NCBI RefSeq assembly: GCF_013389595.1
Contig: NZ_CP058306.1
Span: 992,001-1,056,000, forward strand
Reading direction: 5' to 3'
DNA length: 64,000 nt
DNA from: Flavobacterium sp. I3-2
Lineage (GTDB): Bacteria; Bacteroidota; Bacteroidia; Flavobacteriales; Flavobacteriaceae
Every line of letters starts with the position of its first letter. Position 1 is the first letter of the stretch. The position numbers and the translations under genes were made by a program. Below the pieces are notes generated by a model. The model made no database searches. It worked only from the letters and a program-made list of their open reading frames with translations, and was not told the DNA's origin. Positions 1 to 64,000 of the stretch are shown piece after piece.

Positions 1-1111
1 AAGAGTTATTCATTTCACCGTAAGTACCAAATTTGCTCGACATTAAATCGTTTTCAGATTCAATACCAATAACTGTGAAATAGTTTGGTTGTAATTGAAC
101 AATTACACGTCCGTTTACCGTTTCCTGAGATGATTGTAAGAAAGCTTCAATATCTCTCATCACTGGGTCGTGGAATTGTCCTTCATGTAAGAAGTTACCA
201 TAGAAAGCGCCTAATTGGTCTTTCCAAGATAATTGCCATTTTGTTAACACATGTTTCTCTAATGTATGATGCGCTTTTACAATAATGATTGGTCCAGCAG
301 CTTCAAAACCAACACGCCCTTTAATACCAATAATCGTATCACCAACATGAATATCACGACCAACACCGTAAGGTTGAGCTAAATCTTGTAATTTTTGAAT
401 CACCTCAACAGAAGTCATTGTTTCACCATTTAAAGCAACAGGCTCACCTTTTACGAAATCGATTGTAACTTGCTCAGTTCCTGTTTTAGAAATTGGAGTT
501 GGCCAAGATTCTTCAGGTAAATATTGATTAGAAGTTAAGGTTTCTTTACCTCCTACCGAAGTTCCCCAAAGACCTTTGTTGATAGAATATTTAGCTTTTT
601 CAGCATTTACTTCAACTCCATGTTTGTGTAAATATTCAATTTCCGCTTCACGAGATAATTTTAAATCACGAATTGGAGTGATTACTTCTACATTCGGAAC
701 TAAAATTTCGAAAATCATATCAAAACGTACTTGGTCATTTCCTGCTCCTGTAGAACCGTGAGCTACACATTCAGCACCGATTTTCTTTGCATAATTTGCA
801 ATAGCTGTTGCTTGGCAAACTCGCTCAGCACTTACAGATAAAGGATACGTTGCATTTTTAAGAACGTTTCCGAATATTAAGTATTTAATACTATCGTTGT
901 AATAATTTGTTGTTTCATCAATCACATTATGAGAAGCAACACCTAAACTTAAAGCCCTATCTTCGATTTGTTTTAATTCTGCTTCATCGAAACCACCTGT
1001 GTTAACAACCACAGAATGTACTTCTAAATTTAAATCTTGTGCTAAATAGATGCAGCAAAATGAAGTATCTAAACCTCCACTGAATGCCAAAACAACTTTC
1101 TTTTTACTCAT
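1..1111 (-). CDS. argG: Argininosuccinate synthase, C-terminus cut by the window edge
   Basis: This enzyme joins citrulline and aspartate with ATP to form argininosuccinate, the penultimate step of arginine synthesis, in the cytosol. The reading frame starts at the ATG at 1111 and is open to base 1, giving about 370 of the usual ~395 residues. The N-terminus begins MSKKKVVLAFSGGLDTSF, which contains the SGGLDTS P-loop of the N-type ATP pyrophosphatase fold. Further in, a segment reading GAECVAHGSTGAGNDQVRF matches the family's substrate-binding loop. It lies 18 bp after the GNAT gene on the same strand and is probably co-transcribed from the leader region near 2.1 kb. The identification is very secure. 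Confidence 0.97.
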   Translation of the reverse strand, partial: MSKKKVVLAFSGGLDTSFCCIYLAQDLNLEVHSVVVNTGGFDEAELKQIEDRALSLGVASHNVIDETTNYYNDSIKYLIFGNVLKNATYPLSVSAERVCQATAIANYAKKIGAECVAHGSTGAGNDQVRFDMIFEILVPNVEVITPIRDLKLSREAEIEYLHKHGVEVNAEKAKYSINKGLWGTSVGGKETLTSNQYLPEESWPTPISKTGTEQVTIDFVKGEPVALNGETMTSVEVIQKLQDLAQPYGVGRDIHVGDTIIGIKGRVGFEAAGPIIIVKAHHTLEKHVLTKWQLSWKDQLGAFYGNFLHEGQFHDPVMRDIEAFLQSSQETVNGRVIVQLQPNYFTVIGIESENDLMSSKFGTYGEMNNS

Positions 1112-1129
1112 TTTAATACGTATTGATGA

Positions 1130-1813
1130 TTATACAAATAATGTAACGATTTTATTTCCTTTAAGCTTCATAACCAATCGTTTTAGTAATGAAGATTTTT
1201 TTTGCATATTTTTCAAACGCTCTTTCGCTTTTGTTTTTTCTTCGATTTTGCGTTTTAACTCTTTTTCTTTTTCAACCGGATCCCAAAGCATTGCGGTACA
1301 TAAACAATTTTTACGTTCTTTGCTTTGTAAAATTTGGAAGTTTACACAAGAAGTACATCCTTTCCAGAATTCCTCGTCTTGCGTTAATTCAGAATAAGGA
1401 ACTGGTTCGTAACCTAAATCGGAATTGATTTTCATAACCGCCAAACCTGTTGTAAGACCAAAAACTTTTGCGTCTGGATATTTCTCACGTGATAACTTAA
1501 AAACTCCGTTTTTAATAGATTTAGCTAAACCACATTTTCTAAATTCAGGATTTACAATCAATCCAGAATTAGCCACGTAATTTCCATGACTCCAAGTTTC
1601 TATATAACAAAAACCAGCCCAACGACCATCTTTATGAAGTGCGATAACCGATTTTCCTTCTTTCATTTTGTTTGCAACGTACTCAGGTTTTCTACGAGCA
1701 ATTCCCGTACCGCGCGCTTTTGCAGATTCAAACATTTCATCGCAGATTTGTTCTGCGAAACCCATATGCGATTCATTCGCAGGTATGATAATAAAATCCG
1801 ATGGTTTATTCAT
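1130..1813 (-). CDS. GNAT acetyltransferase at the head of the arginine operon
   Basis: A 227-residue protein with a GNAT fold: the acetyl-CoA-binding part reads GLIVNPEFRKCGLAKSIK (roughly residues 83-100), with a strand-helix pattern on both sides. After the GNAT domain come two cysteine pairs, CTSC near residue 153 and CLC near 170, then a Lys/Glu-rich probable coiled coil (about 180-215). It is the first full gene after the arginine leader and is followed 18 bp later by argG. In Bacteroidota a GNAT gene commonly sits in this position, so I infer it supplies the first step (N-acetylation or N-succinylation of glutamate). The substrate cannot be read from the sequence. The cysteine pairs could bind metal or sense a ligand. 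Confidence 0.8.
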   Translation of the reverse strand: MNKPSDFIIIPANESHMGFAEQICDEMFESAKARGTGIARRKPEYVANKMKEGKSVIALHKDGRWAGFCYIETWSHGNYVANSGLIVNPEFRKCGLAKSIKNGVFKLSREKYPDAKVFGLTTGLAVMKINSDLGYEPVPYSELTQDEEFWKGCTSCVNFQILQSKERKNCLCTAMLWDPVEKEKELKRKIEEKTKAKERLKNMQKKSSLLKRLVMKLKGNKIVTLFV

Positions 1814-1935
1814 TTGGAAATTATAAATGGTCAGAATAATCTAAACAAAACACACGTATGGCGTAATGTTTCAATTAAATATAATTAATAAAACTGTTTT
1901 TTGAATTGTAAGCAAGAACTGAAAAGCTCTATACT

Positions 1936-1965
1936 AAAAAAGATTTCGAAATATATCCGAAAATC
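1936..1965 (-). terminator. Intrinsic terminator, probable attenuator of the arginine operon
   Basis: On the minus strand the arms are GATTTTCG (1965-1958) and CGAAATC (1948-1942), a 7-bp stem with one bulged T, followed by six T (1941-1936). The 5' arm begins inside the stop codon of the arginine leader peptide, so a ribosome stalled on the last arginine codons (1978-1970) would cover it. The stem is short, so termination efficiency is uncertain. Confidence 0.55.
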
Positions 1966-2074
1966 AAGCCCTGGCCCTTATTGGCGAAAAGGTAGAAGTA
2001 GTATTCACACAACGTCGCAACATAGCTTGGATGCTATATTGGTCAAATAAGATATTTGTGTGAATTGAAATCAT
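1964..2074 (-). CDS. Arginine leader peptide (36 codons), putative attenuator peptide
   Basis: A small reading frame starting at ATG 2074 encodes 36 residues. It contains two adjacent arginine codons at residues 20-21 (CGA CGT, ...AMLRRCVNT...) and ends ...TFSPIRARA with two rare AGG arginine codons. It lies between a good flavobacterial promoter (2102-2133) and the arginine genes, and its stop codon overlaps a terminator-like hairpin. The coding RNA is itself strongly foldable: ATTCACACAA (2065-2056) pairs with TTGTGTGAAT (2012-2003), and inside it CAATATAGC pairs with GCTATGTTG. Position, codon content and structure fit ribosome-mediated attenuation by arginine supply. The role is inferred and no known family was recognised. 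Confidence 0.72.
   Translation of the reverse strand: MISIHTNILFDQYSIQAMLRRCVNTTSTFSPIRARA
2003..2065 (-). promoter_or_regulatory. Nested hairpin in the arginine leader RNA
   Basis: Two nested perfect or near-perfect stems lie in the leader transcript. The outer stem is 10 bp (2065-2056 with 2012-2003). The inner stem is 9 bp with one G-U pair (2041-2033 with 2026-2018) and a six-base loop. The tandem Arg codons 20-21 sit between the inner stem and the outer 3' arm, so ribosome position would decide which stem forms. Confidence 0.6.
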
Positions 2075-2101
2075 TTCTTTCTTTACGAAATTTTAATTTT
2101 G

Positions 2102-2133
2102 CAAAGTTATCTAATATTTTTTTTAAAAAACAA
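2102..2133 (-). promoter_or_regulatory. Promoter of the arginine leader and operon
   Basis: The minus strand carries TTG (2133-2131), a 21-base AT-rich spacer, and TAACTTTG (2109-2102). This matches the Bacteroidota consensus TTG-N17-23-TAnnTTTG. The predicted start near 2096 gives a leader of about 20 bases before the leader-peptide ATG. Confidence 0.7.
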
Positions 2134-2151
2134 GAAAAAAAGTTTTTTTAA

Positions 2152-2173
2152 GATTTACAGCATTTTGTAAATC
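2152..2173. promoter_or_regulatory. Inverted repeat upstream of the arginine promoter
   Basis: GATTTACA and TGTAAATC form a perfect 8-bp inverted repeat around a 6-base centre, about 20 bp upstream of the -33 element. It could be an operator for a regulator of the arginine operon. There is no convincing U-tract, so it is less likely to be a terminator. The rest of 2174-2262 is AT-rich with nothing I can name. Confidence 0.3.
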
Positions 2174-2262
2174 AGTGTTTTAAAAGATAATTTCAAACCA
2201 AACGCACGCATTCACAAAAGTTAATATTTAGTGATTTTTTAAAAAAATGATTTTTTTGAACG

Positions 2263-2297
2263 AAAAAAAAACCGACATTTAAAAAAATATCGGCTTT
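2263..2297 (-). terminator. Intrinsic terminator after the DUF4494 gene
   Basis: The minus-strand arms 2297-2285 (AAAGCCGATATTT) and 2280-2268 (AAATGTCGGTTTT) form a 13-bp stem with two G-U pairs and a 4-base loop, followed by a run of T. It lies about 100 bp after the stop of the gene at 2398-2862. Confidence 0.8.
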
Positions 2298-2397
2298 GTA
2301 ATATTTATTTTTTAATTATTAAAATTAAATTAACAAATCAAGTTCATCAAATCAATCAAATTAAATTCGTCTTGAACGAAATAATTTTAAGAAAACA

Positions 2398-2862
2398 TTA
2401 ACTTACTAATTCTTCTTCTAAAACTTCTTCACCTTTAAAAAAATGAAAAACATCAATGATTGGCGATTCAGCAATTGCAGGAATTGTAAATTCACCCATA
2501 GTATTTTGCATTACTTGCATGGTATTATCAAAAGCTTCTTTAACGTCGTTTGCTTGAATTAGCAAATAAAAACTTGTTTTACGTTCTTTACCACTTTCTT
2601 CATCATAAGCCAAAAGCGAAACTTTAGATTTAAACCAACGGTCAGAATTTTCAAAGTGGTGAATCTCTGCAAAATTGGCAACTTTGATGTTTACAATTTT
2701 AAATTCTTCACTTACAAAAGCAGCCATTTCTGTATTGATTCTTGATTCGGCTTCGGTAAATGAAAGCGCATCAACCAAATACGGTTCTGAAACTACTTTT
2801 TGAACTCCATTTTCATCTAATTTTCTATATTTAACTTTGCATTCGTACCAAATTGCGCTCAT
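2398..2862 (-). CDS. DUF4494 family protein
   Basis: A 154-residue soluble protein beginning MSAIWYECKVKYRKLDENG, which I recognise as the DUF4494 family of Bacteroidota. Its function is unknown. The frame can be extended upstream to a TTG at 2889, but that TTG is the last part of a TATCTTTG -7 promoter box (2894-2887), so the ATG at 2862 is the real start. There is no signal peptide or membrane segment. The C-terminus is acidic (GEEVLEEELVS). It is followed by a strong terminator and appears to be a single-gene unit. Confidence 0.75.
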   Translation of the reverse strand: MSAIWYECKVKYRKLDENGVQKVVSEPYLVDALSFTEAESRINTEMAAFVSEEFKIVNIKVANFAEIHHFENSDRWFKSKVSLLAYDEESGKERKTSFYLLIQANDVKEAFDNTMQVMQNTMGEFTIPAIAESPIIDVFHFFKGEEVLEEELVS

Positions 2863-2886
2863 AATTTCTTTAATTTTTAAGTAACG

Positions 2887-2894
2887 CAAAGATA
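2887..2894 (-). promoter_or_regulatory. -7 promoter box for the DUF4494 gene
   Basis: TATCTTTG matches TAnnTTTG exactly and lies 25 bp upstream of the chosen ATG. No TTG -33 element is seen at the right distance. It helps decide the start codon, because the alternative in-frame TTG lies inside the box. Confidence 0.5.
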
Positions 2895-2974
2895 TATTTT
2901 AAAGAAAAATCACAGGATAAAAAAGACAAATAGATATTCACAATTTGAATACAATCATACTAAAAATCTAATTA

Positions 2975-3487
2975 CTAATAATGTAGCAAAGCTTGCACGT
3001 CGTAACCTTTTAATTTGTCTTTTCCGTTTAAGAAATCCAATTCCATTAAAAAATTACATTGTACAATTTCTCCACCAGCACGTTCAATCAATTTACAAAC
3101 AGCAGCGGCTGTTCCACCGGTTGCCAAAACATCGTCATGAAGCAAAACTTTATCGCCAGGTTTTATCGCATCGATATGCATTTCTAAAGTATCTGAACCA
3201 TATTCTAATTCATACGATTCCGAAAATGTATCGAACGGTAATTTTCGTGGTTTACGAACCGGAACAAAACCTGCGTTTAATTCTTGAGCTAAAAGCGTTC
3301 CGAAGAAAAAGCCTCTACTTTCAACCCCAACCACTTTATCAATTTTTTGTCCGTTTAATTTTTCAACCAACAATTTCAAAGCTTCTTTACGAGCTTCAAC
3401 ATCATTTAAAAGCGGAGTTATATCTTTAAATCCAATACCTTCTTTCGGAAAATCTTGAATATCTCTGATGAATGATTCTATTTTCAT
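2975..3487 (-). CDS. apt: Adenine phosphoribosyltransferase
   Basis: It salvages adenine with PRPP to form AMP. The 170-residue length is typical. It begins MKIESFIRDIQDFPKEGIGF, characteristic of Apt, followed by the KDITPLL motif. The PRPP-binding loop VLLHDDVLATGGTAAA lies near residues 116-131, and the specificity segment ESRGFFFG near 57. A TTG six bases upstream also opens the frame, but the ATG at 3487 fits the family start. The stop of the preceding glycosyltransferase gene is at 3494, so the two genes are probably co-transcribed. Confidence 0.95.
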   Translation of the reverse strand: MKIESFIRDIQDFPKEGIGFKDITPLLNDVEARKEALKLLVEKLNGQKIDKVVGVESRGFFFGTLLAQELNAGFVPVRKPRKLPFDTFSESYELEYGSDTLEMHIDAIKPGDKVLLHDDVLATGGTAAAVCKLIERAGGEIVQCNFLMELDFLNGKDKLKGYDVQALLHY

Positions 3488-3493
3488 AATCAA

Positions 3494-4522
3494 TTATTTT
3501 ACAATTTTATTTATTTGATTCGCGATCGTTTCAGGTAAAATGGTTCGCATAGCTTTTTCATAGCCCGGAATTATTTTATTTCCGTAAATAGACATTGGAA
3601 TTAACGGATATTGATTTCTGTCAACAGTTAACGAATTTTCTTCTGATTGATTAAAAGGCACAAAACCAGCAAACGGATGGGTTTGACCCCAAAGTGAAAC
3701 CACCGGAATTCCGTACATAGCAGCAATATGTGCATTGCCCGAATCCATAGAAAGCATGACATCTAAATGTTGAATCACGATTAATTCTTCTTGAAAAGAA
3801 AGTTTTCCAGCCAAAACAACAACATTATCAATTTGTTGTTGCATTTGGTTTAACAACTCAATTTCCTTCTTTCCACCACCAAATAAAAAGATACGATACT
3901 TTTTATTTTCTGCCAAAATTCGAATTACTTCTTCCATCAAATCTTTTGGATACACTTTGGTATCGTATTGAGCAAAAGGTGCAATTCCAATCCATTTATC
4001 GTTTTTATTTCCAACCTTAGAAATAATTTCTTCTGTCAGCATTGGTTTAGTTGGAAAAATTGGATTTTGCAACGAAACATTAAACCCTAATTTCTGTAAG
4101 GTTTCTAAATGACGATTAACCATAGATTTTACAGGAGCAAAAACTTTATTTTCTGCACGAGTTAAAGCTTTTTTCTCATCACGCCCTTTATCTGTAAAAG
4201 CAACTTTAGTTCCAGATAAAGCAAAAAAAGTTCGAACTACTTTAGAACGCAATACATTATGAAAATCTGCAAAATAATCGACCTTAAGCTTTTTTAAATC
4301 TGAATACAATCGGTATAAACCTAAAAATCCTTTATGACGATTATTTAAATCAACAGCAAAAAAATCGACATTTGGAATATGACTAAAAAAAGGTTTAAAA
4401 AACGGACGAGAAACCACAGTAACTTTTACCTCTGGATATTGAGAAACCAAAGCCGAAATAACCGGAACTGTCATCGCAACATCGCCCATTGCAGACAAAC
4501 GCATGATTACAATATGTTTCAT
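3494..4522 (-). CDS. Glycosyltransferase family 9 (heptosyltransferase-like)
   Basis: A 342-residue protein of the ADP-heptose:LPS heptosyltransferase type (GT9), expected to act at the inner membrane in lipopolysaccharide core synthesis. The N-terminus reads MKHIVIMRLSAMGDVAM, the family's phosphate-loop start, and the C-terminal donor-binding part reads SMDSGNAHIAAMYGIPVVS near residue 255. The frame is open further upstream, but only the ATG at 4522 gives the family N-terminus. It overlaps the stop of the upstream membrane-protein gene (TAATG), indicating translational coupling. The donor sugar cannot be deduced. Confidence 0.88.
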   Translation of the reverse strand: MKHIVIMRLSAMGDVAMTVPVISALVSQYPEVKVTVVSRPFFKPFFSHIPNVDFFAVDLNNRHKGFLGLYRLYSDLKKLKVDYFADFHNVLRSKVVRTFFALSGTKVAFTDKGRDEKKALTRAENKVFAPVKSMVNRHLETLQKLGFNVSLQNPIFPTKPMLTEEIISKVGNKNDKWIGIAPFAQYDTKVYPKDLMEEVIRILAENKKYRIFLFGGGKKEIELLNQMQQQIDNVVVLAGKLSFQEELIVIQHLDVMLSMDSGNAHIAAMYGIPVVSLWGQTHPFAGFVPFNQSEENSLTVDRNQYPLIPMSIYGNKIIPGYEKAMRTILPETIANQINKIVK

Positions 4523-4821
4523 TATTCGGTAAAAGTATTTAAAACCGTTATTGAAAATCGGATGAAGGTATTGTATCCGTAAGCAAACGAAAGCAAGGGA
4601 ACGATAATCATGAATAAAATTAAATATTTCCAAGGTTTTGATGTTTTACCACTAAGTAATTTCACAAAGGAAAACAACAGTAAGTAATACACGCTTAAAA
4701 ATCCTAAAGGCAAGAGCAATACTTGCGCATACGGATCGAAGAACGACCAAATTACGGTTCCGACTACCAACAATAAAATGGTAAATATGAGAATTGAAAT
4801 GGTTTTTGAAATTTTTTCCAT
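4522..4821 (-). CDS. Small membrane protein, unknown
   Basis: A 99-residue protein with three probable membrane segments (about 7-29, 33-55 and 63-85) and short loops. I do not recognise the family. Its stop overlaps the start codon of the GT9 gene (TAATG), so the pair is translationally coupled and it may assist envelope glycan synthesis. Its ATG directly follows the T-run of a terminator hairpin that ends the upstream DUF4254 gene, an unusual arrangement described in the findings. Confidence 0.65.
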   Translation of the reverse strand: MEKISKTISILIFTILLLVVGTVIWSFFDPYAQVLLLPLGFLSVYYLLLFSFVKLLSGKTSKPWKYLILFMIIVPLLSFAYGYNTFIRFSITVLNTFTE

Positions 4822-4852
4822 AAAAAAAGACTTTCCGATTTAGAAAGTCTTT
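4822..4852 (-). terminator. Intrinsic terminator after the DUF4254 gene
   Basis: The arms AAAGACTTTC and GAAAGTCTTT (4826-4835 and 4843-4852) are a perfect 10-bp inverted repeat with a 7-base loop. On the minus strand a T-run ends at 4822, one base before the ATG of the next gene. Confidence 0.8.
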
Positions 4853-4860
4853 CAAAGTTA
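4853..4860 (-). promoter_or_regulatory. -7 promoter box upstream of the terminator
   Basis: TAACTTTG matches TAnnTTTG and lies between the DUF4254 stop codon and the terminator hairpin. A transcript starting about 7 bases downstream would begin inside the hairpin's first arm and so would not form it. No -33 TTG is visible. Confidence 0.4.
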
Positions 4861-5466
4861 CTATTTTTTGTTTTGATATAAAACAGGGTTTAAATCATCG
4901 TCGTTGTACATTTTCATTTGTTTGTACACTTTCATGTATTTGTCACCGTTTTCGATGTCTGCAATTAATTGACTGATTGAAGCAAACATGTCATTTTTTT
5001 GGTCTAATAACACGTCTAATTTCGCTTGACATTTTGCTCTATGTTCATCTGAAGCAGTTTCGCGAGTTGCTTCTTCGTTCATGTGGTAAATTTTCAAAGC
5101 TAAAATAGACAAACGGTCGATTGCCCAAGCTGGACTTTCTGTGTTGATTTTAGCTTCTGCTTTTACAACAACATCTTTATATTTATCTAAGAAATAACTA
5201 TCGATATATTCAACCATATCTGTACGAACTTGGTTAGAAGCATCGATTTTACGTTTTAAATCTAAAGCTGCAATTGGGTCAATTTGTGGGTCACGAATAA
5301 TATCTTCATAATGCCATTGAACCGTATCTACCCAGTTTTTTGCGTATAATAAATGTTCGATTGTTCCTTTTTCGTAAGGATTATTAATAGGCTGATAAAC
5401 ATCGTCAAATTTGTGATAATCAGCAATACTTTGCTCAAATATAGGAAATGCGAATTCTGCAAACAT
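4861..5466 (-). CDS. DUF4254 family protein
   Basis: A 201-residue soluble, mostly helical protein that I recognise as DUF4254, a family usually found next to GT9 heptosyltransferase genes in Bacteroidota, as here. Features include a conserved WHYEDIIRDPQID segment near 51-64 and INTESPAWAIDRLSILALK near 107-125. There is no signal peptide. It has its own promoter (5485-5516) and a terminator after it. The molecular function is unknown; the neighbourhood suggests a link to envelope polysaccharide assembly. Confidence 0.8.
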   Translation of the reverse strand: MFAEFAFPIFEQSIADYHKFDDVYQPINNPYEKGTIEHLLYAKNWVDTVQWHYEDIIRDPQIDPIAALDLKRKIDASNQVRTDMVEYIDSYFLDKYKDVVVKAEAKINTESPAWAIDRLSILALKIYHMNEEATRETASDEHRAKCQAKLDVLLDQKNDMFASISQLIADIENGDKYMKVYKQMKMYNDDDLNPVLYQNKK

Positions 5467-5484
5467 GATTAAAAATTTTATTTA

Positions 5485-5516
5485 CAAATATACTTTTTAT
5501 AACTTTATAATCTCAA
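5485..5516 (-). promoter_or_regulatory. Promoter of the DUF4254 gene
   Basis: The minus strand has TTG (5516-5514), a 21-base spacer and TATATTTG (5492-5485), matching the flavobacterial consensus. The predicted start lies about 12 bases before the ATG at 5466. Confidence 0.65.
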
Positions 5517-5537
5517 ATTTTTTATTCAAAAAAAAAC

Positions 5538-6179
5538 ATGAACATTCATTATATCTCAGAACAGAACAGCATCTTAAATCACTTTTTAGCGCAACTACGC
5601 GACGTAAATATTCAAAAAGACAGCATGCGCTTTCGTAAAAACATTGAACGAATTGGTGAAATTATGGCTTACGAATTAAGTAAAACATTACCATATCAAG
5701 AAGTTGCTATTCAAACTCCATTAGGAATTAAAAACACAACGACGATAAAAGACAATGTGGTTTTATGTTCGATTTTACGAGCTGGATTGGCACTTCATAC
5801 TGGATTTATGAACTTTTTTGATGATGCTGAAAACGGATTTGTATCTGCATCTCGAATTCATGGAAACAAAGAAATCAAAGTAGAATATCAGGCAGCACCA
5901 TCGTTTGAAGGAAAACATTTATTATTACTTGACCCAATGTTAGCAACCGGGCATTCGTTAGTAGCAGTTTACAACAAATTGTTAACAGAAGAAACTCCAA
6001 AAGAAATTCATATTTGCGTGGTAATTGCAGCACCAGAAGGAATTAAATATCTTCAAGAAAACCTTCCGGATTACTGTCATTTATGGGTTGCAACTTTAGA
6101 CGACGGTTTAAACGAAAACAATTACATCATTCCAGGTTTGGGTGATGCGGGAGATTTGGCTTACGGCGAAAAATTATAA
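5538..6179 (+). CDS. upp: Uracil phosphoribosyltransferase
   Basis: It converts uracil and PRPP to UMP in pyrimidine salvage. The 213-residue protein has the PRPP loop LLLLDPMLATGHS near residues 128-140, the segment CSILRAGLALHTGF near 80, and the C-terminal uracil-binding part PGLGDAGDLAYG. The gene is divergent from the DUF4254 gene. Its last six bases overlap the end of the convergent DUF6427 gene, and no terminator separates them, so the transcripts may be antisense to each other at their 3' ends. Confidence 0.95.
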   Translation: MNIHYISEQNSILNHFLAQLRDVNIQKDSMRFRKNIERIGEIMAYELSKTLPYQEVAIQTPLGIKNTTTIKDNVVLCSILRAGLALHTGFMNFFDDAENGFVSASRIHGNKEIKVEYQAAPSFEGKHLLLLDPMLATGHSLVAVYNKLLTEETPKEIHICVVIAAPEGIKYLQENLPDYCHLWVATLDDGLNENNYIIPGLGDAGDLAYGEKL

Positions 6180-7103
6180 TTGAGTAATAAAAATCCAAAT
6201 ACTAATTCCAAGAACGCTTACCAAGGTTAATTCTTTCATCCAATTCTTTGCTAAGCGTTCTATATAATTTGCTCCAAGAATTGATAGTGGAAAAAATGTA
6301 TAAACTAATAAGCTGTTCATTTTATGGTCTGATAAAACATAAATAGCAACTCCTATTAAAAAACAAACCAAGATTTTATTATAAATAGCATGTGAACTTA
6401 TTGGTAAATTTCTCAATTCTAAAACTTGAGAAAAAGCAAACAAACAAGCAATAGAAGTAAAAATAGCTAATGCAATATTTTGATATACATTTTCGAAATA
6501 ACTAAAATCAAAACTAATTACAGCATGGTCTTGCCAATAGTTAACAAAAGAAATATCAGTATATAAAGTGTACGTATAAAACAAAATACTCACTGAAAAC
6601 AAAGCGATAAATGGTATAAACCAATTTCTATAATCTTCAGATACAAATCTTAAAATGGCAAAATAAAGTAAAACTACAAAAAGTATGCTCCAGAAATGAA
6701 ATAATGAAGCAATCAAAATCCAAAAAGCTGCATCAAATATCTTTTGTTTCACATCTTTTAATGAATGAATTGAAAAAATTCTTCGCAACGCAAGTAGAAT
6801 AAAAAAATTTGCTAAAATTACTTTACCGTTATCTAGTATTGTTGAAAAAAGAATTAAAAAAGCTGTGTAAAAAAAGAGCGTATAAAAATTACCATTTGCT
6901 AATCCGTTTTTGTAAGTGATAAATTGAACTGCAAAAACGGTCAATCCTAAAGTTACAAAAACTCCGATTTGTCTTACTAAACTATAATTATTCGTCAACC
7001 AAGAAAAATCAGTCAATAAATTAATTAAATACACAAATAACAAAGCTGTAATAATTAAAAAATAGTTGATAGGTCTGCTTTTAGAAAAAAGATTTGTTAA
7101 CAT
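6174..7103 (-). CDS. DUF6427 family membrane protein
   Basis: A 309-residue polytopic inner-membrane protein with about nine or ten hydrophobic segments and few charged residues, beginning MLTNLFSKSRPINYFLIITA. I recognise the DUF6427 family, which in Flavobacteriaceae typically lies next to upp and a small DUF6341 protein, exactly as here. The function is unknown. It is transcribed from the promoter at 7162-7194, and its end overlaps the convergent upp gene by six bases. Confidence 0.78.
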   Translation of the reverse strand: MLTNLFSKSRPINYFLIITALLFVYLINLLTDFSWLTNNYSLVRQIGVFVTLGLTVFAVQFITYKNGLANGNFYTLFFYTAFLILFSTILDNGKVILANFFILLALRRIFSIHSLKDVKQKIFDAAFWILIASLFHFWSILFVVLLYFAILRFVSEDYRNWFIPFIALFSVSILFYTYTLYTDISFVNYWQDHAVISFDFSYFENVYQNIALAIFTSIACLFAFSQVLELRNLPISSHAIYNKILVCFLIGVAIYVLSDHKMNSLLVYTFFPLSILGANYIERLAKNWMKELTLVSVLGISIWIFITQL

Positions 7104-7161
7104 GTGTAAATTTTTTAAACTTTATGTAAATAACTTGTTGATAAAATTATTACTTTTGTAG

Positions 7162-7194
7162 CAAAGTTACTATTTAACTTTTTTCATTCAGCAA
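7162..7194 (-). promoter_or_regulatory. Promoter of the DUF6427 gene
   Basis: The minus strand has TTG (7194-7192), a 22-base spacer and TAACTTTG (7169-7162). The predicted start is near 7155, about 50 bases before the ATG. Confidence 0.65.
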
Positions 7195-7212
7195 TTATTT
7201 AATAACAATATT

Positions 7213-7446
7213 ATGTGGACATCTTTATTTGAAGGACTAGGTAGTTTTTTTACCGATTTTTTAATGGTACCTTTTTTATGGTTATCTAAAGTAGAAAATG
7301 CAAACTGGTGGTTAGGTAACATCATCACGTTTATCTTTATCATTATTGCAATAATAGCTTTCTTCTACTGGATTAAACAATTACAAATTTTCCAACAAAG
7401 CGGCGAAGATGTGCAAGATACAACTGCACACTCTTTCTTAAAATAA
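7213..7446 (+). CDS. DUF6341 small membrane protein
   Basis: A 77-residue protein beginning MWTSLFEGLGSFFTDFLMVP, with one long hydrophobic segment around 33-53 and a polar tail (QQSGEDVQDTTAHSFLK). I recognise it as DUF6341, conserved in Flavobacteriaceae near upp and DUF6427. Its function is unknown; a helper of the divergently encoded DUF6427 membrane protein is plausible. It is followed by a clean terminator. Confidence 0.75.
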   Translation: MWTSLFEGLGSFFTDFLMVPFLWLSKVENANWWLGNIITFIFIIIAIIAFFYWIKQLQIFQQSGEDVQDTTAHSFLK

Positions 7447-7453
7447 TACATTT

Positions 7454-7483
7454 AAGTCACGATTCCGTCGTGACTTATTTTTT
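7454..7483 (+). terminator. Intrinsic terminator after DUF6341
   Basis: AAGTCACGA (7454-7462) and TCGTGACTT (7468-7476) form a perfect 9-bp stem with a five-base loop, followed by a T-run. Confidence 0.85.
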
Positions 7484-7495
7484 TACTACTTATAA

Positions 7496-7918
7496 ATGAC
7501 AATAAAAACTTACCAATCGTATAATTTTCCTTTTGAATTAAAGAGAGAAATTGTAGATTTCCTTTACACACATCTTGAACAATTTGGCGATGATAAGGAA
7601 GTAATCACTAAAGCATTAAATTACATTGTTGACAAAGGCGGACATTTGGTTTTATGCCTTGAAAAAGATGAAATAGTTGGAGCTGCAGTGATTAATCACA
7701 CACACATGGATAGCTATATTCCAGAAAATATTTTAGTTTATTTAGCTACAGATTTAAATCGAAGAAGAACGGGTATTGGAACCTTAATTATGACTGAAGT
7801 TTTAGACGTTTGCAGAGGAAATATTCTATTGAGAATTGACGCAGATAATCCGGCAATTAAACTTTATGAAAAATTTGGATTCAAAAATCCGTATTTAGAG
7901 ATGGTTTTAAAGAGATAA
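7496..7918 (+). CDS. GNAT family N-acetyltransferase
   Basis: A 140-residue single-domain GNAT enzyme. The acetyl-CoA-binding region reads VYLATDLNRRRTGIGTLIM (about residues 81-99), with the usual R-x2-G-x-G/A pattern, and the C-terminal motif NPAIKLYEKFGF is typical of the fold. The substrate is unknown. It starts 12 bases after the preceding terminator and is followed by its own terminator, so it is probably monocistronic. Confidence 0.85.
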   Translation: MTIKTYQSYNFPFELKREIVDFLYTHLEQFGDDKEVITKALNYIVDKGGHLVLCLEKDEIVGAAVINHTHMDSYIPENILVYLATDLNRRRTGIGTLIMTEVLDVCRGNILLRIDADNPAIKLYEKFGFKNPYLEMVLKR

Positions 7919-7945
7919 ACACAAAAAAATATAGAACAAATAATT

Positions 7946-7976
7946 AAGCTGACTTTTTGAAGAAGTCGGCTTTTAT
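7946..7976 (+). terminator. Intrinsic terminator after the GNAT gene
   Basis: AAGCTGACTT (7946-7955) pairs with AAGTCGGCTT (7963-7972) with one G-U pair, followed by a T-rich stretch. Confidence 0.8.
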
Positions 7977-8056
7977 TTTATCAATAATTTAACAAAATTA
8001 TCATATATTTATACATATTTTTATTTTTTACAACTAACCAATTTTAATATTAATTT

Positions 8057-10870
8057 ATGAATTTAAGGAAACTAACACTTGGTTTATTAATTCTCCCAGC
8101 ATCTTTATTTGCACAAATCGCAGATTTAAATCAAAAATTACCGACCGATCCTAATGTAAAAATCGGAAAATTAGACAATGGATTAACGTATTACATCAGA
8201 CATAATCCAAAACCAGAAAAAAAAGTAGATTTACGCTTAGTTCTTAATGCCGGTTCTGTTTTAGAAACAGACAGCCAAGTAGGACTTGCGCACTTCTTAG
8301 AACACATGGTTTTTAACGGAACAAAAACATTCCCTAAAAATGAATTGATCGATTACCTTCAAAGTATTGGTGTTAAATTTGGTCAACATTTAAATGCATA
8401 CACTAGTTTTGACGAAACCGTTTATTTCTTACCAATTCCTGCAGATGACCCTGTAAAATTAGACAAAGGTTTTCAAATTCTTGAAGATTGGGCTTTTAAC
8501 GCAAATCTTGACGGAAAAGATATCGATGACGAACGTGGTGTTGTTATTGAGGAATATCGTACACGTTTAGGCGCGAATGAACGTATGATGCGTGAGTATT
8601 TACCAAAAATGCTTTACAACTCAATGTACGCACAACGTTTACCAATCGGCACAAAAGAAAACTTAGAAACGTTTAAACACGATGAAATTCGTCAATTTTA
8701 TAAAGATTGGTATCGTCCGGATTTAATGGCAGTTATTGTTGTTGGTGATATTGATGTAAATGAGATGGAGCAAAAAATCAAAAGTCATTTTGGTTCATAT
8801 AAAAACCCAAAAAATGCACCAGCTCGTAAATCATTTGACATCCCAAATCACAAAGAAACCTTTGTTTCAATAAGCACCGATAAAGAAGCGACAAACGCAA
8901 ATGTACAAATCCTTTATAAAGACCAAGGTATTTCAAAACCTTCAACAACAGTTGGTGATTTCAGAAATGATTTAATCGAAGGATTATTTGGACAGATGAT
9001 AAACGCACGTTTAAAGGAATATACAAATAGTGCAAATCCACCATTTATTTACGGATACAGCTATTATGGCGGCATGTATGGTCGCGGAAAAGATGCCTTC
9101 CAATCCTTTGCAATGACAGCAGAAGACAAACAACTTGAGGCTATCAAAACATTAGCAATCGAAAATGAAAGAGCTAAAAGATATGGTTTTACACAATCTG
9201 AATTAGACCGAGCTAAGAGTGAATATTTATCATCGTATGAAAAAGCTTACAACGACAGATATAAAAACAATTCATCTGCATACTTAGGTCAATATCAAAC
9301 CAATTTCTTAGAAGGCGAAGCAATCCCTTCTATTGAATATGAATTTAATTTAGTTAAGGAATTACTTCCAACTATTTCATTAAACGAAACAAATAAATTA
9401 ATTCAAAATTACATCAAAGACGAAAATCGTGTAATCATTTTAACTGGACCTGAAAGAAAAGATGGTTCGAAAACTACTGAAAAAGATGTTTTAGCAGCGC
9501 TAGATGTTTCTAAAATTGAAATCACACCATATCAAGATGCAGTAGTTGCAAAGTCTTTAATTCGCAATGAAATCAAACCTGGTAAAATCACAAAAACCAC
9601 AAAAAACGCGAAATTAGGAACAACCACTTTAGAACTTTCAAACGGTGCTAAAGTTACTTACAAAAAAACTGATTTCAAAAACGACGAAATTCTATTTAAT
9701 GGCGTTAGTTTCGGTGGCTTTAATTCCATAGATACAAAAACATACAAAACAATCAATTTAGCAACCGGAGCAGTACCTCAAGCTGGTATTGCAGGAATGG
9801 ATCAAAATGCGTTAACGAAATTCAATTCGGGTAAAATTTATCGTGTTAGCCCATATGTTGGTGGAATGACTGAAGGTTTCTACGGAAGTTCAACGCCAAA
9901 AGATTTAGAATTTTTATTTCAATCGGTTTATGCTTATTTCACTGATTTAAATTATGATGAAAAAGCATACGAATCAGAAAAAAACAAATACAAATCATAC
10001 TATGCAAATTTAATGTCTCAACCTGAAATGTATTTTTCTAAGCAAGTAAATGATTTCATGTACGGACATAACGAACGTTATATTTCTTTCCCACCAAGTG
10101 ACAGCGATTGGGATAAAACAGATTACAAAAAAGCATATGAATTGTACAAAGATCGATTTGCAGATGCAAGCGATTTCGAATTCTTCTTTGTTGGAAATGT
10201 AACTGATGATGAAATGAAAGCTTATTCTGAAAAATACATTGCATCTTTACCAGCAACTAATAGAAAAGAAACATTCAAAGACACTGGTTCAAGACCAATT
10301 AAGGGAATTCATAAAAAAGAAGTTTTCAAAGGAAACGATGATAAAGCAACAGTTAGAATTTCATTCACTGGTGAAACTACCTATTCTGAAAAAGAAAATT
10401 TAGCAATGCAAGCTTTAGGTGAAATCTTAACAATAAAATTAATTGAAGAACTTCGCGAAAAAGAAGGTGGTGTTTATGGTGCTAGTGCACGCGGAAGTTT
10501 AAATAAATTACCTTATGGTTCTTATAGCTTCAGTATTGGATATCCAACTAATCCAGCAAGTGCTGATAAACTAATTGAACTGACTTTAAAAGAAGTTGAA
10601 AAGATTCAAAAAAATGGACCTGAAGCTAAAGATTTAGATAAATTTAAAGAAGGTGAAATGACAGATTACACAATTTCTTTAAAAGAAAACAATTACTGGC
10701 TTGATGTATTAAGTGATTCATATACTTCGAAAGAAAATCCTGAAAAAGCATTGGAATTCGAAAAGAACTTAAAGGCTTTAACAGCTAAAGATGTTCAAGA
10801 TGTAGCTAACAAATACTTAAAACAAAACAGAGTAATTTCGGTTTTAAAACCTGAATCTGATAAAAAATAA
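8057..10870 (+). CDS. M16 family zinc metallopeptidase (two-domain, secreted)
   Basis: A 937-residue insulinase/PqqL-type peptidase with a signal peptide (MNLRKLTLGLLILPASLFAQ), so it is periplasmic or outer-membrane associated. The inverted zinc motif HFLEH is at about residues 79-83 in GLAHFLEHMVFNGT, with the downstream glutamate of the family in DERGVVIEEY near 160-170. A second M16 half without a zinc site follows (about 510-930), containing REKEGGVYGASARG, the substrate-binding R/Y part. The length is normal for this Bacteroidota subgroup. It is probably a peptide-degrading protease; the natural substrate is unknown. The gene stands alone between terminators. Confidence 0.92.
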   Translation: MNLRKLTLGLLILPASLFAQIADLNQKLPTDPNVKIGKLDNGLTYYIRHNPKPEKKVDLRLVLNAGSVLETDSQVGLAHFLEHMVFNGTKTFPKNELIDYLQSIGVKFGQHLNAYTSFDETVYFLPIPADDPVKLDKGFQILEDWAFNANLDGKDIDDERGVVIEEYRTRLGANERMMREYLPKMLYNSMYAQRLPIGTKENLETFKHDEIRQFYKDWYRPDLMAVIVVGDIDVNEMEQKIKSHFGSYKNPKNAPARKSFDIPNHKETFVSISTDKEATNANVQILYKDQGISKPSTTVGDFRNDLIEGLFGQMINARLKEYTNSANPPFIYGYSYYGGMYGRGKDAFQSFAMTAEDKQLEAIKTLAIENERAKRYGFTQSELDRAKSEYLSSYEKAYNDRYKNNSSAYLGQYQTNFLEGEAIPSIEYEFNLVKELLPTISLNETNKLIQNYIKDENRVIILTGPERKDGSKTTEKDVLAALDVSKIEITPYQDAVVAKSLIRNEIKPGKITKTTKNAKLGTTTLELSNGAKVTYKKTDFKNDEILFNGVSFGGFNSIDTKTYKTINLATGAVPQAGIAGMDQNALTKFNSGKIYRVSPYVGGMTEGFYGSSTPKDLEFLFQSVYAYFTDLNYDEKAYESEKNKYKSYYANLMSQPEMYFSKQVNDFMYGHNERYISFPPSDSDWDKTDYKKAYELYKDRFADASDFEFFFVGNVTDDEMKAYSEKYIASLPATNRKETFKDTGSRPIKGIHKKEVFKGNDDKATVRISFTGETTYSEKENLAMQALGEILTIKLIEELREKEGGVYGASARGSLNKLPYGSYSFSIGYPTNPASADKLIELTLKEVEKIQKNGPEAKDLDKFKEGEMTDYTISLKENNYWLDVLSDSYTSKENPEKALEFEKNLKALTAKDVQDVANKYLKQNRVISVLKPESDKK

Positions 10871-10875
10871 TGATT

Positions 10876-10902
10876 AAAAAGAGGCTTTCGCCTCTTTTTT
10901 TT
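10876..10902. terminator. Bidirectional terminator, M16 peptidase / S1-P1 nuclease
   Basis: AAAAAGAGGC (10876-10885) and GCCTCTTTTT (10890-10899) form a perfect 10-bp stem with a TTTC loop. There are T-runs on both strands between the two convergent genes. Confidence 0.88.
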
Positions 10903-11692
10903 ATCCATAAATCTCATTTAGAACTTTTGCTAAACGTAAACCACCTTTTAATAATTGATCTTCTACATTTTGTTTGTTTAAATAATGATATTTATATCCT
11001 AAATTGTCATTTGCTTGAACTTCTTTGTAAATGTTATTGGATAGTTGATATGTTTCAAATATCCAATCGATATATTCCTTTTCGGTAAGTTTTTTGTTGT
11101 ATTCATTAGAATGAATATCTAAAACATCGCAATATTCGGTATAACTATATTTTTCATAATCAACTAAACTTGAATCCCAAACAGAGTGAATATTTGTACG
11201 TTTTCCAAACCATTCAACTGTAATTTTATTTCCTCCTAAGTCTTCGGCTCTACCAACATGCATTGGTTGATGAGAATCGCCTAAAATGTGAATTAAGAAA
11301 GATAATTTTTGTTGCTTTTCTAAATCTGTAAGGTTTTTGTCGTTCTTTAATTCATCGATTAAAATTAAACCTCTTTTGTACATATTATCTGCGCTTGTTT
11401 CGTTTATAGTTTGTACATAAGATGTGTAATCTAAATCTCCAGGAATATTTACATAATGCCAAGATGAAGCGTAGTCAAAATCAGGATTTGATTTTATGAA
11501 ATCTGGCCAATTAGCCCAATAAGCTAATTTTTGTTTTCCGTAGATTTTTTCAATATTTGCTTTTGCTTTATCTGTTAAATTGCGCTCTGCAATTTCTGCG
11601 ATGATTCTATGACCGTTGGTTCCCCAAGCAAGACTTAGTTGTGCAACTAATAAGCAAGTAATCGTTAATAATTGATTTTTAAATGTTTTCAT
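10901..11692 (-). CDS. S1/P1-type nuclease, secreted
   Basis: A 263-residue zinc-dependent single-strand nuclease of the S1/P1 family. After a signal peptide the mature protein would start at Trp in AWGTNGHRIIAEIAE; the N-terminal Trp and His bind zinc in this family. Other ligands are visible in YWANWPDFI, SWHYVNIP, HILGDSHQPMHVG and HSVWDSSLV. It probably degrades extracellular or periplasmic nucleic acid for phosphate or nucleoside supply. The frame extends upstream to a TTG at 11713, but that triplet is part of a -7 box, so the ATG at 11692 is chosen. Confidence 0.9.
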   Translation of the reverse strand: MKTFKNQLLTITCLLVAQLSLAWGTNGHRIIAEIAERNLTDKAKANIEKIYGKQKLAYWANWPDFIKSNPDFDYASSWHYVNIPGDLDYTSYVQTINETSADNMYKRGLILIDELKNDKNLTDLEKQQKLSFLIHILGDSHQPMHVGRAEDLGGNKITVEWFGKRTNIHSVWDSSLVDYEKYSYTEYCDVLDIHSNEYNKKLTEKEYIDWIFETYQLSNNIYKEVQANDNLGYKYHYLNKQNVEDQLLKGGLRLAKVLNEIYG

Positions 11693-11710
11693 TATTGAAT
11701 TAATTTTGTT

Positions 11711-11718
11711 CAAAATTA
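11711..11718 (-). promoter_or_regulatory. -7 promoter box of the S1/P1 nuclease gene
   Basis: TAATTTTG matches TAnnTTTG and ends 18 bases before the ATG at 11692. Its final TTG is in frame with the gene and could mislead a start-codon call. No -33 TTG is seen at the right spacing. Confidence 0.45.
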
Positions 11719-11773
11719 AACACTTAAAACTTTAGTTGTGTCAGATTTGGAAACTTTAAGTTTTTTTTAAAAT

Positions 11774-11807
11774 AAAAAATCGGAAATCCGTTAATGAAAT
11801 TCCGATT
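11774..11807 (-). terminator. Intrinsic terminator after the thioesterase gene
   Basis: On the minus strand AATCGGAA (11807-11800) pairs with TTCCGATT (11785-11778) across a 14-base loop, followed by a T-rich run. Confidence 0.75.
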
Positions 11808-11816
11808 TAATATGTT

Positions 11817-12326
11817 TTATATAAAAAGAGCTTTTAATTCTGTTGCATCTTCAGGCTTTAATTTTCCTGCTAAAACTAAGCTTAATTGTTTACGTCTAAG
11901 AGCTGCGTCAAAACGTGTTTTTTCATCCTCTGTCTCTGGAATAATAGGTGCTACTTCAACAGGTCTACCTGTTTCATCAACAGCAACAAAAGTATAAATT
12001 GCTTCATTTGCCTTGATTTTTTCACCAGATTCACGATCTTCAATCCAAACATCAATAAAAATCTCTAAAGAAGTTCTGAATGTTCTAGAAACTTTAGCTT
12101 CAATAGTAACAACGCTTCCTAAAGGTATTGATTTGTTAAAGGCGACATTGTTTACTGATGCAGTAACGCAAATTCGTCTTGAATGACGTCTTGCTGCAAT
12201 ACTTGCCGCACGATCCATTCGAGCAAGTAGTTCGCCTCCAAATAAATTATTTAAAGGATTTGTTTCTCCAGGCAAAACAATGTCAGTGATTGTGGTTACA
12301 GATTCCGAAGGGGTTTTAGCTTGCAT
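11817..12326 (-). CDS. Acyl-CoA thioesterase, hotdog fold (YciA/BACH type)
   Basis: A 169-residue cytosolic hotdog-fold thioesterase that hydrolyses acyl-CoA to free acid and CoA. The segment PGETNPLNNLFGGELLARMD (residues about 19-38) contains the catalytic Asn/Asp region of the family, and KANEAIYTFVAVDETGRP near 104-121 is the conserved second half. The chain-length preference cannot be told. It is preceded by a TATATTTG -7 box and has its own terminator. Confidence 0.88.
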   Translation of the reverse strand: MQAKTPSESVTTITDIVLPGETNPLNNLFGGELLARMDRAASIAARRHSRRICVTASVNNVAFNKSIPLGSVVTIEAKVSRTFRTSLEIFIDVWIEDRESGEKIKANEAIYTFVAVDETGRPVEVAPIIPETEDEKTRFDAALRRKQLSLVLAGKLKPEDATELKALFI

Positions 12327-12342
12327 TTTTTTATATTTTGTG

Positions 12343-12350
12343 CAAATATA
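12343..12350 (-). promoter_or_regulatory. -7 promoter box of the thioesterase gene
   Basis: TATATTTG matches the consensus and lies 16 bases before the ATG, directly downstream of the preceding gene's terminator. The -33 element is not obvious. Confidence 0.5.
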
Positions 12351-12364
12351 GGAATCTATTTAAT

Positions 12365-12391
12365 AAAAAAAGAGCTTAATTAAGCTCTTTT
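12365..12391 (-). terminator. Intrinsic terminator after the HU/SPOR gene
   Basis: A perfect 24-base palindrome (12368-12391; half-site AAAAGAGCTTAA), with a T-run on the minus strand. Confidence 0.82.
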
Positions 12392-12395
12392 CTGA

Positions 12396-13337
12396 TTATT
12401 CTTCAATGTAAACCCAAGCGTCTTTATTTGCTTTTAGGTGTATGTTATTTAATTCTTTTTGCGCTTCTTCTTTTGTTTTAAAGCTACTGTAAATAACCGG
12501 ACGCATCCCATGCTTAGATTTACCTAAATATTTTGCTTCACTAAATCCTTTTTCTTTAAGCTGGTCAACAAGAATTTGTGCTTTTGCTACTGTTCTAAAT
12601 GATCCTGCAACTATATGATAACGTAATTGTTCTTCTTCTTTAATTATTTTTTCATCAACAATTTTAGAAGCGTCATTTAAAGCTTTAGGTGTGTCTATGA
12701 AGAAAGTAGCTTGTTGAATTTTATTTTGAACTTCTTTTTGTACTTGTTTTTCTATATTAGATTTCTGGTTATCTAATTCTTGGTTATTTCGATAATTCAT
12801 AAAAGAACTAAATAATCCTAGTCCAACTACTAAAATAGCAGCATATTTTAAATAATTAGTTTCTTTTTTAGCTTTCTGAATTGGAATAACTACTGGTTGT
12901 TCTTTCTCTGATTTAGAACGTTCGACGTTTGCTGCTAAAATTGAACTTAATCCAAAAGATGAAGTTAAATAATTAGTTGAGCCGATAGGTTCAAAAATTA
13001 ATTTATGTTCATCATTAAGTTGAATTTCACCAATGTTTTTAAGATACAAAGTTTTGTTTTGATCTAAAGTTTCCTTCCAATTAAAAACTCCATCTCTGAT
13101 TGAAATCAAAGCTTCATCATAAGATAGATTTTCTTCTAAGGCTACATGATTTCCTAGTAATCCATCATTGTTCTTTAATTGTGAATTAAATGAAATCATT
13201 TTCTTTGGAGGAGAAAATGTACCAGTAAGTTCATTAAAGCGAGCTGAAGAAGTTTCAGTTAAAAAAGCACCGAAACCAGGCACAATAACGCATTGGTAAC
13301 GATACAATAAAGCCGATATATGTTTTTCTATCATCAT
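12396..13337 (-). CDS. HU-CCDC81-like and SPOR domain protein
   Basis: A 313-residue protein. The N-terminal half (MMIEKHISALLYRYQCVIVPGF and on, to about 130) resembles the HU-CCDC81 domains of Bacteroidota. A single membrane segment follows (YAAILVVGLGLFSSFM, near 165-182), then a charged, coiled-coil-prone stretch. A C-terminal SPOR domain (about 235-310; YHIVAGSFRTVAKAQILVDQ) would bind denuded peptidoglycan at the septum. So the N-terminus is probably cytosolic and the SPOR domain periplasmic. The upstream extension of the frame is rejected because a TATTTTTG -7-like box lies just before ATG 13337. A role in linking the division site to cytosolic structures is inference. Confidence 0.78.
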   Translation of the reverse strand: MMIEKHISALLYRYQCVIVPGFGAFLTETSSARFNELTGTFSPPKKMISFNSQLKNNDGLLGNHVALEENLSYDEALISIRDGVFNWKETLDQNKTLYLKNIGEIQLNDEHKLIFEPIGSTNYLTSSFGLSSILAANVERSKSEKEQPVVIPIQKAKKETNYLKYAAILVVGLGLFSSFMNYRNNQELDNQKSNIEKQVQKEVQNKIQQATFFIDTPKALNDASKIVDEKIIKEEEQLRYHIVAGSFRTVAKAQILVDQLKEKGFSEAKYLGKSKHGMRPVIYSSFKTKEEAQKELNNIHLKANKDAWVYIEE

Positions 13338-13505
13338 ACTACAAAAATATAGAAACAATATGGGAAATAAAAAATTATTCACAAATGTTATCAACAATTT
13401 TTAATTAACACCATATAGTTGTTAATAAGTGGTTTAATTTGGAATAAACTTACGTAATTTTTTTTATATATTTAAAATAAAATACTGATTTTTAATTGTT
13501 TGTAC

Positions 13506-14624
13506 ATGGATTTTTTTTCGGATGATGATTTGTTTTTTCTTTTAGCACTAAGTAAAACTGAAGGTGTAGGTGATGTATACGCGCGCAAAATCATATCGAA
13601 ATACTCGAATTTAAAAGAGTTATTTGAAAATAAGTCAGTGAAGTTTTTTACTTGTGATGGCGTTCCAAATGTTATTTTTGAAAGAATTAATAAGTTCAAT
13701 AAATTTAAAATTATTGAGAATGAAATTCGTTTTATAAGAGAAAATAAAATTGAGGTACTTTCGGTTTTAGATGCTCTTTATCCATCTGATTTGAAACAAT
13801 GTTACGATGCACCTTTTTTGTTGTTTTTAAAAGGAAATATTGATTTTAAAAACAATAAAATAATAAGTATTGTTGGAACACGAAATGTAACTTCTTATGG
13901 AATGGGTTTTATAAAAGAATTTGTTCAAGATTTAAAAAATTATAATCCAATAATTGTAAGTGGTTATGCTTATGGAGTTGATATTTACGCTCATTTAGCT
14001 GCAATCGAAAATGATTTACAAACAATTGCTGTTTGTGGTAAAAGTCTCGATTCGACTTATCCTAAAATTCATAAAAAATATAACGAACTTGTTTTAAATA
14101 ATGGTGGTTTCATTTCGGAATTTAGAACTTATGATGTTTTTAAAAAAGAAAATTTTATTAAGCGAAATAGAATCGTTGCGGGTTTGTCAAAAGCTACAAT
14201 TGTTGTTGAAAGTGCAATTAAAGGAGGTTCGCTTTCGACTGCTAAATTCGCAAATGACTATAATCGAGATGTTTTTGCTTTGCCAGGAAGAAATTCGGAT
14301 TTATATAGCGCAGGTTGTAATCATTTAATTAAAACCAATCAGGCAAATCTGTTGACTTCTGTCGAAGATTTGGTGTATTATTTAAATTGGGATAAAAATA
14401 ATCAGGATGAACCAAAAGAAAAAGTATTTGAAATACCAGTCGATTTAACTTCGGATGAATTAAAAATTATTTTATTTCTGAAAGAAAATGGTTCTGAAAT
14501 TTTAGATATTATTGCTTTACAAACCGATATTCCTGTGTATAAATTAAGTGTTGTTTTGTTGAATTTAGAACTTCGAAATTTGATTGTTCCATTGCCAGGA
14601 AAGTTATACGATTTAAAAAAATAA
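13506..14624 (+). CDS. dprA: DNA-processing protein DprA
   Basis: It protects incoming single-stranded DNA and loads RecA during natural transformation. The 372-residue protein has an N-terminal helix-hairpin-helix-like part (LSKTEGVGDVYARKII), then the Rossmann-like DprA core with GTRNVTSYG (about 124), SGYAYGVDIYAH (about 156), GKSLDSTYP (about 179), RNRIVAGLS and KGGSLSTAKFA (about 240). A C-terminal winged-helix part (SDELKIILFLKENG to the end) follows. A TTG six bases upstream is in frame, but the ATG at 13506 is preferred. It is divergent from the HU/SPOR gene. Confidence 0.94.
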   Translation: MDFFSDDDLFFLLALSKTEGVGDVYARKIISKYSNLKELFENKSVKFFTCDGVPNVIFERINKFNKFKIIENEIRFIRENKIEVLSVLDALYPSDLKQCYDAPFLLFLKGNIDFKNNKIISIVGTRNVTSYGMGFIKEFVQDLKNYNPIIVSGYAYGVDIYAHLAAIENDLQTIAVCGKSLDSTYPKIHKKYNELVLNNGGFISEFRTYDVFKKENFIKRNRIVAGLSKATIVVESAIKGGSLSTAKFANDYNRDVFALPGRNSDLYSAGCNHLIKTNQANLLTSVEDLVYYLNWDKNNQDEPKEKVFEIPVDLTSDELKIILFLKENGSEILDIIALQTDIPVYKLSVVLLNLELRNLIVPLPGKLYDLKK

Positions 14625-14646
14625 AGTCGAACCTAAGTCCGACTTT
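14623..14646. terminator. Bidirectional terminator, dprA / trpS
   Basis: AAAGTCG (14623-14629) and CGACTTT (14640-14646) form a 7-bp stem with A/T-rich flanks on both sides, between convergent genes. It overlaps the dprA stop codon. Confidence 0.7.
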
Positions 14647-14653
14647 AAAATAT

Positions 14654-15622
14654 TTAATATCCCATTTTTTCTCTAACTCTCTTTAAAGTTGCATTCGCTA
14701 CAATTGCGGCTTTGTCGGCTCCAATTTTTAATAAGCGTTCAACTTCTTCTGTGTTGTTGATATAAAAATTATATTTTTCTCTTACTTCTTTAAAAGTGTC
14801 GCAAATCAATTCAAATAAAGCTTGTTTTGCATGACCATATCCGTAATTTCCGCCTAAATAATTAGTGCGCATAATTTCTAATTGTTCAGGTGTTGCAATT
14901 AATTTATAAATCGTAAAAACGTTACAAGTATCTGGATTTTTTGGTTCTTCTAAAGGAGTTGCGTCTGTAACAATTCCCATAACTTGTTTTCTTAAAGCTT
15001 TGTCATCTAAGAAAATGTTAATGAAGTTGTTCGCAGATTTACTCATTTTAGCACCGTCTGTTCCGGGAATAATCATTACGTTTTCTTCGATTTTAGCATC
15101 AGGTAAAACAAAAGTTTCTCCCATTTGATGGTTGAATCTCGATGCAACATCACGTGTGATTTCTAAATGTTGTAATTGGTCTTTTCCAACAGGAACAATT
15201 TCTGCATCATATAATAAAATATCTGCAGCCATTAACATTGGATACGTAAATAATCCTGCATTAACATCAGCTAAACGGTCTGCTTTGTCTTTGAATGAAT
15301 GTGCTAAAGTTAAACGTTGAAACGGAAAAAAACAGCTCAAATACCAAGAAAGTTCAGTTGTTTGTGGTACATCAGATTGTTTGTAGAAGGTCACATGATT
15401 AATGTCTAACCCACAAGCAAGCCAAGCTGCTGCAACACTTAATGTATTTTCTTTTAATGTTTTCGCGTCTTTAATTTGTGTAGCCGAATGTAAATCGGCA
15501 ATGAAAAGAAACGAGTCATTTTCGGGTAAATTTGCCATTTTTACTGCTGGTAAAATAGCACCCAAAAGATTTCCTAAGTGTGGCGTTCCAGTACTTTGAA
15601 CTCCAGTTAAAATTTTTGCCAT
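14654..15622 (-). CDS. trpS: Tryptophanyl-tRNA synthetase
   Basis: A 322-residue class I aminoacyl-tRNA synthetase that charges tRNA-Trp. It begins MAKILTGVQSTGTPHLGNLL, which contains the HIGH-like signature TPHLGN. The KMSKS loop is present as GAKMSKSAN near residue 193, and the tryptophan-binding region MLMAADILLYDAEIVPVGKD near 128-147. The length and start are standard. There is no leader peptide or structured 5' region upstream, unlike asnA and the arginine operon. Confidence 0.97.
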   Translation of the reverse strand: MAKILTGVQSTGTPHLGNLLGAILPAVKMANLPENDSFLFIADLHSATQIKDAKTLKENTLSVAAAWLACGLDINHVTFYKQSDVPQTTELSWYLSCFFPFQRLTLAHSFKDKADRLADVNAGLFTYPMLMAADILLYDAEIVPVGKDQLQHLEITRDVASRFNHQMGETFVLPDAKIEENVMIIPGTDGAKMSKSANNFINIFLDDKALRKQVMGIVTDATPLEEPKNPDTCNVFTIYKLIATPEQLEIMRTNYLGGNYGYGHAKQALFELICDTFKEVREKYNFYINNTEEVERLLKIGADKAAIVANATLKRVREKMGY

Positions 15623-15737
15623 TTTTAATTATTTCAATTAATAATACAAATTTACTTTTTTTATTACAGTTGAAGCTTTTCAGATTGATATTTATTTTTT
15701 AATTCTTATTTTAGTCGAATCAAAATCAACCCAATCT

Positions 15738-16472
15738 ATGAAAATTATAAAATACCTGTTTTGGTTTTTCTGGAAAACATGGTTTTATTTATTAATATTA
15801 ATTGTAATACTTTTATTTTCACCATTATTAATTGTTTCACTTTCTAATCAACGTTGGTATAAATTCTTTTTTGTGTTGGCACGAATTTGGGCAATTGTTA
15901 TTTTTTACGGAATTGGATTTCGAAAAATTGTAAAAAGTTCACAGAATTTCAATCAGAATGAAAGTTATATGCTTGTGGCAAATCACACCTCAATGATGGA
16001 TATTATGTTGATGTTGATAATGGTTAAGAAAAATCCTTTTGTTTTCGTTGGAAAAAAAGAATTAGCTAAAATGCCAATTTTTGGATATTTTTATAAGAAA
16101 GCATGTATTTTGGTTGACCGTTCAAGTGTGAAAAGTAGGCATGAAACGATTTTAAGAGCTCAAGAAAAATTAAATCAAGGTTTAAGTGTTTGTATTTTTC
16201 CCGAAGGTGGAGTGCCAGATGATGAATCGGTTGTGTTGGATTCGTTTAAAGATGGAGCTTTTCGTTTAGCGATTGAGTTTCAAATTCCGATAGTTCCGAT
16301 GACTTTTGTGGGTTTAAAAAAACATTTTCCATTTAGATTCTTTGCCGGAAAACCTGGATTGATTCCGGTTTATGTACATGAATTCATTTCTACAAAAGGT
16401 TTGACTCAAGATGATAAACCAGCTTTGAAAGAAAAAGTACGAAATGTTATTTTAGAACCTTTATTGAAATAA
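15738..16472 (+). CDS. plsC: 1-acyl-sn-glycerol-3-phosphate acyltransferase
   Basis: It transfers an acyl chain to lysophosphatidic acid to form phosphatidic acid at the inner membrane. The 244-residue protein has two N-terminal hydrophobic segments (about 5-32 and 45-62), the catalytic NHTSMMD box (NHx4D) near 81-87, and the substrate-binding FPEGG motif near 154-158. It stands alone; its stop codon lies inside a bidirectional terminator shared with the convergent tatA pair. Confidence 0.93.
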   Translation: MKIIKYLFWFFWKTWFYLLILIVILLFSPLLIVSLSNQRWYKFFFVLARIWAIVIFYGIGFRKIVKSSQNFNQNESYMLVANHTSMMDIMLMLIMVKKNPFVFVGKKELAKMPIFGYFYKKACILVDRSSVKSRHETILRAQEKLNQGLSVCIFPEGGVPDDESVVLDSFKDGAFRLAIEFQIPIVPMTFVGLKKHFPFRFFAGKPGLIPVYVHEFISTKGLTQDDKPALKEKVRNVILEPLLK

Positions 16473-16499
16473 AAAAAGCGAACTATTGTTCGCTTTTTT
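16472..16499. terminator. Bidirectional terminator overlapping both stop codons, plsC / tatA
   Basis: A perfect 12-bp stem (16472-16483 with 16488-16499; half-site AAAAAAGCGAAC) with a TATT loop and T-runs on both strands. The plsC stop reaches into its left arm, and the tatA stop lies at the loop. Confidence 0.9.
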
Positions 16500-16674
16500 C
16501 ATTTGTATCTTGCGCTTTTTTAGAAGTTCTTGCGTTTTCTTCTTTAGTAGCGTCTTTGAATTCCTTAATTCCAGAACCAAGTCCTTTCATTAATTCAGGA
16601 ATTTTTTTACCTCCAAATAATAATAAAAGTACTGCTACAATTAATACTATTTCCATTGGACCTAATCTACCCAT
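16483..16674 (-). CDS. tatA: Twin-arginine translocase TatA/E subunit (copy 2)
   Basis: A 63-residue TatA/E protein: a short periplasmic start, one membrane helix (about 7-20, [20 protein letters not shown]) with the FGxKKxPEL hinge, then the amphipathic helix [17 protein letters not shown] and a charged tail. It forms the pore part of the Tat pathway for folded proteins. It lies 12 bp after a second copy; from LLLLFGGKK through KEENA the two are identical, while the N-termini and tails differ. No tatC is adjacent. Confidence 0.88.
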
Positions 16675-16686
16675 CTGAAATATTTG

Positions 16687-16893
16687 TTATTTATTTTCTG
16701 AATCCGTTTTTGAAGAATCGTCTTTTTTTGCGTTTTCTTCTTTGGTTGCATCTTTAAATTCTTTAATTCCAGAACCTAATCCTTTCATTAATTCAGGGAT
16801 TTTCTTTCCTCCAAATAATAATAAAATAACAGCAAGAATTACGACAATTTGCCACGGACTAACCACTCCTAAATAAGTTACTAATGAAGTCAT
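16687..16893 (-). CDS. tatA: Twin-arginine translocase TatA/E subunit (copy 1)
   Basis: A 68-residue TatA/E protein with a membrane helix (about 15-28) containing [13 protein letters not shown], the same amphipathic helix as its neighbour ([17 protein letters not shown]), and a Lys/Asp/Ser tail. It is the upstream member of a tandem pair, separated from the next copy by only 12 bp. In organisms with two TatA-type proteins one may act as TatB; the sequence here does not show which. A TATCTTTG box is found upstream at 16928-16921. Confidence 0.88.
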
Positions 16894-16920
16894 AAGTAAA
16901 AGAAATTAAATATTTAATGG

Positions 16921-16928
16921 CAAAGATA
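16921..16928 (-). promoter_or_regulatory. -7 promoter box of the tatA pair
   Basis: TATCTTTG matches TAnnTTTG, 27 bases before the first tatA ATG. The nearest TTG upstream is only 10 bases away, so the -33 element is unclear. The rest of the divergent intergenic stretch to 17139 is AT-rich, with nothing else I can name. Confidence 0.45.
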
Positions 16929-17139
16929 AAACATTTTACAATGAATTAATTATATCTGCGTTTGAAATTTAACATAAGCTTACGATTTGCTGTCTGATTA
17001 TTTGTAATTTTATAGAATTAAAAGAAAAAAATACGACTTAAATCTGTTAAAGAAAGTTTGGTTTTGTAACCTTTTTCTTTTTTTTGCGTATAATAAAAAC
17101 GAATTTGTTTTCGCGACTTATAAATATTAAAGCTTTACT

Positions 17140-18618
17140 ATGTCAATTAAATCATTTTTTGCAAAAATTTATGCCAAAGCAATTGTTTCAAAAAATCAAA
17201 AATGGGTGAATAATCCGATTGAAACACAAAATAAAATATTTCAAGATTTGATTTTAAATGCTAAAAATACAGCTTTTGGTAAAGACCATAATTTTAATTC
17301 AATTCGTAATCATGCTGATTTTGTAAAAAATGTTCCGATTAATGATTACGAAGGTTTACGCAAATATGTCGACCGTGTGGTACAGGGAGAAGAAAATATT
17401 CTTTGGCCAGGTAAACCAATTTATTTTGCTAAAACTTCGGGTACAACTTCAGGTGCAAAATATATTCCGATTACTAAAGAATCGATGCCTTTTCATATTG
17501 AAGGTGCTAAAAATGCTATTCTTTATTATATAAATGAAACAGGTAATGCCGATTTTGTTGATGGTAAAATGATTTTCTTACAAGGAAGTCCAGTTCTTGA
17601 AGAAAAAAACGGAATTAAACTAGGTCGTTTATCCGGAATTGCAGCGCATTATGTTCCTTCATACTTACAAAAAAATCGTTTGCCAAGTTGGGAAACCAAT
17701 TGTATAGAAGATTGGGAAACTAAAGTTGATGCGGTTGTCGAAGAAACATACAAACAAAACATGACGGTGATTTCTGGAATTCCGTCTTGGGTGCAAATGT
17801 ATTTTGAGAAATTGATTGAAAAATCAAATAAACCTGTTGGTGAATTATTTAAGAATTTCAATTTGTTTATTTACGGAGGTGTAAATTATGAACCTTACCG
17901 TCAGAAATTTGAACAAATGATTGGACGACGTGTAGATTCGATTGAATTATTTCCAGCGTCAGAAGGTTTCTTCGCCTATCAAGATTCGCAAAAAGCAAAA
18001 GGCATGTTGTTGCTTTTAAATTCTGGAATTTTTTATGAATTTATTAAAGCTGATGAATTTTTTACAGAAAATCCAAAACGTTATACCATTGGCGAAGTGG
18101 AATTAAATACGAATTATGTTTTAATTCTTTCTACCAACGCTGGACTTTGGGGATACAATATTGGAGATACCGTTGCGTTTACATCTTTGAAACCTTACCG
18201 AATTATGGTAACTGGTCGTATCAAACATTACATTTCTGCTTTTGGTGAACACGTGATTGGAAAAGAAGTAGAAACGGCCATGCAAGAAGCTTTATCAGCA
18301 AGTGATGCTATCGTAAACGAATTTACGGTTGCGCCACAAATCAATCCGACAGAAGGTTTGCCTTACCACGAATGGTTTATTGAATTTGAAAAAGTACCAT
18401 CAGATTTAGATGCTTTTGCTTTAAAAATTGATAATGCCATGCGTAATCAAAATGTGTATTATGACGATTTGATTGTTGGAAATGTTTTGCGATCTTTAAA
18501 AATTACGCAAGTTCCGGTAAACGGATTTCAAAATTATATGAAATCAATTGGTAAATTAGGAGGTCAAAATAAATTACCTCGTTTATCAAACGATAGAAAA
18601 ATTGCCGATAAATTGTAA
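17140..18618 (+). CDS. GH3 family acyl-adenylate-forming enzyme
   Basis: A 492-residue member of the GH3 auxin-responsive family found widely in Bacteroidota. These belong to the ANL superfamily and activate carboxylic acids with ATP, in plants conjugating them to amino acids. The phosphate-binding motif is clear: FAKTSGTTSGAKYIPIT near residues 95-111. Further ANL-like segments are LFIYGGVNYEPY, FPASEGFFAYQD, and YNIGDTVAF followed by VTGRIKHYISAFGEHV. The bacterial substrate is not known. It lies 9 bp before the next gene and may be co-transcribed with it. Confidence 0.85.
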   Translation: MSIKSFFAKIYAKAIVSKNQKWVNNPIETQNKIFQDLILNAKNTAFGKDHNFNSIRNHADFVKNVPINDYEGLRKYVDRVVQGEENILWPGKPIYFAKTSGTTSGAKYIPITKESMPFHIEGAKNAILYYINETGNADFVDGKMIFLQGSPVLEEKNGIKLGRLSGIAAHYVPSYLQKNRLPSWETNCIEDWETKVDAVVEETYKQNMTVISGIPSWVQMYFEKLIEKSNKPVGELFKNFNLFIYGGVNYEPYRQKFEQMIGRRVDSIELFPASEGFFAYQDSQKAKGMLLLLNSGIFYEFIKADEFFTENPKRYTIGEVELNTNYVLILSTNAGLWGYNIGDTVAFTSLKPYRIMVTGRIKHYISAFGEHVIGKEVETAMQEALSASDAIVNEFTVAPQINPTEGLPYHEWFIEFEKVPSDLDAFALKIDNAMRNQNVYYDDLIVGNVLRSLKITQVPVNGFQNYMKSIGKLGGQNKLPRLSNDRKIADKL

Positions 18619-18627
18619 AAGTTGCTT

Positions 18628-19500
18628 ATGAAAAAATGGTGTTTATTATTTTTAATCTTACCTAATCTGATTTTTAGTCAGATTAATGGAGTTGTGGTTG
18701 ATGAAAATAATAAACCGCTTTCTTATGTAAATATTTGGAATAAAGATTTATCTGCTGGTGCAACTTCAAATATTGAAGGGAAGTTTTTAGTTGAAAAGGC
18801 TACCGAAAAAGATACGCTTGTTTTAAGTTTAGCGGGTTACGAAACAAGAAAACTATCAGTAAAAGATGACCAAATCATTAAACTTAAAAAAAAGGAAAAG
18901 CAAAGTAATCAGGTTGTTGAAAATCCAGAAAATAAAAAAACGCTTACCATCGGAAAATCGATAAGACAAAATTTATTTTTTTCGCCAGGAAACTTACCTT
19001 GGATTTATGCGAAATATTTTAAGAATGATAGTTCAGATACAAGTATCAGTTACTTAAATAAAGTTGAAGTTTTTATTCGAAGTAATGTTGCAAACGCAAC
19101 TTTTAAATTGAGATTTTTTAAAGCGAATTTAGACGGTACGCCAGGCGAAGATTTACTTATCGAGCCACTTGTTGTACATCCGGTAAGAGATAATAGAAAA
19201 AACACCATCAATTTACTTGAATATAAAATTAAAATGCCCGAAACAGGTGTTTTTGTTGGAATTGAATGGTTGTTGACCGAAAATAATCGAATAAAGCTAA
19301 CTGCCTTTTATAAAGGAGAAGAAGCAATTGCCGATTATAGATATGCTCCAGATTTGGTATGTAATCAGGTTGAAGAAAGTAACGCATATCGATATGTAGC
19401 TGGAGAATGGAAAAAGAATAACGAATTTATAAAAAAAACAGAATTAGATGAAAAAAAGCCTATTATTGAGCCGGCTATAAATTTAATTCTATCTAATTAA
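18628..19500 (+). CDS. Secreted protein with carboxypeptidase-regulatory-like domain
   Basis: A 290-residue protein with a signal peptide (MKKWCLLFLILPNLIFSQ), then a carboxypeptidase-regulatory-like beta-sandwich (INGVVVDENNKPLSYVNIWN to about residue 85) as in the N-termini of SusC-like receptors. Residues 110-290 are unrecognised and beta-rich. There is no beta-barrel or TonB box. A TTG six bases upstream also opens the frame; the ATG at 18628 gives the proper signal peptide. It is probably a periplasmic or surface protein of unknown role, transcribed with its neighbours on both sides. Confidence 0.7.
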   Translation: MKKWCLLFLILPNLIFSQINGVVVDENNKPLSYVNIWNKDLSAGATSNIEGKFLVEKATEKDTLVLSLAGYETRKLSVKDDQIIKLKKKEKQSNQVVENPENKKTLTIGKSIRQNLFFSPGNLPWIYAKYFKNDSSDTSISYLNKVEVFIRSNVANATFKLRFFKANLDGTPGEDLLIEPLVVHPVRDNRKNTINLLEYKIKMPETGVFVGIEWLLTENNRIKLTAFYKGEEAIADYRYAPDLVCNQVEESNAYRYVAGEWKKNNEFIKKTELDEKKPIIEPAINLILSN

Positions 19501-19517
19501 TATTAAACGAAAAGAGA

Positions 19518-21206
19518 ATGAAAGAGATTAAAAACACTACAAGAACCAGAGCACAAGAATCTTCAGCAGCTGTTGAAAGAATGTATATTACCATGCGCCA
19601 TTTATTTAATCGCGGGTTTTATAAACCAATGGGTGTTTCTGGTGAAACTTTAAGAGAAGCTTTATTATTATTACGTCCTGAAATTTATGGTTCTATCGCA
19701 GAAGAAAAAGTAGAATTAAACGGACTTTTATATGTTATTGAACGATTACCAATCGGTATAGAAGAATGTCGTTTCATCAATTTAACTTCAGATGAAGGTT
19801 ATTCGCAATCGCATTTTTCTGCAATTGTTCCTCCAAAAAGAAGAAGAAATTGTTACCGAATTGACGATGAACAAATGAATATCGAAATTACACGTGGACG
19901 TTCAGATATTTATGATGTTTTAACGCATTTAACGTTCATCTTTATCGAATCGCACAAAATTAAAGACCGTGTTTTAGGAGACGAAGAAGAAATTATTTCT
20001 CGTGATTGGATTAAGTTAGAACAAGCTGTTCAGAAAAATGAACCGTTAACATTAGAAGAAAGAGAATTAGCTATTTCACATGCATCAAATGTTTTGGGAC
20101 GAAGTTTTGCGGAAATTAAGTCGATTTATTCGCAATTTGCAACAACTGAAAATCCAGACCGTTTTATCCATGTAATTTATTGGTTAGGAAAATTAGCGAT
20201 TCAAGAAACGATTAAAAACGAAAAACGTACCATTACATTTAGTCCTATTTTACGCGAACGCTTAGGTCACCATATTTATGGAGAAATTTGGGCAGATAAT
20301 ATCAAAAATGAGTTAGAGCGTTTAGGTTTATTGGAGCGTCCGTTACATATTATCAGTGCGAATATGCACAGTGTGATGAATTCTATTTTTGCTACAAATG
20401 TTTTAAAAACCAAATTAAAAGCAAAAGAAGATATTCAGGTTTATGAAGAATTAAGTAAATCAGGTAACGGATCTTTGCGTGCTTTGGTTTCTGACCGCGC
20501 TGCCAAAGAAGGTATGTTGTTTTTGCCTGATACATCGGGTACTAACATTGATGTTCAGATTTTTGATACAGCTAAAATCGATTTTAAAAACACATTGTTC
20601 CCAACAGCTGATTTATCAAAAAATGATGCAGAAAAGCCTGTAATTATTGTAATGGATTATGCTTTTGGGGAGCAAGCTTATGAAACTATTGACGAATTGT
20701 TAAAACCATTCAAAAAAGATATATATTTGAACTTTGAATCGGTTTCGATAATGGGTAAAGCCGGAATTTTAACTGGAGGGAAAGGAGATATTATGATTCC
20801 GTTTGCTCACGTGAATGAAGGAACAGGAGATAATTATGCTTTTGAAAACGAATTAACCGCAGAAATGTTTGAAGGAAACGGAATTCCAGTTTTCTCAGGA
20901 ACGATGATTTCTGTTTTGGGAACATCATTACAAAACAAAGATTTGTTACAGTTTTTCCATGATTCCACTTGGAAAGCAATCGGTCTTGAAATGGAAGGTT
21001 CTCATTATCAAAAAGCAATTCAGTCGGCATCGAAAATTCGTAAAAGTATCAATCCAGATGTAAAAGTTCGTTATGCTTATTATGCATCTGATAATCCTTT
21101 AGAAACCGGAAGTACATTGGCATCTGGCGGATTAGGTTCAACCGGAGTTAAACCAACATATTTAATTACCATTAAAATTTTAGAACAGATTTTTAATATT
21201 AAATAA
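19518..21206 (+). CDS. DUF6909 family protein with nucleoside-phosphorylase-like C-terminal half
   Basis: A 562-residue soluble protein that I match to DUF6909, a Bacteroidota family of unknown function. The N-terminal half (1-270) is helical and basic (TRTRAQESSAAVERMYITMR). The C-terminal half has an alternating beta/alpha pattern with KAGILTGGKGDIMIPFAHVN near 413-432 and the motif GLEMEGSHYQKAI near 492-504. The latter looks like the conserved EMEG segment of nucleoside phosphorylases and MTA/AMP nucleosidases. I infer a possible nucleosidase or nucleotide-binding role. It sits five bases before the polysaccharide cluster, but its link to it is unclear. Confidence 0.65.
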   Translation: MKEIKNTTRTRAQESSAAVERMYITMRHLFNRGFYKPMGVSGETLREALLLLRPEIYGSIAEEKVELNGLLYVIERLPIGIEECRFINLTSDEGYSQSHFSAIVPPKRRRNCYRIDDEQMNIEITRGRSDIYDVLTHLTFIFIESHKIKDRVLGDEEEIISRDWIKLEQAVQKNEPLTLEERELAISHASNVLGRSFAEIKSIYSQFATTENPDRFIHVIYWLGKLAIQETIKNEKRTITFSPILRERLGHHIYGEIWADNIKNELERLGLLERPLHIISANMHSVMNSIFATNVLKTKLKAKEDIQVYEELSKSGNGSLRALVSDRAAKEGMLFLPDTSGTNIDVQIFDTAKIDFKNTLFPTADLSKNDAEKPVIIVMDYAFGEQAYETIDELLKPFKKDIYLNFESVSIMGKAGILTGGKGDIMIPFAHVNEGTGDNYAFENELTAEMFEGNGIPVFSGTMISVLGTSLQNKDLLQFFHDSTWKAIGLEMEGSHYQKAIQSASKIRKSINPDVKVRYAYYASDNPLETGSTLASGGLGSTGVKPTYLITIKILEQIFNIK

Positions 21207-21210
21207 TATT

Positions 21211-22134
21211 ATGAACAACACACCACCAAACGAAAACACAAATAATCAAGAAATTGATTTAGTTTATTTATTTAGAAAAATTAAAGATTTCTTTCAATCT
21301 ATACGATTTGGAATATTTAGATTTATTCAATTTTGTTTAAATAAAATTATTTATATCATTACCTTAATTGTTGTAGGTGGTATTTTAGGATATTTTATGG
21401 ATCAAAATTTACCCGAAGAATATAAACATGAAACAATTGTTGCAGTGAATTTTGATTCAGCAGAATATCTATATAATTTTATAAATAAAAAGAAAGCAAA
21501 AGATTCTAAAATAACAAAGGTTACGATTGTTCCGGTTTACGATGTTTTTCAACTTATATCAGATAATCAAGATCATTTGAGAGCATTGACTTTTTTAAGT
21601 GATGCGGGTTTAGAAATTGCAAATTATAAAAAAGGAACAAGTAATATTTTTCTTTATCGATATCATTTGTTGACAATATATACAAATGGTAAAGATGAAA
21701 AAGGTAATGTCGTGAACGATTACTTATCCATGATTAATAATAATCCGTATTTTGTAAATAAGCAAAAAATTGAATATCAGAATAATAAAAATAAAATTGA
21801 AGAGTTTAAAAAATCGATTCAAAATATAAATTCTGTTTTTGAAAGTATTACAAAAGATAAATCGTCGGCTTCTGTAGATATAACTACTTATAACCAAATG
21901 AACGAATTAACTCAAACTAAATCTTTGTTATTAAAACAATTAAATAAATTAGAAACAGAATTAGCTGAGCAAAATGTAGCTGTTTTCCCAACAGTTATTC
22001 AAAATAACATTGCGGCAAGTTTATTTGGATATATTATTAAAATGCCGTTTCTGTTTTTATTTATATTCTTTATGGTGTCTTGGATGATTTCATGGTTTAA
22101 AAATACAAAGAAAGCCTATCTGTTAAAAAACTAA
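21211..22134 (+). CDS. Wzz-like polysaccharide chain-length determinant protein
   Basis: A 307-residue inner-membrane protein with the topology of Wzz-type co-polymerases: a cytosolic N-terminus, a first membrane segment (about 46-64, IIYIITLIVVGGILGYFMD), a large periplasmic part with a coiled-coil stretch (about 190-255), and a second membrane segment near the C-terminus (about 280-300). There is no attached kinase domain. It is the first gene of the polysaccharide cluster and is followed 17 bp later by the flippase. It probably sets the length of the exported glycan. Confidence 0.72.
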   Translation: MNNTPPNENTNNQEIDLVYLFRKIKDFFQSIRFGIFRFIQFCLNKIIYIITLIVVGGILGYFMDQNLPEEYKHETIVAVNFDSAEYLYNFINKKKAKDSKITKVTIVPVYDVFQLISDNQDHLRALTFLSDAGLEIANYKKGTSNIFLYRYHLLTIYTNGKDEKGNVVNDYLSMINNNPYFVNKQKIEYQNNKNKIEEFKKSIQNINSVFESITKDKSSASVDITTYNQMNELTQTKSLLLKQLNKLETELAEQNVAVFPTVIQNNIAASLFGYIIKMPFLFLFIFFMVSWMISWFKNTKKAYLLKN

Positions 22135-22151
22135 ACTTTTGATTTTGCAAT

Positions 22152-23441
22152 ATGATTAAAGGTTTAATTGAAAAAATAAATTCAAATTCTCTTCTTAAAC
22201 ATAGTTTAATTACTATTTTATTGAGAGGATTTGGAGTTTTAATTTTATTTGGATTTACCGTTTTTATTACAAATTTTTATTCAGCTTCAATAGTCGGAGA
22301 ATATGAATCTGTTCGTGTTTTTTTACTTGTAATTGGTAGTGTTGCTTTGTTGGGAACGGAGCAATCTGTTTTATTTTATGCTGGTAAATATCAAGCAACA
22401 GGAGATGTTAGTGGACTGAAACAAGTTTACTTTAAGATGTTACGAATACTTGTTTTAACAGTTTTTATATCCACTCTTGTTTATTTGATCATTCCAAAAG
22501 AAATGATTCTTTCTTTTCTAAATAATGATTTGATAGCATATCAAAATATCAAAAAAAGTTTTTTTATTTTATTTTTTTTTATTTTGACCTTGTTTAATAC
22601 CGAAGTTTTACGTGCTTTAGATTATATATATTGGGCTGAAATTTTTAGAAATATTTTAAAATATCTTCCTGTTTTAGTCGGAGCATTTTTATTGCTTTTT
22701 GTAGGTGACCCAAATTGGTTGGTAGATTTTTATATTTATGGATTTGTAATTTTAAGTTTACTGACTTCATTTATGGTCTTAAAATCCTTCAACGCAATAA
22801 AAATCGAAAGAAGTATCATAACTTCAAAGGAAATCATGAAGGTTTCATATCCAATGGCCATAAGTGCGACTTGCTTTTTCCTGATGTTGAGTATTGATGT
22901 GTTTTTGTTGAAAAAATATTTTTCAAACGAACATGTTGCTTATTACGCAATAGCTGTAAAATTATTAACGGTACTTACAATGGTAATTGTTGCTATAAAT
23001 ACCAATGTTTCGCCAAAATTAGCTGAGTTTTACACCAATAAGGATTTTTTTAATTTGAATGAAATTCTGAAAAAAAGTAAAAAAATAATAATTTATACCA
23101 ATCTTTTTTTTGGTTTAGTGTTAATCATTTTTGGTATTCAAATTTTAAGTTTCTTTGGAAAAGATTATATTAACGCCTATTATCCAATGATAATTCTTGT
23201 TTTAGGTCAAATGGCAACATCTTTTTTTGGCTCAAATGCAGCTTTGTTGAATATGGCTCACAAACAACACGTTTATAAAAATATTTTAATTATTGCAACG
23301 CTATTAAACTTAGTTCTAAATTTAATTTTGATTCCCAGATTTGGAATGATTGGTGCGTCTATTAGTTTTGTTGCTAGTTTAGTATTTTGGAATATTTGCG
23401 CTTATTTTTATGTTAAATTTAAAATTTTAAAAACTATATAG
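22152..23441 (+). CDS. Wzx-type oligosaccharide flippase
   Basis: A 429-residue protein with about 12 to 14 membrane segments, belonging to the polysaccharide-specific MOP/MATE transporters that flip lipid-linked repeat units across the inner membrane. The N-terminus SLITILLRGFGVLILFGFTV with an early Arg-Gly-Phe, and the C-terminal half with two-helix repeats and a conserved GASISFVASLVFWN ending, are typical. It lies between the Wzz-like protein and two further membrane proteins on the same strand. Confidence 0.85.
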   Translation: MIKGLIEKINSNSLLKHSLITILLRGFGVLILFGFTVFITNFYSASIVGEYESVRVFLLVIGSVALLGTEQSVLFYAGKYQATGDVSGLKQVYFKMLRILVLTVFISTLVYLIIPKEMILSFLNNDLIAYQNIKKSFFILFFFILTLFNTEVLRALDYIYWAEIFRNILKYLPVLVGAFLLLFVGDPNWLVDFYIYGFVILSLLTSFMVLKSFNAIKIERSIITSKEIMKVSYPMAISATCFFLMLSIDVFLLKKYFSNEHVAYYAIAVKLLTVLTMVIVAINTNVSPKLAEFYTNKDFFNLNEILKKSKKIIIYTNLFFGLVLIIFGIQILSFFGKDYINAYYPMIILVLGQMATSFFGSNAALLNMAHKQHVYKNILIIATLLNLVLNLILIPRFGMIGASISFVASLVFWNICAYFYVKFKILKTI

Positions 23442-23467
23442 TTTTCAATTGAGTAACCTTTCGTTAG

Positions 23468-24514
23468 ATGAATAAATTACAATTTTATATTTTAGTAATT
23501 GGCTCAGTTGTTATCAGCTTAGTGTTACCTTTTATTTTACCTGAGCGTTTTTATTTAGATGCAATTCTGATTGTTAAAGATCCTTATGACGAAAAAGGAT
23601 GGTGGGGAAGTTATCCACTTTCAATGATGTTTTATCATATTACCAAGTTAGGAAAATTACCTTTTAGTGTAGTTGCGTTAATTCAATTACCATTTTTATA
23701 TTTTATTCTACGGCTTATTGGAATTCCGGAACGGTTCCAAATTTTCACGATAAAAAACACCCTTATTTACCTTTCTTTTTTAATGATGGCTATTTTTATT
23801 GGTCAACCATCTAAAGAGTTTTTTACTTTTATTTTTATTGGAATAATAGTTTTACTTTTTCAACAAAGAGTACTTTCTTTAGGCGTTTGTCTATTGATTA
23901 GTTTTTTAATGTTTTTTGCTTTTGGAGCTATTTTTAGACCTTATTTTACATTTATTCCTATCATATCAATTGGCATATTTTTAATTACAAGAATACGTTT
24001 TAAAAACCGATGGATTTTAGGTATAGTTTCAGGAATCGCTGTAATTGTGCTTTTATCATTTACATATAGTTTAGTAAAAGGTCAGTTTTTTTCTGGAATG
24101 ACAAGAGAAACAATCAATCTAGAACGTATGAATCAAGAAAATGCTGATACAATGCTTGTTTCTCCAATTGCTCCGACCAATATTTTTGGAGAAGCTTTTG
24201 CTACTGTTTATGGTTTTATTTCTGTAAATTTTCCGATAAACGCATTGAAATTTATATATAAACCTCAAGTGGTTGCGTTTATAGTTTGGCAATTGTTGTT
24301 AACTTGGATTATTGTTGTAAGATTTGGTTATTTACTGAAGGATTACAAAGTAAGAAAAAAAGAATTCTGGCTGATGCTTTTCTTTCTAAGTTATTTAGTA
24401 ATTCAAGGTATTTTTGAACCAGATTTAGGTTCGGCTGTTCGTCACAAAATTGGTTTATTGCCGTTGATTTATTTCTTATTTTATTATGATGAATTCAAAA
24501 GAAAATTACAATAA
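23468..24514 (+). CDS. Multi-spanning membrane protein, possible polysaccharide polymerase
   Basis: A 348-residue membrane protein with roughly ten hydrophobic segments and a larger extracytoplasmic loop (about 200-245, with TRETINLERMNQENADTM). The segment GQPSKEFFTFIFIGIIV recalls the short Ser-Lys-Glu motif often seen in EpsG/Wzy-type polymerases, but the match is weak. Its 3' end overlaps the start of the next gene by 29 bp, so the two are translationally coupled. It is either the polymerase of the cluster or an unrecognised transporter. Confidence 0.6.
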   Translation: MNKLQFYILVIGSVVISLVLPFILPERFYLDAILIVKDPYDEKGWWGSYPLSMMFYHITKLGKLPFSVVALIQLPFLYFILRLIGIPERFQIFTIKNTLIYLSFLMMAIFIGQPSKEFFTFIFIGIIVLLFQQRVLSLGVCLLISFLMFFAFGAIFRPYFTFIPIISIGIFLITRIRFKNRWILGIVSGIAVIVLLSFTYSLVKGQFFSGMTRETINLERMNQENADTMLVSPIAPTNIFGEAFATVYGFISVNFPINALKFIYKPQVVAFIVWQLLLTWIIVVRFGYLLKDYKVRKKEFWLMLFFLSYLVIQGIFEPDLGSAVRHKIGLLPLIYFLFYYDEFKRKLQ

Positions 24515-25775
24515 AATAAATACTGCTTTTATTGTTTTAATTGCAAGTACAATCGCTTTTCGTTCGTTTTGTACACTTTTAATTATTCTTTTTACAGTTT
24601 ATAATTTACTGCATTTCAAATATTTAAATTGGCCAAAAAGCCTTTTGAAATATGTACTTTTTCTAAGTTTACCTTTGGTTTTTGAAATTCTTTTCTTTGG
24701 GAATAATTCTAATTTAGCTCTCGGTTTTAAATCATTAGAAAAATATACATCATTATTGATATTCTCTATTTTTGTTTTAGGAAACTATAAACAACTATCT
24801 TTTTTCAAGATTCTTAATCAATATCGATATTTGTTTTCTGTCATTTTAGCAGTTTTGTTACTACGTTTTGTAATTGTAGATCATCATTTGGTGCAGAAAT
24901 ATATCCATGGAATTCATATGGCAGAAATGGGATATAAATTTGCTGAAAGTTTCGGTAATCATGCTCCAGCAATTAATATGCACGTTGCATTTTTGTTAGT
25001 GACAAATGTTTATTTTCTTTTACGTGAAAAATCTTTAAAATTGATTTCAATCAATGTATTGTTATTGTTAATAAGCTTGGTTTCAATATTGGTTTTAAAT
25101 ACACGAATAGCTCTTGCAGTTGCAATCATAGGTTCAATTATTGTCTTTTTTGAATATTTTACCCAACGATTAAAGACTTGGAAAATTGTCAAACTTTCAG
25201 TTTATTTTGTGGCAATCATTTTTGGAATTTTATTTATAAGTTTTAAATCAAATCCGTATATGAAAGAAAAATATTCGTCTGTTACTTTTGCGTACATGGA
25301 TAAGATTGGTAAATTAGATGAAATTGAAAATCCAGAGGTTGTTGTTTTTAATGCTTTTGTTACACGACTTTCTATTTGGAAATCTTCTTACGAATTAGCT
25401 CTAGAAAAACCATGGATTGGTTATGGTTCTAGTGACGGAAAAAAAGAAGTTGTCAATTATTTTAAAAAAACAAATCAACATTTTTTAACAAAATATGAAT
25501 TTCCTGTTCACAATCAAATTTTAGATTTTTTCGTCAAGTTTGGTTTTTTGGGTGTGGTCATGGCAATTACTTATATGTTGTTTCCGATTGTTATCAGTTT
25601 GAAAAGTAAAAATGTGATACTGTTTTGTTTCGGGATGATATTTTTCATTTCAAATTTATTTGATGATTTTTTAATACGTTTTGATGGAATTGTTTTTTTT
25701 GGAATTTGGATAAGTCTAGGAACCGTTTATTACCTTCAAAATAAAAGCCTCAAAAGCTCGATTAATTTGAGTTAA
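24486..25775 (+). CDS. O-antigen ligase family protein
   Basis: A 429-residue membrane protein with about 11 or 12 segments. The large periplasmic loop and the following helix contain RLSIWKSSYELALEKPWIGY and HNQILDFFVKFGFLGVV, the pattern of Wzy_C/O-antigen ligase proteins (catalytic His and flanking residues). It may ligate or polymerise the glycan delivered by the flippase. Two consecutive ATGs (24486 and 24489) are possible starts; both overlap the preceding gene. Confidence 0.82.
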   Translation: MMNSKENYNKINTAFIVLIASTIAFRSFCTLLIILFTVYNLLHFKYLNWPKSLLKYVLFLSLPLVFEILFFGNNSNLALGFKSLEKYTSLLIFSIFVLGNYKQLSFFKILNQYRYLFSVILAVLLLRFVIVDHHLVQKYIHGIHMAEMGYKFAESFGNHAPAINMHVAFLLVTNVYFLLREKSLKLISINVLLLLISLVSILVLNTRIALAVAIIGSIIVFFEYFTQRLKTWKIVKLSVYFVAIIFGILFISFKSNPYMKEKYSSVTFAYMDKIGKLDEIENPEVVVFNAFVTRLSIWKSSYELALEKPWIGYGSSDGKKEVVNYFKKTNQHFLTKYEFPVHNQILDFFVKFGFLGVVMAITYMLFPIVISLKSKNVILFCFGMIFFISNLFDDFLIRFDGIVFFGIWISLGTVYYLQNKSLKSSINLS

Positions 25776-25863
25776 TATTGTTTAAAATAATTTACATAAT
25801 AGCTAGAAAGATTTTTTAAAAAAATTAATGGAAGCTATTTTTATAATCTAAAAAGAAAATCTG

Positions 25864-26961
25864 TTGAAAAGAGTTTTAGTTGTTGATTGGTTGGATAAGT
25901 TTGGTGGAGCTGAACGCGTAATTGCTAAATTAGAAAAAGTATTTGGTTTTGGTAGTATTTACGCTTTGACAAACGTTATGAAATCGAACGATTTGAATAA
26001 AATTACTAACGGTAAAAAAATCAGAATTGAAACCACATTTTTACAAGTTTTCGGAATTTTTTTTCGTGCGTTTTTTTTTACGTTTCATTATTTCATAACT
26101 AAAATCAAAATTGAAAAAACAGCACAAACTATTATTTCTTCATCGCATGCTGTAGCTAAAGGAGTTTCGAAATCTCAAGATAAACAGTTGCATATTAGTT
26201 ATTTTCAAGCTCGAAATTTCAAATATATTTGGGATGATGCTCCTTTGTATTTTGGTAAATTTCTATTCTTAGTTAAACCTTTGATTAATCACCTTCAAAA
26301 AGTTGATTTTAAACAAGCGCAAAAACCAGATTATATAATTAGTAATTCTAAGTTTGTTCAACAATGGGTTAAAGAAAAATATAAACGTAATTCAGTGGTT
26401 ATCTATCCGCCAGTTGCCTTAAATGATTTTCCTCTTGAGTGTGATAAAGACGATTATTATGTTGCCGTTGGAAGAATAGTTGCTTACAAACGTTTTGATT
26501 TAATTGTCAAAGCATTTAAAAATTCTGACAAAAAATTAATTGTTTTGGGAGATGGAGCTGAGTTAGAAAATTTAAAAAGCATGGCGTCTTCAAATATTCA
26601 GTTTACTGGTTTTGTTGATTCTTCGACCGTTCAGAAATATATTTCTAAAGCAAAAGCATTTATACATATCGGAGTTGAAGACTTTGGGATTGCTCCAATT
26701 GAAGCACAATCCTGTGGAACTCCTGTAATTGCTTTTAAAGCAGGAGGTATTTTAGAAACTGTTCTGGATGGTAAAACGGGATTGTTTTTCGATGAACAAA
26801 CCGAAGAAGCTCTTCTTGCTGCAATCGAATCTTTTGAGATGAAACAATGGGATCCAATTCAAATTCACGAACATGCACAATTGTTTTCTGAAGATAGATT
26901 TGCAGATGAAATAAACGATTATGTTTCTAAATGTGAAAATGAATTTTTCTTTCAAACGTAA
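25864..26961 (+). CDS. Glycosyltransferase family 4, TTG start
   Basis: A 365-residue GT-B fold glycosyltransferase. The N-terminus KRVLVVDWLDKFGGAERV has the GGAER acceptor-side loop, and the donor side reads AVGRIVAYKRFDLIVKAF (about 200-217) then VEDFGIAPIEAQSCGTPVIA (about 274-293), with the E-x7-E motif of GT4 retaining enzymes. The start is TTG at 25864: an in-frame stop lies just upstream, and the first in-frame ATG would remove the GGAER loop. It adds a sugar to the cluster's repeat unit; the specificity is unknown. Confidence 0.9.
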   Translation: MKRVLVVDWLDKFGGAERVIAKLEKVFGFGSIYALTNVMKSNDLNKITNGKKIRIETTFLQVFGIFFRAFFFTFHYFITKIKIEKTAQTIISSSHAVAKGVSKSQDKQLHISYFQARNFKYIWDDAPLYFGKFLFLVKPLINHLQKVDFKQAQKPDYIISNSKFVQQWVKEKYKRNSVVIYPPVALNDFPLECDKDDYYVAVGRIVAYKRFDLIVKAFKNSDKKLIVLGDGAELENLKSMASSNIQFTGFVDSSTVQKYISKAKAFIHIGVEDFGIAPIEAQSCGTPVIAFKAGGILETVLDGKTGLFFDEQTEEALLAAIESFEMKQWDPIQIHEHAQLFSEDRFADEINDYVSKCENEFFFQT

Positions 26962-27016
26962 TTAAACTTTTATATACGAACTTAAAGCCTTAATTTTACA
27001 ATTATAAATTTAAGAG

Positions 27017-28000
27017 ATGAAACGTATATTAATAACTGGAGCGGCTGGTTTCTTGGGTTCGCACTTATGTGACCGATTTATTGCCGAGGAATTTCATGTA
27101 ATCGGAATGGATAATCTGATTACTGGAGATTTAAAAAATATCCAACATCTTTTTCATTTAGAAAACTTTGAATTCCATCATCACGACATTACCAATTTTA
27201 TTCATATTGCTGGAGATTTAGATTATATATTGCATTTTGCTTCGCCAGCAAGTCCCATTGATTATTTAAAAATTCCCATTCAAACTTTAAAAGTTGGCTC
27301 TCTTGGAACGCACAATCTTTTAGGTTTAGCTCGTGTAAAAAACGCTCGTATTTTAATCGCATCAACATCCGAAGTTTATGGTGATCCGTTGGTTCATCCG
27401 CAAACCGAAGAATATTACGGAAACGTAAATGCAATTGGTCCGCGTGGTGTTTATGATGAAGCAAAACGTTTTCAGGAATCTTTAACCATGGCTTATCATA
27501 CATTTCATGGTTTGGAAACACGTATTGTTCGAATTTTTAATACCTATGGACCAAGAATGCGTTTGAATGACGGTCGTGTAATTCCTGCATTTATGGGACA
27601 AGCACTTCGAGGCGAAGATTTAACCATTTTTGGAAATGGAAATCAAACACGTTCATTTTGTTTTATCGATGATCAAGTTGAAGGAATTTACAGATTGTTG
27701 TTTTCAGATTATCATTTGCCTGTCAACATCGGAAATCCTGATGAAATAACAATAAATGAATTTGCACAAGAAATATTAAAACTAACAGCAACTGATAATA
27801 AAATTGTTTATCATCCGTTACCTATAAACGATCCTTTACAACGTCAACCGGATATTTCAAAAGCTAAAGAAATTTTAGGATGGGAGCCAAAAGTGGATAG
27901 ATCTGAAGGAATGCAAATAACCTTTAATTATTTTAAAACACTTTCTCCAGAAGAATTAAAGAAAGAAGAACACAAAGATTTTTCAAAATATATTAAATAA
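27017..28000 (+). CDS. UDP-glucuronic acid decarboxylase (UDP-xylose synthase type)
   Basis: A 327-residue extended short-chain dehydrogenase. The NAD site is [14 protein letters not shown] (residues 6-19), the segment [20 protein letters not shown] (about 74-93) is characteristic of UDP-glucuronate decarboxylases, and the catalytic Ser/Tyr/Lys are seen in STSEVYGDP and YDEAKRF. It would convert UDP-glucuronate to UDP-xylose or its 4-keto precursor as a donor for the polysaccharide. It is directly abutted by the next gene (stop TAA, then GTG). Confidence 0.9.
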
Positions 28001-29341
28001 GTGAAAAAATATATCGGTAGATATTCAAAATATATTCGTCCATTAACCATACTTTTTGATGTTAGTGTAATAAACGTATTGGCTTTTGTGTTTTTTGATA
28101 GCGATATGTTATCATTTTCAGAATTTTTGGCAGCTTCATTTATTTGGATTGTTTGTTCGATTATAACCTCGTTTTACGACGTTTATCGATTTACAAAATT
28201 GATTCAAATTGCTGATAAGTGTTTAAAACAGATTGCACTTTTTACTATATTTTCTTTTGCATATGTTGGTTTTGTTTCTAAAAGTTTTTCAAATGTTGAA
28301 TTAATAAAATACTTAGCGACTTGTTTTTTTATTATTGTTTTTGTTAAATACGCTATTTTCAACGCGCTTAAATTATTTAGAAAATATTACAACGGAAATC
28401 AACGAAGAATCATTATTGTTGGGAATGATGTACTGTCTAACCAATTAGTTAAATTTTTCAATAAAGAAAAAGATTACGGTTATGCATTAATCAAACATTT
28501 TAAAGAAGATGAGCTTGTACAAAATGTTATTGCTTTTTGTTCAGAAAATTATATTGATGAAATTTATTTTTCTTTAGATGGCGCTACAAATACAGAATTA
28601 AATAAATACATCAATTATTCCGATAATAATTTTAAAACATTAAAATTTATTCCTACTAAAACCGAAATGATTTCCAGTTCGGCTGAAGTACATTATTATG
28701 GATTCATTCCAATTATTCCTTCTCGTAGATTTCCGCTTCAAAAACCTTTGAATAAGCTTGTAAAACGAACCTTCGATTTAGTAGTTTCGATATTAGTTAT
28801 TGTTTTCGTTTTGTCTTGGATGGTTCCTTTAATTGGTTTACTTATTAAGTTAGAATCCAAAGGACCGATTTTTTTTAATCAAGTCAGAAATGGATTGTAT
28901 TACAAAGAATTCAATTGTTTTAAATTCCGTTCAATGCATGTAAATAATCAGGCGCATACTTTACAAGCAACAAAGAACGATTCAAGAATTACAAAAATCG
29001 GAAAGTTTTTAAGGAAATCTAGTTTGGACGAAATGCCTCAATTTTTAAACGTTTTTCTTGGTGATATGTCTGTTTGTGGACCGCGTCCTCATATGATTTC
29101 GATGACTAATCAATACGAACAAATGGTTACTAAATTTAGATTGCGTCATTACATAAAGCCTGGAATTACCGGAATGGCGCAAACTCATGGTTGTCGAGGT
29201 GAAATTGAAAACGAAAGAGATATTATCAATCGTGTAAAATATGATATTTTTTATCTTGAAAATTGGTCTTTATTACTCGATATTAAAATTATTTATCTTA
29301 CAGTTAAAAACGCCGTTTTAGGTGATAAGAAAGCTTATTAA
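28001..29341 (+). CDS. Initiating polyprenyl-phosphate sugar phosphotransferase, GTG start
   Basis: A 446-residue WbaP/WcaJ-type enzyme that loads the first sugar-phosphate on undecaprenyl phosphate. Four N-terminal membrane segments (about 13-115) are followed by a nucleotide-binding-like region (about 140-240). The catalytic domain starts at KRTFDLVVSILVIVFVLS, with FKFRSM near 308, SSLDEMPQFLNVFLGDMS near 342 and CGPRPH. The start is GTG directly after the stop of the preceding gene, and no in-frame upstream start is possible. A terminator follows, so this is the last gene of the cluster. Confidence 0.93.
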   Translation: MKKYIGRYSKYIRPLTILFDVSVINVLAFVFFDSDMLSFSEFLAASFIWIVCSIITSFYDVYRFTKLIQIADKCLKQIALFTIFSFAYVGFVSKSFSNVELIKYLATCFFIIVFVKYAIFNALKLFRKYYNGNQRRIIIVGNDVLSNQLVKFFNKEKDYGYALIKHFKEDELVQNVIAFCSENYIDEIYFSLDGATNTELNKYINYSDNNFKTLKFIPTKTEMISSSAEVHYYGFIPIIPSRRFPLQKPLNKLVKRTFDLVVSILVIVFVLSWMVPLIGLLIKLESKGPIFFNQVRNGLYYKEFNCFKFRSMHVNNQAHTLQATKNDSRITKIGKFLRKSSLDEMPQFLNVFLGDMSVCGPRPHMISMTNQYEQMVTKFRLRHYIKPGITGMAQTHGCRGEIENERDIINRVKYDIFYLENWSLLLDIKIIYLTVKNAVLGDKKAY

Positions 29342-29366
29342 GAAGAACAAGGTTCTTCTTTTTTTG
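29340..29366 (+). terminator. Terminator of the polysaccharide cluster
   Basis: AAGAAGAAC (29340-29348) and GTTCTTCTT (29352-29360) form a perfect 9-bp stem with an AAG loop, followed by T5. Confidence 0.85.
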
Positions 29367-29398
29367 TTTTTAATTTTGATTATAATAAAGTATTTTTG
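29364..29398 (+). promoter_or_regulatory. Promoter of purD
   Basis: TATTTTTG (29391-29398) matches TAnnTTTG. A TTG (29364-29366) lies 24 bases upstream, just outside the usual 17-23 spacing, and another lies 12 bases upstream. The purD ATG follows 27 bases after the -7 box. Confidence 0.45.
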
Positions 29399-29425
29399 AC
29401 CTAAATTATTTAACAACACAACACA

Positions 29426-30700
29426 ATGAATATTTTACTATTAGGTTCAGGTGGAAGAGAACACGCTTTCGCATGGAAAATGTTACAAAGCAATAAATGT
29501 TCGAAACTTTTTGTTGCGCCTGGAAATGCAGGGACAGCTTCAATTGCTACGAATGTTGCTATGAATCCAAACGATTTTTTTGCAGTAAAAGAATTTACTT
29601 TAGCTAACAACATCGAAATGGTTGTGGTTGGTCCAGAAGATCCTTTAGTGAACGGCATCTACGATTTCTTTAAAAACGATACTGCTTTAGTACAAATTCC
29701 TGTAATCGGACCATCTAAATTAGGTGCTCAATTAGAAGGAAGTAAAGAATTTGCAAAAGAATTTTTAGTAAAACATCATATTCCAACTGCTCGTTACCAA
29801 TCTTTTACCAAAGACACAGTTGAAGCAGGTTGTGAATTCTTAACTACATTAAAAGCACCTTACGTTTTAAAAGCAGATGGTTTAGCTGCCGGAAAAGGTG
29901 TTTTAATTTTAAACGATTTAACTGAAGCGAAACAAGAATTACGTAATATGTTGGTAGATGCTAAATTCGGAGATGCTTCTTCAAAAGTAGTTATCGAAGA
30001 ATTTTTAGACGGAATTGAATTAAGTTGTTTTGTTTTAACTGATGGCAAATCGTATAAATTACTTCCAACAGCAAAAGATTATAAACGTATTGGCGAAGGC
30101 GATCAAGGTTTAAATACCGGTGGAATGGGAGCAGTTTCTCCAGTGCCGTTTGCGGACGCAGAATTGATGAAAAAGATTGAAGAGCGCATTGTAATTCCTA
30201 CAATAAACGGACTTCAGAAAGATAATATCGAATACAAAGGTTTTGTATTTATCGGTTTAATTAAAGTAGGAAATGATCCGTTTGTAATTGAATATAATGT
30301 TCGAATGGGAGATCCTGAAACTGAAGTTGTTTTACCGCGTTTAAAATCTGATTTAGTTGAACTGTTTCAAGCAGTTGGCGCTCAAAAATTAGATAAGGTT
30401 TCGTTTGAAATTGATTCAAGATCTGCAACTACAGTTATGGTTGTTTCTGGTGGCTATCCTGAAGATTATGAGAAAAATAAAGTTATTTCTGGTTTAGATC
30501 AAGTTACAGATTCAATTGTTTTCCATGCAGGAACAGCTTTAAAAGATGATCAAGTAGTTTCAAACGGAGGTCGTGTTTTAGCTTTTACTTCATATGCAGA
30601 TAGCTTTGAAGAAGCTTTGCAAAAATCATACACAAGTATTGAAAAAGTAAAATTTGACGGTATGTATTTTAGAAAAGATATCGGTTTCGATTTAAAATAA
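29426..30700 (+). CDS. purD: Phosphoribosylamine--glycine ligase (GAR synthetase)
   Basis: The second step of purine synthesis: ATP-dependent ligation of glycine to phosphoribosylamine. The 424-residue ATP-grasp enzyme begins MNILLLGSGGREHAFAWKM, with the family's GSGGREHA signature. ATP-grasp motifs include PYVLKADGLAAGKGVLI near 147-163 and the metal-binding FVIEYNVRMGDPETEVVLP near 287-305. It is a single-gene unit with its own promoter and a strong terminator. Confidence 0.97.
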   Translation: MNILLLGSGGREHAFAWKMLQSNKCSKLFVAPGNAGTASIATNVAMNPNDFFAVKEFTLANNIEMVVVGPEDPLVNGIYDFFKNDTALVQIPVIGPSKLGAQLEGSKEFAKEFLVKHHIPTARYQSFTKDTVEAGCEFLTTLKAPYVLKADGLAAGKGVLILNDLTEAKQELRNMLVDAKFGDASSKVVIEEFLDGIELSCFVLTDGKSYKLLPTAKDYKRIGEGDQGLNTGGMGAVSPVPFADAELMKKIEERIVIPTINGLQKDNIEYKGFVFIGLIKVGNDPFVIEYNVRMGDPETEVVLPRLKSDLVELFQAVGAQKLDKVSFEIDSRSATTVMVVSGGYPEDYEKNKVISGLDQVTDSIVFHAGTALKDDQVVSNGGRVLAFTSYADSFEEALQKSYTSIEKVKFDGMYFRKDIGFDLK

Positions 30701-30704
30701 AAGC

Positions 30705-30736
30705 AAAAGAGCTTCGGAATTCCGAAGCTCTTTTTT
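30705..30736. terminator. Bidirectional terminator after purD
   Basis: A perfect 30-base palindrome (30705-30734, half-site AAAAGAGCTTCGGAA), with T-runs on both strands. It separates purD from the convergent secreted-protein gene. Confidence 0.9.
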
Positions 30737-30750
30737 ATTGAATTTATAAA

Positions 30751-32043
30751 TTATCTTCCAATACTTCTACTTGATGAACCGCCACCACTTCTAGATGAAG
30801 AAGGTGCACTCATACTTCTTGAAGGTGCTGGAGTTGAAGAACGGTTAAAAGAGCCAGAATTTGAACTTCTATTAAAAGAACCTGAATTCGAACTTCTGTT
30901 AAACGAACCTGAATTATTATTAGTATTTAATCTAGTTGATCTTTCTATTCTATTGTTATTCGATTGATTAAAATCTGAATTCGATCTTATAGTTGAACTT
31001 GATCTAGTGTTTGTTCCAGCAGGAATACTCACTCTAGTTTCACCAGAATTAACATTTGTTCTCGTTGCATTAAAATCACTTCTTACTCTAGTTCCTGTTG
31101 AACGTACTTCCGAAGCCGAAGAATTTGAGCCTACTCTATTTGAATTCGTTGCTTTTCTTGAAGTTTCTGACACTCCATTTCTTCCAACAGTTGTAGCATT
31201 TCTATCTGTAGAAATATTTGATCTATCAGATGTCATTGTTCCTCTATCACCACTAAAAGAAGCAGTTCTAGTAGCAGTACGTTCTTTATCAAAAGCATAT
31301 CTATTTGTTACACTTCCATTTCTTCCTTCAAAAGATCTTCCTGGATTTTGACGTTCCAACGAATTTCCTCTTACATTAGAATACATTCTATCCGCTCTAG
31401 ATACACGTCTTGAATCGGTATAAACATATCTATTATTTTGGTTTATATAATTATAACAGTTTCTATTGTATCTAAAATAAGGAACTGGAGCCCAGTATGA
31501 ATAATAAGTTGGGTAATATCCCCAATACCATGGCGAATAATATGGTCTATAAGTTGGCATCCAAAAGAAATCAAAAAAGACTGGAGTTCTGTAATAATAT
31601 GGTTCGTAAATATAATTTGGACCATATATATAAGGGTTTCCTACAATTTGAATATTAACATTTGGTGAAGAAGAAGACGCTGTTGCACGTTGTCTTTCTA
31701 ATTCAATTGTAGCAACATCCTGAAACTGATCTTGACCTAAAACGGCTTGAATTACTATCACACGAACATCACCTTCAGCAACTTCAAGAACTCTTAAATA
31801 ATCAACATATCCATCTTGATTTAAATCTAAATTAGAGATTTGCATTGATGGATCATTTAATTTTTTTTCAAAATCTTCCAAATCTTTAGAATCTCCAAAT
31901 ATAGAAGCAACAGCTTGCAAATCTAAATTATCAGAAATATCGCGACTTTTAGCTACAACATTTCCATTTGTGTTCTTTTGCGCAGATACTACGTTCACTA
32001 GCATCAAAGCAAAAACCATCAGTATTAATCTATACGCTTTCAT
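30751..32043 (-). CDS. Secreted Ser/Asn/Arg-rich protein with calcium-loop-like motif
   Basis: A 430-residue protein with a signal peptide (MKAYRLILMVFALMLVNVVSAQ). Residues 45-130 form a compact domain with SNLDLNQDGYVDYLRVLEV, which resembles an EF-hand or dockerin calcium loop (DxNxDGxxD). A Tyr/Pro/Trp-rich stretch follows (about 135-195). The C-terminal half (about 205-430) is low complexity, basic, and rich in Ser, Asn, Arg and Thr, with three tandem SFNRSSNSG units and a Gly/Ser tail. No sorting domain is recognised. A surface or matrix protein is plausible, but the function is unknown. Confidence 0.65.
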   Translation of the reverse strand: MKAYRLILMVFALMLVNVVSAQKNTNGNVVAKSRDISDNLDLQAVASIFGDSKDLEDFEKKLNDPSMQISNLDLNQDGYVDYLRVLEVAEGDVRVIVIQAVLGQDQFQDVATIELERQRATASSSSPNVNIQIVGNPYIYGPNYIYEPYYYRTPVFFDFFWMPTYRPYYSPWYWGYYPTYYSYWAPVPYFRYNRNCYNYINQNNRYVYTDSRRVSRADRMYSNVRGNSLERQNPGRSFEGRNGSVTNRYAFDKERTATRTASFSGDRGTMTSDRSNISTDRNATTVGRNGVSETSRKATNSNRVGSNSSASEVRSTGTRVRSDFNATRTNVNSGETRVSIPAGTNTRSSSTIRSNSDFNQSNNNRIERSTRLNTNNNSGSFNRSSNSGSFNRSSNSGSFNRSSTPAPSRSMSAPSSSRSGGGSSSRSIGR

Positions 32044-32127
32044 ATCTTTATATTGTTTTAATCTATTATTGTTTACTATTATATTTCAAGTATCGTGCCA
32101 CAAATCAAACTTAGTTTGTTAATATAC

Positions 32128-32163
32128 AAAAAAAAAGCCCAACAAAAAAACATGTTGAGCTTT
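32128..32163 (-). terminator. Terminator after PorE-like gene, copy A
   Basis: On the minus strand AAAGCTCAACA (32163-32153) pairs with TGTTGGGCTTT (32144-32134) over 11 bp with one G-U pair, then a T9 run. The same structure follows copy B; the duplicated block starts inside this T-run. Confidence 0.85.
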
Positions 32164-32187
32164 CTCCAAATTAAATATAAATCTATG

Positions 32188-34086
32188 CTATTTCTGTGTG
32201 ATAATAAACTCTGATCTGCGGTTAGTTGCATCTTCTTCTGGCGTACAATTTTCGCCACAATCTATTTTTGGTTGACTCTCGCCATATCCTTGTGCTTCTA
32301 ATCGATCTCCGCTTATGCCTTGTGATTTCACATATTGTAAGGTTGACATTGCGCGACGTTCTGATAATTTCAAATTGTATGCATCACTTCCCTTGCTATC
32401 GGTATGCGATTCGATTTTGATTTTCATGTTTGGATTTCTTTCTAAAATCTGAACTAATTTATTCAACTCGAAGGCTCCTTGTTGGGTGATGTTTGATTTA
32501 TCAAATTCAAAGAAAATATCATCTAATACAATTTTATCTACAATAACTATTAATTCTATCGGACGTAAATTAACTTCTACAGGTTGTTTTCCACCTTTCC
32601 ATTTAGCTAATTCTATATCTTTTCCTTCGTAATCTGCTTTAGTTACTTTTAATGAATAGCTTCGATTACAATCTACTTCATATCTTACGATTCCGTAATT
32701 ATCGGTATATCGTGTTTCGATTGGATTGTTGTCGTGATCAAATATCGTTATTTGTGCATCTTTTAATAATTCGCCTGTTTTTGAGTTTTTTACGGTCGTT
32801 ATTATTTCGGTTAAACAAATTGGTTTTACACGGTAAATATCATCACGTCCAACACGATTTGTTGATAAAAATCCGATCCCTTTATTTGGATAAAAAGACA
32901 TTGCAAAATCATCTTTAGGTGTATTCACCGGATCTCCTAAGTTTCTAGCTTCTGAACCTGGTGTTTCTAAATCTAACGAATAAACATCTAATCCTCCAAA
33001 TCCTTTTCTTGAATCTGATGCAAAATATAGTTTGTTATTTATGCTATCTATAAATGGAAAAGATTCTCTTCCTTCGGTATTTACTCGTTCACCTAAATTC
33101 ACTGGTTCTCCGTAGCTACCATCTTCATTTATCGAAACTTTCCAAATATCCATTCCTCCAAATCCTCCTGGCATATCTGAAGCGAAATACAATGTCTTTC
33201 CGTCTCCACTTATACTTGGATTACTTACCATATATTCGGCACTATTGAAAGATACAGGTTGGACATCCTTCCATTTCTTTCCATCAAATTTTGCGCGATA
33301 CAAGCTTACTTTTCCTTCTTTTAAACGTTGTGCTACGTTTTTCGTAAACTTTCTTGAACGAAAACTTTCACTTGAAAAATACATGGTTTGTCCATCTGCC
33401 GTGATACTCACTGGACCGTCGTGTAATTTTGAATTCAATTCTGTTACTTGAGCGATATCTTTAAACTTCCCTTCTTCTGGGTCATATTTTGCCGAATAAA
33501 TATCTAAATAAGGTTGTTCATTCCAGCCATATTTCTTTTTGCTCTCTGTACGTGCACTTGTAAAATAAAACGTGTTATCTTCGGTTAAGATTCCTGCAAA
33601 ATCTGAATATTTCAAATCATTCATTCCACTGTCTTCGTATGTAAACAAAGCTTCTTGGCTACGTAATTGTGGTATATAATTTGGATCGGATAAGAAATCT
33701 TTTGAGCGTTGATCATCTGGTTTTAACTCAGCATATTTCTTCATTACATCATTCGAAGCTTCATAGCGACCACTCGCTTTTAGCATCTGAGCATAACGGT
33801 AATAAATTTCAGCATCTAAATTTGGATTTGCTTCGATTGCTTTTCCATACCATTTAGCTGCTTCAACTGTATTAAACATATTATAGTAGCATTCTGCTAA
33901 TTGCAAATTGATGTAATTATCTGTCTTTACTCCTTTGGTTAATTTATGATAATGGTTAGCAGCGTCCGAAAATTCGAATCTATTGAATAATTTGTCAGCT
34001 AATTGTAAACGTTCTTCTGGTGTATCTTGTCCGTAACTAAGACCGATACTACCTAGTAATAATAAACTTATGTATAGTTTTTTCAT
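32188..34086 (-). CDS. PorE-like OmpA family protein of the T9SS, copy A
   Basis: A 632-residue protein with signal peptide MKKLYISLLLLGSIGLSYGQ (no lipobox Cys, unlike Porphyromonas PorE). TPR-like helices cover about 22-130. A PD40-type beta-propeller covers about 150-430 with repeats such as GKTLYFASDMPGGFGGMDIW and NKLYFASDSRKGFGGLDVYS. A carboxypeptidase-regulatory-like domain (about 435-520) follows. A C-terminal OmpA peptidoglycan-binding domain (about 525-632) has IESHTDSKGSDAYNLKLSER. It probably anchors the partner PorP/SprF protein to peptidoglycan. It lies 23 bp after the PorP/SprF gene and is identical to copy B. Confidence 0.88.
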   Translation of the reverse strand: MKKLYISLLLLGSIGLSYGQDTPEERLQLADKLFNRFEFSDAANHYHKLTKGVKTDNYINLQLAECYYNMFNTVEAAKWYGKAIEANPNLDAEIYYRYAQMLKASGRYEASNDVMKKYAELKPDDQRSKDFLSDPNYIPQLRSQEALFTYEDSGMNDLKYSDFAGILTEDNTFYFTSARTESKKKYGWNEQPYLDIYSAKYDPEEGKFKDIAQVTELNSKLHDGPVSITADGQTMYFSSESFRSRKFTKNVAQRLKEGKVSLYRAKFDGKKWKDVQPVSFNSAEYMVSNPSISGDGKTLYFASDMPGGFGGMDIWKVSINEDGSYGEPVNLGERVNTEGRESFPFIDSINNKLYFASDSRKGFGGLDVYSLDLETPGSEARNLGDPVNTPKDDFAMSFYPNKGIGFLSTNRVGRDDIYRVKPICLTEIITTVKNSKTGELLKDAQITIFDHDNNPIETRYTDNYGIVRYEVDCNRSYSLKVTKADYEGKDIELAKWKGGKQPVEVNLRPIELIVIVDKIVLDDIFFEFDKSNITQQGAFELNKLVQILERNPNMKIKIESHTDSKGSDAYNLKLSERRAMSTLQYVKSQGISGDRLEAQGYGESQPKIDCGENCTPEEDATNRRSEFIITQK

Positions 34087-34109
34087 TAAATTTAGTTTTG
34101 TTGTCGGTT

Positions 34110-35030
34110 TTAGAAATATCGTGGTGAACTTGATACTCGTTTTTTGAAATAAATATCAAATAATAATATAATTTCATGAGATGAGCTTGCAGCGGTTTTC
34201 AAATCTGAGGTTACATAATCATATGAATATCCTATTCGTAAATTTGGAAGTACGGCATAATTTATCATCGCTCCAAATGAATCTTCTAAACGGTAGGTTA
34301 AACCAAACTCTAATTTCTTTGCATACAAGGCATTCGCTGAAACATCAACAGATAGTGGTGCACCTGCAGCCATCTTTAACATCGTTGATGGTTTGAATTT
34401 CCAATTTTCATTCAAATCAAATACATACCCTCCTGTTAAAAACATATGCATAACATCACTTCCGAATTTACGATTGTTTTTTTCTACATAAGTGTTTTGA
34501 AGAAAATTAGGTACACTAAACCCTACATAGTATTTATCTGTATAGTAAAAGGCTCCTGCTCCAACGTTAAAAAAACTTTGGCTCGTATTTTCTGCAAACG
34601 CAGGGTCATTAGCATCGGGTACATGTCCGTTGATTTCACTGAAAAAATCGGATTGTTGCATCGTCATACCCGCTTTTAACCCTAAAGCCAAATTATGCCC
34701 TGGTTGTAGCTTTAAGGTATATGAGAAATCAGCATAAACATTGTTCTCTGAAACTGGTCCAATTTTATCTGAAATTACTGATAATCCCAATCCTACTTTT
34801 TTTCCAACACGACCGTTTCCAAAGAAAGTTGTTGTCTTTGGAGCACCTTCTAATCCTGACCATTGTTCACGGTGTAAAAGTCCTAATGATAATCCTTCGC
34901 GTGATCCTGCATATGCCGGATTTATCACACTTTGATTATACATATATTGTGTATAATGTGGATCTTGCTGTGCTGATAATTCTGAAAGCCCTAACAAAGC
35001 TAATAATGCACTTATGTATATTTTCTTCAT
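34110..35030 (-). CDS. PorP/SprF family T9SS outer-membrane protein, copy A
   Basis: A 306-residue outer-membrane beta-barrel protein. It has a signal peptide (MKKIYISALLALLGLSELSAQ) and the signature start QQDPHYTQYMYNQSVINPAYAG. In Flavobacterium johnsoniae SprF is needed to secrete and attach the adhesin SprB, and type B sorting domains need such a partner. Here it follows a type B adhesin and precedes the PorE-like gene, which fits a dedicated partner role. It is identical to copy B at 42249-43169. Confidence 0.93.
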   Translation of the reverse strand: MKKIYISALLALLGLSELSAQQDPHYTQYMYNQSVINPAYAGSREGLSLGLLHREQWSGLEGAPKTTTFFGNGRVGKKVGLGLSVISDKIGPVSENNVYADFSYTLKLQPGHNLALGLKAGMTMQQSDFFSEINGHVPDANDPAFAENTSQSFFNVGAGAFYYTDKYYVGFSVPNFLQNTYVEKNNRKFGSDVMHMFLTGGYVFDLNENWKFKPSTMLKMAAGAPLSVDVSANALYAKKLEFGLTYRLEDSFGAMINYAVLPNLRIGYSYDYVTSDLKTAASSSHEIILLFDIYFKKRVSSSPRYF

Positions 35031-35046
35031 AAAGTTAATAATTAAA

Positions 35047-35074
35047 CCAACTGAAAACTAACGCTTTCAGTTGG
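35047..35074 (-). promoter_or_regulatory. Hairpin between adhesin and PorP/SprF genes, copy A
   Basis: CCAACTGAAA (35047-35056) and TTTCAGTTGG (35065-35074) form a perfect 10-bp stem with an 8-base loop. On the minus strand it is followed by TTTAATTATT, a weak U-tract. It may partly terminate or stabilise RNA so that adhesin and partner genes are expressed at different levels. The loop holds the only base that differs from copy B. Confidence 0.6.
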
Positions 35075-35089
35075 CTAATAGTTAAGTTC

Positions 35090-38000
35090 TTAATTTTGTT
35101 CTCTAACAACCTGAATCCAACCTGTAAAGTTTTCATAAGGAGTAACTATAGTATAGAAATAGGTTCCACTTGGTAATTCAGCTCCATTATTGCTTTGTCC
35201 TTGCCATTGATTTGTATAGCCTGGACCATGAGAATAAACTTCTTTTCCATGTCGATTGAATATTTGAAGCTTCTGAACTACTAAATTTTTCAATACAAAA
35301 GTATCATTTAAACCATCTCCATTTGGTGAAATACCTTTTTGAATCAAACAATAGATATCTGTAACAACAATTTCTGCAGTCTCAACACATCCATCAGCAG
35401 TAGTAACAGTTACTGAATAAGTACCTGGTTTATCTACTGTAGCAATTGACTTATCTGATGAAATAACATTATTTGACCATTTAAATGTTGCAGTACTAAA
35501 GTTCAATGTTCCTAATATATCAGTTGCTGAAATAGTGAATATTTCATTTCTACAATATCCATCTATTAAGAAACCTATACGATCTAAAACTCTTATTTGG
35601 AAAATATGAGAATCTGAATCACCACAATTTGCTGAACTTACTGGATAATCATATTTAATATCATATAATCCAGCTTTACTAGCTTCTAAATCAATCTCAC
35701 CTGTAGCAGAATCAATAACTAATCCAGGAGTAGAACTAAACGTACCACCTAGTGTGAATCCAGGTACTAACTCTGGACTAATGCTATCTTGACCGTTTAC
35801 ACAAATAGGAGTCGGGTAAACAAAATCAACAACAGGATAAATCGTAGTTTTTAAAATTAATTCTAATTCTTCAACTCTAGCACAAACTGGTCCTGTGGCA
35901 TTAGCTACACGAACGAAAATTGTTTTTGGAGAGCTTAAATATGGTGATGGTAAAACACCAAACCCAGCATTAGCATCAATTAAATTATCATGATATGTAA
36001 CATTATAGCCTTGTTGTCCATTTAAGAATTGATTTGTAAACTCTTGCAAATCGAACAATTCTTCATTATCATTATTAAAATCACATAATGTTAAAGATTC
36101 TGGTATTTCGCCATTGAATGGACTAACAAATGTAATTTCGATATCATCTACAATTGGTTCTCCTGTTGTACATCCATCTTTATCAATATCTACAGTATAA
36201 ATACCAGACTGATTAACAGTTATACTCAATGTATTGTATATAGTAGGATCCATTAAATCACCGTCTAAATACCATTTTATAGAAGTTATATCTCCTGTAC
36301 CAACAGTTGAAATTTGAGCATTCAAAGTTGTTTCAGTTCCACAAATAACTCTATCTGGTCCTAATTTAACTTCACAAAGGAAATTACAATCTGTGTTACC
36401 AGCGCCAGGAGCCGTAGCGTTTGTTTGAACAAATTTGATCTTACCTTGAGCACCATTAAAGTTCGTAATCAAAATTGCATATACTTGACCTGGCTGAGCG
36501 TTAGGAATATTAAAATTTTCTACAGCAGCAGCAGAATAACTACATCCTACAATTTTTGAATTAGGATTAGGTGAACCTGGCGCGATTATAATATCTTCAC
36601 AAGCCTGAGCTAAACTATTAAATGGTCCAAAAGCAATATAATCGACATCTAAAGTAGTACCAACAGGTTGACCTTGAGCATTAAACAATGTATTCTGAAC
36701 AATTTGGAAATTTAAAGGTCCTGCTTGATCAACTTGCATAAAATACCATACAGGATTTGGAGTTGTTCCTAAACAATGGAAATTTCCATTTGTTAAATTC
36801 GGCACATTTTGCGCATTGTAAACATTATCAAATAAAATACCTTCAGGTCCAGCACAGAAAGGATTAGCACTTGCAACAGGACTAGATCCTGCATAAAAAT
36901 TATTACTTACCCATTCTGAATTTCCATTTTCTCCTCCACAAATCGCACGAACCCAAATAGTATAATCTGTTCCTAGAGTTAAACCAGAATGAGTTGCCTC
37001 AGGCATTGTAACCACGTTTCCTGTAGAAGGTGTAGGAGCATCTAATGGAAGTACAAGATATTCCCACATAGTTTCCGTTCCACGAGGTGTCCACGATAAA
37101 TTAATTATTGAAGCATCAGCACAAGAAACTTCACCTTCAATATCTGTTGGTGCTTTACATGTTAAAGCTTTAAATGTAATATTATCGACTGAAGCAGGAC
37201 CTTGATTACCAGTCACATCATTATTTACCCATTCGAATACTAATTTCACAGTCTGACCTGTTAAATTAGCAGGTATAGCTATCTCAAAATCTTTAGCTTG
37301 ATAACTTACAGTAGGATTTACTGCACCAAGTGGATAAGCTCCGTTTGTAGGATTTTGTATGATTTGAGCACCTGGAACTAAATTATAAGTTGAAGGTACA
37401 AGCCAAACTTTCATAAAATCAATATTAGCCTGCCCAAAATATTTATAAACAAAATTTAAATTATAAGTTGCAGCTCCTGCAGGTATTGCTAAATCTCTAT
37501 AAGCATGCACAACCGAAGCGGATGTAATATTATAGTTATAATCATTTTCGTTACTAGAAATATATAAAGATTTAGTTGGAGAAAACGACACTGAAGTTCC
37601 AACCATCCATTTATTAACTTGAGTTCCATTACTTAATCCGAACACAAAACTATTTGAATCAAATTTTTCAGTGTAAGGCAATGTAGCAGGAATTTGAGTT
37701 GTTGTAAATATTTGTGGGCCTACCCAGAAACTATTTCCATCACCAGAACCACAATTACTTCTAACCCAGAAATAATACTGAGTTGCTGTACTTAAATTTT
37801 GAAGTAAAACAGAAGTAGCAGTTGTATTTCCAGATGGTGCAGTTGCAGCAGTTGGATAAACATTTGAGGTAGAATAATAATAGTCATAAGAAGCTATATT
37901 AGTCGATGTAGGTGCTGTCCAACTTAAAGTTGCATCATTCTGATTTACTGTATTAGTAACAATATTTGAAGGTGCAACACAAGTAATAACATTAATATTA

Positions 38001-40171
38001 ATATTATCAACTGCAGCAGGAGGTTGTGTACCTGTATTGTTATTGTTTACCCATTCGAAAACAATTCTTCTATTTGCTCCCGCAAATGCCGAAACATTAA
38101 TAACATTATTATATGTTACCCAGTTTGGAACTTCGCTATAATTAGTTAATCCAATTTGAGTACCACCTGAATTTACAGCAGTTATATTCACACCTGGAGT
38201 CGGAATAAAAGTAGTTGGAACTAGCCAAACTCGCATTCTATCTAAAACTCCTTGTCCCATACCTTTAAAATCAAACTGTAAATTTATTTCAGTTGTTCCT
38301 GCAGGGATTGCAAAATCTCTAAAAGCAGAAGTAGATGAAGTTTGAGTTATAGTATATTCATTATTTTGATTATTATTTGTAATATACAAACTATTATTTC
38401 CTGCATTAGCAACTCCATTACCAACCATCCAATAATTCGGCTGGTTCGTTAAACTAAATTGGAAACCATGATTTCCACTTTCAAAACCTTGACTATAAGG
38501 TAACTGAACTGGCACTTGATTTATATGAGCTACTACAAATCCAATCCAAACACTTTTCCCATTAGTTCCACAGTTACTTCTAACCCAAATATAATTACTG
38601 CTACCTGGAGCTAAGCCAGTAACGTTAGCAGAATTCGTTGTAGATGTTCCTGTTGGTGTAGTTGTATCAGTAGGTGGTGTTGTATTTTGAGAAACATAGT
38701 AATCATAAGATGCAGGTGGAAAAGCTGGAGCAGTCCATGAAATTTGAGCTGATTGCGCCCCAACAGTTCCTAAAACTAAATTTGTAGGTGCTGTACAAGG
38801 AATTACACTAATATTGATATTATCAACCGAAGCTGGAGGTTGAGTTCCTGCACTATTATTATTTCTCCATTCAAAAACAAATCTACGAGTTGTACCAGCA
38901 TATGCAGAAACGTTCACAATGAAAGAACGGTTCGTATAGTTTGGAGTTAAATTCATTACTCCACCAATTTGAACTCCATTTGCATTTACTATTTGAGTTC
39001 CAGCAGTAGGAAGAAAAGTTGTAGGCACAGACCAAAGACTCATGAAATCTAAGGTTGTTTGACCTTCACCTCTATAATCGAAAGTAAATAATATTTCATT
39101 TGTATTTGGAGGTATTATAACATCTCTATAAGTATGAGTTGTTGAATTTGTACCTATTGTATATATATTTGCTGCTCCATCGTTATTAGAAATATACATA
39201 GATTTAGCTCCTCCGTTCTGTGTTGCACTACCTACAAACCATTTATTTGGTTGTGTTCCATTAGTAAATCTCCAACCATGGAAAGCTTCAAAGTTTTCAA
39301 CATAAGGAAGTGGAGCCGGAAGTGGATTTGTATCAAATTCAAATGGACCTATCCAATCACCAAAAACATTGTTTATACAAGTAGAACGAACATAATACTT
39401 ATAAGTAGTGTTTGGCAAAAGCCCAGTCATTATTTGAGTTGTAGTTGTAGTTGAATTTGTATAAGTTGGAACCCCAGTTGGAGTTGCTGTTGCTAATACA
39501 ACTTCTGTTTGAAAATTTGTAGCTCCACCTGGGTTTAACCATGTTGCTGTCCCTCCATTTTCAGATAAATTGGTTACACCTAAATTTGTAGCATCTGGAC
39601 AATCTTCAAATACAAGAATATCATCTAAATTCCAAGTTTTTCCTTGTCCTTGATTTACCATAACAAAAGCAATGTAAATATTCTGTCCAGCATAAGGTAA
39701 CAAACTTAACTCTTGAAATCCATAAGCACCTCCAACAGAACTAATCGGATTGGTAGCGCCACTATTAAAATCTTGAAAAGATGCAATAGTTGTAAAACTC
39801 GTTAAATTTGTATTTGTTGTTGAAACCCTAACTTCTAATCTACTATTTCTAGTCGGTCCAGCAGGAGATGCTTTTCCATAGAAAGACAATTTAGGATTTA
39901 AAATGCCCGTTAAGTTGGTTGCAGAAGTTATAACCCAATCTTGTATTGGCGCCGATGCCGTCGCAGTTTCTGGAGCTACCATTAAACTCGATGTACCAGA
40001 GTTAGCCAAAGCAGCAGTATTATTAACATACCATGGGCTGTTGACTCCAACTCCATTATGTGTAATAATCCAGCCTGCAGGAACACCAGTTTCAAAACCA
40101 GTGCTGATAATTTGGCTATAACCTACCAATGTACAGAACATTAGTAATATTAAGCTAGTAATTTTTTTCAT
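35090..40171 (-). CDS. Giant cell-surface adhesin with type B T9SS sorting domain (1693 residues)
   Basis: It has signal peptide MKKITSLILLMFCTLVGYSQ, then a choice-of-anchor J (MAM-like) domain to about 190 and a fibronectin-III-like domain. Three tandem modules start near residues 287, 557 and 832, each about 270 residues (a MAM-like lobe opening LPY.E.F and containing FEWRNNN or FEWVNNN, plus a Fn3 lobe ending WVRSNCG). Another Fn3 domain, Ig/PKD-like parts and a C-terminal gliding-motility-type (type B) sorting domain from about 1607 follow (QKGISPNGDGLNDTF, LQIFNRHGKEVYSHG). It is exported by the T9SS and kept on the surface. The PorP/SprF and PorE-like genes follow directly. Confidence 0.9.
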   Translation of the reverse strand: MKKITSLILLMFCTLVGYSQIISTGFETGVPAGWIITHNGVGVNSPWYVNNTAALANSGTSSLMVAPETATASAPIQDWVITSATNLTGILNPKLSFYGKASPAGPTRNSRLEVRVSTTNTNLTSFTTIASFQDFNSGATNPISSVGGAYGFQELSLLPYAGQNIYIAFVMVNQGQGKTWNLDDILVFEDCPDATNLGVTNLSENGGTATWLNPGGATNFQTEVVLATATPTGVPTYTNSTTTTTQIMTGLLPNTTYKYYVRSTCINNVFGDWIGPFEFDTNPLPAPLPYVENFEAFHGWRFTNGTQPNKWFVGSATQNGGAKSMYISNNDGAANIYTIGTNSTTHTYRDVIIPPNTNEILFTFDYRGEGQTTLDFMSLWSVPTTFLPTAGTQIVNANGVQIGGVMNLTPNYTNRSFIVNVSAYAGTTRRFVFEWRNNNSAGTQPPASVDNINISVIPCTAPTNLVLGTVGAQSAQISWTAPAFPPASYDYYVSQNTTPPTDTTTPTGTSTTNSANVTGLAPGSSNYIWVRSNCGTNGKSVWIGFVVAHINQVPVQLPYSQGFESGNHGFQFSLTNQPNYWMVGNGVANAGNNSLYITNNNQNNEYTITQTSSTSAFRDFAIPAGTTEINLQFDFKGMGQGVLDRMRVWLVPTTFIPTPGVNITAVNSGGTQIGLTNYSEVPNWVTYNNVINVSAFAGANRRIVFEWVNNNNTGTQPPAAVDNININVITCVAPSNIVTNTVNQNDATLSWTAPTSTNIASYDYYYSTSNVYPTAATAPSGNTTATSVLLQNLSTATQYYFWVRSNCGSGDGNSFWVGPQIFTTTQIPATLPYTEKFDSNSFVFGLSNGTQVNKWMVGTSVSFSPTKSLYISSNENDYNYNITSASVVHAYRDLAIPAGAATYNLNFVYKYFGQANIDFMKVWLVPSTYNLVPGAQIIQNPTNGAYPLGAVNPTVSYQAKDFEIAIPANLTGQTVKLVFEWVNNDVTGNQGPASVDNITFKALTCKAPTDIEGEVSCADASIINLSWTPRGTETMWEYLVLPLDAPTPSTGNVVTMPEATHSGLTLGTDYTIWVRAICGGENGNSEWVSNNFYAGSSPVASANPFCAGPEGILFDNVYNAQNVPNLTNGNFHCLGTTPNPVWYFMQVDQAGPLNFQIVQNTLFNAQGQPVGTTLDVDYIAFGPFNSLAQACEDIIIAPGSPNPNSKIVGCSYSAAAVENFNIPNAQPGQVYAILITNFNGAQGKIKFVQTNATAPGAGNTDCNFLCEVKLGPDRVICGTETTLNAQISTVGTGDITSIKWYLDGDLMDPTIYNTLSITVNQSGIYTVDIDKDGCTTGEPIVDDIEITFVSPFNGEIPESLTLCDFNNDNEELFDLQEFTNQFLNGQQGYNVTYHDNLIDANAGFGVLPSPYLSSPKTIFVRVANATGPVCARVEELELILKTTIYPVVDFVYPTPICVNGQDSISPELVPGFTLGGTFSSTPGLVIDSATGEIDLEASKAGLYDIKYDYPVSSANCGDSDSHIFQIRVLDRIGFLIDGYCRNEIFTISATDILGTLNFSTATFKWSNNVISSDKSIATVDKPGTYSVTVTTADGCVETAEIVVTDIYCLIQKGISPNGDGLNDTFVLKNLVVQKLQIFNRHGKEVYSHGPGYTNQWQGQSNNGAELPSGTYFYTIVTPYENFTGWIQVVREQN

Positions 40172-40200
40172 AGAAAAAATATTAAATTATGAGACTATTA

Positions 40201-40208
40201 CAAATATA
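40201..40208 (-). promoter_or_regulatory. -7 promoter box of the 1693-residue adhesin
   Basis: TATATTTG matches TAnnTTTG, about 30 bases before the ATG. A TTG lies 15 bases upstream of it (40226-40224), slightly short of the usual spacing. Confidence 0.5.
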
Positions 40209-40268
40209 TCATAATTAAACAAACAATAATCTTATTTTAACACAGAAATTCATTTTTTTTTAAAAAAC

Positions 40269-40302
40269 AAAAAAAGCCCAACAAAAAAACATGTTGAGCT
40301 TT
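40269..40302 (-). terminator. Terminator after PorE-like gene, copy B
   Basis: The same 11-bp stem as copy A (40302-40292 with 40283-40273), then a T7 run on the minus strand. It separates this cassette from the 1693-residue adhesin cassette downstream. Confidence 0.82.
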
Positions 40303-40326
40303 CTCCAAATTAAATATAAATCTATG

Positions 40327-42225
40327 CTATTTCTGTGTGATAATAAACTCTGATCTGCGGTTAGTTGCATCTTCTTCTGGCGTACAATTTTCGCCACAAT
40401 CTATTTTTGGTTGACTCTCGCCATATCCTTGTGCTTCTAATCGATCTCCGCTTATGCCTTGTGATTTCACATATTGTAAGGTTGACATTGCGCGACGTTC
40501 TGATAATTTCAAATTGTATGCATCACTTCCCTTGCTATCGGTATGCGATTCGATTTTGATTTTCATGTTTGGATTTCTTTCTAAAATCTGAACTAATTTA
40601 TTCAACTCGAAGGCTCCTTGTTGGGTGATGTTTGATTTATCAAATTCAAAGAAAATATCATCTAATACAATTTTATCTACAATAACTATTAATTCTATCG
40701 GACGTAAATTAACTTCTACAGGTTGTTTTCCACCTTTCCATTTAGCTAATTCTATATCTTTTCCTTCGTAATCTGCTTTAGTTACTTTTAATGAATAGCT
40801 TCGATTACAATCTACTTCATATCTTACGATTCCGTAATTATCGGTATATCGTGTTTCGATTGGATTGTTGTCGTGATCAAATATCGTTATTTGTGCATCT
40901 TTTAATAATTCGCCTGTTTTTGAGTTTTTTACGGTCGTTATTATTTCGGTTAAACAAATTGGTTTTACACGGTAAATATCATCACGTCCAACACGATTTG
41001 TTGATAAAAATCCGATCCCTTTATTTGGATAAAAAGACATTGCAAAATCATCTTTAGGTGTATTCACCGGATCTCCTAAGTTTCTAGCTTCTGAACCTGG
41101 TGTTTCTAAATCTAACGAATAAACATCTAATCCTCCAAATCCTTTTCTTGAATCTGATGCAAAATATAGTTTGTTATTTATGCTATCTATAAATGGAAAA
41201 GATTCTCTTCCTTCGGTATTTACTCGTTCACCTAAATTCACTGGTTCTCCGTAGCTACCATCTTCATTTATCGAAACTTTCCAAATATCCATTCCTCCAA
41301 ATCCTCCTGGCATATCTGAAGCGAAATACAATGTCTTTCCGTCTCCACTTATACTTGGATTACTTACCATATATTCGGCACTATTGAAAGATACAGGTTG
41401 GACATCCTTCCATTTCTTTCCATCAAATTTTGCGCGATACAAGCTTACTTTTCCTTCTTTTAAACGTTGTGCTACGTTTTTCGTAAACTTTCTTGAACGA
41501 AAACTTTCACTTGAAAAATACATGGTTTGTCCATCTGCCGTGATACTCACTGGACCGTCGTGTAATTTTGAATTCAATTCTGTTACTTGAGCGATATCTT
41601 TAAACTTCCCTTCTTCTGGGTCATATTTTGCCGAATAAATATCTAAATAAGGTTGTTCATTCCAGCCATATTTCTTTTTGCTCTCTGTACGTGCACTTGT
41701 AAAATAAAACGTGTTATCTTCGGTTAAGATTCCTGCAAAATCTGAATATTTCAAATCATTCATTCCACTGTCTTCGTATGTAAACAAAGCTTCTTGGCTA
41801 CGTAATTGTGGTATATAATTTGGATCGGATAAGAAATCTTTTGAGCGTTGATCATCTGGTTTTAACTCAGCATATTTCTTCATTACATCATTCGAAGCTT
41901 CATAGCGACCACTCGCTTTTAGCATCTGAGCATAACGGTAATAAATTTCAGCATCTAAATTTGGATTTGCTTCGATTGCTTTTCCATACCATTTAGCTGC
42001 TTCAACTGTATTAAACATATTATAGTAGCATTCTGCTAATTGCAAATTGATGTAATTATCTGTCTTTACTCCTTTGGTTAATTTATGATAATGGTTAGCA
42101 GCGTCCGAAAATTCGAATCTATTGAATAATTTGTCAGCTAATTGTAAACGTTCTTCTGGTGTATCTTGTCCGTAACTAAGACCGATACTACCTAGTAATA
42201 ATAAACTTATGTATAGTTTTTTCAT
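40327..42225 (-). CDS. PorE-like OmpA family protein of the T9SS, copy B
   Basis: A 632-residue protein identical to the product of 32188-34086: signal peptide, TPR helices, PD40-type propeller, regulatory-like domain and C-terminal OmpA domain. It follows PorP/SprF copy B by 23 bp and forms the third gene of the 1497-residue adhesin cassette. Because the two copies cannot differ in function at the protein level, any specialisation must come from expression or from the adhesin encoded upstream. Confidence 0.88.
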   Translation of the reverse strand: MKKLYISLLLLGSIGLSYGQDTPEERLQLADKLFNRFEFSDAANHYHKLTKGVKTDNYINLQLAECYYNMFNTVEAAKWYGKAIEANPNLDAEIYYRYAQMLKASGRYEASNDVMKKYAELKPDDQRSKDFLSDPNYIPQLRSQEALFTYEDSGMNDLKYSDFAGILTEDNTFYFTSARTESKKKYGWNEQPYLDIYSAKYDPEEGKFKDIAQVTELNSKLHDGPVSITADGQTMYFSSESFRSRKFTKNVAQRLKEGKVSLYRAKFDGKKWKDVQPVSFNSAEYMVSNPSISGDGKTLYFASDMPGGFGGMDIWKVSINEDGSYGEPVNLGERVNTEGRESFPFIDSINNKLYFASDSRKGFGGLDVYSLDLETPGSEARNLGDPVNTPKDDFAMSFYPNKGIGFLSTNRVGRDDIYRVKPICLTEIITTVKNSKTGELLKDAQITIFDHDNNPIETRYTDNYGIVRYEVDCNRSYSLKVTKADYEGKDIELAKWKGGKQPVEVNLRPIELIVIVDKIVLDDIFFEFDKSNITQQGAFELNKLVQILERNPNMKIKIESHTDSKGSDAYNLKLSERRAMSTLQYVKSQGISGDRLEAQGYGESQPKIDCGENCTPEEDATNRRSEFIITQK

Positions 42226-42248
42226 TAAATTTAGTTTTGTTGTCGGTT

Positions 42249-43169
42249 TTAGAAATATCGTGGTGAACTTGATACTCGTTTTTTGAAATAAATATCAAAT
42301 AATAATATAATTTCATGAGATGAGCTTGCAGCGGTTTTCAAATCTGAGGTTACATAATCATATGAATATCCTATTCGTAAATTTGGAAGTACGGCATAAT
42401 TTATCATCGCTCCAAATGAATCTTCTAAACGGTAGGTTAAACCAAACTCTAATTTCTTTGCATACAAGGCATTCGCTGAAACATCAACAGATAGTGGTGC
42501 ACCTGCAGCCATCTTTAACATCGTTGATGGTTTGAATTTCCAATTTTCATTCAAATCAAATACATACCCTCCTGTTAAAAACATATGCATAACATCACTT
42601 CCGAATTTACGATTGTTTTTTTCTACATAAGTGTTTTGAAGAAAATTAGGTACACTAAACCCTACATAGTATTTATCTGTATAGTAAAAGGCTCCTGCTC
42701 CAACGTTAAAAAAACTTTGGCTCGTATTTTCTGCAAACGCAGGGTCATTAGCATCGGGTACATGTCCGTTGATTTCACTGAAAAAATCGGATTGTTGCAT
42801 CGTCATACCCGCTTTTAACCCTAAAGCCAAATTATGCCCTGGTTGTAGCTTTAAGGTATATGAGAAATCAGCATAAACATTGTTCTCTGAAACTGGTCCA
42901 ATTTTATCTGAAATTACTGATAATCCCAATCCTACTTTTTTTCCAACACGACCGTTTCCAAAGAAAGTTGTTGTCTTTGGAGCACCTTCTAATCCTGACC
43001 ATTGTTCACGGTGTAAAAGTCCTAATGATAATCCTTCGCGTGATCCTGCATATGCCGGATTTATCACACTTTGATTATACATATATTGTGTATAATGTGG
43101 ATCTTGCTGTGCTGATAATTCTGAAAGCCCTAACAAAGCTAATAATGCACTTATGTATATTTTCTTCAT
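42249..43169 (-). CDS. PorP/SprF family T9SS outer-membrane protein, copy B
   Basis: A 306-residue beta-barrel protein identical to the product of 34110-35030. It lies 59 bp after the 1497-residue adhesin, with the same intervening hairpin. That two quite different adhesins share one identical partner suggests the partner recognises the conserved type B sorting domain rather than the variable adhesive part. Confidence 0.93.
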   Translation of the reverse strand: MKKIYISALLALLGLSELSAQQDPHYTQYMYNQSVINPAYAGSREGLSLGLLHREQWSGLEGAPKTTTFFGNGRVGKKVGLGLSVISDKIGPVSENNVYADFSYTLKLQPGHNLALGLKAGMTMQQSDFFSEINGHVPDANDPAFAENTSQSFFNVGAGAFYYTDKYYVGFSVPNFLQNTYVEKNNRKFGSDVMHMFLTGGYVFDLNENWKFKPSTMLKMAAGAPLSVDVSANALYAKKLEFGLTYRLEDSFGAMINYAVLPNLRIGYSYDYVTSDLKTAASSSHEIILLFDIYFKKRVSSSPRYF

Positions 43170-43185
43170 AAAGTTAATAATTAAA

Positions 43186-43213
43186 CCAACTGAAAACTCA
43201 CGCTTTCAGTTGG
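43186..43213 (-). promoter_or_regulatory. Hairpin between adhesin and PorP/SprF genes, copy B
   Basis: The same 10-bp stem as copy A (CCAACTGAAA with TTTCAGTTGG), with loop ACTCACGC where copy A has ACTAACGC. Confidence 0.6.
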
Positions 43214-43228
43214 CTAATAGTTAAGTTC

Positions 43229-46200
43229 TTAATTTTGTTCTTGTACTAATTGAACCCAACCTGTTAAGGATTCAAATGGTGTTATAATAGTATAGAAATA
43301 TGTTCCGCTCGGCAGTAGTTTACCACTATTATTTTGTCCTTGCCATTGATTTGTATAGCCTGGACCGTGAGAATAAACTTCTTCGCCATAACGATTGAAT
43401 ATTTGCAGCTTTGTTATATTAAAGAATGATAAATCAAATCTATCATTTAAACCGTCTCCATTTGGTGAAACACCTTTTGGTATAGAACAATTTAAAACCT
43501 CAACATTAAAACTAGTTTCATCAAAACAAATATCTTTTTGACTTAATATATATATCTTATGAACACCGATAGCAAGATAAGAATTTTCTTTTAAGTTTTC
43601 ACCAGTTCCGTTAGGACCAGTAAAATATTTTTGCCCTTCTGGTAAAGTTGGTAATTGATAAGAGGTACAAACAATAACATCTTCAATAAACATTGGTTCA
43701 TCTGCAGTAATATATTCAACAGGAAAACTCATAACTTCTTCGCATCCAGATATCAAATTTTTAACTTTTATATAAATTTGATAAGCTCGATCAGCATTAA
43801 ATGTTTGAGGATTTGTAATCACATTTGTATTGTCATTTAAGTCAGAAACTGAAGGATAATACTGAAATGAAAAATCTGACGCAGGAATTCCATTCAACAT
43901 TACGGCTTCGTTAACTGTTAAGTCAATTATTTTATTCCCATTATGACAAACTTTTAATAATTCTGGCTCTGCAAAATCATCTATAAATATTGGATAAATT
44001 TCAACTAAAATACTATCTGAAACCGCGCAACTTGAACCTATATAAGTAGCTTCAATTGTATAAACACCAGACTCTGTAACAACTAAAACTGGGTTGGTTG
44101 CTCCTGGTATAGGATCACCATCTTTTAGCCACTGAACGGTATATTGATCTAAATCTACACCTGAATCTAATTCGTAACTTTGAGCAGCACATAAAGCATT
44201 ATTTTCTTCAACTGTTAAATCGGTACCTAAATCAATTGTCCCAAATTGGAAACTTCCTCCTTCAATAAATACAGCAGAATCGTGACTTCCATCGTTATAA
44301 TCAGCAATTGCTAACTTAATATGATATGTATTTCCTGGCACAACTACAGATTGTGCAACCATAGAAACTGTTTGTCCATGGAAATTTATCGGTGCCCCTA
44401 ATGAAGCTGCATCATCTCCTCCTTCAAAATATCTATCAAAATATTGAACATTAGAAGATGTACAAGTTGTCGGTGCACCTGGCGGATTATATTGCGCATC
44501 GCGCACTGTATAAACAGAAATAGGAATATTGGTATTTGGTACGACAGCAATATTTGTAGTAACACCTGTTGCTAAATCAGTTAATAAAAATATAAATATA
44601 TCTGAGAATTGACATTGAAAACCTCCATATTCTTCTGAAGCAAATAAGAAATTAAAACTCATCTGATTTGTAATCGCTTTAAAATCAAACTCTAGCACAG
44701 ATGCATTATTAGAAGTCCCTGTCAATCCTTGAGATTGCAAAAAGGCATTCAAACTAGCATCTCCACCTGAATTTCCTTGAGCTTGAGCAAATGCTAATTT
44801 TGGACCTGGAGCATTTAAAACATTTCCAGAAGAAAGTATAATTCCATCATCATAAGTAAAAGAAGAGTTATTCTTTTCAAAATATCCAATTCCCATTGTA
44901 TTTGAACCTGTACTCCAAGTAATATTATCGACTTCAGCACAAGGATTATTGATTAAAATATCTGTTACTAATTGCGGAACAGTATATTGTGTATTACTTG
45001 TTCTAATTGGTGGTAATGGTGATAAAACACAAACACTGTATGTAGTAACCGCAGGAACAGTTAAAGAATAAACCTTAACATAATAAGTTGTTCCTGGCAT
45101 TAAATTATTGTAAGTAACAATAGAATTAGCATTGGTAAAGGTATTACATTCCATTTGATTTAATCCACCTCCGCATTGTCCCGAATACAAAACAGTATAT
45201 AAAGTTGTTACATTACCAACAATATTACTTAAGCTTAAAATATGTACTGATTGTGTCGCTGTAAACTGGAACCACACATCATTATTGGAAGTACCTGAAC
45301 ATACAGTACCTAAATTTGAATTTGTTGCACCAATCAAACTACCATCTACACTAACCACACAATCAGTATCTGGATTTACAGGTACTTGGACAGCTGTTGT
45401 ACATTCGTCATTTGGTGCTTTGGTAAAACCTGACCCCGCAATTGACCAAGTACTTTGATTGGTACCAGAACAATTTGATCTAACATAAACATCATATAAA
45501 GTTCCTGAAGGCAATGTTGGTGTTGTAAATGGTTTTGTAGTTGTATTAAAAACCGTTAATCCAGTCGTATTTCCAGTAAATGGTATACCAGCTGGAACTA
45601 AAACTACATCCCATGAAGCCACAGTTCCAAATTGTTGCCAATCTAAAACCATATTTGTAGCCGTAGATGAAGTATTTACAACATCATAAGGTTCTGGACA
45701 AGATGGTACAGGTTCAACAACAACATCATCAATGAAAATTCTAGATACTCCATTAGATTGAACATGCCAAGAAATAGCACCAGTTCCTACAAAATTTGGT
45801 AAATAAACAATTTTTTCTTTGTAAGTTGTGTTTGAATATCCTGCATCAGCAAGTAAAACGGTAGTGAAATCAGAATTACTTACACCTCCATTTTGCGACA
45901 TCTTAATTGCAAAATTCTGAGGAGTAGTTCCTGAACTTAATTTGTATTTATAACGTAAGCGATATTGTCCATTAAAATTAAAAACAGGAGAAACTAAAAA
46001 ATCATCATTTGGTAAAGTTCCTGAACCTATTGCATTTAATGACGCTGACTGATTTCCTTCAAAAGGAGTTAATGTATAATTCAAATCCCATAAACGTGTA
46101 TCGTTATTAGCATTAATTACATTCCAACAAATTTCTGACAACGAAGTAGAATTAAATCCTTCAGAAAACGGCAAATTTAATGGAGCACATAGTGTATTAA

Positions 46201-47722
46201 ATGTATAAGGCCCTGCCCATGTACTAAAATTACCATCACCACAAGAAGCACGAACATAATATTCATAAATCGTTGATGGTTGCAACGGAGTTCCATTTTG
46301 TAATTGATTAACTACTGGCGTTGAACTTGAAACTGTTGTTCCTGAGGTAACTGGTAAATTATCAGCTGTGTTTTGAACAAATATTTGCCAAGATGTAGCA
46401 TTGTTCCCTGTTCCATTTTGCCAACCTAATTGAGCGCTTGTTTGAGAAAAATTAGAAGCAGTTAAATTAATCGGTTCAGCACAACGAATTCTTTGAATAT
46501 TAAATGTGTATTGTACAGATTGAGGTTGTGGCTGAGCTCTTGTCGAAATTACAAAATAATACGTTGTACCCGCTGTTAAACTCAAATTGTTAATTTGTCG
46601 AATAGTTGCATTTGTATTAGCAACACCCGCAACACAAGTTACTCCAATGTTTGCACAACTATCATACACAAAAAGTCCTGAAAAAACATCTTGAGGAATT
46701 AACTCAGCTTCAATTTCCATATTTTCATTTGGAGTAAAAGCATATACCACATCATCTCCATTTAAATAACTACCAGTTATTCCGCATGAGTTTCCAGGAG
46801 CTCCATTATAATCATCTCCATAATTCGCAGTAGTATCTGAATGCGTATAAGGAAGTGAAGCTATATTTAAAGCCGAATGACAATCTGAACCTGGGACTTT
46901 GGGTGTGAATGGACTTGAAACTAACCAATCAGATGTATTCCCCGAACATACAGCTCGAACATAAGCTTTATAATTAAGACCAACAACTAAAGGTAATTCA
47001 ATTGAATTAGTTGTTGAAGTATGCGTAGGAACACCTGTTGGTGGATTATTTCCTACAACTAATTCTATTTCAAACGACGCAGCACCTCCTGGATTACTCC
47101 AAGAAACTACACCTGAATCTAAATCAACGTTACTAACCATTATATTAGTTACATCTAAACAACGATTAAAAAATTTAACATCATCAATAATCCAAGATTT
47201 ACCAACACCTACGTTTTCCATAACAAATGCTATGTAAACATTTTGATTCGCATAACCTGTTAAGTTCAATGTTTTTAAGTTGAAATTCGCATTTGGACTT
47301 ATAGGACTTGTAGCTCCAGAAAAACTTTCTGTAAAAGTTTGTAAATGCGTAAAGTTCGATGGAGCAGTGCCTGTCGTAGAAATCATAACTTTCAAAACAC
47401 TATTCCTATTTGGACCGACTGGAGTTGTTTTTCCAACAAAAACCAGTTGAGGATTGGTAACACCTGTTAAATTAACTTGAGGTGTTATCAACCAATCTTG
47501 AACAGGGTTCGCGGCAGTACCAGTTTCGTTAGCAACCATAGCAGCTACAGTTGTATTATTTCCCAAACTAGCAGGAGAATTCATCCAACTTTGACCTAAT
47601 CCTACTCCATTATTTGTAATGATCCAGGTTGAAGGAATTCCAGAATTGAAATTCTCTTGAAAAACTTGGGCATTGGCAAAAAATGAGATAGCTAAAAAAA
47701 ATAAAAGTAATATTCGTTTCAT
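43229..47722 (-). CDS. Giant cell-surface adhesin with choice-of-anchor L and type B T9SS sorting domain (1497 residues)
   Basis: It has signal peptide MKRILLLFFLAISFFANAQ, a choice-of-anchor J domain to about 190, Fn3, a PPC-like domain (about 280-410; GDDVVYAFTPNENMEIEAEL), Fn3, and a second MAM-like lobe ending WHVQSNGVSRIFIDDVVVEP. Then come Fn3, another PPC-like domain, a choice-of-anchor L domain (about 925-1170; FLFASEEYGGFQCQFSDIFI), Ig-like parts and a type B sorting domain at the end (PKGVSPNGDGLNDRF, LQIFNRYGEEVYSHG). A GTG two codons upstream opens the frame; the ATG at 47722 is preferred. The broken adhesin at 55.7-60.3 kb is a close paralogue with the same domain order. Confidence 0.9.
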   Translation of the reverse strand: MKRILLLFFLAISFFANAQVFQENFNSGIPSTWIITNNGVGLGQSWMNSPASLGNNTTVAAMVANETGTAANPVQDWLITPQVNLTGVTNPQLVFVGKTTPVGPNRNSVLKVMISTTGTAPSNFTHLQTFTESFSGATSPISPNANFNLKTLNLTGYANQNVYIAFVMENVGVGKSWIIDDVKFFNRCLDVTNIMVSNVDLDSGVVSWSNPGGAASFEIELVVGNNPPTGVPTHTSTTNSIELPLVVGLNYKAYVRAVCSGNTSDWLVSSPFTPKVPGSDCHSALNIASLPYTHSDTTANYGDDYNGAPGNSCGITGSYLNGDDVVYAFTPNENMEIEAELIPQDVFSGLFVYDSCANIGVTCVAGVANTNATIRQINNLSLTAGTTYYFVISTRAQPQPQSVQYTFNIQRIRCAEPINLTASNFSQTSAQLGWQNGTGNNATSWQIFVQNTADNLPVTSGTTVSSSTPVVNQLQNGTPLQPSTIYEYYVRASCGDGNFSTWAGPYTFNTLCAPLNLPFSEGFNSTSLSEICWNVINANNDTRLWDLNYTLTPFEGNQSASLNAIGSGTLPNDDFLVSPVFNFNGQYRLRYKYKLSSGTTPQNFAIKMSQNGGVSNSDFTTVLLADAGYSNTTYKEKIVYLPNFVGTGAISWHVQSNGVSRIFIDDVVVEPVPSCPEPYDVVNTSSTATNMVLDWQQFGTVASWDVVLVPAGIPFTGNTTGLTVFNTTTKPFTTPTLPSGTLYDVYVRSNCSGTNQSTWSIAGSGFTKAPNDECTTAVQVPVNPDTDCVVSVDGSLIGATNSNLGTVCSGTSNNDVWFQFTATQSVHILSLSNIVGNVTTLYTVLYSGQCGGGLNQMECNTFTNANSIVTYNNLMPGTTYYVKVYSLTVPAVTTYSVCVLSPLPPIRTSNTQYTVPQLVTDILINNPCAEVDNITWSTGSNTMGIGYFEKNNSSFTYDDGIILSSGNVLNAPGPKLAFAQAQGNSGGDASLNAFLQSQGLTGTSNNASVLEFDFKAITNQMSFNFLFASEEYGGFQCQFSDIFIFLLTDLATGVTTNIAVVPNTNIPISVYTVRDAQYNPPGAPTTCTSSNVQYFDRYFEGGDDAASLGAPINFHGQTVSMVAQSVVVPGNTYHIKLAIADYNDGSHDSAVFIEGGSFQFGTIDLGTDLTVEENNALCAAQSYELDSGVDLDQYTVQWLKDGDPIPGATNPVLVVTESGVYTIEATYIGSSCAVSDSILVEIYPIFIDDFAEPELLKVCHNGNKIIDLTVNEAVMLNGIPASDFSFQYYPSVSDLNDNTNVITNPQTFNADRAYQIYIKVKNLISGCEEVMSFPVEYITADEPMFIEDVIVCTSYQLPTLPEGQKYFTGPNGTGENLKENSYLAIGVHKIYILSQKDICFDETSFNVEVLNCSIPKGVSPNGDGLNDRFDLSFFNITKLQIFNRYGEEVYSHGPGYTNQWQGQNNSGKLLPSGTYFYTIITPFESLTGWVQLVQEQN

Positions 47723-47781
47723 ACACACTCAGTTTATTTATTATTTGATTAAAAAAATTATATTATATTTATGTATAACTC

Positions 47782-47789
47782 CAAATATA
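47782..47789 (-). promoter_or_regulatory. -7 promoter box of the 1497-residue adhesin
   Basis: TATATTTG, the same core as before the other intact adhesin, lies about 60 bases before the ATG. No -33 TTG is seen. Confidence 0.45.
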
Positions 47790-47861
47790 TAAAAACATTT
47801 CACTTCTTTTAAATAATAATTAACAATTTAATTAAAAAAATAAAATCTAAAATTTAAATTG

Positions 47862-47869
47862 TATTTTTG
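47862..47869 (+). promoter_or_regulatory. -7 promoter box of hflX
   Basis: TATTTTTG matches TAnnTTTG and lies 26 bases before the hflX ATG. The -33 element is not clear. Confidence 0.45.
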
Positions 47870-47895
47870 CATCATCAAGATCTATTCAAAACTAT

Positions 47896-49131
47896 ATGTT
47901 AGATAAAGAAATAATTAGTTACGAAAAAGCAGTTTTGGTTGGTATCATTACTCAAAACCAATCTGAAGATAAACTAAACGAATATTTAGACGAATTACAA
48001 TTCTTAACATTCACTGCAGGTGGTGAAGTTGTCAAACGTTTTAAGCAAAAAATGGACAAACCAAATCCAAAAACTTTTGTCGGAACCGGAAAACTTGAAG
48101 AAATTGAATTATTTGTTACAGAAAATAAAATAGACACCGTTATTTTTGACGATGAACTTACTCCTGCTCAACAAAAAAATCTATCAAAAATATTGGAAGC
48201 AAAGGTTTTAGACCGAACCAATTTAATTTTGGACATTTTTGCTCAACGCGCAGAAACTTCATATGCAAGAACTCAAGTTGAATTAGCTCAATTTCAATAT
48301 TTACTTCCTAGATTAACCGGTATGTGGACTCACCTTGAACGTCAACGAGGTGGAATTGGTATGCGTGGACCTGGAGAAACAGAAATTGAAACCGACCGTC
48401 GTATTGTTCGTGATCGCATCGCTTTACTTAAAGAAAAATTAAGAACCATTGACAAGCAAATGGCTATTCAACGTGGAAATCGAGGTGCTTTAGTTCGTGT
48501 TGCTTTGGTTGGTTATACCAATGTTGGAAAATCGACTTTGATGAATGCTGTCGGAAAAAGTGAAGTTTTTGTTGAAGATAAACTATTCGCAACATTAGAC
48601 ACTACGGTTAGAAAAGTGGTCATTAAAAACCTTCCTTTTTTGTTAACCGACACTGTAGGATTTATTAGAAAGCTTCCAACACAATTGGTTGAATCGTTTA
48701 AAAGTACTCTGGATGAAGTTCGAGAAGCCGATTTATTACTTCACGTGGTTGATATATCACATCCTGAATTTGAAGACCATATCGAATCGGTAAATCAAAT
48801 TTTAAAAGAAATCAAAAGTGATGATAAGCCTACGATTATGATTTTTAATAAAATCGACAAATACAAAGCCGAACATTTTGATGAAGAAGATTTAATGATT
48901 GAACGTTCAACAAAACATTATTCTATTGAAGAATGGAAAAATACATGGATGAATAAAGTTGGTGAAAATAATGCCATTTTTATTTCAGCAACAGAGAAAG
49001 AAAACTTCGAAGAATTTAGACATAAAGTTTACGATGCGGTCAGAGAAATTCATTTAACACGTTTCCCTTACAATAACTTTTTGTATCCAGAATATCAAGA
49101 TGCTTTTGACAAAGAAGATGAAGTTGAATAA
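47896..49131 (+). CDS. hflX: Ribosome-associated GTPase HflX
   Basis: HflX binds the large ribosomal subunit and splits stalled ribosomes under stress. The 411-residue protein has the N-terminal HflX domain with NPKTFVGTGKLEEI near 53-66, the linker QRGGIGMRGPGETEIETDRR near 152-171, and the GTPase motifs GYTNVGKST (about 205-213), DTVGFI (about 251) and NKID (about 317). The length is typical. There is no terminator between it and the asparagine leader, so read-through into asnA would still pass the attenuator. Confidence 0.95.
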   Translation: MLDKEIISYEKAVLVGIITQNQSEDKLNEYLDELQFLTFTAGGEVVKRFKQKMDKPNPKTFVGTGKLEEIELFVTENKIDTVIFDDELTPAQQKNLSKILEAKVLDRTNLILDIFAQRAETSYARTQVELAQFQYLLPRLTGMWTHLERQRGGIGMRGPGETEIETDRRIVRDRIALLKEKLRTIDKQMAIQRGNRGALVRVALVGYTNVGKSTLMNAVGKSEVFVEDKLFATLDTTVRKVVIKNLPFLLTDTVGFIRKLPTQLVESFKSTLDEVREADLLLHVVDISHPEFEDHIESVNQILKEIKSDDKPTIMIFNKIDKYKAEHFDEEDLMIERSTKHYSIEEWKNTWMNKVGENNAIFISATEKENFEEFRHKVYDAVREIHLTRFPYNNFLYPEYQDAFDKEDEVE

Positions 49132-49156
49132 ATTTAACAAAAATTAAAGTTTACTC

Positions 49157-49173
49157 TAAGTATTAAATACTTA
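49157..49173. promoter_or_regulatory. Palindrome upstream of the asparagine leader
   Basis: A perfect 8-bp inverted repeat around a single base (TAAGTATT-A-AATACTTA). It touches a -7-like TAATTTTA (49172-49179), about 30 bases before the leader-peptide ATG. It could be an operator over the asnA promoter; in such AT-rich DNA chance is possible. Confidence 0.3.
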
Positions 49174-49205
49174 ATTTTATCAGATTAAAATTCAAAAAAA
49201 ATCAA

Positions 49206-49283
49206 ATGATTTTAACAATTAACAATAATTTCAATTTCAATAATTCGAATAATCCTATTCGGAAGGGAAGTTATTGCTTATAA
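49206..49283 (+). CDS. Asparagine leader peptide (25 codons) of asnA
   Basis: A short frame from ATG 49206 encodes 25 residues, eight of them asparagine, beginning MILTINNNFNFNNSNNPIRK and ending before the TAA at 49281-49283. It sits 79 bp upstream of asnA, the asparagine synthetase, with a strong intrinsic terminator between (49315-49343). An amino-acid-rich leader in front of the gene making that amino acid, followed by a terminator, is the classic layout of ribosome-mediated transcription attenuation. The last two Asn codons (49248-49253) lie in the first arm of the putative pause hairpin. The role is inferred, but codon content, position and RNA pairings agree. Confidence 0.85.
   Translation: MILTINNNFNFNNSNNPIRKGSYCL
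49244..49272 (+). promoter_or_regulatory. Attenuator segments 1 and 2 in the asnA leader RNA
   Basis: Segment 1 (49244-49251, TTCGAATA) can pair with segment 2 (49256-49263, TATTCGGA) around an ATCC loop, forming 8 bp with one G-U pair. Bases 49264-49272 (AGGGAAGTT), continuing segment 2, can instead pair with 49318-49326 in the first arm of the terminator (9 bp including three G-U pairs). Stalling on the Asn codons would open segment 1 and favour the second pairing, preventing termination. Confidence 0.6.
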
Positions 49284-49314
49284 TTAAAATTATATTTTAA
49301 ACATATTATCAAGT

Positions 49315-49343
49315 AAAGGCTTCTCTGTTGAGAAGCCTTTTTT
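49315..49343 (+). terminator. Attenuator terminator before asnA
   Basis: AAAGGCTTCTC (49315-49325) and GAGAAGCCTTT (49330-49340) form a perfect 11-bp stem with a TGTT loop, followed by more T. It ends only 19 bases before the asnA ATG, so it acts as a barrier to asnA transcription rather than only as the end of hflX. Confidence 0.9.
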
Positions 49344-49362
49344 ATTATAAAAAATTTCAATC

Positions 49363-50364
49363 ATGTGTAGAATTCAATTAGAAAACGAACAAAAAATCGC
49401 ATTCGTAAAAAAAACATTTTCGCATTTACTTTGCGAAAAATTAAACTTGATTCCCATTTCTTCGCCATTAATGGTATTAGATGGTTTGGGAATCAATGAC
49501 GATTTAAATGGTATTGAGCGTCCAGTTCGATTTCCGATTAAATCAATGAACGACAAACAAGCCGTAATTGTGCATTCATTAGCAAAATGGAAACGCATTC
49601 GGCTAAAAGAATACGAAATAAAACAAGAAGAAGGAATTTTAACTAACATGAGTGCTTTACGTCCTGATGAAGATTATTCTCCAATTCATTCCATTTTTGT
49701 TGACCAATGGGATTGGGAAATCCGCATGAATAAAACAAACAGAACAATAAGTTATTTAAAAGAAAATGTTCTGAAAATTTATGAAAGTATTTTAGAAACT
49801 GAAAAAATCATTTCTGAAAAATACACTGAGATTAAACCTATTTTACCTCAGCAAATAACATTTATTCATACCGAAGAATTATTACAATTATTTCCAAATC
49901 AAACCGCAAAAGAACGCGAGCATTTAATCACAGAAAAACATGGAGCAGTTTTCTTAATTGGAATTGGCGCGAAATTAAGTTCAGGTCAATTACATGATGG
50001 TCGAGCAGCTGATTATGATGATTGGAGCACAGAAACAGAATTAGGCAAAGGTTTAAATGGAGATTTATTAGTTTGGAATCCTGTATTAAAACAAAGTTTT
50101 GAACTTTCGTCTATGGGAATTCGCGTTGATAAAATGGCATTACATCGTCAATTAATCGAAAGAGAACAAGAAGATAAACTTTCACTTAGCTATCATCAAA
50201 TGATTATGAATGACGAAATTCCGTTGAGCGTTGGTGGCGGAATTGGGCAATCTCGTTTGTGTATGTTTCTTTTAAGGAAACAGCACATCGGTGAAGTTCA
50301 AGTAAGTTTATGGGATGATAAAATCGTTAAAGAACAACTTGATAAGAAAATCATCATGTTGTAA
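49363..50364 (+). CDS. asnA: Aspartate--ammonia ligase (asparagine synthetase A)
   Basis: It makes asparagine from aspartate, ammonia and ATP. The 333-residue protein matches AsnA, a class II aminoacyl-tRNA-synthetase-like enzyme: LIPISSPLMVLDGLGINDDL near 28-47, RPVRFPIK, ALRPDEDYSPIHSIFVDQWD near 98-117, and the C-terminal motif PLSVGGGIGQSRLCMFLL near 287-304. It is controlled, by inference, by the asparagine leader and terminator just upstream. It appears to be the only structural gene of this unit. Confidence 0.95.
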   Translation: MCRIQLENEQKIAFVKKTFSHLLCEKLNLIPISSPLMVLDGLGINDDLNGIERPVRFPIKSMNDKQAVIVHSLAKWKRIRLKEYEIKQEEGILTNMSALRPDEDYSPIHSIFVDQWDWEIRMNKTNRTISYLKENVLKIYESILETEKIISEKYTEIKPILPQQITFIHTEELLQLFPNQTAKEREHLITEKHGAVFLIGIGAKLSSGQLHDGRAADYDDWSTETELGKGLNGDLLVWNPVLKQSFELSSMGIRVDKMALHRQLIEREQEDKLSLSYHQMIMNDEIPLSVGGGIGQSRLCMFLLRKQHIGEVQVSLWDDKIVKEQLDKKIIML

Positions 50365-50583
50365 ACTAAAAAATTGAAATACATAATTGTTTAATATTAA
50401 AAACTTTAAACTTTTCTCAAAAACTTTATTATATATTATAAAGTAAAATCAATTTTCGCAACAAACTTGCAAATATTAAAAAAAATAATCATTAATAATA
50501 CTTTATGAAAAAAAACACATAATATCTATAAAAATTTAGATTTTTTTTATATAAATTGCATAAAATTTACAAAATTTCATATT

Positions 50584-51249
50584 ATGAAAAAATATGCATT
50601 TTCACTTTTTTTAATTGGTATAAATTCAATTTATGCTCAAGTAGGTATCAACATCACAAATCCGAGAGTCACACTAGATATAGCTACAAAATCTACTGAC
50701 TCTAATTCACCTGAAGGATTAATAGCACCTAATTTAACAAGAGCAGAAATTATATCAAAAAACAACGCGTATGGATTAAATCAAAAAGGAGCATTTGTGT
50801 ATATAAAAGAAATTAATGACACTGACGTACTTGATACAAAAACGGCAAAAATTATTAGCACTGGATATTATTATTTTGATGGGGCAATATGGAGAAGATT
50901 AAGTTATAACACCGAACAAATATATCTACCATCATTTAATTTACCATTACCTGATGTATCTGAAACAATTCGCACATATGATCTTTACAATAAAGTATAT
51001 AAAAAACAATTTGTAAAACCTTTAGCAACAGCTCCTGCTTCTGAACAAACATTTATTAGTAGTAATCCCACTCTTACACAGGTTCCAGATTTTTATAGAG
51101 CTGATCAATTAGATTATGTTGTGACATATTATGATACAACAGTACTTAAAGAAGTTACTATTTCTGCGACTGGTGTATTAAGCTATAAGGTTCTTAATAC
51201 GAATCCAACAAGCAGTTCATTCATCAATATCGTTTTGGTTGTAAAATAA
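50584..51249 (+). CDS. Secreted protein of unknown function (paralogue 1)
   Basis: A 221-residue protein with signal peptide MKKYAFSLFLIGINSIYAQ, then VGINITNPRVTLDI, a start common to many Flavobacteriaceae surface proteins of unknown function. The C-terminal half is beta-rich and ends in SSFINIVLVVK. It is paralogous to the gene at 52934-53584 (shared patterns: LTRAEIISKN / LSRSELTSKD, YDLYNKVYKKQ / YDIYNDVYKKQ, LDYVVTYYDT / LDYVITYFDT, SFINIVLV). The upstream 219 bp are very AT-rich and hold no clear signal. It forms a three-gene unit with the next two genes. Confidence 0.68.
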   Translation: MKKYAFSLFLIGINSIYAQVGINITNPRVTLDIATKSTDSNSPEGLIAPNLTRAEIISKNNAYGLNQKGAFVYIKEINDTDVLDTKTAKIISTGYYYFDGAIWRRLSYNTEQIYLPSFNLPLPDVSETIRTYDLYNKVYKKQFVKPLATAPASEQTFISSNPTLTQVPDFYRADQLDYVVTYYDTTVLKEVTISATGVLSYKVLNTNPTSSSFINIVLVVK

Positions 51250-51255
51250 ACATAT

Positions 51256-52923
51256 ATGTTAAAAAGATTATCCATTTTATTAGTATTAACATCGCTTAGT
51301 GCTAAAGCTCAAATACAAAACTACAACTGGAATTTTGGAAACAATCAAGGTTTTAGTTGGAAGAATTCAGAACGAAAAACTCTAACAGGAATGTATGGAA
51401 TTCCAAACGAAACTCTTTACGATTTACCCGTTTATCAAGTTGGTTCCGTAATAAAAACTTTAGAAGGATGTTTTACAATTTCTGATTATAATGGCGATCT
51501 AGTTATGTATTCAGATGGAAAAACCTTGTGGGATAAAAACAACATACAACTTACTAATGGAAGTGGATTATCTGGAGATGCTTCATCTGCCCAATCTGGA
51601 ACCATTGTACCTTATCCACATAGTTATGATAAATTCCTTGTCTTATCACTCGGAAAAGAAAGTCAAAATAATTTAGCTTTTAGTGTTGTGGAAAAAAACG
51701 CAACGGATCCTTTAATTTATGAAGTAAAAAGCACAGCTAAAAATATTTATCTAACAGGTCACAGTGGTTTGTTAGGAGAAACAGTAACTGCAGGACGACA
51801 TAGTAACAAAAATGACATTTGGGTATTGGCTGTTGGTAGAGGGAACGGAACAACTCCGACTAATACAACAGGGCATCCTTATTTAAATGTTTGGAAACTT
51901 TCAGATGATTCACCAACCAACAACTCAATCAACTGGACATTCACCACTGCTTTAGATTTAGGAAACCAAGGTGTAATAGGAAATGCACAACCCAATGGAT
52001 ACATTAGATTCACTAATGATAGTAAACATTTTGTTTGGGCGAATTTTGGATTTGGAGGAAATATTGCTAATGGTGGGGTTCCATTTATTTGTTATGGTGA
52101 TTTTAATAATACAACTGGAGCAATTAGTAATGTAAGAATAAAAAGAGGAATTCAAGAAGACTCTTCAAATGGCTACGGCGTAGAGTTTACAAATGACAAT
52201 AAATATTTATACATAACATTTTCTCCACCTGATATACCAGGAAATCAATCAAGTGCACTTTTAGTTTTTAATTTTAATGACTTATTAGCAGCAAATACGG
52301 CAACAGAAATAGCAAATATTACACCAATAAAAAAAATCGTTACTCCGCCATCTGATGTAATTTCTTCAGGGAATGCATTCTTTGGAGCCATACAAACAGG
52401 TCCAGATGGGAGAATGTACATAGCAAGTCCTGCAAAAAAAGAGGTATTTGTTATAGACAATCCTAAAGATCCCGTTAATTTACGGATGTATAAGCTGCCA
52501 AACCCTATTAATGGTTCAGGAGGAACAGGATCTTATGACAGATATGGATCATATTGGGGTTTACCTAATTTTGCAGTTCCCTGGTATAATACAGCTATTG
52601 AGATACCACAAGTACCAAATTCTATTTGTGTTGACAAAGAAATGCCTTTTAACTTGTACATAATAGACGGCCATGGCTTTGACAAAGTCGTAAAAATGGA
52701 AGTAGATTACGGAGACGGATCTCAAACTAAAGAATATACAGGATCTGCAATAGCACCAGGCTTAAAAAACGAATCACACACTTACAAAACAATTGGTGAA
52801 TTTAAAATAAAAATTAATTCTTATGACATCAATAACGAAATAGTAAACACTACTGTTAAAACGATCTACATTAATTCATGCGTTTTGAAAGCTAATCCGT
52901 ATTTAAGAGGTGAAATTGAATAA
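51256..52923 (+). CDS. Secreted beta-propeller-like protein with PKD-like domain
   Basis: A 555-residue protein with signal peptide MLKRLSILLVLTSLSAKAQ. Residues 20-450 contain the repeated pattern of flavobacterial propeller proteins (WNFGNNQGFSW, ISDYNGDLVMYSDGKTLWDK, AIQTGPDGRMYIASPAKKEV). A PKD-like domain follows (about 455-540; MEVDYGDGSQTKEYTGSA, then a HTYK motif). No type A or type B sorting tail is recognised; the C-terminus is LKANPYLRGEIE. It lies between two paralogous small secreted proteins with gaps of 6 and 10 bp, so the three probably work together at the cell surface. Confidence 0.7.
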   Translation: MLKRLSILLVLTSLSAKAQIQNYNWNFGNNQGFSWKNSERKTLTGMYGIPNETLYDLPVYQVGSVIKTLEGCFTISDYNGDLVMYSDGKTLWDKNNIQLTNGSGLSGDASSAQSGTIVPYPHSYDKFLVLSLGKESQNNLAFSVVEKNATDPLIYEVKSTAKNIYLTGHSGLLGETVTAGRHSNKNDIWVLAVGRGNGTTPTNTTGHPYLNVWKLSDDSPTNNSINWTFTTALDLGNQGVIGNAQPNGYIRFTNDSKHFVWANFGFGGNIANGGVPFICYGDFNNTTGAISNVRIKRGIQEDSSNGYGVEFTNDNKYLYITFSPPDIPGNQSSALLVFNFNDLLAANTATEIANITPIKKIVTPPSDVISSGNAFFGAIQTGPDGRMYIASPAKKEVFVIDNPKDPVNLRMYKLPNPINGSGGTGSYDRYGSYWGLPNFAVPWYNTAIEIPQVPNSICVDKEMPFNLYIIDGHGFDKVVKMEVDYGDGSQTKEYTGSAIAPGLKNESHTYKTIGEFKIKINSYDINNEIVNTTVKTIYINSCVLKANPYLRGEIE

Positions 52924-52933
52924 AACTTTTCTT

Positions 52934-53584
52934 ATGTTAAAAAAAATTATCTTATTTGCGTTTTTTACGTGTGGTAAAATTTGCAATGCCCAAGTTGGAT
53001 TTAATACAACAGATTCAAAAGCTACTGTTCAAATTAAAGAATTAAATTCGTCAATTTTCGCAGATGGAATAATTGCACCCCACCTTTCGAGATCTGAATT
53101 AACTTCAAAAGATGATGTTTATACACCGAATCATAAATCAACTTTAGTTTATATAACAAGTATAGACGGAACAGTTAGTTCAAAAACAGAACACGTCAAT
53201 CGAATCGGATATTATGTATTTAATGGAAATCAATGGAAAGCGGCAGAAGAACGAATTAAATTTTTCATGTTACCTGCATTTACCCTTAAGCTTGATCCAA
53301 ATGCATCTACAACAACTGGTTTAACCTTTGATATTTATAACGATGTTTACAAAAAACAATTAACAAAGCAAGGTGGTGGCGTTTTTTCATCTAATAACAT
53401 AAACTTAGAATCAACTCTTAATGAAATTTATGACGCTGACGAATTAGATTATGTAATCACCTATTTTGATACTGAAGTTCTAGAAAATATTACAATCTCT
53501 ACAAATGGAGTTATGACTTATGATGTCAAAAACTTCGACTTAAGCTTAAATTCATTTATTAATATTGTATTAGTCATAAAATAA
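52934..53584 (+). CDS. Secreted protein of unknown function (paralogue 2)
   Basis: A 216-residue protein with signal peptide MLKKIILFAFFTCGKICNAQ followed by VGFNTTDSKATVQI. It has the same architecture as the gene at 50584-51249. The frame extends upstream to a GTG at 52910 inside the previous gene, but the ATG at 52934 gives a proper signal peptide and a 10-bp gap. A perfect palindromic terminator follows. Confidence 0.68.
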   Translation: MLKKIILFAFFTCGKICNAQVGFNTTDSKATVQIKELNSSIFADGIIAPHLSRSELTSKDDVYTPNHKSTLVYITSIDGTVSSKTEHVNRIGYYVFNGNQWKAAEERIKFFMLPAFTLKLDPNASTTTGLTFDIYNDVYKKQLTKQGGGVFSSNNINLESTLNEIYDADELDYVITYFDTEVLENITISTNGVMTYDVKNFDLSLNSFINIVLVIK

Positions 53585-53619
53585 CACAAAAACTCTTAGA
53601 AAAAACAGAAATCGCTTCA

Positions 53620-53649
53620 AAAAAACTTCTTTGATCAAAGAAGTTTTTT
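53620..53649 (+). terminator. Terminator after the three secreted-protein genes
   Basis: A perfect 30-base palindrome (half-site AAAAAACTTCTTTGA) with T6 at its end. The remaining intergenic bases up to 53845 are AT-rich with nothing else identified. Confidence 0.85.
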
Positions 53650-53845
53650 ATACATATAAGTTTCTTTGATAAAAATTATGATCTAAAAAACTTATTGAAT
53701 CTTTAACAAATAAATCCCACAAGACATATTCATCAAAAAAACATTTTCTAAAAACATTTTACAATAAAAAACAATGTAAACATAAAAAATAACAATAAAA
53801 ATGTATATTAGACAACTATCAAACTATAAACATTAAAACTTAATT

Positions 53846-55651
53846 ATGAAACATTTTTATTTTATTGTCTTTTTTCTCTCAATACAAACTTTTCAGGCAC
53901 AAACCATCCGTTATGTCAAATCTGGTGCAACCGGGACTGGTATTTCTTGGAACAATGCATCTGGCGACTTACAAGCCATGATTAATCAATCTAATTCTGG
54001 AGACAAAATTTATGTAGCAGAAGGAACTTACAAACCGCAAATTAAAGCTGGCGAAACAGTTTATGAATGGTTAACCAATAATCCTAAAGGGCCAACGGAT
54101 GACAAGGCTAAAGCATTTGTACTGAAAAATGGAATTGAAATTTATGGAGGATTTTCTGCAACAACACCAACAACGAATTTAGATTTAAGAAATTTTGAAA
54201 CAAACGAAACCATTTTATCAACAGATATTAATAATGACGATACCGGACATGCAAATCTAGCAACTTATGCAGATAATTATTATCATGTGGTTATTGTTTC
54301 CGGATTAACATCCGAAACAAAACTTGACGGTTTTACGATTAGAGGTGGCACATCCAATCAAGTATCAAACAACGATTACATTTCTGTTAACAATCAAGAA
54401 GTCAAACAAAGTTGTGGTGGAGGAATTACATTTGTGAATTCTACTGCAACAATTAAAAACATCAAATTAGAAAAAGTTGGAAGACCTATTTTTGTTATTA
54501 ACTCAACTGTAGAAATGAATAATCTTTCAATCAAGAATGGATTTGGTGAATTTGAAGTAGAAAATTCAAATTTAAATATTGAAAATTTAGAATATTCTAA
54601 CAATAAAGGGCATTTATACTGCAGACCAGTATCAAACATGCCTGCCACAAACATAAATATAAGAAATGCTGTTTTCTCAGAAAACATTAGTGGACCTGCG
54701 GTTTTACGCATGCCTAATGACTTAAACACAAATTTATTTGTTAATATAGACAGAGCCAAATTTATTGGAAATCAATCTACTTCTTATGCAATCATTCAGA
54801 ATAACGGAGGTAATTTAACTTTATCAAATACAGTTGCAACAGGGAATACAAGTGTTAATCAATCAGGTTTTTTAACAATTACTCCACGTTCACAAAACTT
54901 AGTTAACACCATTGACCTTATTAATTGTACTATTGTTAGCAATAAAAACAATTCTAGTTGGCATTCAGAATCTGGTGCAATAAGTGGCAGCGGTAGTGTA
55001 AATACACATATTCGAATTAGAAACTCTATCATCACAAAAAATAAAAAAGCAGAAGAATATGTCAGCTTAAAGGATCTAATAACTAATCCAAATCTTTCTA
55101 TAGCCAATAGTATTATTGACGGAATCTATAATGAAGATAACACTTGGAATACAACCATGGGAGTTGATTTGGGAGGAAACTTAAATGCAATTCCAATTTT
55201 CGCTAATTTCATTCCAATTGAAACAAATCCATTTGCAGATGGTGACTTTAGCTTAGTAGAAGATAGTCCAGGAATTGGAGCAGGAAATAGTAGTATTTAC
55301 ACAACTATCTTAAATCCAGATTTTATTTTAGATGTCGACGGAAATCCGAGATTTACAGGAACTTCTATTGATATGGGAGCTTTTGAATTTATTGATACTG
55401 CGAATAATAAAAACTTCAATAAACTAAATTTAAAAATATATCCAAATCCAACTTCTGATTTTGTTACTGTAGAAGGTTTAGATTTTGAAGCAAAATATTT
55501 TATTTATGATTTAAATGGTAAAATTTTGCAATCGGATTCAAATATCAACAACAATGAAAACATATCGCTTTACAACTATACATCAGGTATCTATATTTTA
55601 AAAATCGAAAATAAAGAAGGTGTTTATCTTCAGAAAATTATAAAGAAATAA
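53846..55651 (+). CDS. Secreted right-handed beta-helix protein with type A T9SS sorting domain
   Basis: A 601-residue protein with signal peptide MKHFYFIVFFLSIQTFQAQ. Residues 25-510 look like a parallel beta-helix of the polymorphic-outer-membrane/choice-of-anchor Q kind: YVKSGATGTGISWNNASGDL near the start, IYVAEGTYKPQ, KLDGFTIRGG, and DVDGNPRFTGTSIDMGAFEF at the end of the helix. The final ~80 residues are a type A sorting domain (LKIYPNPTSDFVTVEG ... YTSGIYILKIENKEGVYLQK), which directs export by the T9SS. Substrate or adhesion target is unknown. Confidence 0.85.
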   Translation: MKHFYFIVFFLSIQTFQAQTIRYVKSGATGTGISWNNASGDLQAMINQSNSGDKIYVAEGTYKPQIKAGETVYEWLTNNPKGPTDDKAKAFVLKNGIEIYGGFSATTPTTNLDLRNFETNETILSTDINNDDTGHANLATYADNYYHVVIVSGLTSETKLDGFTIRGGTSNQVSNNDYISVNNQEVKQSCGGGITFVNSTATIKNIKLEKVGRPIFVINSTVEMNNLSIKNGFGEFEVENSNLNIENLEYSNNKGHLYCRPVSNMPATNINIRNAVFSENISGPAVLRMPNDLNTNLFVNIDRAKFIGNQSTSYAIIQNNGGNLTLSNTVATGNTSVNQSGFLTITPRSQNLVNTIDLINCTIVSNKNNSSWHSESGAISGSGSVNTHIRIRNSIITKNKKAEEYVSLKDLITNPNLSIANSIIDGIYNEDNTWNTTMGVDLGGNLNAIPIFANFIPIETNPFADGDFSLVEDSPGIGAGNSSIYTTILNPDFILDVDGNPRFTGTSIDMGAFEFIDTANNKNFNKLNLKIYPNPTSDFVTVEGLDFEAKYFIYDLNGKILQSDSNINNNENISLYNYTSGIYILKIENKEGVYLQKIIKK

Positions 55652-55661
55652 TACAAAAAAA

Positions 55662-55712
55662 AATCCCTAAGAATAACTTACAGTTTAAATGTAAGAAACA
55701 TTCTTAGGGATT
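55662..55712. terminator. Bidirectional terminator, beta-helix gene / third adhesin
   Basis: AATCCCTAAGAAT (55662-55674) and ATTCTTAGGGATT (55700-55712) form a perfect 13-bp stem. Between them a second small stem (CTTACA with TGTAAG) can form, giving a two-tier hairpin. A/T-runs lie on both sides, between convergent genes. Confidence 0.85.
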
Positions 55713-55733
55713 TTAGATTTCAATAATTTGTTA

Positions 55734-58700
55734 TTATTTACCTTCTCTTACCAATTGAACCCAACCTGTAAAAGTTTCAAAAGGAGTTACAATTTTATAG
55801 AAATAAGTTCCCGAAGGCAATTCTTTTCCTCCTCTATCTTGACCAGACCATTGATTTGTATAACCTTTTCCATGACTATAAACCTCAACACCATATCGAT
55901 TGAAAATTGATATTTTTTCTACATTATAGAAAGATAAATCAAAATTATCATTCAAATTATCATTGTTAGGAGAAATTCCTTTTGGTACAGAACACGCTTT
56001 TACTTTGACATTAAAATCTGATTCATCTGCACAAGATTGATTATTTGAAAAAATATAAATCTTATATTCTCCTTGACCCAAGATTTGACCTGGTTGATAT
56101 TGATTTCCTTGACCGTTTGCAAGCGAATGATAAGTCATATTTGCTGGTAAATCAGGAAGTTTAAAATGAGTACAAACTTCAACATCATTAAAATCAGGAG
56201 CTTTAACGGTTTCAGTAACATCTATTTTAAAATTTAAAATCTCAACACAACTTGTCAATTGATTAATTATTTTTACAAAAATCTGTGGATTATTGGTATA
56301 ATCATAATTCTGGAAATTATTTATTTTATTAATACCGTTTTGAGAATCTTGTAACGAATTATAATATTCAACTGTAAAATCTTGAGGATTCAATACATTA
56401 AAAATTGTAATTTCGTTTATTGTTAAATCTACAATTGGGCTATCGCTTTTACAGACTTGAATGTCCTTAGGAATTCCCAAATCATCTTTGAATGAAGGAT
56501 AAATTTCTACTACAATTTCATCAATAATTTTACATTCAGAATCTAAAAAAGTAGCTTCGATACGATAAGTTCCAGATTCTTCAACCAATAAACTTGTTGT
56601 GTTTTGACCTGAAATTTCATCGTCATTTTTAAACCATTTTATACTAAAATTCTGTGTGTCAATTTGCGCTTGTAAAAGATGAGTTTGACCAGCGCATAAG
56701 GCATTATTCGTTTCGATCGTTAGATCAGAACCTAAATCAACATTACCAATATCAAAACTACCACCCAATAAAAACACAGCAGAATCCATAGCACTATCAT
56801 CTCTATCTGCAATGACCATTTTTATATGATAAGAAGTGCCAGGAACAACAGTAGCTTGTGCCGTCATTGGAACGGTATGTCCTTTAAAATTAATAGGCGC
56901 AGCAAGTGGATTCAATCCATTATAATTTGGATCAAAACATTTATCAAAATAAATTTCGTTATCGCTAGGACATAATGGTATATTTGTTTCAGAATCTATT
57001 GGAGAATGCAATTCGTTTCGAATAGTTGTAACCGAAATTGGCGCATTAGACCCAGGAACTAAAGCTAGATTGGTCGTTATATTTGTATTCAAATCTGTTA
57101 AGAAAAAAGCAAATGCATCTGAATAATTACATTGAAATTGACCATATTCATTTGATGCAAAAATAAAATCAAAAGAAAAATTAGGATGAGTAGGTATAAA
57201 ATCAAATTCTAAAACCGTAGCATCATTGTAAGTATTTACAATCAAACCTTGATTTTGCATATAATCTAACAAATCATCATCACCTACCCAAGATCCACCT
57301 GACTCTAAAGTATTACTTGCCGGTCCTGCAACGGCAGAAAAATCTCCAGTTGAAAGTACAATTCCCTCTGCAAAAGCAAATGATGAATTATTTTTATTAA
57401 AATAAGAAATACCATTTCCTTCATCAAAATTTGTTCCAGTACGCCAAGTTATGTTTGATACTAAACAAGGATTTCCAACCAACACATCTTTTACTAACTC
57501 ATCTATAGTATAATCAGATTCGCTTACATACAAAGGTGAATCAGGCGTTATTACACAAGCTTCATAAGTCAATTGTGTATTCATTTCACTTGAATACACT
57601 TTGAAAAGATATTGTTGATCAGGCACTAAATTTTCTAAAACTATAGATGAATTTCCGCCTCCAGATGGATTTTGACTACAAGCTACTTGCGTAAGATTTC
57701 CATCACAATCACCAGAATACACAACAATATAAACATCTTCAAAAACTGATGACATATTAACCAATCTGATCATATGTGTACTTCCGACAGCATTGAAATT
57801 ATACCATACATCTCTAACTTCAATATCACTAGAGCATACATCACCTAAATTTGATGCCGTTGCCCCTATTAATGTTCCTGTTACACTTTCAACACATTCA
57901 ATTCCAGGGTTTACTGGAACGTTCGTTGAATTTACGCATTCATTATTCGAAATCAAGGTCATTCCTTGAGAAATATAAGACCAATTACTCACTTGATTTG
58001 ACGAACAATTAGCACGAACATAAATGTTGTAAAAACTTCCAGAATTTAGATTTGGAATTGTAAATGGTTTTGAAGCCGTATTATAAATTGTAATTCCAGT
58101 TAAATCATCTGGCAAAGTATTAGGAGCAGGAATTGCAATTACATCCCAAGAATTAGTTGTACCAAACTGAACCCAATCTAGTGTAATCGAATTTTCTGTA
58201 GTACTAATTGCAGTAACGTCATAAGGTTCGGGACAAGAAGGAACGGGTTCAATAATTATATTATCGATATATATATATTGGCTTGTACAACATTTGGTAC
58301 GTGCCATCCTATTAAAAGATTGCCAGAAGTGACAGGTAAATAAACCGTCTTTTCTAGATATTGTAAATTTGAATAATTCTCTTGAGGTACTAAAGTTTGA
58401 TTAAAACTAGAAATTTCTGTATCAGTTGTAGACATTTTAACTTCAAATGGCTGATAATTATCTCCGAAAAAATCAACTTTATAATTATATTTCAATCGAT
58501 ATTGACCATTTACTATAAAACGTGGAGAAATTAACCAATCATCATTTGTAGGATCTTCATTCCAAGTGTAAGCTTGCAATATAGCAACTTCGTCACCTTC
58601 AAACGGATCAAAGCCAGAGTCTAAATTCCATAAAGCCTCATCATTATTGGCATTAACTATTGTCCAACAACTCTGTGTAGTTGAATCAGAATTAAAACCT

Positions 58701-60274
58701 TCAAAAAATGGTAAATTAGTATTTAAACAAGCTGTTTTGAATTTTTTAGGTCCACCCCAAGGACTAAAATTTCCATTACCACAAGAAGATCTGATATAAA
58801 ATTCGTACTCAGTATTCGGTTCTAAATTTTGTCCAGCAGTAATTTGTGTTGCGACAAATGAATTTGAAGAAACTGAAGTTCCCGAAGTTAAAGGCAAACC
58901 TGGACTTACCTCTTTCACAAAAACTTCCCAAGAATTGGCATTCGATCCAGGTCCATTTATCCACGATAAAGTTGCAGAATTAGTTAAAATTTGATTTACC
59001 GATAAGGAAACTGGAGGTGGACAAAACACTTGTTGAATATTTAAGGTATATTCAAAATCTTGAGGTTCTGCAAAGCTTGAATTTGAAACTAAAATATAAT
59101 AAGTTGTATTTGCATTTAATGATAAATTATTCAAATATTGACTATCAGTCGTGTTAGAAGTACTTCCTCCAATACAATTAATTCCTATATTATCACAATC
59201 ATCATAAATAAAAAAACCTGTGTAAGCTTTATTTACAACCATTTCGATATTTACTTCCATCGAAGTAGTTGGTGTAAATGCATAAACTACATCATTACCA
59301 AACAAATAATCTGTTGGTTCCCAAATATTTATTATTCCACATCCATTTCCAGGTGAACCCGTATAATTATTTGGATAATTTACAGTATTTTTTGTATCAA
59401 CAAATGGAAGCGAAAGAATCGAAATTGGAGAATTACAATCACTGCCTAATGGTGCTACTTGAAATTCACTTGAAGCCACCCAGTCAGCATTTAAATTTGA
59501 ACAAATAGATCTGATATAAACTTTATATACAATTCCTTCATTTAAATTAGAAATCGTATAAGTTGGTGTGTTTGAAGTAAAATTAGCCACTCCAGTAGGT
59601 TGATTATTACCTTCTACTAATTCAATTTGGTAAGAATTTGAATTACCTGGATCGGTCCAATTGACTGTAGCTTGATTTATACCAATATTTACTATTTCAA
59701 TATTTGTAACATTTAAACATTGATTTTCTACACTCACATCATCAACATACCAAACTTTTCCAATTCCAGTATTTTCCATAACAAATGCCAAATAAACATT
59801 AGCGTTAGAATATGAAGACAAATCTAATTGCTTTAGATTAAAATTATTATTTGGACTTATAGGATTAGGAGATCCAGTATACGTTTCATTAAAAGTTTCT
59901 AGTAACTGAAAATCCGAAAAATTAGTACCTGTTGTAGAAATCATTACTTTTAATACACTATTTCGATTAGGAGCTACAGGCGTAACTTTGCCATAAAATT
60001 TTAGTGAAGGATTTGAAAAGCTGTTCAAATTTATTTGAGGAGAAATTAGCCAATCTTGAACAGGATTAGCTACAGTAGCTGTTTCGTTAGCTACAAAAGC
60101 TGCAACGGTTGAATTATTTCCTGATGCAGGCGGAGATGAGCTCCAATTTTGTCCAACTCCAATTCCATTATTTGTAACAAGCCAAGTTGATGGAATACCA
60201 GAATTGAAATTTTCTTGAAATCCTTGTGAGTAAACACACGTAGAAATCAATAAAAAAAATAAAATCTTTTTCAT
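55734..60274 (-). pseudogene. Third type B T9SS adhesin, frameshifted at an (AT)6 tract (possibly phase-variable)
   Basis: Two frames together cover an adhesin of about 1,512 residues, paralogous in domain order to the 1497-residue adhesin. The first (60274-58256, 672 codons) has a signal peptide, choice-of-anchor J, Fn3, PPC-like and MAM-like parts and stops at ...QANIYISII. The second continues as ...YIYIDNIIIEPVPSCPEPYD and runs through Fn3, choice-of-anchor L (FIFASNEYGQFQCNYSDAFA) and the type B sorting domain (PKGISPNNDNLNDNF), ending at 55734. The shift falls exactly on (AT)6 at 58267-58278; one AT fewer restores ...NIYIDN..., as in the intact paralogue. No PorP/SprF or PorE-like gene follows. 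As read, the product would lack the sorting domain. Confidence 0.85.
58267..58278. repeat. (AT)6 dinucleotide tract at the adhesin frameshift
   Basis: Six AT units between CG and TGG on the plus strand. Losing one unit (-2 bp) joins the two adhesin frames. Short dinucleotide tracts are known slippage sites for phase variation, although six units is at the short end. Confidence 0.8.
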
Positions 60275-60370
60275 AAAAAATTCATTATTAAGTGGTTGTA
60301 ATATTAAAATTAATAAAAATTAATTTAAAAACACAAAATATCTTAGCGAATTTTTCAGAATAAAATTCAA

Positions 60371-60407
60371 AAAACAAAAAAGTTTAGCAAATTTTACTAA
60401 ACTTTTT
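60371..60407 (-). terminator. Terminator of the SUF operon
   Basis: AAAAAGTTTAG (60397-60407 read on the minus strand) and CTAAACTTTTT (60387-60377) form a perfect 11-bp stem with a 9-base loop, followed by a T-rich run on the minus strand. It lies about 85 bp after the DUF3078 stop codon. Confidence 0.82.
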
Positions 60408-60492
60408 AAAGATTATATTTTTTATTCATCTTTTTTTTAAATAAAATTCAAAGCGCAATTCTTGAATATTTCACAATTTAAATCACTAAAAA

Positions 60493-61350
60493 TTAATTGT
60501 GAAAAGCATATTTAAACCCTACTCCTATCGACTGTCTTTGTTGCATTGCTGCAAAGGTTTCGTTATCATAAATAGCTTGATAATTGATATTAGCTGTTAT
60601 AAATTTGGTCACCTTCATATCAATATTTAATTGATAATCGAAATCGACATTTTTAGTATTTTCAATATAATTTGAATATAAACCTAAAATATTCTCAATC
60701 GTAATATTATCTAAAACTTTAAAGCGATAATAAATATAAGCAGCAGCACCAAATTCTAATCGTTGGGTTTCGTTTTGTTCAACGCTAAATGATTTACCAT
60801 CTTTAGTAAACTTTTCGTGAACAAAAATGAATTTTGTTGATGCAGGTGAGATATTAATTTTTAAATCGTCGTGTTTTTTCCATAAAACTCCAGGTCCTAA
60901 TTGTAAAAAAATGGGCGATGCAAATTTTGATATCGTTTTAAATTCATTATTTGGGTCATAACCTTTGTCAAACTGTGTTTGAAAATTCATATATGCAGAA
61001 TACGACCATTCTTTAGAAACCGTTTTTGATACAATTGAATTCAAATCGATACGGTCATCGGTTTTTTTAACCGAACTTTTTTTATTTCTGTTAAAGCCGT
61101 AAGTAGCCATAACTTTATTATCCCAAGACCATTTGTTTTTATTGTAATTAAAATCGTAATTGATTTTTGCGTTTACAGTTAAGTTATTTGTTCCGCCAAG
61201 TTGCCACTTATCAAAACTGGTTTGACTACCTGTAAGTGAATTAGAACCTGCAATTTTCCAACGTTTTGTCGGAATGCTATCGTTATGAACTTGTGCATTT
61301 GAGAAATTAAATCCTACAGCAAATAATAGTAAAAAAAAATACCTACCCAT
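60493..61350 (-). CDS. DUF3078 family outer-membrane protein
   Basis: A 285-residue protein with signal peptide MGRYFFLLLFAVGFNFSNAQ and alternating hydrophobic/polar strands with a terminal FKYAFHN, consistent with a small outer-membrane beta-barrel. It matches DUF3078, which in Flavobacteriaceae usually ends the suf gene cluster, as here. Its function and its link to iron-sulfur assembly are unknown. A GTG six codons upstream is in frame; the ATG at 61350 gives a cleaner signal peptide. Confidence 0.8.
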   Translation of the reverse strand: MGRYFFLLLFAVGFNFSNAQVHNDSIPTKRWKIAGSNSLTGSQTSFDKWQLGGTNNLTVNAKINYDFNYNKNKWSWDNKVMATYGFNRNKKSSVKKTDDRIDLNSIVSKTVSKEWSYSAYMNFQTQFDKGYDPNNEFKTISKFASPIFLQLGPGVLWKKHDDLKINISPASTKFIFVHEKFTKDGKSFSVEQNETQRLEFGAAAYIYYRFKVLDNITIENILGLYSNYIENTKNVDFDYQLNIDMKVTKFITANINYQAIYDNETFAAMQQRQSIGVGFKYAFHN

Positions 61351-61398
61351 GATAAAGAGATTTATCACAAAGTAAGTATTTTATATATTTATTTCAAA

Positions 61399-61905
61399 TT
61401 ATTTCTTTTTGAAAATCGGTACTGCCGAACAAGCTTCACCGAACATGATGGAACGTGCAAAGTTCATCATTTTTTGAGTTGCCATTACGTAAGCTTCTTC
61501 TGGTATTGGCTTTTTAGAACATCCTTTAATGATTACAGGTTTATTCTCATATCTAGTAAAATCTAAATTAGCGATTACTTCTTCATAAAAAGCTAAATCT
61601 AGTTGATGTAAACTACCTTGAACTACTTTTTGAACATGCGGTTGTAAATACGAACTCACCAACATAAACGCCCAAGACGGCAAAATAGCATCTGTAGAAC
61701 AAGTTAAAGCAACCAATTTGTCTTTATAAATTTGAAAATCGAAATTCTTTAATGAATCACGAAATTCTTTTTCTTTTAGAATAAATCCTGCGTGTAGCCA
61801 TTGAGAAATATCTAAAATTACACGCTCATTTTTAGGGTAATAATCTTCTAAATCAAAGACCATTAAACTACTTTGAGCAACTTTATTTACAATTTCGTCT
61901 GCCAT
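61399..61905 (-). CDS. DUF2480 family protein
   Basis: A 168-residue soluble protein that I recognise as DUF2480, a Bacteroidota family found within suf clusters. Notable parts are VFDLEDYYPKNERVILDISQ near 16-35, CSTDAILPSWAFMLVSSYLQ near 69-88, and CSKKPIPEEAYV near 134. Three cysteines (about 69, 134 and 159) are spaced along the chain and might contact a cluster, which is inference. It lies 11 bp after the DUF59 gene in the same operon. Confidence 0.82.
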   Translation of the reverse strand: MADEIVNKVAQSSLMVFDLEDYYPKNERVILDISQWLHAGFILKEKEFRDSLKNFDFQIYKDKLVALTCSTDAILPSWAFMLVSSYLQPHVQKVVQGSLHQLDLAFYEEVIANLDFTRYENKPVIIKGCSKKPIPEEAYVMATQKMMNFARSIMFGEACSAVPIFKKK

Positions 61906-61916
61906 AATTAATTAAA

Positions 61917-62237
61917 TTATAACATTCCTAATTCTAATTTTGCTTCTTCGCTCATTAAATCTTTAGACCAAGGCGGGTCAAAAGTTAATTCAATTTCAAC
62001 ATCTTTTACCATATCAATAGACGAAACTTTTTCTTGAATTTCCATTGGTAAAGTTTCAGCAACTGGGCAATTTGGCGAAGTTAAGGTCATTAAGATTTTT
62101 ACTTCTCTATTTTCATTTACAAAAACATCGTAAATCAAACCTAATTCGTAAATATCTACTGGTATTTCTGGGTCAAAAATGGTTTTTAAAACCTTTACGA
62201 TTTTTTCACCCAATTCATGCATATCTATTTCTTCCAT
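61917..62237 (-). CDS. DUF59/MIP18 family Fe-S assembly protein (SufT-like)
   Basis: A 106-residue protein of the MIP18/DUF59 family that helps mature Fe-S proteins. It has the signature DPEIPVDIYELGLIYDV (about 22-38) and the conserved Cys in LTSPNCPVAE (about 57), and ends with ELTFDPPWSKDLMSEEAK. It lies one base after the sufE stop and 11 bp before DUF2480, in the SUF operon. Confidence 0.92.
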   Translation of the reverse strand: MEEIDMHELGEKIVKVLKTIFDPEIPVDIYELGLIYDVFVNENREVKILMTLTSPNCPVAETLPMEIQEKVSSIDMVKDVEIELTFDPPWSKDLMSEEAKLELGML

Positions 62238-62238
62238 T

Positions 62239-62655
62239 TTATTTTGTTTGAAGCGCTAATGCGTACATTTTAATTTTTTTAATCATTGAAACCAAACCGT
62301 TTGCACGAGTTGGAGATAAATGTTCTTTTAAACCAATTTCGTCGATAAAACTCATATCAGCATTTAAAATATCCTCTGCTTTTTGATTCGAGAAAACACG
62401 AATTAAAACAGCAATAATTCCTTTGGTTAAAATAGCATCACTATCCGCAGTAAACACAATTTTATCATCTTGCTTTTGAGCATGGACCCAAACTTTAGAT
62501 TGACATCCTTTAATAATATTATCTTCGGTTTTGTAAGCTTCGTCAATCAACGGAAGGTTTTTTCCTAAATCAATGATGTATTCGTAACGTTGCATCCAAT
62601 CATCAAACATTGCAAATTCATCAACAATTTCTTCTTGTATTTCTTTAATTGTCAT
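62239..62655 (-). CDS. sufE: Cysteine desulfuration protein SufE
   Basis: SufE takes the persulfide sulfur from SufS and passes it to the scaffold. The 138-residue protein has the catalytic loop IIKGCQSKVWVHAQ near residues 47-60, with the sulfur-accepting Cys at about 51, and the C-terminal SPTRANGLVSMIKKIK typical of the family. It lies 12 bp after sufS. Confidence 0.95.
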   Translation of the reverse strand: MTIKEIQEEIVDEFAMFDDWMQRYEYIIDLGKNLPLIDEAYKTEDNIIKGCQSKVWVHAQKQDDKIVFTADSDAILTKGIIAVLIRVFSNQKAEDILNADMSFIDEIGLKEHLSPTRANGLVSMIKKIKMYALALQTK

Positions 62656-62667
62656 TTTATTTTGAGC

Positions 62668-63882
62668 TTAAGATAACATGGTTTTCGCCTTTTTTAAAGC
62701 TTCGATAAAGATATCAATTTCTTCTTTAGTATTATAAAAAGCAAAAGAAGCGCGAATGGTTCCAGGTATATTAAAATAATTCATAATTGGTTGTGCACAA
62801 TGGTGACCGGTACGAACTGCAACACCTAGTTTATCGATAATTGCACCTACATCATACGGATGAATTCCTTTGAAATTAAACGAAATTACAGATGCTTTAT
62901 GTGCTGAAGTTCCGTAAAACTCTATTCCATCAAATTCTTGTAAACGTTGGGTTGCGTAATCTAAAAGTTCTTGTTCGTAAGCTATGATATTTTCAAATCC
63001 GATTTGATTCAAATAATCAACAGCAACACCTAAAACAATTCCACCTGCAATATTTGGAGTTCCAGCTTCGAATTTATGAGGTAAACACGCGTAGGTAGTT
63101 TTCTCGAAAGTTACTTCTTTAATCATTTCGCCACCACCTTGATACGGAGGTAATTGATTTAACCATTTTTCTTTACCATAAAGAATTCCGGTTCCAGTAG
63201 GTCCGCAAATTTTATGACCAGAAAAAACATAAAAATCACAATCTAAAGCTTGAACATCTGGTTTTAAATGTGGCGTTGCTTGAGCACCATCAATTAAAAC
63301 AGCAGCAAAAACTTCGTGAGCTTTTTCAATAATAAACTCAATTGGATTAATGGTTCCTAAAGCATTTGAAATATGATTAACGGCAACAATTTTTGTGTTC
63401 GGAGAAAGTAATTTCACATATTCATCCATTACCAACTCGCCTTTTTCGTTCATTGGAATAACTTTTAAAGTAGCTCCAGAACGTTCGGCAGCAAATTGCC
63501 AAGGTACAATGTTAGAATGATGTTCTAAATGTGAAACAATGATTTCATCACCAGGCTTTAAAATCTGACCGAAACCATTTGCCACTAAATTAATTCCGAA
63601 AGTTGTACCAGCAGTAAATAAAACTTCGTAGGATTGACGTGCGTTTATATGCTTTTGAATTTTTAAACGAGATTCTTCGTAAGCATCTGTAGCTACTTGA
63701 CTCAAATGATGTACACCACGGTGAATATTTGCATTGATTTCTTTGTAATACTTTTCAATAGCATCAATTACAACTTGCGGTTTTTGGGCAGTTGCTCCAT
63801 TATCAAAATACACTAAAGGTTTTCCGTTTACTTCTTGTTTAAGAATAGGAAAATCAGCTCTTATGGATTTAATATCTAACAT
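62668..63882 (-). CDS. sufS: Cysteine desulfurase SufS
   Basis: A PLP-dependent enzyme that takes sulfur from cysteine for Fe-S cluster assembly. The 404-residue protein begins MLDIKSIRADFPILKQEVNG. The PLP-binding Lys is in FSGHKICGPTGTG (about 222-234) and the catalytic Cys in RTGHHCAQP (about residue 360), typical of the SufS (group II) class. A TTG seven codons upstream is in frame, but it is the end of the promoter's -7 box, so the ATG at 63882 is chosen. It is the first gene of this transcription unit in the window. Confidence 0.96.
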   Translation of the reverse strand: MLDIKSIRADFPILKQEVNGKPLVYFDNGATAQKPQVVIDAIEKYYKEINANIHRGVHHLSQVATDAYEESRLKIQKHINARQSYEVLFTAGTTFGINLVANGFGQILKPGDEIIVSHLEHHSNIVPWQFAAERSGATLKVIPMNEKGELVMDEYVKLLSPNTKIVAVNHISNALGTINPIEFIIEKAHEVFAAVLIDGAQATPHLKPDVQALDCDFYVFSGHKICGPTGTGILYGKEKWLNQLPPYQGGGEMIKEVTFEKTTYACLPHKFEAGTPNIAGGIVLGVAVDYLNQIGFENIIAYEQELLDYATQRLQEFDGIEFYGTSAHKASVISFNFKGIHPYDVGAIIDKLGVAVRTGHHCAQPIMNYFNIPGTIRASFAFYNTKEEIDIFIEALKKAKTMLS

Positions 63883-63900
63883 CGTCTTTAAAAATTTGTA

Positions 63901-63929
63901 CAAAGTTACAACTTGAAATCGTAACCCAA
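63901..63929 (-). promoter_or_regulatory. Promoter of the sufS operon
   Basis: The minus strand has TTG (63929-63927), an 18-base spacer and TAACTTTG (63908-63901), an excellent match to the flavobacterial consensus. The ATG of sufS follows 18 bases after the -7 box. Confidence 0.7.
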
Positions 63930-64000
63930 TTATTTTTAATACAAAGATAACGTTTCAAACCATTGAAAAATACGAAAAAGACAAATTAATTAAATTCATT

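Follow-up and report, generated by a model that had tools for sequence, protein, structure and literature searches.

The window, a 64,000-nucleotide stretch of Flavobacterium sp. I3-2 DNA, carries asnA, the gene for aspartate--ammonia ligase, downstream of hflX, and the 231 nt that separate the two genes contain an Asn-rich leader ORF and an intrinsic terminator (Table 1). The stop codon of the leader ORF is at 49281-49283, 79 nt before the asnA ATG (49363); the terminator consists of a perfect 11-bp stem (49315-49340) with a T run to 49343, 19 nt 5' of the same ATG. An earlier sequence-only reading of this DNA had described both elements, as a 25-codon ORF with eight Asn codons and a perfect 11-bp terminator at these distances from asnA, and both are found as it gave them.

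Table 1. Features of the hflX-asnA region, in coordinates of the window
Feature	Position	Strand	Basis
hflX, upstream gene, GTPase HflX	47896-49131	+	TIGR03156
Promoter -7-like element TAATTTTA, beginning 34 nt 5' of the leader ATG	49172-49179	+	Pattern TAnnTTT[A/G]
Leader peptide MILTINNNFNFNNSNNPIRKGSYCL, 25 aa, 8 Asn codons	49206-49283	+	ORF; conserved in relatives
Segment 1, spanning Asn codons 6-8; 5' arm of outer 1:2 helix	49220-49232	+	Fold, partner-swap test
Stretch with Asn codons 6, 7, 8, 10, 12, 13, 15 and 16	49221-49253	+	Sequence
P1, nested hairpin 49244-49251:49256-49263, abutting the antiterminator strand	49244-49263	+	Fold, alignment
Segment 2 (A), antiterminator strand, partner 49318-49326	49264-49272	+	Duplex, partner-swap test
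3' arm of outer 1:2 helix, overlapping antiterminator strand A	49267-49280	+	Fold
Segment 3 (B), terminator 5' arm	49315-49325	+	Terminator call, fold
Segment 4 (C, 49330-49340) and T run, terminator 3' arm	49330-49343	+	Fold; compensatory changes
asnA, aspartate--ammonia ligase	49363-50364	+	TIGR00669, 401.7 bits vs cut-off 292.8

The Asn score of the leader ORF is the highest among the 1,715 short ORFs in the six frames of the window, with a value of 3.06 compared to 1.4 for the top-scoring ORF ahead of the 19 other terminators of at least 8 bp in the window. No ORF as rich in Asn arose in 5,000 dinucleotide shuffles of 49132-49362, and no 11-bp terminator in the 1,000 of these shuffles that were examined for terminators. 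The fold of 49180-49365 is far more stable than that of shuffled sequence (z -5.29). The leader contains no Trp codon. In enterobacterial trpL and hisL attenuators the leader peptide is rich in the end-product amino acid, and the arrangement here is of the same kind: a leader ORF rich in codons for the end product (8/25 Asn) stands before an Asn synthetase gene, and the intrinsic terminator (49315-49343) sits between the two. The antiterminator 49264-49272:49318-49326 overlaps a terminator arm and is exclusive with the terminator, while the outer 1:2 helix, which has control codons in its 5' arm, is exclusive with the antiterminator.

All three pairings named in the sequence-only reading are present, namely 49244-49251:49256-49263, 49264-49272:49318-49326 (eight of the nine pairs were computed and the ninth was seen by inspection) and the terminator; the partner of the antiterminator strand lies inside and just past the terminator 5' arm. 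The first of these, P1, had been proposed as the 1:2 hairpin that competes with the antiterminator, a role that it does not fill: it ends at 49263, without overlap to 49264-49272, and its opening would not free the antiterminator strand. The competing helix is the outer one, 49220-49232:49267-49280, which is conserved in relatives. Long-type units mostly fold alike, as a long hairpin with the Asn codons in its 5' arm, the antiterminator strand in its 3' arm and P1 inside. The outer helix has an energy of -9.6 kcal/mol or lower in 24/27 units and is weak in L012, L015 and L046.

Conservation of these helices was assessed with a partner-swap test, in which strands of uniform segments were exchanged among loci (100,000 permutations; 27 units, or 20 that are non-redundant). 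Strand A paired with its own strand B at -10.23 kcal/mol as compared to -7.87 for swapped strands in the 27 units (z -6.24, 0/100,000), and at -10.44 compared to -8.10 kcal/mol in the non-redundant set (z -4.96, 0/100,000). For the outer helix, own and swapped values were -13.08 and -8.90 kcal/mol in the 27 units (z -9.09, 0/100,000), and -12.84 and -8.98 kcal/mol in the 20 (z -7.13, 0/100,000). In an 18-row covariation alignment that was built without structure and compared to 500 shuffles, 95.1% of the cells of P1 and the terminator taken jointly are paired, and the 34 cells with two-sided changes, against 11.9 in shuffles, were reached in 0/500. Compensatory changes are seen in five terminator pairs and one P1 pair; this number of pairs with two-sided change, six, is unexceptional on its own, being matched by 72/500 shuffles. 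The P1 cells are 88% paired, with column pairs that break in up to 6/18 rows, and P1 by itself is unexceptional in the window (z -1.49). RNAalifold on a sequence-based alignment gave the terminator only, because P1 and the outer helix are misregistered in that alignment.

A possible promoter was also looked for. Of 22 units examined, 19 have the pattern TAnnTTT[A/G] beginning 25-38 nt 5' of the leader start codon, although so short a pattern may also occur by chance in A+T-rich DNA; it is absent at that distance in the remaining three (L005, L015 and L215). In the available text of a study of Flavobacterium psychrophilum, TAnnTTTG is reported as the sigma-A -7 consensus (PMC9723704).

AsnA is uncommon in the genomes of the genus, family, order and phylum draws; it was found in 10/199 and 30/397 genomes of the genus and family draws (E 1e-3) and in 5/246 and 21/395 genomes of the order and phylum draws (E 1e-40), the window's genome being included in each. 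An Asn-rich ORF and a terminator precede asnA in all nine of the other genus-draw genomes with AsnA (L002-L010), with 4 to 9 Asn codons per leader, the fewest in L008 and L009 (4 and 5). Both elements are also found in 9 of 29 other family loci (L012-L015, L017, L019, L020, L023 and L025), two of the 29 being without upstream sequence. Leaders are present in four of 20 new phylum-draw loci (L211, which is weak, L214, L215 and L223, the last in spite of an upstream region of 54% G+C) and in two of three new order-draw loci (L230 and L231, the latter a near-copy of L051). Eight of 80 named contigs add further cases, every one from Bacteroidota: a Flavobacterium MAG (L041), Rhinopithecimicrobium (L042, weak), Bacteroidales (L043, L047 and L052), Flavobacteriales (L046 and L051) and Cesiribacter (L072). 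L008 and L214 were slightly below the automatic threshold and were added by hand; a Lachnospiraceae locus (L097) with a weak ORF above it was excluded from the count, and L117, with a short upstream region, was excluded from the leader scan. Thus the comparison that the sequence-only reading had called for shows Asn codons that are conserved and helices that are kept while their sequences vary. The proposal of that reading, that an Asn leader attenuates asnA in the trp/his manner, is supported by relatives that keep Asn codons and pairings through sequence change.

The asnA-hflX adjacency is seen in only 10 of the 32 leader-bearing loci (the window, L041 and eight genus-draw loci); within the flanking DNA examined, HflX is not beside asnA in the other 22. 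Therefore, it is asnA and not hflX that the leader accompanies. An AsnA tree of 84 rows (fork support 93/98; midpoint root for drawing only) places all 32 leader-bearing rows in one half of 49 rows, eight of which are not Bacteroidota, and 0/35 rows of the other half are labelled with a leader. The tree omits L011 (the second piece of the L002 gene), L034 and L039 (no upstream sequence), L231 (the near-copy) and L040 (a partial protein). Within the leader-bearing half the leader is absent from 9/41 Bacteroidota rows, among which L050 is covered for only some 150 nt upstream. L045, a Bacteroidales sister of L052, retains a terminator before asnA with no Asn leader ORF seen, and this terminator is perhaps a decayed attenuator. 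A separate AsnA clade in the family of the window's genome (L016, L018, L021, L022 and L024) has no leader; similar promoter-like stretches stand before its asnA genes, for example TTTTGATATTCATTCTATTTATTGCATTTTTG in L018.

The effect of ribosome position was modelled at equilibrium, with a footprint extending from 12 nt 5' to 14 nt 3' of the first P-site base, the readout being the fraction of the terminator 5' arm that is paired upstream before the 3' arm exists. Twenty-four of the 27 units were used for this and for the codon geometry, with L046, L214 and L072 omitted; the start codons of L012, L051 and L052 were picked by hand, and the L008 antiterminator was hand-placed in the geometry count. 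For the window unit the model gives 0.89 whichever of the eight Asn codons occupies the A site, then 0.77 at Pro17, 0.48 at Ile18, 0.17 at Arg19 and 0.23 once the stop codon is reached. Codon 16, the final Asn codon, is thus the last codon at which a stalled ribosome is predicted to leave the antiterminator free. The sequence-only reading had placed the stall at codons 15-16; these are indeed control codons in the model, but not these alone, as all eight Asn codons can act.

Averaged over the 24 units, the fraction is 0.77 when the ribosome is at the first four Asn codons, 0.33 when it is at the stop codon and 0.47 without a ribosome, and the Asn value exceeds the stop value by more than 0.15 in 19. 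No clear difference between Asn and stop is predicted for L003, L004, L006, L007 and L052, four of which have the stop codon 26-29 nt past A. The stalled ribosome lies above no ribosome by 0.15 in only 14/24 units. In the window unit the value without a ribosome is equal to that with a stalled one (0.89) and therefore the equilibrium model predicts no termination without translation there; such termination is predicted in units such as L006, L009 and L047. In the geometry count, 179/187 Asn codons lie where stalling would leave the antiterminator free, compared to 383/625 of all codons, and the value obtained for this placement, 6.5e-37, is no true probability as it counts related rows as independent.

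These results suggest how the switch would work. Transcription would start around 20 nt before the leader ORF. With ample Asn-tRNA, the ribosome would pass the Asn codons and reach the stop at 49281-49283, where it would cover the antiterminator strand 49264-49272; 49315-49325 would then pair with 49330-49340 and transcription would end near 49343. With scarce Asn-tRNA, the ribosome would stall at one of codons 6-16 and open the outer helix 49220-49232:49267-49280; the freed 49264-49272 would pair with 49318-49326 beside P1, no terminator would form and asnA would be transcribed. The start site, the ribosome stalling and the asparagine response are those that we infer from the layout of the leader. 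On the sequence evidence, the asnA leader is very likely to be an Asn-specific ribosome-mediated transcription attenuator, a switch that would very probably turn on asnA only when asparagine runs out.

Alternatively, the terminator could be controlled by a ligand- or protein-binding leader (a riboswitch, T-box or antiterminator protein), with the Asn-rich frame incidental. The P1 region is highly similar inside the genus (TTTGAAT...TTCGAAG), which would suit a binding site, but outside the genus P1 retains its pairing and not its sequence; no riboswitch or T-box family of Rfam matches the window leader up to E 10, the Asn codons recur in leaders that are otherwise unlike in sequence, and nearly all of them lie in the region in which a stall would have an effect, so that this alternative appears very unlikely. 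The Asn-rich ORF could instead encode a functional small protein, with the terminator belonging to its own transcript. The ORF does have its own promoter-like element and terminator, but the peptide is poorly conserved outside the Asn codons, varies in length and has an end that differs by lineage, and the covarying antiterminator would be left unexplained; this explanation is extremely unlikely. That a chance Asn-rich frame arose from A-rich composition beside an ordinary hflX terminator, in a region of 20% G+C where AAT is a likely codon, has a negligible probability in view of the shuffles and the ORF ranking described above, and is refuted by the conservation of the leader in relatives, including the loci with no hflX neighbour and the G+C-richer L223.

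Ribosome-mediated attenuation by asparagine was also considered beyond asnA. A wider Asn regulon was searched for in the window's genome with the model R1, which gave 32 places at E 10, of which only the asnA leader is clear; the next match (E 0.0099, L151) and 22 more that were inspected resemble gene ends followed by terminators. Thirty loci of asnB-family genes were fetched, and none of the 28 whose gene start was placed has an Asn-rich leader before the gene (L203 and L206, where the start was misplaced, were left out).

The leader was compared to known systems. With Rfam 15, no family reaches its gathering score at the window's asnA leader, nor in L001 and seven other asnA loci. The best match below threshold is Phe_leader, which spans 49282-49345 with 31.2 bits against a cut-off of 55 (E 0.004 for 801 bases), and a weaker one lies on the opposite strand of the same terminator. 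Nearest to it among known RNAs is Bacteroid-trp (RF01692), a Trp leader of the same phylum, listed in the part of a 2010 paper that was available (PMC2864571). It resembles the asnA leader in having a short ORF with its regulatory codons in a long hairpin, but the codons are Trp and not Asn; RF01692 does not match the asnA leader up to E 10, nor at gathering score in L001, while the Trp leader of L136 is matched by it with 82.9 bits (cut-off 49).

A model built from the asnA leaders cross-matches Trp leaders in other genomes of the genus. Among 20 non-asnA matches inspected in these genomes, Trp leaders of similar architecture, such as MKTILNNTWWWNNLRQTS, were seen in L132-L134, L136-L140, L142-L146 and L148, most of them before a gene that we take to be trpE-like. 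In L141, L150, L135, L147 and L149 there are Met- or Cys-rich leader-like ORFs with terminators (MNTVYTMMMTMMMWRNPQGLLFA; MKFIICHMCRMMWNFPQRTHIA; MNSIKRYTCHFMWKISAEDSIA), which presumably stand before an O-acetylhomoserine sulfhydrylase-like gene or before a 58-aa ORF that has an OsmC-like ORF behind it; these are possible sulfur amino-acid attenuators. A SAM-II riboswitch aptamer (RF01726, 64.5 bits) lies at L150:1249-1308 (-), on the strand opposite to the nearby Met/Cys leader.

As with trpL and hisL of enterobacteria, the asnA leader joins a peptide rich in the end product to alternative 1:2, 2:3 and 3:4 pairings; it differs from them in amino acid and phylum, in having P1 abut the antiterminator and, in some relatives, in having two units. 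Asn synthetase is placed under control of asparagine status elsewhere too, by a T-box in Firmicutes asnA leaders and by AsnC for E. coli asnA, that is, by a tRNA-binding RNA or a transcription factor and not by a leader peptide. The sequence-only reading had called Asn leader peptides in Flavobacteriaceae little described, which fits for Asn, as no description of one was found in the literature searched, where few subscription journals were covered; it does not fit leader-peptide attenuation in Bacteroidota as such, for which RF01692 and the 'strong clues' before amino-acid operons of F. psychrophilum (PMC9723704, available portions) are on record. In the main text of the latter study, so far as available, asparagine is unmentioned. 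Other papers, each cited here from partial text, describe leader-like short ORFs in long 5' UTRs of Bacteroides thetaiotaomicron (PMC7366714), count Bacteroidetes leader genes by distance (PMC4833913), or, in a 2010 terminator survey, limit leader peptides to Proteobacteria, Actinobacteria and, as a new addition, Firmicutes (PMC2965389). The window leader is well supported as an attenuator of the trp type whose amino acid is a new one; a Trp leader is already catalogued in its phylum.

In eleven relatives (L012, L013, L014, L017, L020, L025, L043, L046, L051, L072 and L230) the first leader and terminator are followed by a second Asn leader ORF and a second terminator before asnA, while the window has one unit; L025 and L072 were upgraded from one unit to two by eye. 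The second leaders include MPILNLNNNNNNYKSPPG (L014), MKHNNNNKSPPQ (L012), MQKINLNNNNP (L043) and MIVNSTNNQNLNSPPTR (L072). The second ATG lies 3 to 25 nt past the first T run in 10/11 of these loci, which is too near for a usual promoter, and thus transcription of the second unit would depend entirely on read-through of the first. In 10/11 loci, no more than 38/2,000 shuffles match the second leader in Asn content. The second unit of L046 is doubtful, being no better than chance (266/2,000 shuffles) and having a gap of 64 nt.

Two designs of unit can be distinguished, a long one with a nested P1 and a compact one that, in several lineages, has SPP after the Asn run. Partner swaps support the compact-unit antiterminators more weakly (452/100,000 for 14 compact or single units and 751/100,000 for 11), and the best antiterminator duplex is poor in the compact second units of L012 and L043. 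In L017, L020 and L025 the second ORF extends through its own terminator, and its Asn codons are directly followed by a PPPGG run; stalling at the prolines or a change of frame may play a part in these second units.

To our knowledge, no amino-acid attenuator has been reported in which two leader-peptide units respond to one amino acid, and no description of a tandem attenuator for a single signal was found in the literature searched, in which few subscription journals were covered. The nearest parallel is mgtCBR of Salmonella, which also has two leader ORFs in series, one of them amino-acid-rich, but its units sense ATP and proline and its stem-loops are unlike intrinsic terminators (PMC3641672, from partial text), whereas in the two-unit relatives each unit is rich in Asn and has an intrinsic terminator. 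Tandem attenuators of Mg2+ transporters receive a passing mention in the available part of a Mycobacterium abscessus paper (PMC4974804).

In the window's genome, asnS is present (a match of 603.3 bits) and asnB (TIGR01536), which has a match in 48/61 genus-draw genomes, was not found at E 1e-30; AsnA is therefore probably its only Asn synthetase. Charging of Asn-tRNA in this genome would be expected to mirror free asparagine and, with the probable dependence on asnA alone, the leader would give a clean read-out of that charging. With this attenuator, asparagine joins the amino acids sensed by leader-peptide attenuation; the Rfam searches made here matched only the Trp leader of such a kind in Bacteroidota.

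It seems likely that Asn attenuation of asnA is an old Bacteroidota device, often built of two Asn-sensing units in series that act as an AND gate, of which the lineage of the window has the long unit alone. If this is the case, both gates must open for asnA to be transcribed, giving a tighter and steeper response than that of a single trp-type attenuator. More surprising than the single unit of the window is the series arrangement, which would be a novel form of leader-peptide attenuation; further, it makes a question of design testable, namely what is gained from a second gate for the same amino acid.
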